Virus record (IMG/VR): IMGVR_UViG_3300025030_000337
Span: 1 to 29,951 of that record
Strand: one strand, 5' to 3'
Source of the DNA: a virus
DNA: 29,951 nucleotides
Shown: piece after piece, positions 1 to 29,951 of the stretch
How the letters are laid out: each line of letters begins with the position of its first letter
Numbering within the stretch: the stretch's first letter is position 1
Notes under the pieces: generated by a model
Database searches by the model: none
Told to the model about the DNA's origin: nothing
The model's input: only the letters and a program-made list of their open reading frames with translations
Position numbers and translations under genes: made by a program

Positions 1-1
1 C

Positions 2-274
2 AGAATACGAAATATTGAAGAAATGGGGAATATTATCGGCAGAGATGTTGAAAAAGAATTACGCGGAAAAAATATCCCAGAAGAAGAATTAAAGCAGGCG
101 AAAGAGGTTGCCTTGAAGCAAGTGAAATCATCCGTTCTTGGCACATATCTTAAATTGGCGCAGAAGAATTTGGAAGAGTTTAAAAGTTTGAAATTGCCCG
201 ATGAATTGGGATTGGTTAAAAAATGGGAAAGGCTGGTTAGTGAGATTGGGACGGCTTTAAAACGGGTGGGATGA
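2..274 (+). CDS. Hypothetical protein, probably 5'-truncated by the window edge
   Basis: The reading frame is open from base 2 to a TGA stop at 274, so this is most likely the C-terminal part of a longer protein. An ATG at 23 could start an 83-residue protein, but no convincing ribosome binding site precedes it. The visible part is charged and looks helical, with motifs such as IGRDVEKELRGK and a C-terminal LVKKWERLVSEIG. I recognise no family. It is followed by about 210 non-coding bases and then the DUF262 gene. Confidence 0.55.
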   Translation, partial: RIRNIEEMGNIIGRDVEKELRGKNIPEEELKQAKEVALKQVKSSVLGTYLKLAQKNLEEFKSLKLPDELGLVKKWERLVSEIGTALKRVG

Positions 275-486
275 CCCTTAACATTGGTTAGAGAAGGCTT
301 GTTGTGTTGCGAACATAAGCGCATCTTAACTGCTTGAAATTATTGAACAATTTTGACTTTCTGCCTATCTCTGTTTTCCTCGTTTTTTTTCTTGCGCGGA
401 GAAGGTGAGTTTGGTATGGGTAGTCTTCTTTTAAAAAACTTCCAAAATAAAAACAATCCAAACTCAAAGGAAGGTAGGAGAAAATA
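275..486 (+). other. Intergenic stretch ahead of the DUF262 gene
   Basis: No credible gene is seen on either strand here. A weak sigma70-like pair (TTGAAC at 343-348, TATCTC at 366-371, 17 bases apart) may drive the DUF262 operon. The 3' end carries a purine-rich Shine-Dalgarno stretch (GGAAGGTAGGAG, 469-480) six bases before the ATG at 487. The rest is unremarkable. Confidence 0.35.
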
Positions 487-1578
487 ATGATAATTTGGAA
501 CATCCTCAAACCAGATACGACAGACAGGAGCATAAAAGATGTTTATAAATCATATAGAGATGGAGAATATATAAAACCTGGGTGTCAAAGAAATCCTGCC
601 TGGGATCCAAAAAAGACTAAAAACTATATTATTAGTTGTTTCGTTGGCACCCCAATCGGCGACGGGGTCCCTTTAAGAATGAAATTCATTGAGAATGAAT
701 TAAAATACGAATATTTTGATTTCCAATCAAGACTTAAATCTTTGTTTGATTTTATTGAAGATAAAATAATATTGCCGAAAAAAACAATATTTTCTATAAC
801 TGGCAAAGAATTTGATTTATCAAATTTGAAATTTAGTAAAATAAAAAACAAATTTCCGGAATTTTTAGAAGAATATTTTTTTTCTAGAAAAATATCTTTT
901 AAAATTTATCCACAAGATACGCGAGATAAAGATATGTATAAGCTTTATAATGCTATAAATTCAGGAAATTCTATGACAGAAGCAGAGAGGCGACACGCCA
1001 AAATGGGAGATATGAGAGACTTTGTAATACAAACCAGAGCTGAGCATCCTTTCAGTAAAAAAATCGAACTTGCTAAAGGAAAAGAGAATAAAAGATATCA
1101 ATTAGATACTGCTATAGCAAAAATACTTTCAATTAGTAAATGTAATGATTTTTTTTCAACTTCAGCAAAAGAAAAATTAAATAATTTTTATGATAAATAT
1201 GTAGATTTAAAAGACAGTGACAAAAAAGAATTAACTAAATTTCTTGATTTGTTAAATAACGCTTCAGAAAATTTTCTCTCTGTAAAAGAAAAAATAAATA
1301 ATCCAAATGCCACAATGACCTCTGATATTGTAGTAGATTTTTCCTTTTTTATAAAATTTCTATTAAAAGATTTTCCATTATTAGAAAAAGGTGAAAACAA
1401 AAATCTTTTAATAGAAATTGGAGAATTTTATTTAAAAACTCTTTTGTTAGACAAAATTTTAAATCCGTATAGAGGGACGCCAGAACAAAAAAAAGTGATA
1501 AAAGAAAGATATGAAAAATACTATAATAACTTTAAATCTAATTCATTATATAATAGACTATTATCGTTGTCAAAATAA
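487..1578 (+). CDS. DUF262 (GmrS/ParB-like) domain protein
   Basis: This 363-residue protein has the DUF262 layout. An N-terminal segment (RSIKDVYKSYRDGEY, then a CQRNPAWD region) is followed by a DGQQR-like motif, here FDFQSRLKSLFDFIED around residues 78-93, and then by the segment YKLYNAINSGNSMTEAERRHAK. DUF262 proteins are ParB/Srx-fold NTPases best known from GmrSD-type restriction systems and some phage proteins. The usual DGQQR core is altered to DFQSR, so NTP hydrolysis may be changed, and no DUF1524 HNH nuclease domain follows. A strong AGGAG-type ribosome binding site supports the start. The stop overlaps the next start (TAATG), so the two genes are translationally coupled. A defence or anti-defence role is inference only. 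Confidence 0.75.
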   Translation: MIIWNILKPDTTDRSIKDVYKSYRDGEYIKPGCQRNPAWDPKKTKNYIISCFVGTPIGDGVPLRMKFIENELKYEYFDFQSRLKSLFDFIEDKIILPKKTIFSITGKEFDLSNLKFSKIKNKFPEFLEEYFFSRKISFKIYPQDTRDKDMYKLYNAINSGNSMTEAERRHAKMGDMRDFVIQTRAEHPFSKKIELAKGKENKRYQLDTAIAKILSISKCNDFFSTSAKEKLNNFYDKYVDLKDSDKKELTKFLDLLNNASENFLSVKEKINNPNATMTSDIVVDFSFFIKFLLKDFPLLEKGENKNLLIEIGEFYLKTLLLDKILNPYRGTPEQKKVIKERYEKYYNNFKSNSLYNRLLSLSK

Positions 1579-2045
1579 TGAATTTTGAAAAAGGTGAATT
1601 TGTTAATGTTGTTTCTGCTGAAATTTTAGAGAAATTTTTAAATAAAAAAATACACTATTTTGCTAAAATAAAGGATATTATTGAGCCTCCTAGAGAATTC
1701 TTTCCGGGAATTTATAAATTAGAATTTAGTTTTTATCCTCCAAGTATAGTTGATTTTAACTATTATAGAAATATTTTTTCTGGCAATGAAATTTCGCATT
1801 GGGAAATGCGAACCGGATCTAATGTGTCAGATAAAATAATGTTTGGCAAAAATTACCCAATAGAAGCCTTAAAACTCGGAAATTTAATAAAAGATGTTAA
1901 AAACAATATAAAATATTTTATTATAAAAACAATTCAAAAAAAAGAAAAAGACAAATTTGTTCCAAATACCACTATTGTTAGCCTCTCCTGCGGAGAGATA
2001 TCAGAAGAAGAGTATTATAATAAAAAATTTATAAAAATTCTTTAA
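1578..2045 (+). CDS. Hypothetical protein coupled to the DUF262 gene
   Basis: A 155-residue protein whose start overlaps the last base of the DUF262 stop, implying joint expression. It is rich in aromatic residues and beta-prone, with no signal peptide or membrane segment. Its C-terminus (SLSCGEISEEEYYNKKF) resembles the C-terminus of the small protein at 6055-6285 (GFSCGEDIEEIYCRE), down to a shared DNA hairpin. It may therefore be a longer relative of the small beta-rich proteins at 5257-6524. No known family is recognised. It is a candidate partner of the DUF262 protein by position alone. Confidence 0.65.
   Translation: MNFEKGEFVNVVSAEILEKFLNKKIHYFAKIKDIIEPPREFFPGIYKLEFSFYPPSIVDFNYYRNIFSGNEISHWEMRTGSNVSDKIMFGKNYPIEALKLGNLIKDVKNNIKYFIIKTIQKKEKDKFVPNTTIVSLSCGEISEEEYYNKKFIKIL
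1983..1997 (+). repeat. Perfect hairpin CTCTCC-TGC-GGAGAG near a gene end
   Basis: Six-base arms around a TGC loop lie inside the coding region where the SCGE peptide is encoded. A near-identical hairpin (TTCTCC-TGC-GGAGAA) sits in the equivalent place of the gene at 6055-6285. Shared ancestry of the two gene ends explains it best. A regulatory RNA role is possible but unsupported. Confidence 0.5.
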
Positions 2046-2121
2046 AATAAGAATTAGGGGTTTCCCCCAATTGACACGAAACCCTCAATCGTTCTAACCT
2101 CTTACCTCGCACTTGCCCTCT

Positions 2122-2135
2122 TTTCCGCGCGGAAA
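2122..2135. promoter_or_regulatory. Palindrome TTTCCGCGCGGAAA just before the first MPxK gene
   Basis: This perfect 14-base palindrome ends seven bases before the ATG at 2143 and runs into CCCTTAAATGCC. A closely similar leader (TTTTCC-C-GGAAACCC, 2545-2559) precedes the third gene of the same set at 2563. It could be an operator or an RNA hairpin that controls translation. The conserved spacing to the start codon is the main evidence. Confidence 0.45.
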
Positions 2136-2142
2136 CCCTTAA

Positions 2143-2337
2143 ATGCCGTCAAAAATAAAAAAAATAAACAGCGAACATTTACAAAACTTTAGAACACTAT
2201 TAAGAAATGTTCTTTATAACGAACTTCCACCTTTTAATGAAAATTTTTTTATGTTTAATTTAAAATTTGAAATTTATTCATTTGGAATAAGGCGACAATG
2301 CCAACAAGAAATACTTCAACGATGCCCACCAAAATAA
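2143..2337 (+). CDS. Small hypothetical protein, first of the tandem MPxK set
   Basis: A 64-residue protein beginning MPSKIKKI. It aligns by eye with the next gene: LLRNVLYNELPPFNENFF...FEIYSFGIRRQCQQEI here against FLATEEIPFKEHHF...FEIWTFLIRWRCCEEL there, so the two are tandem paralogues. The shared core is an amphipathic helix, a proline/phenylalanine turn and a second helix with R-x-x-C. No function is known to me. The palindromic leader described separately lies directly upstream, and no ordinary Shine-Dalgarno sequence is present. Confidence 0.55.
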   Translation: MPSKIKKINSEHLQNFRTLLRNVLYNELPPFNENFFMFNLKFEIYSFGIRRQCQQEILQRCPPK

Positions 2338-2591
2338 AAAACAAGCAACTCCTTCTCAAAAGACATTTGTCAGAATTTTTGGCGACAGAAGAAATCCCTT
2401 TCAAAGAACATCATTTTTCGCTCGTCGAAAATTTTGAAATATGGACTTTTTTGATAAGATGGCGTTGCTGCGAAGAATTGGTGAAAATCTTCGAACGAGA
2501 AGATAAATTAAAACAATTAACAATTACAGCCAAAAAATTTGGTTTTTTCCCGGAAACCCAAAATGCCAACAAAACTAAAAATTCCAAATAA
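2322..2591 (+). CDS. Small hypothetical protein, second of the tandem MPxK set
   Basis: About 89 residues when started at the internal ATG at 2322 (MPTKIKNK). I prefer this to the upstream ATG at 2298 because it matches the MPxK starts of both neighbours. It overlaps the end of the first paralogue by 16 bases and shares its core (FEIWTFLIRWRCCEEL). A longer C-terminal part overlaps the start of the third gene. Two adjacent cysteines occur in the conserved helix. No family or function is recognised. Confidence 0.55.
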   Translation: MPTKIKNKQLLLKRHLSEFLATEEIPFKEHHFSLVENFEIWTFLIRWRCCEELVKIFEREDKLKQLTITAKKFGFFPETQNANKTKNSK

Positions 2592-2838
2592 AAATATTTC
2601 AAAATTAAAAAGATTTTCATTAGAAAATATTTTAGAAGATTTTTATATTGATATGAAACTAGGGGGATTGGCTTCGGTTAAGAAACGAATTCGCTCTGAC
2701 CAAATAGAAGATGTAAAAGATTTTTTTGAGTTTGATGAATTTTGGGAACAGACAGACGAAAATGATATTCCTTACAGATATCATATTCTTCGCGGTCAAA
2801 TAAAAGAAAAATGCCAAAATGACTTTTTTAAAAAATGA
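2563..2838 (+). CDS. Small hypothetical protein, third of the tandem MPxK set
   Basis: About 91 residues from the ATG at 2563 (MPTKLKIPNK). The leader before it (TTTTCCCGGAAACCC) copies that of the first gene in the set. Only the MPTKxK start is shared with the other two. The rest (MKLGGLASVKKRIRSDQ, then an acidic stretch DEFWEQTDENDIPYRYH) is different. It ends in ATGA, coupling it to the next short gene. Function is unknown. Confidence 0.55.
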   Translation: MPTKLKIPNKNISKLKRFSLENILEDFYIDMKLGGLASVKKRIRSDQIEDVKDFFEFDEFWEQTDENDIPYRYHILRGQIKEKCQNDFFKK

Positions 2839-2996
2839 AAATAATTAACCCAAATCCATATGAAAAAATTGAATTTGACAAATTTCCAAATCATTTAGAA
2901 TTTTTTGACGAATATCCAAAATATTATCCAGATTATTTTAATCTATATATGTTGCTTTACAAACTGAAAGAGTTTTCAAAAACAAAAAGGAGATAA
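2835..2996 (+). CDS. 53-residue hypothetical protein ahead of the release factor
   Basis: This short gene starts within the ATGA that ends the previous gene and stops at 2996, two bases before the release-factor start. The protein is rich in Tyr, Phe and Pro (for example EFFDEYPKYYPDYF) and ends in basic residues. The end of its coding region carries the AAGGAG ribosome binding site used by the release factor. The two are therefore probably translated together. No family is recognised. Confidence 0.5.
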   Translation: MKIINPNPYEKIEFDKFPNHLEFFDEYPKYYPDYFNLYMLLYKLKEFSKTKRR

Positions 2997-2998
2997 AA

Positions 2999-3671
2999 AT
3001 GAATAAAGTTAGATTAGAAATAAGGGCTGCCGAGGGCGGTTTAGACGCAAAACTTCTTGTGAAACTTCAAAGTGAAATCTACGAAAGGTTTTGTGCTCGG
3101 AGGAGGCTTTGATTATCAAATCGTAGAGGAACGGAGCGGATTTATCGTCGCTCAAATTTCGGGACAAAATGCTTACAATGTTCTCAAAAATGAAATTGGC
3201 GGATTAAGATTTCAAAGAGTTTCGCCGACCGAAAAAAACGGACGCATTCATACATCAACAATAACCATTGCCGTTTTTGAAGAAAGTGGAAATAATAACT
3301 TATTCCAGTTAAACCTAGAAGAGTTTGAAGAAAGTGCCTATAAAGGTTCTGGTAAGGGTGGGCAAAAAAGAAATAAAAAAATGTCTGCCGTGAGGCTTAT
3401 TCATAAACCCACAGGAATTTCTGTTTGTGTTGAGAGCGGCCGAAATTATCATCAAAACAGAGAAACCGCCTGGACAGAAATGGAAAGAAGATTAAAGAAT
3501 ATTCATATTCAAAATGAGCAATTGAAAGAAGCAAAAAACAGAAAAAATCAGGTCGGGTCAGGAATGCGCGGAGACAAAAGAAGAACAATTGCCATTCAAA
3601 GAGATGAAGTGATTGACCATATTGGCGGCTGGCGAATAAGTTTTAAAAAATATAGGAATGGAGAATGGTAA
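2999..3671 (+). CDS. Domain-1-less peptide chain release factor expressed through a +1 frameshift (RF2-like control)
   Basis: Frame 0 starts at ATG 2999 after a textbook AAGGAG site (2987-2992, six-base spacer). It encodes 37 residues opening with VRLEIRAAEGGLDA, the start of release-factor domain 2 (LEIRAGTGGDEA in RF1), then meets TGA at 3110-3112. The +1 frame resumes at GAT 3111 and continues to TAA at 3671, giving about 223 residues in total. The downstream part has the codon-recognition loop QRVSPTEKNGRIHTS, with an SPT tripeptide where RF1 has PAT and RF2 has SPF. It also has the catalytic GKGGQKRNKK (GGQ at about residues 120-122) and the domain-4 segment VGSGMRGDKRRTIAI. Domain 1 is absent, as in PrfH, but the recognition loop is of RF1/RF2 kind. 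The frameshift site suggests that the protein ends translation at UGA and controls its own level. Confidence 0.85.
3099..3112 (+). promoter_or_regulatory. Programmed +1 frameshift signal (GGAGGAGG-CTT-TGA)
   Basis: The bases read CGG AGG AGG CTT TGA. The slippery CTT followed by TGA matches the prfB frameshift site of bacteria (AGGGGG-TAT-CTT-TGA-C). The Shine-Dalgarno-like GGAGG at 3099-3103 lies three bases before CTT, the same spacing as in Escherichia coli prfB, and a second AGGAGG abuts the CTT. The base after TGA is T rather than the usual C. Slippage of the CTT-decoding tRNA onto TTT joins the two halves of the release factor exactly. Confidence 0.8.
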
Positions 3672-3694
3672 AATGTATAAGGATTTAGGTCAGA

Positions 3695-4111
3695 ATGAAA
3701 AATAAAAATCTGCGAATTTTACGAATAACTATGATAGACTATATCTCGTCTATTTTAAACGAATTTTTTCACTCAAATTCTTACGAATTATTAGATAATG
3801 TTAAATTAACTATTAAACCCATAAAATGGGCTTTGGAAGATGAAATCGAAAATTCTTTAAAGGAAGAAGAAAAAAAGATAAAAAAAATTCGTTCCAGAAA
3901 TATCGGTCCAATAATAAGAGAAGCATTTCAAAAACAACAAAAAGCCGGAGCACAAATTGACGAAAACGATTTAAGCCAATTTGTGTCATTCGACGAAATG
4001 GAAATTTCACTTTATTTCAATGAATTATTTTATTTAATAAATGACGCTTGTTCTACTAACGAAAAAACTAAAAAACATTTTTTCCCTCTTAACGTAAGGG
4101 TATGGTATTAA
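3695..4111 (+). CDS. Hypothetical protein
   Basis: A 138-residue protein with a basic N-terminus, then MIDYISSILNEFFHS, a strongly charged central helix (EEEKKIKKIRSRN) and an aromatic C-terminus. An AGG-containing site (3685-3687) supports the ATG at 3695; the ATG at 3731 is an alternative. It follows the release factor by 23 bases and precedes another unknown gene by three bases, so the genes are probably co-transcribed. The helix-strand mix suggests a small globular protein. No family is recognised. Confidence 0.6.
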   Translation: MKNKNLRILRITMIDYISSILNEFFHSNSYELLDNVKLTIKPIKWALEDEIENSLKEEEKKIKKIRSRNIGPIIREAFQKQQKAGAQIDENDLSQFVSFDEMEISLYFNELFYLINDACSTNEKTKKHFFPLNVRVWY

Positions 4112-4114
4112 ACA

Positions 4115-4507
4115 ATGAACGAAATAGGCGGAAAATTGCGTGCTCTAATTGACGATCAATTTCTTTATGAAATTCCAAGTCCTCAACACGAATATATTAA
4201 CCCATGCCTGACATTTTATAAAAAATTATATAACACCAAATATAAAATTTCTCATCTTTTTAATTTAGAATACGGACACATTATAAAATATGCTTCGCGA
4301 GAAATTGGTTGGGCCATTCGACATAAACTAGAAAATAATCTAATTCAATGGAAAGATTTGTCTAAAATTCACAATCATCATTATACGAAAACACAAATTC
4401 TAAAATCAAATGTAAAAAACAAACAAACCTATGAAGTTTGGAAGTTTTTAAACGAAGAAATTTGCGGAGATGATGTAGAACCAGAAACTCAAATTAGTTT
4501 GAGTTAA
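4115..4507 (+). CDS. Hypothetical protein
   Basis: A 130-residue protein beginning MNEIGGKLRALIDDQF, with no signal peptide or membrane segment. Several His and Tyr residues cluster in the middle (KIHNHHYTKTQ). It lies three bases after the previous unknown gene, and the two may form a pair. No recognised domain. Confidence 0.6.
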   Translation: MNEIGGKLRALIDDQFLYEIPSPQHEYINPCLTFYKKLYNTKYKISHLFNLEYGHIIKYASREIGWAIRHKLENNLIQWKDLSKIHNHHYTKTQILKSNVKNKQTYEVWKFLNEEICGDDVEPETQISLS

Positions 4508-4522
4508 AAAAGGAACAAAACA

Positions 4523-5266
4523 ATGAAACTCGTTGCTTCAACTTCGTCGTGGTCAAATCTTCACCAATCATTATCTCAACTCTCTAAAACAAATTTCAAA
4601 TATCTTGAATTTGGAGAAAAGCAATTTTTTTCAATGAACCCTCTTGACGCTAAAATGATTAAAGTGAGCGCGAGGAATGCCGGATTAACTCCTTTGTCTG
4701 TTTATTTTGACGCGCATCTTTATGTTAAGCCGAGACAATATAGTCTTGAAAAAGATATTAAAAAAACTTATGAAGAAAATTTTAAACCATTAAATATTCA
4801 AATGGCAATTTTGGGCGAAGCGATTAGGCCGAAAAGACCAGAAAAAGAAGAAAATAAAGAAGGCAATTTGCCAGCAGAAGAAAAAAAGGAAGAAAAAGAA
4901 ATCCTCGTTAAAGACATTGCCGAAACTTTTAATATGCTTTATGACGAGGCAAAAAAATATGATTTGAAGTTGTTTTTCCGGCCGAAAAAAGATGGCGTCA
5001 TTAATTCTGAAGAAAAAATTAAGGAATTTTTATTGCTATCCGAGGCAGGACTTTGCGCGGATATGGATGAATTAGAAGAAATGAATATTGATTTTGAGAA
5101 ATTCTTCACGGAAAACAAACAAAGAATTTTGTTCATTAACCTTAACCCTGAAAACGGGGAAAAGTTCAAGAAAAATCTTGATGTAGTTAAAGAAAAAGAG
5201 TATGAGGGGTTTGTCGTTGTCTGCGCGGGAAAAGATAAAATTTTAGAGAGTTCGGGATGGTTTTAA
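4523..5266 (+). CDS. Possible TIM-barrel protein of the sugar isomerase/AP endonuclease type
   Basis: A 247-residue protein preceded by AAAGGA nine bases upstream of the ATG. The order of strands and helices resembles xylose isomerase-like TIM barrels: MKLVASTSSW, then FKYLEFGEKQF, then ARNAGLTPLSVYFDAH, a central DIAETFNMLYDEAKKYDLKLFFRP, then AGLCADMDEL and RILFINLNP. A charged Lys/Glu linker at about residues 103-125 splits the fold. Catalytic metal ligands typical of AP endonuclease 2 proteins are not clearly present, so it may be a degenerate or non-catalytic member. The assignment is tentative. It overlaps the next gene by ten bases. Confidence 0.45.
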   Translation: MKLVASTSSWSNLHQSLSQLSKTNFKYLEFGEKQFFSMNPLDAKMIKVSARNAGLTPLSVYFDAHLYVKPRQYSLEKDIKKTYEENFKPLNIQMAILGEAIRPKRPEKEENKEGNLPAEEKKEEKEILVKDIAETFNMLYDEAKKYDLKLFFRPKKDGVINSEEKIKEFLLLSEAGLCADMDELEEMNIDFEKFFTENKQRILFINLNPENGEKFKKNLDVVKEKEYEGFVVVCAGKDKILESSGWF

Positions 5267-5445
5267 GAAAGGGAGATTTAGTTTCTTATACAAGTCTCAG
5301 AAGAGAATATATAAAATGTGTTGTTTTATATTCGAATAAAAAATATTTTTCTTTATTTCTCATAAATTGTTTAACAATTTTAACGCTTAAATCAAATTTA
5401 ATTCCAACATTTAAATTCCGTAACTTACGAAAGCATAAACAATGA
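5257..5445 (+). CDS. Small beta-rich protein 1 of a tandem family (SH3-like by pattern)
   Basis: This 62-residue protein begins VLRKGDLVSYTSLRREYIKCVVLYS. That is the kGxxv...kxivL pattern of small SH3-like barrels and the first of six such genes in a row. It starts inside the last codons of the TIM-barrel gene and ends in ATGA overlapping the next gene. It is the most divergent member and has a basic C-terminus. Function is unknown; in phages such proteins are often accessory and fast-evolving. Confidence 0.55.
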   Translation: MVLRKGDLVSYTSLRREYIKCVVLYSNKKYFSLFLINCLTILTLKSNLIPTFKFRNLRKHKQ

Positions 5446-5651
5446 CATTAGATTTTCAATCAGTTGAGGTTGGAAAAATTTATAGAGTAAAAGTATCAGA
5501 TGGAATACGCCACATTTTAATTTTAAAAAAATTTAAAAACGAACATGGGTTCAACTGTTTTAATTTTTTAAATTTAACAAAAAACAAAATAATAATGAAT
5601 TATTCAGCCAAAACTTTATTAAACGATTTTAAACTTTCAGGGATAAAATGA
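5442..5651 (+). CDS. Small beta-rich protein 2 of the tandem family
   Basis: A 69-residue protein with the family pattern. SVEVGKIYRVKVSDGIRHILILKKF is followed by NFLNLTKNKIIMNYSAKTL. The NLTKNKII segment recurs in members 3 and 5, and FSxxxL/YSAKTL recurs after it. It is linked by ATGA overlaps on both sides (5442-5445 and 5648-5651), so this is a translationally coupled row of paralogues. Function is not known. Confidence 0.6.
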   Translation: MTLDFQSVEVGKIYRVKVSDGIRHILILKKFKNEHGFNCFNFLNLTKNKIIMNYSAKTLLNDFKLSGIK

Positions 5652-5842
5652 TCAACCTTAAAGGAAAATTAGGAAAAATTTCTTTTGAAGATGGGACCAA
5701 TAGAATTTTATTATTTTTAAATTCGTATTTTGATGACGAAAATAATGAAATTGTGAATTTTATGAATTTAACCAAAAATATAGTAATTAAAGATTTTTCT
5801 CTTGATAAACTTTATAAAGAATGGAAATTGAGAATTCTTTAA
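5648..5842 (+). CDS. Small beta-rich protein 3 of the tandem family
   Basis: A 64-residue protein closest to member 2. It reads LKGKLGKISFEDGTNRILLFLNSYFDDE, then VNFMNLTKNIVIKDFSLDKLYKEWKL, and the NLTKN core is the same. Its stop is directly followed by the ATG of member 4. The close likeness to its neighbour suggests fairly recent duplication. Confidence 0.6.
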   Translation: MINLKGKLGKISFEDGTNRILLFLNSYFDDENNEIVNFMNLTKNIVIKDFSLDKLYKEWKLRIL

Positions 5843-6058
5843 ATGATCGATTTAAAAGAAATAAAAAAGGGATCGATTTTAAAATTCAAAAATTCTATGG
5901 GTTCCTATTTTAATGGAGTTTTTATAATTACGAAAATTTATTTTGATATTTATAAAGATCTTAATTTTGATATTTTCACTTTGAAACACCAAAAGACTAT
6001 AATTGGGTTCAGGGCAAAAAACTGGATTGAATCTTGCATTAATGAATTAAAAAAATGA
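5843..6058 (+). CDS. Small beta-rich protein 4 of the tandem family
   Basis: A 71-residue protein that reads IDLKEIKKGSILKFKNSMGSYFNGVFIITKIY, then TIIGFRAKNWIESCI. The opening IxxIKxGxIxK is shared with members 5 and 6. It ends in ATGA overlapping member 5. No catalytic or metal-binding residues are evident. Confidence 0.6.
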   Translation: MIDLKEIKKGSILKFKNSMGSYFNGVFIITKIYFDIYKDLNFDIFTLKHQKTIIGFRAKNWIESCINELKK

Positions 6059-6285
6059 TTGAAATTAATAAAATCAAACCAGGAACGATTATTAAAGCGA
6101 CAATGACGGGGCAACCTAATAAATTAATAGTTTTAAAAGTTTATCAACATCCACAATTTTATAATGACCAACACTATCTTCGTTTTGATTATTTAAATAT
6201 TTCTAAAAACAAAATAATAATAAGCGCTTCCGTTTTGGGCTTCTCCTGCGGAGAAGACATAGAAGAAATTTATTGTAGAGAATAA
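6055..6285 (+). CDS. Small beta-rich protein 5 of the tandem family
   Basis: A 76-residue protein that reads IEINKIKPGTIIKATMTGQPNKLIVLKVY, then NISKNKIIISASVLGFSCGEDIEEIY. Members 5 and 6 are near-copies at the N-terminus (IxxIKPGTIxKAxxxxxNKxIVLKVY). The C-terminal SCGE motif matches the end of the protein at 1578-2045. Only two bases separate it from member 6. Confidence 0.6.
   Translation: MIEINKIKPGTIIKATMTGQPNKLIVLKVYQHPQFYNDQHYLRFDYLNISKNKIIISASVLGFSCGEDIEEIYCRE
6241..6255 (+). repeat. Perfect hairpin TTCTCC-TGC-GGAGAA near a gene end
   Basis: This is the partner of the hairpin at 1983-1997: the same core and loop, in the same position relative to the SCGE peptide. It supports common descent of the C-terminal parts of the two genes. 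Confidence 0.5.
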
Positions 6286-6287
6286 AA

Positions 6288-6524
6288 ATGATTGATATAG
6301 AAAAAATAAAACCTGGAACAATTATGAAAGCAAAAATTCCGAAACTTAATAAAATAATAGTTTTAAAAGTTTATAACAACGCTATGGGGAGAAAGGAGTT
6401 ATTTCATTATTTCGTTCTTGGAGAAAACAGAATAATAAAGGGCGCCTGTGTTCAGGGTTTTGCTAATGGCTGGGACGTGGAAGAAATTTTTTCAAAATGT
6501 GAAATAAGGAAAGTCAAAAAATGA
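6288..6524 (+). CDS. Small beta-rich protein 6 of the tandem family
   Basis: A 78-residue protein that reads IDIEKIKPGTIMKAKIPKLNKIIVLKVY, then ENRIIKGACVQGFANGWDVEEIF. It is very similar to member 5 over the first 30 residues and at the GxxxEEIxx end. It ends in ATGA overlapping the next gene. Conservation of the fold-forming positions while the loops vary suggests real selection rather than decay. Confidence 0.6.
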   Translation: MIDIEKIKPGTIMKAKIPKLNKIIVLKVYNNAMGRKELFHYFVLGENRIIKGACVQGFANGWDVEEIFSKCEIRKVKK

Positions 6525-6889
6525 ACAACAAAAAACAACCAGAAATTTTATATAATGAAGACGAACAAAATTTCCCGTTCATCAAATTAGAAAAAGATGA
6601 AGAAATGCCCGCTATGCTCGTCATTGCTTCTCTAAAAGATACGGGGGAAACAGAAGAAGAAAACGGAAATGAAATGCCTGTATTTGAGTGGGAACCCACT
6701 CAATATTTTTCTGCGGACTTTATGAAGAAAAAATTAGACACCGAAACTTACGATAAAATTCGGTTCGCTCTTGGATTGGAACCATTAAAATCTGCGCAAG
6801 AAAAAGGCAACAAAATCGCCGAAAAAGTAAGAGAAAATTTGGAGACGGCAAAAAATTTAAAACAATCTGATAAAAAGGATTTAAACTAA
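6521..6889 (+). CDS. Acidic hypothetical protein
   Basis: A 122-residue protein linked by ATGA to the end of the small beta-rich gene row. It has an acidic N-terminal half (EEMPAMLVIASLKD, GETEEENGNEMPVFEWEP). The helical C-terminal half contains AQEKGNKIAEKVRENLETAKNL. There is no signal peptide, membrane segment or known domain. Confidence 0.6.
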   Translation: MNNKKQPEILYNEDEQNFPFIKLEKDEEMPAMLVIASLKDTGETEEENGNEMPVFEWEPTQYFSADFMKKKLDTETYDKIRFALGLEPLKSAQEKGNKIAEKVRENLETAKNLKQSDKKDLN

Positions 6890-6896
6890 TTTTTGA

Positions 6897-7280
6897 ATGG
6901 GAAAAGCCAAAAAGAAAAAATTAAGAGCAGATTTAGAACTTCATCTAACAATGACCGAACTTATTCATTTAAGAGATTTAATGTCAGTTTTGCTTCCGCC
7001 CGATGGATCAATGACAATTTCAAAATCCCTCGCGGAAATTGAAGACAGAGAACTTCAAGAAGGAAGATTATATGAAAAAATATATTCTTTATGTTCCGAA
7101 AACGGAATTCCGGCCGGAGAAACTGCCCCAGACTACTATTTAAATTTTAGTGTCAAACCAAGTTTTCATGTCCTTCCTTTAAATTTTAAAGAAGAAGTAG
7201 AAGAAGAGGATATTGAAGAAGATCTTGACGGAAGCGAACTTGACGACGAAGAAGAAGAAAAAAAGGAAAAATTAAAATGA
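6897..7280 (+). CDS. Hypothetical protein with acidic tail
   Basis: A 127-residue protein with a basic start (MGKAKKKKLRADLE), a helical middle (MTELIHLRDLMSVLLPPDGS) and a strongly acidic C-terminal 35 residues (EEVEEEDIEEDLDGSELDDEEEE). Charged tails of this kind are common in phage-encoded binding proteins and DNA mimics, but nothing identifies this one. It ends in ATGA, overlapping the short gene at 7277. Confidence 0.6.
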   Translation: MGKAKKKKLRADLELHLTMTELIHLRDLMSVLLPPDGSMTISKSLAEIEDRELQEGRLYEKIYSLCSENGIPAGETAPDYYLNFSVKPSFHVLPLNFKEEVEEEDIEEDLDGSELDDEEEEKKEKLK

Positions 7281-7378
7281 AGCTGCATCAATTATCATTA
7301 TATAAAGTATTTATGGAATTATATAATGATCTAAAACAAGGAGAAGCCAACTGCCATTTTTTAGAACCAAACAATTGA
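7277..7378 (+). pseudogene. Short gene start (MKLH...), possibly cut off by the IsrB element
   Basis: This 33-codon frame is coupled by ATGA to the gene before it and runs straight into the hairpin-rich region upstream of isrB, where it stops. Its start (MKLHQLSLYKVFMELY) resembles the start of the gene right after isrB at 8600 (MKLHESLLNKIVKLCE). One reading is a target gene cut by insertion. Another is simply two small paralogues on either side of the element. Confidence 0.4.
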
Positions 7379-7379
7379 T

Positions 7380-7565
7380 TAGACTACGAAACTTGAAAAC
7401 ATTTCCGTTTTCAAAAGTTCAAACTGAGCTTACTGGTCATGGCAGACCAAAAGATATGAAGAATGCCACCCTAGTTTTTCTTCCCTCTGTAAGTCAGTGT
7501 CGAAGGGTTGAATATATCGACAGGCTTTTGCCTGCCGACCTTAAAAGGAAATTAAAATAGAAAAA
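7380..7565 (+). ncRNA. Probable omega-RNA (guide RNA scaffold) of the IsrB system
   Basis: IscB/IsrB nucleases use an RNA encoded immediately 5' of the protein gene, and this interval has the right place and size. Four hairpins can be read: GAAAAC/GTTTTC (7395-7400 with 7407-7412, extended by AACTT/AAGTT), TGGTC/GACCA (7434-7438 with 7445-7449), ACCCT/AGGGT (7468-7472 with 7504-7508) and CAGGC/GCCTG around TTTT (7521-7534). A TTG-started frame of 61 codons spans the region but is probably chance. The guide would be the bases upstream of the scaffold, near 7360-7380; this boundary is inferred. Confidence 0.6.
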
Positions 7566-8603
7566 ATGTTCGTGCCTGTTGTAGATAAAAAAAATAAGCC
7601 TCTAATGCCGACAACTCCCGCAAGAGCTAAAAAGTGGATTAAAAGCAAAAAGGCAACGCCTTTTTGGAAGAAAGGGGTTTTTTGTGTTAGGTTAAATGTT
7701 GAGCCTTCGGCTCGGGAAAAGCAAAATATTGTTGTTGGAATTGATCCCGGATCGAAGAAAGAAGGATATTCTGTTAAAAGCAGACTTCATACCTATTTGA
7801 ACATCCAAGCGGATGCTGTTTGGTGGGTTAAAGATGCCGTGAAAACACGGCGGGAAATGAGGAGAACGAGAAGACAGAGGAAAACTCCTTATAGAAAATG
7901 TAGATATAACCGAAATAAAAATAAAAATTTTCTCACCCCCTCAACAAAAGCTCGGTGGCTGTGGAAATTGAGAGTTGTTAATTGGATTTCCAAAATATTT
8001 CCAATTTCTTATATTATTGTTGAAGATATTAAGGCTGTTTCAAAAAAAGGACAAAAAAAATGGAATAAAATTTTTTCTCCACTCCAGTATGGAAAAAACT
8101 GGTTTTACGGCGAATTAAGAAAAAATTATAAACTTACTTTAAAACAAGGATACGAAACGAAAAAATTAAGAGATAAACTTGAGTTAAAAAAGTCCTCGCA
8201 AAAACTCTCAAATAAATTTGAGGCGCATTGTATTGATAGTTGGGTTTTAGCGAACGAAGTTGTTGGAGGACATATTGAACCAGACAATAAAGAGATTTTA
8301 TTCATTGTTCCGTTGAGGTTTCACAGAAGACAATTACATTATTTAAGGCCAGGTAAAAATGGCGATAGAAAATTTTATGGCGGAACAAGAAGTCTTGGAC
8401 TTAAAAGGGGTTCTTTAATTAAACATAAAAAATATGGGCTGTGCTATGTCGGCGGAACATCAAAAGGTAGGGTTTCTTTGTGCGATATAAAAACAGGGAA
8501 AAGATTAACTCAATTAGCAAAGATTGAAAATTGTAAATTTGTTTCCTATAATAGTTTTAGAAGTGTCAAATTAAATTTTGTTAAAGAGGAGAAAAAAGCA
8601 TGA
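7566..8603 (+). CDS. isrB: IsrB: RNA-guided RuvC nickase of the IscB family, HNH absent
   Basis: A 345-residue protein, typical of IsrB. The N-terminal PLMP motif is at residues 12-15. RuvC-I is VVGIDPGSKKEGYSV (D60). The arginine-rich bridge helix is RREMRRTRRQRKTPYRKCR (about 95-113). RuvC-II is YIIVEDIKAVS (E153), and RuvC-III is EAHCIDSWVLAN (H221, D224). Only about 68 residues separate RuvC-II from RuvC-III, too few for an HNH domain, so this is IsrB rather than IscB and should nick one strand. The C-terminal RRQLHYLRPGKNG...GGTRSLGLKRGSLIKHKKYG...YVGGTSKGR region matches the target-interacting part of the family. All RuvC acids are present. No TnpA transposase is nearby, so it may act as a homing or regulatory nuclease in the phage. 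It ends in ATGA with the next gene. Confidence 0.88.
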   Translation: MFVPVVDKKNKPLMPTTPARAKKWIKSKKATPFWKKGVFCVRLNVEPSAREKQNIVVGIDPGSKKEGYSVKSRLHTYLNIQADAVWWVKDAVKTRREMRRTRRQRKTPYRKCRYNRNKNKNFLTPSTKARWLWKLRVVNWISKIFPISYIIVEDIKAVSKKGQKKWNKIFSPLQYGKNWFYGELRKNYKLTLKQGYETKKLRDKLELKKSSQKLSNKFEAHCIDSWVLANEVVGGHIEPDNKEILFIVPLRFHRRQLHYLRPGKNGDRKFYGGTRSLGLKRGSLIKHKKYGLCYVGGTSKGRVSLCDIKTGKRLTQLAKIENCKFVSYNSFRSVKLNFVKEEKKA

Positions 8604-8791
8604 AATTGCACGAAAGTTTATTGAATAAAATTGTTAAATTATGCGAAAATTATCAGGGATCTGACGGGAATGTTAAACTTAAAAACAAACTTGCCGAACT
8701 TGATTTATCGCCATATAAACAACAAAGCACCAACAAGGAAGTCTTGGTTTTAACCGAGGAACTTTTAGAGAAGACAAGAAAAAATAAATAA
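8600..8791 (+). CDS. Small hypothetical protein after isrB
   Basis: A 63-residue, mostly helical, charged protein overlapping the isrB stop by four bases. It starts MKLHESLLNKIVKLCENYQG, similar to the cut-off frame at 7277. No known domain. Confidence 0.5.
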   Translation: MKLHESLLNKIVKLCENYQGSDGNVKLKNKLAELDLSPYKQQSTNKEVLVLTEELLEKTRKNK

Positions 8792-8797
8792 TTTTGG

Positions 8798-9280
8798 ATG
8801 AGCAACTTTAAAATCGGTCAAATTCTTTATGTTCTTCGTGAGAAGAGCATAATTCCTGTCCAGGTCGCGGAAATCATAACCAGACAAAAAATTTCTGGGC
8901 GTGAAACTCTCTTCCTTGTAAATCTTCCTAAAACAGAAGACGGAAGCGAACCTGTTAATCTTTTGAAGGTTAAAGGGCAAGACGGGGAAGTTTATGAAAA
9001 CCTTGAAGAATTAAAAAAGAAAATGCTTGATAATGCCACAAATGCTATTAATGGGCTTATAAAGAAAACAAAAGAAATTGTTGCACAAAGATTTAAAGTT
9101 GAAACAAAGGATAATATAATAGATGAGTTTGGCGATGGACTGTCTTTTGCTCCGACCGCGGAAGAACAAAGAGAAAATTTAAAAAAAAAGATGGCAAGAA
9201 ACGGAGAGGAAGACCGCCAAAAGATTGTTCTTGATGATGGAACAGTAGCAAATATTAGTTTTGGAGAGCCAAGGAGTTAA
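8798..9280 (+). CDS. Hypothetical protein with SH3-like N-terminus
   Basis: A 160-residue protein. The first 45 residues (FKIGQILYVLREKSIIPVQV, then a second strand pair) follow the same small-barrel pattern as the genes at 5257-6524. A helical region (LEELKKKMLDNATNAINGLI) and a charged C-terminal half follow. It sits six bases after the previous gene. A TAAATA box at 8785-8790 lies seven bases before the ATG, but no good -35 goes with it. Function is unknown. Confidence 0.6.
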   Translation: MSNFKIGQILYVLREKSIIPVQVAEIITRQKISGRETLFLVNLPKTEDGSEPVNLLKVKGQDGEVYENLEELKKKMLDNATNAINGLIKKTKEIVAQRFKVETKDNIIDEFGDGLSFAPTAEEQRENLKKKMARNGEEDRQKIVLDDGTVANISFGEPRS

Positions 9281-9285
9281 AATTT

Positions 9286-9477
9286 ATGAGTAAAGAAGGA
9301 TTATCAACAAAAGACTTAAATGAATTAAAAGACAAAAAACTTTTTGACGAAGAGATTGAAATTTTATATCGCGAAGGAAATTTTGTCATCGCAGAAAATA
9401 TTAAAACCAACGAAAAAAGAATTTTAAATTGTTCTGGATTGATGCTGGAATGCAACAAAAAACTCTTGAAAGGTTAA
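9286..9477 (+). CDS. Small hypothetical protein
   Basis: A 63-residue protein starting five bases after the previous stop. It has a charged helix (STKDLNELKDKKLFDEEIEIL) followed by a beta hairpin (REGNFVIAENIKTNEKRILNC). Its last codons overlap the -35 box of the groEL promoter. No family is recognised. Confidence 0.5.
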   Translation: MSKEGLSTKDLNELKDKKLFDEEIEILYREGNFVIAENIKTNEKRILNCSGLMLECNKKLLKG

Positions 9478-9494
9478 TAAAAATAATCTAATAT
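9466..9494 (+). promoter_or_regulatory. Sigma70-type promoter of groEL
   Basis: TTGAAA (9466-9471), a 17-base spacer and TAATAT (9489-9494). The -10 box ends seven bases before the groEL ATG at 9502, so transcription should begin at or within a base of the start codon, and no Shine-Dalgarno sequence is present. This implies a leaderless mRNA. Confidence 0.55.
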
Positions 9495-9501
9495 CTTTTT
9501 T

Positions 9502-11121
9502 ATGTCTCAAAAACTTTATGATGAAAACCTCCGTTTTAAAGAAGACGCCTTAACCGAAATTCTTGCCGGCGTAGAAATCCTCAATAACGCCGTTTCTCCC
9601 ACAATAGGCCCCAAGGGTCGTTGTGTTCTCATTGAAAACAGAGACGCTTATCCAACTTTGACCAAGGATGGCGTTTCTATTGCCAAACGCGTAAATTTAA
9701 AAGATAAATTCAAACGCATAGGTTGTGATGTCGTTAAAAGCGCCAGCGAAAAAACTCTCTCTTGTGTTGGCGACGGAACGAGCACCACAATTCTTTTATC
9801 TTATATTATTCTAAAAGAAAGCATCAAATTAAGAAATTCAGGTTTCAGTCCAACCGATTTAAAAAAAGGAATTGACCAAGCAACAGAAGAAATTGTTGAG
9901 AATTTAAAATCTCTGGCCAAACCACTTAACGATCTTAAAGAAATTGAGCAAGTTGCGACAATTTCAGCCAACAATGACAAAGAAATTGGAAAATTATTAA
10001 CAGAAGCCATAAATCACGCTGGAACAGACGGAATTGTAATGATTGATAAATCAAATTCCTTTAAAAGTTTTCTTGAAACCATTGAAGGAATGAGGTTTGA
10101 TAGGGGTTATATTTCTCCATATTTTATTAATAATCAAAACAAGGGCGTTTCCGAACTTAAAGAACCTTATATTTTCATTTCGACGAAAAAATTAAAATTT
10201 CTTGAAGATGTTCTTCCTCTTCTTGAAAAAGTTGCTCGCGCAAATAAACCAATTCTTTTTATTGCCGAAGAAGCCGAAGGTCAATTTTTACATACCCTTA
10301 TAACAAATACATTAAAAGGCGCTCTTCAATCTTGCGCAATTTTGGCGCCGGGGCTTGGAGAACATAAACTTCATCTTCTTGAAGATATTGCCACTTTAAC
10401 GGGCGGAGAATTAATAACAGATGGTTCTGGGCACTCTATTCAAAAATTAGAACTTTCCTCTCTTGGGAAATGCGAAAAAATTCTTGTCGGAAGATATGAT
10501 ACAACAATTGTTGGCGGAAAAGGTAATAAAGAAAAAATCAACGAAAGAATTGAAGCAATAAGAAAACAACTTCTCGATCCAACATTATTAGAGCAGGATA
10601 AAGCAATTTTAAAAGATAGGCTCGCCAAATTAAGTGGAGGAATTTCTCTTGTTCGCGTAGGCGGGAATACAGAAGCCGAAATGAATGAAAGATATGATCG
10701 AGTTGATGATGCTTTACACGCTTGTCAAGCAGGGTTAGCAGAAGGAATAGTTCCTGGAGGCGGTGTAGCCCTCGTGAGAGCCTCGCAAAAAATTTTTATA
10801 GATCCAGAAGGCAACCGAGCAATTCAGGCAGGCAGGGAAGTTGTTAAAAATGCTTGCCTTTCGCTTCTTAAAAAAATCGTTGAAAACGAAGGAACATTGG
10901 TTCCAGAAGTTGTTCTAAATAAAGTTTTAGAACTTCCTGAAAATGAAGGGTTCGACGCTTATTCAAATTCATATGTGAATATGATTGAAAAAGGTATTAT
11001 TGACCCAGTTTTAGCAACAAGAACCGCTCTTCAAAACGCTTCGTCCGTGGCGTCTTTATTGCTTGTTGTTGATGCCATTATTGCCGAAGACGAAAAGTTG
11101 CCGGCCCAAAAAGATTTTTAA
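9502..11121 (+). CDS. groEL: Phage-encoded chaperonin GroEL (Hsp60)
   Basis: A 539-residue, full-length group I chaperonin. Visible signatures are TIGPKGR and TKDGVSIAK in the first equatorial part, the nucleotide-binding GDGTSTT, the apical YISPYFINNQ, and LSGGISLVRVGGNTEAEMNERYDRVDDALHA with the catalytic aspartate. GIVPGGGVAL in the second equatorial part follows. The C-terminal GGM-rich tail of bacterial GroEL is missing. It should fold proteins by ATP-driven encapsulation. Jumbo phages such as Pseudomonas EL and OBP carry comparable chaperonins that can work without a separate co-chaperonin. No groES gene is visible in the window. It has its own promoter, so expression is probably independent of the genes before it. 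Confidence 0.95.
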   Translation: MSQKLYDENLRFKEDALTEILAGVEILNNAVSPTIGPKGRCVLIENRDAYPTLTKDGVSIAKRVNLKDKFKRIGCDVVKSASEKTLSCVGDGTSTTILLSYIILKESIKLRNSGFSPTDLKKGIDQATEEIVENLKSLAKPLNDLKEIEQVATISANNDKEIGKLLTEAINHAGTDGIVMIDKSNSFKSFLETIEGMRFDRGYISPYFINNQNKGVSELKEPYIFISTKKLKFLEDVLPLLEKVARANKPILFIAEEAEGQFLHTLITNTLKGALQSCAILAPGLGEHKLHLLEDIATLTGGELITDGSGHSIQKLELSSLGKCEKILVGRYDTTIVGGKGNKEKINERIEAIRKQLLDPTLLEQDKAILKDRLAKLSGGISLVRVGGNTEAEMNERYDRVDDALHACQAGLAEGIVPGGGVALVRASQKIFIDPEGNRAIQAGREVVKNACLSLLKKIVENEGTLVPEVVLNKVLELPENEGFDAYSNSYVNMIEKGIIDPVLATRTALQNASSVASLLLVVDAIIAEDEKLPAQKDF

Positions 11122-11144
11122 AATTTTAAAAAATAATTAACTTC

Positions 11145-11378
11145 GTGAGGACGATTGAGTTTTTGCGAGATGTTTGTGTTAAGTTCTTTATTTTGGTTCT
11201 TTTCTTAATATTTTTTAAACCTTTTTCTTGCCTAGACGAAATTAATCTTCCAAAAAAATCTTTTGCCAACGAAAAAACTTCTCAAGAAGAAATTATTCAA
11301 TATCGACAAGATATCGCGCAACAAAGAAAAATTATAAATAAAAAATTTTTAAAAATTGAGGAAAAATTAAACAAATGA
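11145..11378 (+). CDS. Signal-sequence or membrane-anchored coiled-coil protein
   Basis: A 77-residue protein from a GTG start. A hydrophobic segment (FFILVLFLIFFKPFSC, about residues 14-29) ends in a cysteine that could be a weak lipoprotein site, and a charged helical tail follows (EEIIQYRQDIAQQRKIINKK). It overlaps the next gene by ATGA. A small secreted or lipid-anchored protein beside a one-span membrane protein with a coiled coil is the arrangement of phage spanin pairs, so it may be the outer-membrane partner. This is inference from architecture. Confidence 0.5.
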   Translation: MRTIEFLRDVCVKFFILVLFLIFFKPFSCLDEINLPKKSFANEKTSQEEIIQYRQDIAQQRKIINKKFLKIEEKLNK

Positions 11379-11644
11379 ATGGTTTTTCAAAATTCAAACC
11401 TATTCTTGATTTAATTACTACCATTATTGTATTGGTCATAGGAGCATTGCTCTATATTCAAAACCAAGGAAATGAAAAATACTATCCGGCTTTGTCTGGT
11501 AAAAATTTAAGTGATCAAATAATTGAAATAAAAATTGAAACAAATAAAATAAAACAAGATTTAAAAATAGAACTTTCCGAAATAAGAAAAGAAAATAAAG
11601 AAATTCTCGTTAAACTTTCAGCCATAGAAGCAAAAATGCCTTAA
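11375..11644 (+). CDS. One-span membrane protein with coiled coil (possible inner-membrane spanin)
   Basis: An 89-residue protein with a short cytoplasmic N-terminus, a membrane helix (LITTIIVLVIGALLYI, about residues 13-28) and a long C-terminal coiled coil with Ile/Leu heptads (IIEIKIETNKIKQDLKIEL and beyond). This is the topology of Rz-type inner-membrane spanins. It is translationally coupled to the preceding small secreted protein. A holin or a virion-associated membrane protein would also fit. No endolysin is visible nearby. Confidence 0.55.
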   Translation: MNGFSKFKPILDLITTIIVLVIGALLYIQNQGNEKYYPALSGKNLSDQIIEIKIETNKIKQDLKIELSEIRKENKEILVKLSAIEAKMP

Positions 11645-11690
11645 GTTCGTTTCCCCTGCCTCTTCCATCCTTCTGGCGGCAAAATTTTTC

Positions 11691-11720
11691 TTGCCAACCT
11701 ACTTGCTCATTCGCTAAAAT
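11691..11720 (+). promoter_or_regulatory. Possible promoter before the 54-residue gene
   Basis: TTGCCA (11691-11696), an 18-base spacer and TAAAAT (11715-11720). Transcription would start only a few bases before the ATG at 11731. It may also serve the MopE/VWA lipoprotein downstream. Confidence 0.4.
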
Positions 11721-11730
11721 AATTAATAAC

Positions 11731-11895
11731 ATGAGCAATGAAATTCCCCCTCCTCACGTTATTGATTTTCTCGAAAAAGAAAAGAAAAAAGAGAAAGAAA
11801 ATAGACTTTATATTGAAATTTTCGAAGAGGAATTTCATCAAAATAATGGGATGGGCGTGGATGAAGAAGAAACTTTTATAAGAATTGAAATTTAA
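11731..11895 (+). CDS. 54-residue acidic hypothetical protein
   Basis: Starts MSNEIPPPHVIDFLEKEKKK and ends in a beta-prone acidic stretch (EEETFIRIEI). It lies three bases before the GTG of the lipoprotein gene, so the two are probably translated from one message. No known family. Confidence 0.5.
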   Translation: MSNEIPPPHVIDFLEKEKKKEKENRLYIEIFEEEFHQNNGMGVDEEETFIRIEI

Positions 11896-11898
11896 AAA

Positions 11899-13512
11899 GT
11901 GATAAAAAGAACAATATTACTTTTCCTTATCGCAATTTTATGTTTATTTGTATTATCTATAATATCTTGCGAAGACAGCGGAATAGGAAATGCTTGTGTC
12001 GCAGAAACTTGTGATGGAATTGATAATAATTGTGATGGACAAATTGATGAAAATATTAAAAGAGAATGCTGGACTGGCGGATTAATTCAAAATTTAAGCG
12101 AAACTTCACAATGTAAAAAAGGACTTCAAAGATGTGAAAACGGAACTTGGCTTAACGAATGCCTAGAACAAGTTCTCCCCTCTAAAGAAATTTGCGACGG
12201 AATAGATAATGATTGCGACGGACAAACAGATGAAGAAACATTTAAAAATTGTGGTCCGCCAAACCAAGATGGTGTTTGTAAAAAAGGAAATACTGTTTGC
12301 CAAAATAGTGAAGCAATTTGCGAAGAAGCAATATTTCCATCTCCAGAAATTTGCGACGGATTAGATAATGATTGCGATGGGCAAACTGACAATGGATTAT
12401 TTAGGCCATGTTCTTCCGTTTGCGAAAATGGACTAGAAAGATGTATTAATGGAATTTGGACCGATTGTTCCGCTAGAAATCCCGCAAAAGAAATATGTAA
12501 TGACGCTGACGATAATTGCGATGGGGTAATAGATGAAAACTGCCCCTGTTCTGTTGATGAAGCAAGAGTTTGCCGACAAAATATTGTAGATGACAATGGA
12601 AACCAAATCAATTGTGGTTTTGGAGTTTCTGTATGCAATGAATTTGGGGAATGGAGCATTTGCCGGTATGTTTCTTCAGAAGAAGAAAAATGTAATAATT
12701 GGGACGATGATTGCGACGAAGTAATTGACAACATACAAGAAACTTGCGGAGAAGATTATAAAGAAATTGGCGTTTGTAAGCACGGAACAAAAAGTTGTAT
12801 AAACGGAAATTGGACAGAGTGTCAAAATGCTGTTTTTCCATCCGAAGAAATTTGCGACGAACTTGATAATAATTGCGACGGAGAAGTTGATGAAAATTTA
12901 AACCCCAGAAACAAAGTTGATATGATATTTGCTATTGACATTTCAACATCAATGTGCCCAATTATAAACGCCGTCGTTCAAGGAATTCAAGGTTATATAA
13001 ATAGTTTTGTTGGTTCAAATCATAGATTTGGGCTGGTTATTTTTCCTGGCTATGGAACTCCAGGTTCTAACCCATACGATATTTTGACAAGTCCGCCGCT
13101 TACAGATCCACAAATATTTCTTTCTGCCGTAAATTCTGTTGCTTGTAATGGTTCAGGATTGGAACCGAGTTATGATGTTTTATATGATTTAGTTCATCCA
13201 TCAAATATATCAAATATAAACTGGAGAAGTGACGCATTTCCTTATATAATTTTAATAACAGATGAATTGGCACAAAGTTGGAATGGGTTAAATGAACAAA
13301 GTGTTTCATCTTTTACATCAAATTGTCAAATTGCTGGATGCCAAAACGGAGATAGCGTTGAAATATATATTATATCTGATGACTCTTTTTATTATATGTG
13401 GGACGAAATTCTTTTCTTTGAAAGAAATGATAGATTTTTAGATTATTTCCCGCCGGACACAGATAGATATTATGATTTTTTTACAAAAGTTTTCGCAGAT
13501 GTTTGCTTTTAA
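11899..13512 (+). CDS. Secreted lipoprotein with six MopE-type metal-binding repeats and a von Willebrand A domain
   Basis: A 537-residue protein from a GTG start. A hydrophobic signal ending LSIISC (residues 19-24) is a likely lipoprotein cleavage site. Six repeats of the MopE-type motif follow: CDGIDNNCDGQIDE, CDGIDNDCDGQTDE, CDGLDNDCDGQTDN, CNDADDNCDGVIDE, CNNWDDDCDEVID and CDELDNNCDGEVDE. They are spaced by CxxG..xCxNGxWxxC segments resembling small disulfide-linked modules. The C-terminal 200 residues form a von Willebrand A domain with a MIDAS DxSTS (D347, S349, S351). Such repeats bind Ca or Cu in surface proteins of environmental bacteria. In a phage, a lipoprotein like this could remodel the host surface, block superinfection, or be borrowed host material; none of these is shown by the sequence. 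Confidence 0.85.
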   Translation: MIKRTILLFLIAILCLFVLSIISCEDSGIGNACVAETCDGIDNNCDGQIDENIKRECWTGGLIQNLSETSQCKKGLQRCENGTWLNECLEQVLPSKEICDGIDNDCDGQTDEETFKNCGPPNQDGVCKKGNTVCQNSEAICEEAIFPSPEICDGLDNDCDGQTDNGLFRPCSSVCENGLERCINGIWTDCSARNPAKEICNDADDNCDGVIDENCPCSVDEARVCRQNIVDDNGNQINCGFGVSVCNEFGEWSICRYVSSEEEKCNNWDDDCDEVIDNIQETCGEDYKEIGVCKHGTKSCINGNWTECQNAVFPSEEICDELDNNCDGEVDENLNPRNKVDMIFAIDISTSMCPIINAVVQGIQGYINSFVGSNHRFGLVIFPGYGTPGSNPYDILTSPPLTDPQIFLSAVNSVACNGSGLEPSYDVLYDLVHPSNISNINWRSDAFPYIILITDELAQSWNGLNEQSVSSFTSNCQIAGCQNGDSVEIYIISDDSFYYMWDEILFFERNDRFLDYFPPDTDRYYDFFTKVFADVCF

Positions 13513-13526
13513 AAATATTTACTTAT

Positions 13527-13754
13527 ATGAAACGCAACGAAGATGAATTCCTTGAAGAATTAATTGATTTAATGTTTGCTGGTGATATTATTGCTGAAAA
13601 AGACTATATTTATCTTCTTCACGGAGAAGTCATCAATAAAAATTGTGAAGCATTAATTGAAAGAAAATGGGTTAAGACACCAGAATATCTTGTTGGACAA
13701 AGATATGTTGCTGATGATCCGCTTATCCGTTGTAAGTTAAATTATTCAAATTAA
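13527..13754 (+). CDS. Small hypothetical protein
   Basis: A 75-residue protein when started at ATG 13527 (MKRNEDEFLEELIDLMFAGD). The alternative ATG at 13503 would overlap the lipoprotein gene. It contains a helical N-terminus and LIERKWVKTPEYLVGQRYVADDP. No family is recognised. Confidence 0.5.
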   Translation: MKRNEDEFLEELIDLMFAGDIIAEKDYIYLLHGEVINKNCEALIERKWVKTPEYLVGQRYVADDPLIRCKLNYSN

Positions 13755-13764
13755 AAATTTCTCT

Positions 13765-13770
13765 TATAAT
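13765..13770 (+). promoter_or_regulatory. Consensus -10 box (TATAAT) at the resolvase start
   Basis: TATAAT ends seven bases before the ATG at 13778, the same distance as for groEL and the SbcD-SbcC gene. The -35 region is poor. It suggests a leaderless message for the resolvase and primase pair. Confidence 0.4.
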
Positions 13771-13777
13771 AGAGAAA

Positions 13778-14329
13778 ATGAATGTTTTTGCGCTCGATGT
13801 CTCCACGAGTATAATAGGATTATGTATTCTTGATAATAAAAAGAATATTCTTCTTCTTGACCATATTGATTTAAAAAAAGAAAAAGATTTTTGGAAAAAA
13901 TGTGACAAGGCAAGAATTGAAATAGTAAAAATATCAAAAAAATATAAAATTGATGCTGTTGCTATAGAGGAAAGTCTTTCCAAATTTTCCCGCGGGAAAT
14001 CGAGCGCGGGCACTTTAATTCTTTTGGCGCGCTTCAACGCCGTTATTTCTTATATTTGTCGAGAAATTTTAAATCTTGATCCAATCTACATAGGCGCCAG
14101 CGACGCCAGAAGATTGTGTGGAATAAAAATTCAACAAACCCAAAAATGCGGGAAAACAGCAAAAGAACAAACTTTTGAACATATGAGCACAAATGACCTT
14201 CGGCATATAAAATGGCCACGTAAAACAAAATCGAAAGCAATTATTCCAAAAGTTAAGGATTTTTGCTATGATCAGTGCGATGCCTTCGTAATTGCCAAGG
14301 CTTTTTTAATTAAAAATGCTCCAAAATGA
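13778..14329 (+). CDS. RuvC-like Holliday junction resolvase
   Basis: A 183-residue RNase H-fold nuclease of the RuvC type. The first strand carries the catalytic aspartate (MNVFALDVSTSIIGL, D7). The second acidic site is AIEESLSKF (E64 or E65), and the C-terminal acids are in FCYDQCDAFVIAKA (D166, D169). The fold resolves branched DNA before packaging in many phages. It overlaps the primase gene by 14 bases, so the two are co-expressed. The spacing of the acids and the GIKI-type central region fit a phage resolvase better than a CRISPR or transposon nuclease. Confidence 0.8.
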   Translation: MNVFALDVSTSIIGLCILDNKKNILLLDHIDLKKEKDFWKKCDKARIEIVKISKKYKIDAVAIEESLSKFSRGKSSAGTLILLARFNAVISYICREILNLDPIYIGASDARRLCGIKIQQTQKCGKTAKEQTFEHMSTNDLRHIKWPRKTKSKAIIPKVKDFCYDQCDAFVIAKAFLIKNAPK

Positions 14330-15272
14330 TAGAGAAAAATTCTTAAAACAAGTTTTTGGTGCGGGCTCTTTTGATAGTCGTCATATTAATTTTATTGCGC
14401 GGTGCCCAAATCCAAAGTGTGGCAGCCACTTAAAGGGAAAACTTAAATTTGCTATAAAATTAGACAGTTTTTTTACTAATTGTTGGTTATGTGGGGAAAA
14501 ACACAAATCCCTTTATCCAGTTCTTAAAAAATACTTCCCTCAACACCTTAAAGAATATATTGAAAAATTTTCAGATAGAAAAGATTATATTTTTGATGAC
14601 GACGAAAAACCAGAAGAGAAAAAAGTTGAATTACCTCAAAAATATATCTTTTTACCAGAACATATAAATTCAAAAGACCCAGATATTCGAAGAGCCATTC
14701 TTTATCTCAAAAACAGAGGATTAACAATAAAGGATTTTTGGAGATATAATATTTTATATTGTGATAATGACCCAATTTTTTCAAAAATGGTTATTTTCCC
14801 AAGTTTTGATGCCGAAGGAAATTTGAACTATTTTGTCGGGCGCAAAATAGATAAAAATTCTTATATAAAATATAAAAAATGTGATTATCCAACAAATAAA
14901 ATCATCTTTAATGAATATATGATTGATTTTTCAAAAGAAATTATTATAACAGAAGGAGTTTTTGATGCTATTAAAGCGGGAGAAAATGCCATTCCTTTGT
15001 TGGGCTCGTCAATTTCAGTGAATAGCCTTTTATTCTACCAAATCGTTAAGAGTAATTCTCCCGTCTTAATGGCGTTGGATAAAGACGCACAGGAAAAAAC
15101 ACAAAAAATTGCTAAATTATTAGACTATTATAATATAAAGGTAAAAATTTTAGAATTTGAGGACTATAACGATTTAGGCGAGATGCCAAAAAATCATTTC
15201 GCTAAAATCAGACATTCGGCGAGAAAGTTTTCGCAAGAAGAAAACTTATTAAGAAAAATTCAATCTCTGTAA
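14316..15272 (+). CDS. DnaG-type DNA primase (zinc finger plus TOPRIM)
   Basis: A 318-residue minimal primase. The N-terminal zinc site is C30-PNPKC35 and C56-WLC59 in the CHC2 position. The TOPRIM core has IIITEGVFDAIKAG (E213) and VLMALDKDAQEK (D255, D257). It would synthesise RNA primers at the phage replication fork. It lacks a fused helicase and the long C-terminal helicase-binding region of bacterial DnaG, so a separate helicase is expected elsewhere. It is cotranslated with the resolvase upstream. Confidence 0.85.
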   Translation: MLQNDREKFLKQVFGAGSFDSRHINFIARCPNPKCGSHLKGKLKFAIKLDSFFTNCWLCGEKHKSLYPVLKKYFPQHLKEYIEKFSDRKDYIFDDDEKPEEKKVELPQKYIFLPEHINSKDPDIRRAILYLKNRGLTIKDFWRYNILYCDNDPIFSKMVIFPSFDAEGNLNYFVGRKIDKNSYIKYKKCDYPTNKIIFNEYMIDFSKEIIITEGVFDAIKAGENAIPLLGSSISVNSLLFYQIVKSNSPVLMALDKDAQEKTQKIAKLLDYYNIKVKILEFEDYNDLGEMPKNHFAKIRHSARKFSQEENLLRKIQSL

Positions 15273-15280
15273 ATTTTTTC

Positions 15281-15309
15281 TTTACAAGTCAAAATTTGCG
15301 TGTTAAATA
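15281..15309 (+). promoter_or_regulatory. Sigma70-type promoter of the DUF2188 gene
   Basis: TTTACA (15281-15286), a 17-base spacer and TAAATA (15304-15309); a TATAAT overlaps at 15308-15313. It leaves a leader of about 40 bases that carries a good GAGGTGA ribosome binding site before the ATG at 15355. Confidence 0.55.
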
Positions 15310-15354
15310 TAATTTAAACTCGTTAAGGGTTAAAATAAAAAAAGAGGTGAAAGA

Positions 15355-15558
15355 ATGATGTCTAGAGAAAGTCAAGATACTCGTCGTTATTATGTCGCTC
15401 CAAGCGAAGATGGCTGGGAAGTTTGTTTAGAACGTTCCAATCAACGCCGAAGGTTTTCAAATAAACGTGAAGCGGTTCGTAAGGCGCGTGAATTAAGCGA
15501 GAGCACAGGGCGAGCAATGCTGGTCCGAAATTCCAAAGGACAGTTTTCGTCCAGGTGA
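15355..15558 (+). CDS. DUF2188 protein
   Basis: A 67-residue, arginine-rich protein. The layout RYYVAPSEDGWEVCLERSNQRRRFSNKREAVRKARELSESTGRAMLVRNSKGQF is that of DUF2188, in which a two-strand unit with GW is followed by an A-x-x-x-A-R-E-L helix and a final strand with xxxGxF. It is a self-contained unit with its own promoter, a strong Shine-Dalgarno sequence and a terminator, which suggests high separate expression. A nucleic-acid-binding role is plausible from its charge, but the family's function is not established. Confidence 0.8.
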   Translation: MMSRESQDTRRYYVAPSEDGWEVCLERSNQRRRFSNKREAVRKARELSESTGRAMLVRNSKGQFSSR

Positions 15559-15586
15559 ATTAGAACTTAAAAAATTGAATTAGATG

Positions 15587-15613
15587 AAAAGCCCGCTTTT
15601 GCGGGCTTTTTTA
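15587..15613 (+). terminator. Rho-independent terminator after the DUF2188 gene
   Basis: AAAAGCCCGC, loop TTTT, GCGGGCTTTT with further T residues. The GC stem is 15591-15596 with 15601-15606. It is the only textbook terminator in the window. Confidence 0.9.
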
Positions 15614-15621
15614 TTTGTTTC

Positions 15622-15650
15622 TTGACTTATTAAACGAAATAATTTATTTT
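15622..15650 (+). promoter_or_regulatory. Sigma70-type promoter of the SbcD-SbcC fusion gene
   Basis: TTGACT (15622-15627), a 17-base spacer and TATTTT (15645-15650). The -10 box ends seven bases before the ATG at 15658 and there is no Shine-Dalgarno sequence, which again implies a leaderless message. Confidence 0.55.
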
Positions 15651-15657
15651 TAAATTA

Positions 15658-18600
15658 ATGAAATTTTTACATATTGGTGACGTGCACTTTAAGTTGGAAA
15701 ATTATAAGTTATCACAATATAAACAATGTTTTGAATGGTTGTTTGATTATATTATCAAAGAAAAAATTGATTACACTTTAATTTGCGGAGATATATGTCA
15801 TCTGTATAATCAAATTAATATTCCACTTGTTGAAAACTTGTTTTGGTTTTTTAAAGAATTGTCAAAACTAACACAAGTTTTTCTAATTGGAGGAAACCAC
15901 GATCGTGTCTTGTCTGACTTAAATAAAAAAAGCATTATTGAAGTTGTAATAGAAGAATTAAATAATTCAAACATTAAACTTTTTCAACAAACACAAAATT
16001 TCTCATTAACAGAAAAAATAAATATCATTCCTTTTCCACTTGAAGATAAAAATAACTGGTCAAATATTAAAGTTGATAATTCAAAAATTAACATAGGGCT
16101 CGCCCACCAGTGTATAAAAAATTCTGTTTCAGATTTAGGATATATTCTTCCTGGAGAACTTGATACAGATTTCTTTAAAAATCTTGGAATAGATTTTTTA
16201 ATGGTCGCTGACATTCATTTTCGTCAAATATTAGCAACAAAAAAACACAAAAATGGAAAAGAATTACCTTGGGCAATGTATTGCGGTTCAACAATCGCCC
16301 AAAACTACGCCGAAGAACCAGAAAAAGGCGGTCTCATTTGGGAAATTAATGACAAAGACGACTGGAATGTTTATGGCTTCAATATTCCAAACCCAAACCC
16401 TTTCATAACATTAGATTGGCAAAAAGACGCCTCAACAACACTTAATCTTTCGAAATCATATCCACCAACTTCTTATTTCCGCATAAGACATAAGGAAGAA
16501 ATAACACACAAAGATAAAGAACAAGTTAAAACCGAATTAAAATCAGGCGGGGCAAAAGAAGTCGTTTTCAAATCAGAAGTAGAATTTGATTATTCAACAA
16601 TAAAAACAAAAACAATATCAACAACAAAATCCAATCTTTATGATTTTGAGACACAGGCAAAACTTCTTAAAGAATTCCTTAAAAACAAAAATCTATCAAA
16701 AGAAGATTTTGATTTTTTAAAATCTATTCTTAAATCGTATCTTCAAGAATTATCTAATTCAAATAAAACCTCAACGCCAAAATGGACATTAAAATCATTA
16801 AAATTTGAAAATCTATATGGCTATAAAGATAATAATTTTATAAATTTTGAAAATTTTTCTGGAATGACTGGCATCTTTGGGCGAAATCGTTCCGGAAAAT
16901 CTTCTATTCTTGGAATATTAACATTCGCATTATTTTCATCTTCCGACCGCGGAGCAATCAAAAATATTGATATTTTGAATAGAAGAAAAAACAAAGGTTT
17001 TGTTGAACTTAAAATTTGTGTGAATGGAAATGATTATATTATAAAAAGAGATATTGAAAAAAAGGTCGGCAAAAAGAAAACAACAAGTCTCTCTTCAATT
17101 TCTTTTAAGCACATTGATGAAAACGAAAATATAATTGAAGATTTTAATCATACATTAAAAAATAATGTTGAAGATAAAATAAAAGAACTTATTGGCACAA
17201 GAGAAGATTTTTTTATGACGGCATTCGCCCGTCAAGGAAAAATGAACGAATTTATTGAAGAGGGTTCAACAAAAAGAAAATCATATTTAAACAGATTTTT
17301 AGGGCTTCACATATTTGAGAGAATTTTTGACCTTGCCAAAAAAGATTTTGATGAAATAAATTCTCAATTTAAAAAAACAGAAGATAAAAATTGGGACAAC
17401 GAAATCAAAGAATTAAAAAATAAACTTCTGACAAATGAATTATCCGTAAAACAAAATAAATCTAAATTAGAAACTTTAAATAAAGAAAATTTTGAATTGG
17501 AATTAAAAATTAATTCGGCCGGGGGGAATAAAAAAATTTATTCAAAACAACAAATAGAAGAATATGAAGATAAAATTAAAGATTTAAACAATGAAATTGA
17601 TAAATTAGAAAAAATCATTAAAGATTTATCTCTTCAAAAAGAAGAGAAAGAAGCCTTCCTCGAAAAGATTGTGGAGGTTAAAAATAAATTCCCTCTGGAC
17701 ATAGTAAATGAAAAAATATCGCAACAGAGAGGCTTACAGGAAGTCCTGGCATCAATTAAAAACAAATATGAGATTGAACTATCAAAACTGGAACATCAAG
17801 AAAAATCTGTTTCAAAATTAAAAACAATTCCGTGCGGAGACACATTTCCAGAATGTCGTTTTATTAAAGATAGTTTTAAAGATAAATCAACAATAGAGAC
17901 ACAACGCGAAAAAGTTTTAAACTTTATTAAAGAAATTGATTTAATAAAAGAAAAAATTGACGCCTTAAAAGAAAAAAAATATGAAGAAAAGTTAAATAAA
18001 TTCAATGAATTAAATAAAAAAGAAAATGATTTATTGGTTAAAATTTCAAATTTAATAAACAAAATTCACGCGGAAGAAAAATCTTTATCTGGAATAAACT
18101 CTAATTTAGAGAATTTAACTAAAATTCTTGAAGAGGCAAAAAATAGCCAAGAAACAAACATATCTGACGAAAGCGAAAAACTTAATAAAATAAAAAATGA
18201 TATAAAAATAATAGAAAAAGAAACAGACACCTTTATTTGGGAAAACGGAAAATATGAAAATGAAATAAAACAAAAAGAAAAAAACAAAGAAGAATATAGT
18301 CTTTTAAAAAATAAATGGAACTTATTGAATATGTTTATTGACGCCGTCGGAAAAAAAGGAATTCCATTACAAATTTTATATTCACAAATTCCTATAATTA
18401 ATAAAGAGATTTCAAATTTGCTTTCCGAAAACATTCCTTTTAATATTGAATTAGAGGCCGATTTAGAATCTAACGATTTATCAATTTATATTGACGATGG
18501 CGAAAGCAAGGGAATTGTTGAAACTGCCTGCGGAATGGAAAAAATGTTTGCTTCATTAGTTTTAAGAACAGCATTATTAAAAGTTTCTTCTGGCGTTCCA

Positions 18601-18801
18601 AACCCAGATTTTTTAATAATTGACGAAGGGACGGATAATTTGGATGATGAAAATGTTGGAGAATTCTATAAATTATTTGATATTTTGAAAAAAAATTTTA
18701 AAAATGTTGTTGTAATAACGCATAATAAAAATATTAAATCTATTGCGGATAATATAATAGAAATTAAAAAAGAAAAAGGATATTCAAAAATCTTCCAATG
18801 A
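15658..18801 (+). CDS. Fused SbcD-SbcC (Mre11-Rad50; T4 gp47-gp46 type) recombination nuclease
   Basis: A 1047-residue protein that joins both subunits of the Mre11-Rad50 complex. The N-terminal calcineurin-like phosphoesterase has DVH (D8, H10), GD (D45), GNHD (80-82), GLAHQ and a later ADIHF. From about residue 375 the Rad50/SbcC ATPase follows, with Walker A GIFGRNRSGKSS (405-416) and a Q-loop region near TAFARQGKMNEF. Long coiled coils flank an apparent hook CGDTFPEC (C726, C733). The signature/Walker B region ends in FLIIDEGTDNLD (D989, E990), with H-loop ITHN. The complex resects DNA ends to start recombination. The hook cysteines are spaced CX6C instead of the usual CXXC. In T4 the two subunits are separate genes, so the fusion fixes their ratio at 1:1. 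Confidence 0.93.
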   Translation: MKFLHIGDVHFKLENYKLSQYKQCFEWLFDYIIKEKIDYTLICGDICHLYNQINIPLVENLFWFFKELSKLTQVFLIGGNHDRVLSDLNKKSIIEVVIEELNNSNIKLFQQTQNFSLTEKINIIPFPLEDKNNWSNIKVDNSKINIGLAHQCIKNSVSDLGYILPGELDTDFFKNLGIDFLMVADIHFRQILATKKHKNGKELPWAMYCGSTIAQNYAEEPEKGGLIWEINDKDDWNVYGFNIPNPNPFITLDWQKDASTTLNLSKSYPPTSYFRIRHKEEITHKDKEQVKTELKSGGAKEVVFKSEVEFDYSTIKTKTISTTKSNLYDFETQAKLLKEFLKNKNLSKEDFDFLKSILKSYLQELSNSNKTSTPKWTLKSLKFENLYGYKDNNFINFENFSGMTGIFGRNRSGKSSILGILTFALFSSSDRGAIKNIDILNRRKNKGFVELKICVNGNDYIIKRDIEKKVGKKKTTSLSSISFKHIDENENIIEDFNHTLKNNVEDKIKELIGTREDFFMTAFARQGKMNEFIEEGSTKRKSYLNRFLGLHIFERIFDLAKKDFDEINSQFKKTEDKNWDNEIKELKNKLLTNELSVKQNKSKLETLNKENFELELKINSAGGNKKIYSKQQIEEYEDKIKDLNNEIDKLEKIIKDLSLQKEEKEAFLEKIVEVKNKFPLDIVNEKISQQRGLQEVLASIKNKYEIELSKLEHQEKSVSKLKTIPCGDTFPECRFIKDSFKDKSTIETQREKVLNFIKEIDLIKEKIDALKEKKYEEKLNKFNELNKKENDLLVKISNLINKIHAEEKSLSGINSNLENLTKILEEAKNSQETNISDESEKLNKIKNDIKIIEKETDTFIWENGKYENEIKQKEKNKEEYSLLKNKWNLLNMFIDAVGKKGIPLQILYSQIPIINKEISNLLSENIPFNIELEADLESNDLSIYIDDGESKGIVETACGMEKMFASLVLRTALLKVSSGVPNPDFLIIDEGTDNLDDENVGEFYKLFDILKKNFKNVVVITHNKNIKSIADNIIEIKKEKGYSKIFQ

Positions 18802-18992
18802 ATTTAAATCCAGCGGCGACAATGTTAAAAAATGTAAATATAGGAGAATTGTTTTTATATAAAACTGAAAATGGAGAAAAATGTTTTTTTATTGTTTTGG
18901 AAAATTCAAAACTCTTTTTCTCTTGGTTTAATGGTAAAAAAGTTTTTAGGATGACGAAAAAAGAATTTTTAAAAACAAAGAGCAAAAATTAA
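18798..18992 (+). CDS. Small beta-rich protein (SH3-like by pattern)
   Basis: A 64-residue protein coupled by ATGA to the fusion nuclease; an ATG at 18822 is an alternative start. Its core NVNIGELFLYKTENGEKCFFIVLENSKLFFSWF repeats the IGxxxxY...xxIVLE pattern of the family at 5257-6524. Its TAA shares one base with the next start. Function is unknown. Confidence 0.55.
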   Translation: MNLNPAATMLKNVNIGELFLYKTENGEKCFFIVLENSKLFFSWFNGKKVFRMTKKEFLKTKSKN

Positions 18993-19312
18993 TGAACGAC
19001 TGGATGGAACTTGATGAAATTCGACTTTATAAAAAACATCAGGATGGATTTTATATAATTATTCCAAAAGAATGTGAAGAAGCAATTCCGTTTAAATGTC
19101 CAGTTTGTAGAGATATTCAAAAGACGCAAGATGACTCTTTTTCTTATAGAGAATATAAATGTTGTTATTCTTGTTCTTTAAAATGGGCCGAAGCAAATAA
19201 AGAAAAATGGAAAAATGAGGGCTGGCGCCCTCTAGCCGAAGAAGTCCAAAAAGAAATTGAATTAAGAGAGAAGATTTTAAAACACTCTTTTAAAATTTCC
19301 GATGAAGAATAA
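18992..19312 (+). CDS. Zinc-ribbon hypothetical protein
   Basis: A 106-residue protein. CPVC (about residues 36-39) and CCYSC (about 56-60) form a likely four-cysteine zinc ribbon. The rest is a charged helix (WAEANKEKWKNEGW, EIELREKILKHSF). It starts on the last base of the previous stop. Its 3' end overlaps a minus-strand gene by 23 bases. No specific family is recognised. Confidence 0.6.
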   Translation: MNDWMELDEIRLYKKHQDGFYIIIPKECEEAIPFKCPVCRDIQKTQDDSFSYREYKCCYSCSLKWAEANKEKWKNEGWRPLAEEVQKEIELREKILKHSFKISDEE

Positions 19313-19466
19313 GAAAAATTTCTGGATCGCCTGGCGATGCGAAACCAAAAGTTCCATTTTCTATATAAAAAATGGTTAAACAACCAGTTTTATCATCAAC
19401 AACAATGCCTTTTTTGTTTAAAAAACCATCCCAAATTAAATTTCCAATCTTAAATTTTCTTGGCAT
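19290..19466 (-). CDS. Hidden 58-residue antisense gene, SH3-like by pattern
   Basis: It reads on the minus strand from ATG at 19466 to TAA at 19290. The protein begins MPRKFKIGNLIWDGFLNKKG and continues IVVDDKTGCLTIFYIENGTFGF. That is the KIGxLI...GIVVDD...xxYIENG pattern of small phage barrels, not what a chance antisense frame usually gives. AGGA on the minus strand (19479 to 19476) lies nine bases before the ATG, and a minus-strand promoter and a palindrome lie just upstream. It is the only minus gene between the window start and 27292, and it converges on the zinc-ribbon gene. Confidence 0.65.
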   Translation of the reverse strand: MPRKFKIGNLIWDGFLNKKGIVVDDKTGCLTIFYIENGTFGFASPGDPEIFLILHRKF

Positions 19467-19473
19467 AGGAAAA

Positions 19474-19490
19474 TTTCCTAATTTAGGAAA
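19474..19490. promoter_or_regulatory. Perfect palindrome TTTCCTAA-T-TTAGGAAA, operator candidate
   Basis: Eight-base arms around one base, placed at the predicted start point of the minus-strand promoter and between two divergent genes. An adjoining GGAAA-A-TTTCC (19468-19478) adds a further half site. It is a likely regulator binding site for the minus-strand gene. Confidence 0.5.
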
Positions 19491-19492
19491 TA

Positions 19493-19520
19493 ATTATAGC
19501 AGAAAGGTTATATCAATCAA
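19493..19520 (-). promoter_or_regulatory. Minus-strand promoter of the 58-residue gene
   Basis: Read on the minus strand: TTGATT (19520 to 19515), a 16-base spacer and a consensus TATAAT (19498 to 19493). The predicted start point near 19486 falls inside the palindrome. Confidence 0.5.
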
Positions 19521-19533
19521 GGAAAAGATTATA

Positions 19534-19848
19534 ATGAAAGTAAAAGTTAAAGATTTGAAAAAAGTTATAAAAGAAGAAGCGGATCGCGGTGAAACGCAAC
19601 GAGAAATGTCGGCAAAATTTAGCGCGATGACCCGAGATGTTTCAAGGGCTATTGATAAATTCACAGACCATTTGATTAACATAAATGTGCCCGCAGATGT
19701 TTATAAAAATTTCATGGACCAATTAAGTGAAGTTCTTGAAGGTTTGACCAACATCAATATGTCTAAAGTTAAATTCTTATCAAACCACGAAGCGAATAAG
19801 CGCAAAGAAACCGAAGAAGATCAGCGCCGGAAAAATGTAGGAATTTAA
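19534..19848 (+). CDS. Hypothetical protein of the packaging module
   Basis: 104 residues from ATG 19534, supported by AAGGA ten bases upstream. The earlier in-frame start at 19372 would translate the divergent promoter region and is unlikely. The N-terminus MKVKVKDLKKVIKEEADRG resembles that of the gene at 22599 (MKITTRTLKKLIKERFDEH); such LKKxIKEE starts are common in small proteins of T4-like phages. The protein is helical throughout. A structural or packaging role is suggested by position only. Confidence 0.6.
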   Translation: MKVKVKDLKKVIKEEADRGETQREMSAKFSAMTRDVSRAIDKFTDHLININVPADVYKNFMDQLSEVLEGLTNINMSKVKFLSNHEANKRKETEEDQRRKNVGI

Positions 19849-19851
19849 AAA

Positions 19852-20250
19852 ATGGGACTTGAAGTTCAAGATGTTAATACTCTCGGAGATATAATAAATT
19901 CAACCTTTGGGCGCACTTCCACACCGAGAAGCACAAATACTCTTTCTATCACTTGTAAAATTTTAAACGAGAATACTCTTCTTATAACTTTCACTACAAT
20001 TATGACTTTTTACAATAATTCTCAAATGCAGGCTCAAAAGAATAAAATGAATGATGAAAGCAAACGCATCATCAATCAATATATTAAAGAACTTAAAAAC
20101 CAATTTAAAGAACGAGCCGGCAAAACAATAAAACTTGAGCCAAAGGGCGAAGGCGAGACGACATTAGAGATATATAATGTGCAGTCTCACATTAATACAA
20201 AAAAAGACGCTTTTTATCGGCATAAAGTTTTTGTTGAGTTTTCCATTTAA
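19852..20250 (+). CDS. Hypothetical protein ahead of the terminase genes
   Basis: A 132-residue beta-rich protein: TLSITCKILNENTLLITFTTI, then a helix NRMNDESKR-like segment, then TTLEIYNVQSHIN and YRHKVFVEFSI. It lies three bases after the previous gene. It occupies the place where a small terminase often lies, but it lacks the helical helix-turn-helix build of TerS. No family is recognised. Confidence 0.55.
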   Translation: MGLEVQDVNTLGDIINSTFGRTSTPRSTNTLSITCKILNENTLLITFTTIMTFYNNSQMQAQKNKMNDESKRIINQYIKELKNQFKERAGKTIKLEPKGEGETTLEIYNVQSHINTKKDAFYRHKVFVEFSI

Positions 20251-20268
20251 TTCTGTTAAAAATTTTCG

Positions 20269-20934
20269 ATGACTAAAATTGATGAAATAAAATCCTCTAT
20301 GGAAGGATTTGGAATAAATTTTAAATCTTCAAAATTAAATTGGCTTAAATCATTCGAAGAAAATGATAAAACTTTAATCGCAAAAGGAAGACAAGTTGGT
20401 CTTACAAAATTTTTGACTTCTTATTGTTTAGCAAAAATGTTGGAAAAGAACGATTTAACAATTTTATTTGTTTCGTGGAGACAAAATTCTTCTAATCACG
20501 TTCAAAACAATTTTTGTAATTTTATTTATAAAATAAATAATAATGATTTTTTCTCCGGCAAAAATAAAATAAAATATCAAACTAAAAATAATTTAATTTT
20601 ATTTTTCACGCCAGATATTACAAAAATTAAAGGATACTCTTTTGATATTATAGTTTTTGATGAAATGTCATTTTTTAAGAACGATACAAAATTTTATACG
20701 ATGGCTACGGCTAATTTAAAACCTGGCGGAAAAATAATTTTAGGTTCAAATTTAAGTCCGTCTAAATCCTTATTTAATGAATTATATAGGAAAAATGTAA
20801 AAAACAATAAAGAATTTAAATGTTTCACAAATCCAAACTTTAAATTATTCTTTAATAAAATTAATCAAAAATTCTTTAACTTTAAATTTCTTTTAAGAGA
20901 ATTTCTTTGTATTTTGCCTGCGCAGGATAATTAA
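20269..20934 (+). CDS. Terminase-like ATPase domain without nuclease
   Basis: A 221-residue protein corresponding to only the ATPase half of a large terminase. The Walker A-like segment is AKGRQVGLTKFL (38-49), a second strand is LTILFVSWRQNS, Walker B is FDIIVFDEMSF (D131, E132), and the coupling motif is LGSNLSPSKSLF (158-169). The same motifs in the full terminase next door read KARQTGIST, LAIIDEAA and ISSPLG, so the two are distant paralogues. The nuclease half is absent, and the protein ends with a basic tail about 50 residues after the coupling motif. It could assist packaging, regulate the motor, or be a degenerate copy. A possible TTGAGT-17-TAAAAA promoter ends six bases before its ATG. 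Confidence 0.75.
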   Translation: MTKIDEIKSSMEGFGINFKSSKLNWLKSFEENDKTLIAKGRQVGLTKFLTSYCLAKMLEKNDLTILFVSWRQNSSNHVQNNFCNFIYKINNNDFFSGKNKIKYQTKNNLILFFTPDITKIKGYSFDIIVFDEMSFFKNDTKFYTMATANLKPGGKIILGSNLSPSKSLFNELYRKNVKNNKEFKCFTNPNFKLFFNKINQKFFNFKFLLREFLCILPAQDN

Positions 20935-20939
20935 TCTAT

Positions 20940-22571
20940 GTGGCAGTCTCGAAAAAATATCATGATGAAATCATTAAATGCGGACGAGAACCGGTCTATT
21001 TTTTAAATACATATTGCAAAATCTCAACGCCAAAAGAAGGTATAATTCCGCTTTCTTTGTTCAAATATCAAGAAAAAGTTATTAAAGATTATCAAAAACA
21101 TCGCTTTAATATCATTCTAAAAGCGAGGCAAACAGGCATTTCTACCATTACAGCAGCATATGCCGTATGGTTAATGCTTTTTCATAAAGATAAAAATATT
21201 CTCATTGTCGCAATCAAAAAAGATACGGCGATGAATTTAATTTACAAATGTAAAGAAGTTTTCGAAAATCTTCCAGATTGGTTGCTTACAAAAGGGAAAA
21301 CTCCAACTGGAATAACGAGAATTAAAAGTGAGACAAAAACATCGATAGGGCTTGAAAATGGTTCAAGAATTAAAGCAGTTCCAACGAGCCCTGATGCTGG
21401 ACGTTCTGAGGCATTGTCATTAGCCATTATCGACGAGGCCGCGCACATTAAAGACATTAATGAAGTTTATACATCATTATACAGCACGATTTCCACAGGC
21501 GGAAGTCTAATAATGATTTCATCTCCTTTGGGTGTCGGAAATTTATTTCATAAAATATACACAGAAGCCGAGGCAGGCAAAAACAATTATAATCCAATTA
21601 AAATTATTTGGAGCGATAGGCCAGATTATAATAAAAAGTGGTTCGAATTAATAACCGCCAATATGAACAAAAGAGAAATTGCCCAAGAATATTTGGCAGA
21701 TTTTTTGAGTTCTGGCGAAACTTTTATTGATGCCGAAGATATGGAATATGTTCAATCAATTATTAAAACTCCGATAGAAAGAACTTGGAATGATAGAGGT
21801 TTATGGATTTGGGAATATCCAAATCCGAACCATCAATATATCCTTTCGGCAGATATTTCCCGCGGAGACAAAAAAGATTTTTCAGCAATTCATATTATTG
21901 ATAATGATAATTTAGAAGTTGTGGCGGAATATCAAGGAAAAATAACTGTAGATAAACTGGCAGAAATGATTGATAAATATGGAAGATTATATAACAATGC
22001 TCTTATTTGCCCGGAAAATAATACGATTGGGTATGCCGTCATTAGAGAATTAATGAAATTAAATTATCCAAACTGTTTTCACAAAAAAAACAAATATGTT
22101 TTTTCAACAAATTATAATCCAATAAACGACACAAAACAAGATTGGGGCGTTTATACTGGCGCGGAAACAAGACCAAGAATGCTTCAAAAACTTTCGAGCG
22201 CCATAGAAAAAAAACTTTTAAAAGTTTATTCATCTCGTTTCTATAATGAACTTCAAACATTTATTTGGGACGGGCAAAGATTTGTAGCGCAAAATCATTA
22301 TACGGATGATATTGTTATGAGCCTTGCTATTGGAATTTATATAATTGATTTATCTGATAGATTTGGTGGAAAAACTGATAATGCTGCGGAATATATGCTT
22401 AAGGCAATGTCGGTTTCTTCGGTTGAATTTCAAAATCCTGCGGATAAACCGGCGCAAAATTGGATGCCAATTTCAATGGGCGGAGGAGAAATAAGAAATG
22501 TTAATAGCCAAAGATTTGGCGATAGAAGAATTCATCCAATGATGAACGATTGGCGCTGGATTTTAAAATAG
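20940..22571 (+). CDS. Terminase large subunit (T4 gp17 type)
   Basis: A 543-residue packaging motor from a GTG start at 20940. The ATPase half has the Walker A-like KARQTGIST (61-69), Walker B LAIIDEAA (D165, E166) and coupling motif ISSPLG (194-199). The RNase H-fold nuclease half has ADISRGDKKDFSAI (D305), CPENNTIG (E359) and HYTDDIVMS (D456/D457). It cuts concatemeric DNA and pumps it through the portal. The gene follows the nuclease-less paralogue by five bases and ends in TAG, rare in this window. Confidence 0.95.
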   Translation: MAVSKKYHDEIIKCGREPVYFLNTYCKISTPKEGIIPLSLFKYQEKVIKDYQKHRFNIILKARQTGISTITAAYAVWLMLFHKDKNILIVAIKKDTAMNLIYKCKEVFENLPDWLLTKGKTPTGITRIKSETKTSIGLENGSRIKAVPTSPDAGRSEALSLAIIDEAAHIKDINEVYTSLYSTISTGGSLIMISSPLGVGNLFHKIYTEAEAGKNNYNPIKIIWSDRPDYNKKWFELITANMNKREIAQEYLADFLSSGETFIDAEDMEYVQSIIKTPIERTWNDRGLWIWEYPNPNHQYILSADISRGDKKDFSAIHIIDNDNLEVVAEYQGKITVDKLAEMIDKYGRLYNNALICPENNTIGYAVIRELMKLNYPNCFHKKNKYVFSTNYNPINDTKQDWGVYTGAETRPRMLQKLSSAIEKKLLKVYSSRFYNELQTFIWDGQRFVAQNHYTDDIVMSLAIGIYIIDLSDRFGGKTDNAAEYMLKAMSVSSVEFQNPADKPAQNWMPISMGGGEIRNVNSQRFGDRRIHPMMNDWRWILK

Positions 22572-22598
22572 GGAATTTATCATATATTTATTAATATT

Positions 22599-22874
22599 AT
22601 GAAAATAACCACAAGAACCTTAAAAAAATTAATCAAGGAACGCTTCGACGAACACGAGGAAAGCGACGAATTTTTAAGAACTGGCAATCCAAAATTTGCG
22701 AGGGACCCTGAAAAAGCAACGCAGTCTCAAATTATAATGAATACCATTAAATCAAATGATATGCGAGCAATTTCAAAAATGCTAATGGATTTACATGAAG
22801 AATTGTATAAAACAAATCCAAGCGAGGCGGGATATATAGTCCGCAAAAACGCAAAAATGTATGGTTTGGGATAA
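22599..22874 (+). CDS. Hypothetical protein between terminase and portal
   Basis: A 91-residue helical protein that starts MKITTRTLKKLIKERFDEH, like the gene at 19534. It then has SQIIMNTIKSNDMRAISKMLMDLHEELYKT. Its position between terminase and portal suggests a virion or packaging accessory. No recognised domain. Confidence 0.6.
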   Translation: MKITTRTLKKLIKERFDEHEESDEFLRTGNPKFARDPEKATQSQIIMNTIKSNDMRAISKMLMDLHEELYKTNPSEAGYIVRKNAKMYGLG

Positions 22875-22882
22875 GAGATTTA

Positions 22883-22911
22883 TTTAAATCAAGAGAGCCA
22901 GGCGATAAAAT
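22883..22911 (+). promoter_or_regulatory. Possible promoter of the portal gene
   Basis: TTTAAA (22883-22888), a 17-base spacer and TAAAAT (22906-22911). The -10 box ends six bases before the ATG at 22918 and there is no clear ribosome binding site, as at other candidate leaderless starts here. Confidence 0.4.
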
Positions 22912-22917
22912 AGAACG

Positions 22918-25900
22918 ATGGCAAAACAGAATTTATTTAAAAAATTGGCTACGCTTTTTTCTGGCGGTAGAGCCATAACACGTAGACGTATAAGAAATTA
23001 TAATTTGGCGCCGTCTAATCCCGCCATGAATGCGTTTAAAACCTCGCAATCTTTTCTTTACGGCGGAATTATGAATTCTGCGTCGAGTTACGACAGAATT
23101 AACCGACATAATGACTTCCAAGAAATGGATTTAGATCCAATCATTCATTCCGCTCTTGATATATACGCAGAAGAAACCGTAAGTCCGGACGACAACGGAG
23201 ATATTATTCATATTTTTTCAGAAAATAGAAAAATTAAAGACATATTGGAATTTTTATTTTATGAAACTTTAAATGTTCAATTTTTTCTTTCTCCGTGGGT
23301 TAGATCTATGTGTAAGTTTGGAGATGTTTACCTTCTTTTGGATGTTCGTGATAAAATTGGTGTTTGCAATGTTTTCCCAATCCCTGTAAATGAAATTGAA
23401 AGAGAAGAAGGATTTGATCAAAATAATCCGGCGGCAGTAAGATTTAGGTGGCAAACAAACGGAAACAGACTTTTAGATGATTATGAGATTGCACATTTTC
23501 GTCTTTTGGGAGAAGATACATTTTTGCCGTACGGATCTTCAGTTTTGTCTGGGGCTCGAAGAATTTGGAGAATGGTTAAACATTTGGAAGATAATATGAT
23601 GCTGTACCGAGTGGTCAGGTCACCGGAACGTAGAGTTTTCTACATTGATACAGGCAACATTGCTCCCGAAAAAGTTCCTGATTATATGGAAGAAGTTAAA
23701 CGGACTATGACCACAAATCCAGTGGTAAACAAAAATAATGGAGAAATAGATTTAAGGCATAATGCTTTAACATCACTTCAAGATTATTACCTGCCAATTA
23801 AAGATGGCAGTCAAACTCGAATTGAAACTCTCGCGGGTGGTCGGCACGCCACCGATATTGACGATATTGAATATATGCAACGGCAATTGTTTGCAGCATT
23901 AAAAATTCCAAAAGCGTATTTGACTTACGAAGAAGAATTATGTCTTCACCCAGATACAAAAATTCCTCTTTTAGACGGACGAACAATAACGATAAAAGAA
24001 ATAGCGGAAGAATATGAAAATGAAAAACAAAATTGGGTTTATTCATCTGAACTTGACGGTTCTGTGAAGCCTGGAAAAATTTTATGGGCAGGAAAAACAA
24101 AAATTTGTAATAAATTACTTGAAATAACATTAGACAATAATGAGAAAATCCTCTGCACAGAAAATCACCCATTTTTATTACGAACTGGCAAATATAAACG
24201 AGCAGATGAACTTATTTGTAATGAAGGCATAATGCCTCTATACAGAAAACTATCAAATAAAAAAGAAAAAGATTTTGCCAATGGGTATGAGAAAATTCTA
24301 AACAATTCAACGAATAAATGGGTTTACACTCACAGAATGGTCGCAAATAATGAAAAAATTAATATTCACGAAAGTGCTGGAACATATATATATGACGTAA
24401 TTCATCATAATACATTTGATAAATTAAAAAATTACCCAGAACATTTAACTTTAATGAGTAATAGATATCATTTTCAATATCACGGAAAAATGGCATCAGA
24501 GCGCACCAAAAAATTTTGGGAAAACGACAATGGAAAATTAAGAAAAAAAATAGAAGAAATTAAAAAAACAGAGGAATATAGACAAAAAATTTCCAACGGG
24601 AATAAAAAAGCCTGGTCTAGAGATAATGGAAGCAGAAGAAAAAAACAATCTGAACTATTAACTGAACTCAATAAGAAATCTTGGGAAAATGACAACTATA
24701 GACAAAAAAAATTGAAAATTCTGAAAACAGATGAGCACAAACAAAAAGTTTCTATGGGGATAAGAAAATATTGGAATAATAATGATAATGAAAATAGAAA
24801 AAAGATGTCCGTGGGACAAAAAAAACAAGATAACCCAAACTGGAAACCAAGACCAAAGTTAGAAGATTTAATAGAATTAGTCAAAAAAGGAGTTTCGGAA
24901 AAATTTGAAGCTAGAGATATTTTAAATTGTTCCTTAAGCGGAATAGACGAAATTTTATTCTCTAATGAAATTGATGGTTGGTGTGATCTTATTTGTAAGT
25001 TTGGCAAAAGAAAAAAGGGGGGAAAAATAAAATCAATAGATTTAAATTATGCCTCGTCTATTTCAGCGACAAGCAAAAATAGATTGGATTTTTATAAAAA
25101 AATAGGTATATCAAAAAAAGGTTTTGGAAACTATTTTAAAAGAAACAATTTAAATCTATTTAAATGGTTTAAAGAAAATCTAAATAAAATTAACCATAAA
25201 ATTATATCAATAAAAACCATTATTTTATCGGAGCCAATTGAAGTTTATGATTTGACAATTGACAAATATAACAATTTCGCTCTTGATGCTGGAGTATTTG
25301 TCCATAATTCATCTAAAGCCGGATTAAGCCAACAAGATTTGCGTTTCAATCGCACAATTAACCATATTCAAAAAACCGTTATCTCCGAACTTAACAAAAT
25401 CGCCACAATCCATCTCGTTGCTCATGGTTTCGCTGACGAAGAAATTCTAAATTTTGACCTAAAACTTTCTAATCCTTCTGCTCTTGCCGAGCAACAAAAA
25501 CTTGAACTTCTCCGCTCCAAATTCGAAATCATCTCAACACCCGAACCTGGCTACTTCTCTCGCGACTGGCTTCGCAGAAAAGTTATGGGATTAACCCAAG
25601 AAGAAATTGAAGAAATTGATCGAGAACTTCGCCGCGACAAACTCTTTGAAGTTGAAATGGAAGATATTAATTTGCCCGGTGGGGAAGGTGGAGGAGGCGG
25701 AGGTTTTGGAGCGCCAGGGGGCGGTATAGGCGCCGAATTTGGCGACGATGATTTAGGTATGACCCCAACGTCCGATGAAACTGGAGGCGGATTAGAAGCC
25801 CCGGAGGGCGAATTAGGAGGCGATGAAGGAGAAGCAGAAAAGCCCGAGGAAGAAGAGGGAGAAGAAGATTTATTCGCTGGTGATGAAAAAGAAGTCGGCG

Positions 25901-26433
25901 GGAAGAAAAAATTATTGATGGCTTCTGACAATGATGAAGAAATCTTTCTTGACGAGGAAGACGAAGAAGAAAATAAAAAACAACTCAAATTATCTATTCA
26001 AGACGAAGATGCTCCAATTAAAGCAATGAACCAAATGCAGAGAGTTTTCCACAACAGAAATAGAAAACGACGACACGGGCCAAAAGCATTAGATATGCCA
26101 GATTTTAACAGCATGCTTTCTTATAAAAATAAATCTCATTCCGATCCATACGACAAAGAATTCTTAAAAAATCCAAATCGCGAAACATTTAAATTATCTG
26201 ACGGCAAAGTTTTGGGACTTTATTATGATAAAAAAATTGCCGAAAATGAAAAAATTGCCTCTAAAACTTTGACAATGCTTGATAATTTAAAAAAGAAATT
26301 AAAATTAGATAATAGAAAAATAATTATAACTGAAAATGAAGAAACCAAAAAAGAAGAAAAGGATTTAGAAGAAATTCTAAAAGAAAGCATTATTGCCGGC
26401 GGCGAAAATAATAATGATGACAACAACCAATAA
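22918..26433 (+). CDS. Portal vertex protein (T4 gp20 type) interrupted by an in-frame intein
   Basis: A precursor of 1171 residues. The N-extein (1-341) has the T4-like portal pattern (RIRNYNLAPSNPAM, DLDPIIHSALDIYAEE, VRSMCKFGDVYLLLD, IWRMVKHLEDNMMLYRVVRSPERRVFYID). The intein covers residues 342-797. The C-extein resumes SSKAGLSQQDLRFNRTI, so splicing restores a conserved portal segment (TYEEEL joined to SSKAG). Mature length would be about 715 residues. The C-terminus carries a Gly-rich stretch and a long acidic segment (about residues 920-1030) not usual in gp20, followed by MQRVFHNRNRKRRHG. The portal forms the ring through which DNA enters the head. The following gene overlaps its end by 20 bases. 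Confidence 0.92.
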   Translation: MAKQNLFKKLATLFSGGRAITRRRIRNYNLAPSNPAMNAFKTSQSFLYGGIMNSASSYDRINRHNDFQEMDLDPIIHSALDIYAEETVSPDDNGDIIHIFSENRKIKDILEFLFYETLNVQFFLSPWVRSMCKFGDVYLLLDVRDKIGVCNVFPIPVNEIEREEGFDQNNPAAVRFRWQTNGNRLLDDYEIAHFRLLGEDTFLPYGSSVLSGARRIWRMVKHLEDNMMLYRVVRSPERRVFYIDTGNIAPEKVPDYMEEVKRTMTTNPVVNKNNGEIDLRHNALTSLQDYYLPIKDGSQTRIETLAGGRHATDIDDIEYMQRQLFAALKIPKAYLTYEEELCLHPDTKIPLLDGRTITIKEIAEEYENEKQNWVYSSELDGSVKPGKILWAGKTKICNKLLEITLDNNEKILCTENHPFLLRTGKYKRADELICNEGIMPLYRKLSNKKEKDFANGYEKILNNSTNKWVYTHRMVANNEKINIHESAGTYIYDVIHHNTFDKLKNYPEHLTLMSNRYHFQYHGKMASERTKKFWENDNGKLRKKIEEIKKTEEYRQKISNGNKKAWSRDNGSRRKKQSELLTELNKKSWENDNYRQKKLKILKTDEHKQKVSMGIRKYWNNNDNENRKKMSVGQKKQDNPNWKPRPKLEDLIELVKKGVSEKFEARDILNCSLSGIDEILFSNEIDGWCDLICKFGKRKKGGKIKSIDLNYASSISATSKNRLDFYKKIGISKKGFGNYFKRNNLNLFKWFKENLNKINHKIISIKTIILSEPIEVYDLTIDKYNNFALDAGVFVHNSSKAGLSQQDLRFNRTINHIQKTVISELNKIATIHLVAHGFADEEILNFDLKLSNPSALAEQQKLELLRSKFEIISTPEPGYFSRDWLRRKVMGLTQEEIEEIDRELRRDKLFEVEMEDINLPGGEGGGGGGFGAPGGGIGAEFGDDDLGMTPTSDETGGGLEAPEGELGGDEGEAEKPEEEEGEEDLFAGDEKEVGGKKKLLMASDNDEEIFLDEEDEEENKKQLKLSIQDEDAPIKAMNQMQRVFHNRNRKRRHGPKALDMPDFNSMLSYKNKSHSDPYDKEFLKNPNRETFKLSDGKVLGLYYDKKIAENEKIASKTLTMLDNLKKKLKLDNRKIIITENEETKKEEKDLEEILKESIIAGGENNNDDNNQ
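23941..25308 (+). mobile_element. Intein with HNH homing endonuclease in the portal gene
   Basis: A 456-residue insertion. It begins with C (CLHPDTKIPLLDGRTITIKEI, block A), has a block B TENHPF (about intein residue 73) and ends GVFVHN followed by Ser (+1), the standard splice residues. Near intein residues 130-181 is an HNH nuclease (HRMVANNEKINIHESAG...YDVIHHNTFDKLKNYPEHL...SNRYHFQYH). Four or so repeats containing KKxWxxDNxxxRKK follow (NUMOD3-like DNA-binding units), then a helix-turn-helix-like region. It should splice itself out and spread to intein-free portal genes. All key residues (C1, the block B histidine, the final HN, and S+1) are present, so it looks active. Confidence 0.92.
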
Positions 26434-27295
26434 TAACAATCGGAAACACAGGAAAAAAAGAAACACTGGACTTTTATACGAATTTTTAATTCGTTATATT
26501 TCCAATGCTCTTGTTGAGAATAACGATAAAAATATAAAAAAAGCAGTTAAAATATTTAAAAAATTCTTCAAAAAAGACAAAGAACTTTATAAGGAATTTC
26601 GTCTTTTTAATTCTTTATATAAGACCGCGACGGAAAAAGAAAGCGTTGCCTCGTCAATTTTAAGCGAAGCGAAAAGATATTCAAATTCTTTTGATTTGGA
26701 AAAACTTGACCGAGAGAAATCTCTTCTTATTAGAGAGATAAATCACAATTTAAACGATGAAGAGTTTTTTTCGCGCAGAGTTCCAGACTATAAAACTCAC
26801 GCCACAATTCAAAATCTTTTTAATGAATGGCGAAGCAATTCTATGGACCTTTCCAAGGTCGCAGAATATGAACAATTTTTAACAGAATGGCTCATGACAC
26901 CACGAGAAGATAAATACGACCTTGAAAAATTAAAAGATAATAATATTGACGCGCTCGTTTTGAGATTAATGTCCGAAAAAGTGAATGATAAATATTCAAA
27001 ATTATTAAATGAAGAACAAAAAGAAATCATTAAAAATTATGCTTTTTCTATTGAAAATGACGAGAATGGAAAATTGAGAGAAAGTCTCGTTAAAATCAAG
27101 GAAGAAATTTTATCAAATATTAAAGAATATGTTAATAACGACAAAGAAAAAAATCAATATATTCTTGAAAAATTAAATAAAACAGAAGAAATGATTTTAA
27201 ACGAAAATCTTGAAGTTGTCGATGATGAAGTCATCACAAGATTTTTGAAATATTCGCAATTAAAACAAGAATTAATAGTTGAAGAAAAAAACTAA
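26414..27295 (+). CDS. Post-portal structural protein, probably prohead-associated
   Basis: About 293 residues from the ATG at 26414, overlapping the portal end by 20 bases. A basic start (RKHRKKRNTGLLYEFLIRYISNALVE) is followed by FKKDKELYKEFRLFNSLYKT, KLDREKSLLIREINHNLND and a helical remainder. I recall closely similar proteins next to gp20 in marine T4-like phages, where their role is not settled; prohead core or assembly is a reasonable guess from position. It ends at the convergent junction with the minus-strand operon. Confidence 0.65.
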   Translation: MMTTTNNNNRKHRKKRNTGLLYEFLIRYISNALVENNDKNIKKAVKIFKKFFKKDKELYKEFRLFNSLYKTATEKESVASSILSEAKRYSNSFDLEKLDREKSLLIREINHNLNDEEFFSRRVPDYKTHATIQNLFNEWRSNSMDLSKVAEYEQFLTEWLMTPREDKYDLEKLKDNNIDALVLRLMSEKVNDKYSKLLNEEQKEIIKNYAFSIENDENGKLRESLVKIKEEILSNIKEYVNNDKEKNQYILEKLNKTEEMILNENLEVVDDEVITRFLKYSQLKQELIVEEKN

Positions 27296-27498
27296 TCTTT
27301 AACAACCTTAAGCGAAGCATTGCCCCACATTGCAAAGAACGCGACTTCTTCTCTGTTTAAATTTAAACAGAAAAATTTAACAGCGATAATATCTTTGCCT
27401 TCAAATGTGATTTTTTTGAAAATAAAAAATAGTTTTTCTGGCCCGCAACTTTGAAGCAATGCTCCGGCTTTTAAAGAGGCAAATTTTGCTACTAACAT
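27292..27498 (-). CDS. Small beta-rich protein (minus strand), last gene of the operon
   Basis: A 68-residue protein that begins MLVAKFASLKAGALLQSCGPEKLFFIFKKI and continues with strands (IIAVKFFCLNLNREEVAFFAM). Its AGALLQ opening matches RGALLQ in the gene transcribed just before it, so the two are probably diverged duplicates. Its stop (TAG) shares bases with the TAA of the plus-strand gene at 27295. Confidence 0.55.
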   Translation of the reverse strand: MLVAKFASLKAGALLQSCGPEKLFFIFKKITFEGKDIIAVKFFCLNLNREEVAFFAMWGNASLKVVKD

Positions 27499-27792
27499 TT
27501 AGTTTTTTAAAATGATAAAAGTTTCCTTGAAAATTCTATGCTTAAGGCAAGCACAAGAATAGAGTTCGTTTTCTGGACACATTTCTTCTATAGAATATAT
27601 TAAATTTGTCTTTAATGAGAAAACTTTTAAAGTTAAAAAATCATTAAATTTGATATGGCACCCTAAAAAAATAAACTTTTCATCATTTCTAACTATTTCC
27701 TTTTTATTAAAATGAGTTTTCCAAAGCCAATTATATTTATCGTTTTTGTTTCTTTGTAAGAGCGCACCACGATTAAAATCGTTGTAATTCAT
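27499..27792 (-). CDS. Small hypothetical protein (minus strand), related to the next gene
   Basis: A 97-residue protein beginning MNYNDFNRGALLQRNKNDKY. It is beta-prone, with several Cys and His residues toward the end (MCPENELYSCACLKHR) that could bind zinc. The RGALLQ start resembles that of the following gene. Its start overlaps the previous gene by ATGA. Confidence 0.5.
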   Translation of the reverse strand: MNYNDFNRGALLQRNKNDKYNWLWKTHFNKKEIVRNDEKFIFLGCHIKFNDFLTLKVFSLKTNLIYSIEEMCPENELYSCACLKHRIFKETFIILKN

Positions 27793-28148
27793 TTTGATTT
27801 ATCCGTTAAAATTAGCGTGTTGCCCATTAATGTTGGTTTGTTAAACGCCATAATTTCTATATGTTCTTTTACGCGAAAATGATAATCTTTATCTGACGGT
27901 TCTATTAATCTTGTTTTTGAAATTTGTTTCATTTTCTTTCTTGAAATTTCTATATTTTGAAAATTAAATTCAACCAACTCAAAATCAGAAGGAATTAACC
28001 ATAAAGCAGTTCTAAAACTTGTCATCGCTCCTTTTTTTGTTGGGAAATGCTTTCCTTCGTTATTCCAAGAATGCCCGCCTCTTCCATCAGAATTCATTCC
28101 GCCGAACCAAAGATTATGAATTGGGTTGTAAATTTTAAAATAATTCAT
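27789..28148 (-). CDS. Hypothetical protein (minus strand)
   Basis: A 119-residue protein. The N-terminal half (YFKIYNPIHNLWFGGMNSDGRGGHSWNNEGKHFPTKKGAMTSFRTALW) has the make-up of small phage proteins with a YxIxN...GG...W..xGK core. The rest ends in PSDFELVEFNF and a charged tail. It is linked to the neighbours on both sides by four-base overlaps. Function is unknown. Confidence 0.55.
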   Translation of the reverse strand: MNYFKIYNPIHNLWFGGMNSDGRGGHSWNNEGKHFPTKKGAMTSFRTALWLIPSDFELVEFNFQNIEISRKKMKQISKTRLIEPSDKDYHFRVKEHIEIMAFNKPTLMGNTLILTDKSK

Positions 28149-28672
28149 TTTCTAAATCTTGTTAAGTCTTCAAAACGATCTTTTAAATGACGAATTGATT
28201 TATATGTTCCGTGTTCTTTATTTATATTTAAAGTTTCTTCAATAAGATCTGTAAGAACTTCTTTATTGCTTTTTTTAGATTGAGTTTTGGGTTGATCGGA
28301 AACTTGCTCTTTGTTAAATTCAACAAAATCTTTAAATCTATTTTTTAACCATTCGCCCGCGGTGAAATTTCCGTGCAAATCAGCAAGTTTTAAAACTTGC
28401 TCAATAAGTTCTAAAAGAACATCTTCATTATTTTTTTTAGGAGCTGGTTCGGTTTCTTTGCGAACAAAGGTTTCTTGCTCTAAACACTCAATAATAATGC
28501 CAGTTCCATTACAATCTGGGCAATCTATTGTTCTGTATAAAACTTTATCGTTAGGGTAGTAAGGAGACCAATGATATTCATTTAATTCACCAGGGGCGAA
28601 ATCTGATTCAGATCTTCGGTATGTGCGTGTGCCACCGCCATGACACTTATGACATTTTTTAGCATTATTCAT
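28145..28672 (-). CDS. DnaJ-type zinc-finger protein with a duplicated helical unit (minus strand)
   Basis: About 175 residues from ATG 28672; a TTG at 28681 would add three residues. Two CxxCxGxG-like motifs, CHKCHGGGT and CPDCNGTG, separated by about 40 residues, match the zinc centre of DnaJ chaperones. There is no J domain or C-terminal substrate domain. Two copies of a unit of about 38 residues follow: EDVLLELIEQVLKLADLHGN...WLKNRFKDF and KEVLTDLIEETLNINKEHGT...HLKDRFEDL. A minimal zinc protein of this kind could act with host Hsp70 or bind nucleic acid. Confidence 0.65.
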   Translation of the reverse strand: MNNAKKCHKCHGGGTRTYRRSESDFAPGELNEYHWSPYYPNDKVLYRTIDCPDCNGTGIIIECLEQETFVRKETEPAPKKNNEDVLLELIEQVLKLADLHGNFTAGEWLKNRFKDFVEFNKEQVSDQPKTQSKKSNKEVLTDLIEETLNINKEHGTYKSIRHLKDRFEDLTRFRK

Positions 28673-28690
28673 TTTGAACAAACCTTAAAT

Positions 28691-28912
28691 TTATTTTCTA
28701 TTTATAATTTTGCAATATGGAAGATTTTTTCTTGTTAAAATAATAGTGTCAAATGGTTTTGATTTAGTTTTTCCGCCAACTTTAATAACCTTAATAAAAT
28801 TTGCTTTTGAAGATAATACCAAAAAATAATGATGTTCTCCAGAACAACCGTCACTTGCTGGATCGAACTTTATCAAATCACCAACTTTAATTTCGGCTAA
28901 TGAGTTAATCAT
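28691..28912 (-). CDS. Small beta-rich protein (minus strand; SH3-like by pattern)
   Basis: A 73-residue protein: INSLAEIKVGDLIKFDPASD, then HHYFLVLSSKANFIKVI. It shows the I+xGDLIKF...xLVLSS pattern of the small-barrel genes elsewhere in the window. It lies between the DnaJ-type gene and an unknown gene in the same operon. Confidence 0.6.
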   Translation of the reverse strand: MINSLAEIKVGDLIKFDPASDGCSGEHHYFLVLSSKANFIKVIKVGGKTKSKPFDTIILTRKNLPYCKIINRK

Positions 28913-28914
28913 TT

Positions 28915-29373
28915 TTAATATTTAATTTCCATAAATCCTTTTGATTTTCTTAAATTTTTAAGAAGTTCTTCAGTTTCTTTTCCTTTTTCTTCTGGCGTCA
29001 AAGAAGCAACCCTTTTTCTTTCCGTTTCTTGTTGTTCTTTGTATTCTTTATTCATTTTGTCAATATGCTGTTGTAGAATAGAGGGCGTCTTATTTAAAGT
29101 ATCAGAGTGCCAATATGCGCTTCTACTATATTTAGCACGGAAGTCAGAAATTATTTTATTTTCTTCTTTTTGTTTATTTAAATGATTTCCGTTCAAAATA
29201 TCTTGGAATGAATAAGAATTTATTTGAACCGCCCACCAAATAAACCACTCGCAATTTTCTGGCGGAACATTTTTGTATTTGCTTCTTGATTTGAATTTGT
29301 TTTTTAAAATTTGTTCATAGGCTTCCGGATAATTGTTTGTGATATATTCGTGTGTTATTTTTAAATAAGCCAT
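28915..29373 (-). CDS. Hypothetical protein (minus strand)
   Basis: A 152-residue protein. The N-terminal helical part (YLKITHEYITNNYPEAYEQIL) is followed by an aromatic stretch (CEWFIWWAVQINSYSF). A charged coiled-coil-like C-terminus follows (NKEYKEQQETERKRVASLTPEEKGKETEEL). The gene starts directly after the stop of the gene at 29374. No known domain. Confidence 0.6.
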   Translation of the reverse strand: MAYLKITHEYITNNYPEAYEQILKNKFKSRSKYKNVPPENCEWFIWWAVQINSYSFQDILNGNHLNKQKEENKIISDFRAKYSRSAYWHSDTLNKTPSILQQHIDKMNKEYKEQQETERKRVASLTPEEKGKETEELLKNLRKSKGFMEIKY

Positions 29374-29835
29374 TTATACTTTCTCTTCTATTTCTTGAAG
29401 TTCTCTAATTTTATTTTCCCAGAACTTTATAGATTTTTTACTTTTTTTAAATTTTGCCTCGCGAAGTTTATTTTTTGATTTAAAAATTTTAAAATCCAAA
29501 TTCTTTTTTAATTCAACAAAGAAGTTTTCAGCATAATCTTCAAAATCTTTCCAGTCTTGTTCAACTGGTTTCCTACCATTTCGGCGGGAGAAACCACTAA
29601 AATATTCTTTTTTAAGTTTGTTTTTATTGTTTTCAAATCCTATTTTACTTAAATAAAGAAAGCCTTCTTCTCTTCCAACGGAAGGAAATTCTCCATATAC
29701 ACGAATAAACCAATTGTCTGGAACTTCTACAACTTTTTCTTTAGAGCCGGCAAAAGAAATGACTATATCTGGAACTTGGAGGGTTTGTCTACCCTCATTG
29801 CGCAATGCGCCGATAAATCCTTCATAAATTTTCAT
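29374..29835 (-). CDS. Hypothetical protein directly after rtcB (minus strand)
   Basis: A 153-residue protein: a beta-rich N-terminal half (IYEGFIGALRNEGRQTLQVPD, VVEVPDNWFIRVYGEFP) and a basic helical C-terminal half (KSKNKLREAKFKKSKKSIKFWENKIRELQEI). It starts two bases after the RtcB stop, so the two are co-translated. No family is recognised. Confidence 0.6.
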   Translation of the reverse strand: MKIYEGFIGALRNEGRQTLQVPDIVISFAGSKEKVVEVPDNWFIRVYGEFPSVGREEGFLYLSKIGFENNKNKLKKEYFSGFSRRNGRKPVEQDWKDFEDYAENFFVELKKNLDFKIFKSKNKLREAKFKKSKKSIKFWENKIRELQEIEEKV

Positions 29836-29837
29836 TT

Positions 29838-29951
29838 TTAACCTTTCACATTTAAAATTTCTTGAAGAATATGGACAACCTCAACCAAATCTTTTTGAGA
29901 GCGCATTACATCCTCAATGTTTTTATACGCCCCCGGTGTTTCATCTAGAAT
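29838..29951 (-). CDS. rtcB: RtcB RNA-splicing ligase, C-terminal 37 codons only
   Basis: The minus strand from the window edge to TAA at 29838 encodes 37 residues that include TPGAYKNIEDVMRSQKDLVE and end in NVKG. The pattern APxAYKxIxxVMxxQxDLVExV...VKG is the RtcB C-terminus. RtcB joins 2',3'-cyclic phosphate and 5'-OH RNA ends using GTP and Mn, repairing cleaved tRNA and rRNA. The catalytic core lies outside this window. Its gene heads the minus-strand operon seen here. Confidence 0.88.
   Translation of the reverse strand: MLDETPGAYKNIEDVMRSQKDLVEVVHILQEILNVKG

What the first reader, a model, noticed from the sequence alone, without database searches (positions are those of the whole stretch)
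7377..8603. Solitary IsrB with a candidate omega-RNA in a phage genome
All RuvC acids, the PLMP motif, the bridge helix and the target-interacting end are intact, HNH is missing, and a four-hairpin region of the right size precedes the gene. No TnpA is nearby, which suggests that the nickase has been kept for phage purposes such as homing, exclusion of rival phages or control of a target gene.
Basis: partly seen in the sequence, partly recalled or inferred. Interest (0 to 1): 0.75.

Follow-up and report, generated by a model that had tools for sequence, protein, structure and literature searches.

The report
Phage IsrB nickase with guide RNA
A phage genome fragment carries a complete, intact RNA-guided DNA nickase of the known IsrB kind together with its guide RNA; the guide is copied from the phage's own DNA beside the gene, so the enzyme most likely cuts relatives that lack it and so spreads or keeps itself, which is interesting but belongs to a known family already seen in phages.

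Summary
The protein claim is right: 7566-8603 encodes an intact 345-aa IsrB (best solved match DtIsrB, E 3e-35; RuvC D60/E153/H221/D224, PLMP, arginine-rich bridge helix, and TAM-reading R313/Q316 all present; no HNH). The RNA claim is right, but misplaced. A covariance model built from 40 relatives, without the window, hits 7287-7543 at E 2.6e-25. The scaffold therefore starts at 7287, not about 7360, and the guide is 7267-7286 (AAAAATTAAAATGAAGCTGC), not 7355-7380. Forty-one pairs, including both pseudoknots, covary across 57 sequences (0/500 shuffles reach the observed values). In cellular relatives a natural empty site shows the rule: guide directly followed by ATGA, the TAM. Here ATGA at 8600-8603 is at once TAM, isrB stop and start of the next gene, so the element-bearing allele is not a target but an element-free one would be. 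Being solitary is normal for this family and does not by itself show domestication. However, this copy has lost the right-end hairpin, has a non-standard left hairpin, matches phage codon usage, and sits among long-diverged viral IsrBs. Best reading: a phage-resident, RNA-guided homing nickase; homing itself is inferred. New member of a known kind.

The parts
7267..7286 (+). predicted 20-nt guide AAAAATTAAAATGAAGCTGC (outside the scaffold; end of the 127-aa gene and its downstream RBS/ATG)
   Evidence: the 20 nt left of scaffold position 1 set by the covariance hit; 20-nt guide rule from DtIsrB (PMC9581776); only copy in the window at up to 3 mismatches
7287..7565 (+). omega-RNA scaffold (covariance hit 7287-7543; the rest up to the start codon is linker)
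   Evidence: R1, built without the window, 97.8 bits, E 2.6e-25, full model
7287..7293 (+). stem S1, 5' strand ATCAATT, pairs with 7373-7379
   Evidence: covariation in A5; GC to AT change on both sides in the window
7294..7330 (+). stem-loop SL1, 12-bp AT-rich hairpin in place of the family's CCCC/GGGGCTTG hairpin
7346..7349 (+). adaptor pseudoknot, 5' side GCCA, pairs with 7440-7443 TGGC
   Evidence: 96.9% of cells paired, G-C/A-U exchange in 22 sequences
7373..7379 (+). stem S1, 3' strand AATTGAT
7428..7494 (+). branched core helix with two stem-loops (7434-7449 and 7452-7488)
   Evidence: 22 covarying pairs; one window mismatch at 7457/7481
7469..7472 (+). nexus pseudoknot CCCT, pairs with 7504-7507 AGGG
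7517..7538 (+). 3' hairpin next to the isrB ribosome-binding region (SL7-like position)
   Evidence: fold; position by analogy with DtIsrB (PMC9581776)
7566..8603 (+). isrB, 345 aa, RNA-guided nickase
7743..7745 (+). RuvC-I Asp60
   Evidence: invariant in A6, aligned to DtIsrB
8022..8024 (+). RuvC-II Glu153
   Evidence: invariant
8226..8237 (+). RuvC-III His221 ... Asp224
   Evidence: invariant
8502..8513 (+). TAM-reading Arg313 and Gln316 (GKRxxQ), counterparts of DtIsrB R323/Q326
   Evidence: alignment and residue roles in PMC9581776
8586..8591 (+). GAGGAG, ribosome-binding site of the next gene inside the isrB 3' end
   Evidence: sequence
8600..8603 (+). ATGA: predicted TAM, isrB stop (TGA) and start (ATG) of gene 8600-8791
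   Evidence: family empty site has guide|ATGA

Best explanation
A solitary, phage-resident IsrB OMEGA element working as an RNA-guided homing (self-retention) nickase. The upstream transcript 7267 to about 7565 carries a guide copied from the flank at the insertion point plus a scaffold that IsrB binds. The complex recognises guide-matching DNA followed by an NTGA TAM (here ATGA). In the element-bearing genome the guide match is followed by ATCA (scaffold start), so it is not cut. In an element-free relative the guide match would abut ATGA, and the non-target strand would be nicked there. Repair or replication-fork recombination with an element-bearing genome in a mixed infection would then copy the element in. 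Shown: intact protein, structured and covarying RNA, guide/TAM geometry in the family and here. Inferred: transcription, nicking, and homing in the cell.
For: Protein. RNA: independent model hit E 2.6e-25; 35/41 pairs with double changes, 93.3% paired, 0/500 shuffles, slid controls 33-45%. Element rule: copies at different sites begin to match at GTCA, the right flank begins ATGA, and a natural empty site reads ...ATCACA|ATGAATAG. TAM residues R/Q are kept. Self-protection: 7287-7290 is ATCA, not NTGA. Residence rather than fresh transposon: right-end hairpin absent (-3.2 kcal/mol, weaker than all 78 cellular copies), GC3 0.28 and codon usage as phage genes, viral IsrBs cluster (7 changes against 24.8 shuffled).
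Against: No element-free relative of this phage was found, so the window's own empty site is predicted, not seen. A nick is a weaker homing trigger than a double-strand break. Near-identical IsrBs at different sites in other viral contigs (L100/L106, L109/L110) show that related elements still move, so plain transposition cannot be excluded. The tree is sampled around viral queries and its window branch is long and unsupported. No transcript data.
Confidence: 0.58

Rival explanations
1. An ordinary non-autonomous IS200/IS605-type passenger: an IsrB element moved into the phage by a host Y1 TnpA acting in trans; the nickase only helps the transposon to survive excision and it has no phage role.
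For: Direct precedent: a Microcystis IsrB gene with 207 bp upstream and 59 bp downstream inserted into phage Mic1 at ATGA (PMC11237433). Many viral copies keep canonical left hairpins and right-end hairpins inside the isrB 3' end. Near-identical copies at different sites.
Against: The window copy lacks the right-end hairpin and has a non-canonical left hairpin; long diverged branch among viral IsrBs; phage-like codon usage.
Confidence: 0.28
2. A domesticated effector whose guide now targets something else: a rival phage, a host locus, or a gene to be silenced or nicked.
For: Intact nuclease and RNA with reduced transposon ends; phage genomes use other guide-based weapons (general knowledge).
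Against: The guide still equals the left flank in the family-standard place. The only exact 18-nt match in 2.9 million viral contigs is in a coding gene without TAM (CAAC), as expected by chance. Viral guides are all different, and their 14-nt seeds match only other contigs of the same phage or the TAM-less L253.
Confidence: 0.09
3. A decaying, inactive remnant.
For: Loss of the right-end hairpin; one mismatched RNA pair (7457/7481).
Against: Open frame of full length, all catalytic and TAM residues, and 26 of 27 consensus RNA pairs plus both pseudoknots kept.
Confidence: 0.05

Closest known systems
DtIsrB and the IsrB family (PDB 8dmb; PMC9581776)
   Same: about 350 aa, PLMP-RuvC-bridge helix-TI without HNH; 20-nt guide plus about 260-nt scaffold with S1/SL1, adaptor and nexus pseudoknots; R and Q reading an NTGA TAM
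   Different: 28% identity to DtIsrB; phage-borne; SL1 is an AT-rich hairpin; activity untested
IsrB elements of cyanobacteria, Chloroflexota and Poribacteria (loci L006-L085 here)
   Same: 50-64% protein identity, same RNA model, guide | element | ATGA arrangement
   Different: those keep canonical GTCA-CCCC/GGGGCTTG left ends and a right-end hairpin beyond the gene; the window copy does not
Viral IsrBs: K2IsrB (viral metagenome, PMC9581776), the Mic1 insertion (PMC11237433), IMG/VR loci L001 and L086-L116, 485-kb phage LR745208
   Same: IsrB with upstream RNA in phage or viral contigs
   Different: other insertion sites and guides; most keep recognisable transposon ends
Phage free-standing homing endonucleases and TnpB-driven IS gene drive (PMC11870625)
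   Same: target is the element-free allele; the element-bearing allele is protected by the insertion itself
   Different: RNA-guided, nicks one strand; homing not shown for IsrB

Membership tests
IsrB (OMEGA nickase) | PLMP, split RuvC with all acids, arginine-rich bridge helix | tested here: met
IsrB (OMEGA nickase) | no HNH domain, about 350 aa | tested here: met
   345 aa; about 70 residues between RuvC-II and RuvC-III; aligns to 8dmb without an insert
IsrB (OMEGA nickase) | upstream structured omega-RNA of about 260 nt scaffold with adaptor and nexus pseudoknots | tested here: met
IsrB (OMEGA nickase) | guide equals left flank; TAM on the right side | tested here: met
   position shown here and by an empty site in a relative; function not tested
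IsrB (OMEGA nickase) | RNA-guided nicking of the non-target strand | not testable with these tools
   needs biochemistry
IscB / HEARO | HNH domain and RF02033 RNA | tested here: not met
   NCBIfam IscB below cut-off, 109 against 175 bits; no Rfam hit
Autonomous IS200/IS605 transposon | Y1 transposase TnpA | tested here: not met
   none in the 29,951-base record; the record may be a fragment of the phage
Mobile IsrB element | canonical left and right end hairpins | tested here: not met
   left hairpin present but non-canonical, right hairpin absent
Homing endonuclease | cuts the element-free allele and is copied into it | not tested
   geometry fits; no element-free relative found

The most novel reading that the evidence does not exclude
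Some phages carry IsrB as a true RNA-programmed free-standing homing gene: the transposon ends are shed, isrB is fused into the phage operon (its stop is the next gene's start, with that gene's ribosome-binding site in its 3' end), and only guide, scaffold, nickase and TAM remain, so it spreads by nick-induced recombination among co-infecting phages instead of transposition.
Probability: 0.35. Interest if true: 0.62.

Novelty: new member of a known kind. Interest (0 to 1): 0.4.

Why it matters
If the homing reading holds, a programmable nickase, whose guide is rewritten by wherever it lands, does in phages what protein homing endonucleases do, and whether a nick is enough to drive homing becomes directly testable with a defined guide and target. 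Even if it is only a stranded element, it gives a corrected omega-RNA map for viral IsrBs and a covariance model for an RNA that Rfam does not hold.

Tried and rejected
'RNA region is an unknown coding ORF' (7375-7560): rejected, covariation of paired columns and slid controls. Off-site target: an 18-nt exact scan of viral contigs gave one match without TAM. Duplication ATGAAGCTGC (7277) / ATGAAATTGC (8600), suggesting a disrupted gene start: 11/15 identical, but a match this good is reached by 26% of random region pairs, so not significant. Loss of the right-end hairpin as a general trait of phage copies: rejected, many keep it inside the isrB 3' end. Searches for relatives of the phage by neighbour genes, GroEL, terminase, next-gene start and nucleotide similarity gave no close relative; an attempt to get phage presence/absence from the L001 neighbour found only L001's own contig. 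Rfam at E up to 10 gave only chance hits.

Full report
What is there. The window is a complete IMG/VR virus record of 29,951 bases from a T4-like phage (portal PF07230). The ORF at 7566-8603 encodes 345 aa with the RRXRR domain (4e-37). NCBIfam's IscB model matches below its cut-off (109 against 175 bits). Against solved structures the best hit is DtIsrB, 8dmb: phmmer E 3e-35 and a 20-sequence profile E 1e-57. The predicted fold (mean pLDDT 77.5) matches 8dmb first (3.4e-26). D60, E153, H221 and D224 are invariant among 20 relatives. DtIsrB reads its TAM with R323 and Q326 (PMC9581776), which I place in its GKRIGQ stretch from their spacing; the window has GKRLTQ, R313 and Q316 (alignment). 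An NTGA TAM is therefore expected.

The RNA. Eighty cellular and 33 viral loci with relatives were fetched. Their upstream regions align although they lie outside the gene. RNAalifold on 40 of them, without the window, gives 27 pairs, 22 with compensatory changes. The covariance model from that alignment hits window 7287-7543 over its whole length at 97.8 bits, E 2.6e-25. On 57 aligned sequences a structure of 41 pairs, adding stem S1 and the two pseudoknots known from DtIsrB, is 93.3% paired. Thirty-five pairs change on both sides; none of 500 shuffles reaches the observed values and structures slid by 1-3 columns drop to 33-45%. That alignment was fitted to the core model but not to S1 or the pseudoknots. 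The window keeps all of these pairs but one (7457/7481). Its S1 (ATCAATT/AATTGAT) and SL1 (12 AT-rich pairs) have different bases from the family consensus but keep the pairing.

The guide and the TAM. Copies of the element in different cyanobacterial sites start to match exactly at GTCA, the first scaffold bases, and stop about 1,075-1,110 bases past the start codon. Beyond the right end most continue with ATGA. Joining the flanks of one Microcoleus element finds a natural empty site in another cyanobacterium, contiguous across the junction ...ATCACA|ATGAATAG at 85% identity. So the family rule is guide | element | ATGA. In the window this gives guide 7267-7286 and TAM 8600-8603. The bases after the guide in the occupied allele are ATCA, not NTGA, so the phage's own copy should be spared.

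Phage features. The TGA stop of isrB lies in the ATGA start of the next gene, and GAGGAG (8586-8591) inside the isrB end can serve that gene. Viral copies abut the next start more often than cellular ones: 17 of 24 within 10 nt against 16 of 78, Fisher p 1e-5. That is partly because phage genomes are compact, and many viral copies still keep the right-end hairpin inside the reading frame. The window copy does not: its best hairpin there is -3.2 kcal/mol, weaker than all 78 cellular copies. isrB has the GC, GC3 and codon usage of the phage genes. In a quick tree viral rows cluster (7 label changes against 24.8 for shuffles), with the caution that sampling started from viral queries and that the window's branch is long and unsupported. 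No Y1 transposase is in the record, and only 3 of 35 IsrB-bearing viral records have one.

Mechanism. Shown: intact protein, RNA and family geometry. Following from established work on IsrB: an RNA-guided nick of the non-target strand at guide + NTGA. Inferred: in mixed infection, nicking of element-free genomes favours copying of the element, that is, homing or at least retention. The main rival is a plain transposon passenger, for which there is a documented case: a Microcystis IsrB gene with 207 bp upstream and 59 bp downstream inserted at ATGA into phage Mic1 (PMC11237433). The lost right end argues against continued transposition of this particular copy. Nothing supports a guide aimed elsewhere: the single exact match in viral contigs lacks a TAM, and the seeds of other viral guides match only further contigs of the same phages.

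Novelty. IsrB in viral sequences is known (K2IsrB was assayed, PMC9581776; over 16% of HEARO/IscB fragments were viral or prophage, PMC9755519; Mic1). Solitary genes are the norm. This is a new member of a known kind, with a possible new variant (end-less, operon-fused, homing) not excluded. No close relative of this phage was found, so the decisive empty-site comparison for the window itself is missing.

Noticed in passing
22918-26433: T4-like portal protein interrupted by an intein (PF14890, residues 349-797, about 450 aa), a second homing-type element in the same fragment.
   Followed up: partly
3072-3671: Phage-encoded release-factor-like protein (PCRF end plus RF-1 domain with GGQ), 199 aa.
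   Followed up: partly
15658-18801: By eye, an Mre11/SbcD-like nuclease fused to a Rad50/SbcC-like ATPase in one 1047-aa ORF.
   Followed up: no
9502-11121: Phage GroEL-like chaperonin, at most 40% identical to those of other viral contigs.
   Followed up: no
5442-6524: Tandem small ORFs of 64-78 aa sharing an MI-[DE]-x-x-KIKxGTI-like start, apparently a local paralogous family; similar small ORF at 28691-28912.
   Followed up: no
11899-13512: Secreted-looking protein with four MopE metal-binding repeats (PF11617).
   Followed up: partly
7277-7378: 33-aa ORF MKLHQLSLYKVF... over guide and SL1; the next gene (8600) also begins MKLHES. The DNA similarity is not significant.
   Followed up: yes
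L097 (record G014): A 485-kb phage with IsrB also has six TnpB-like (PF07282) matches: an unusual load of RNA-guided elements in one phage.
   Followed up: no
L100/L106 and L109/L110: Closely similar IsrB elements (92% and 85% identical DNA) at different sites in different viral contigs: mobility between viruses.
   Followed up: partly
all viral IsrB loci: Guides differ between all distinct viral elements and often hold a Shine-Dalgarno-like stretch, i.e. insertion just before an ATGA gene start.
   Followed up: partly
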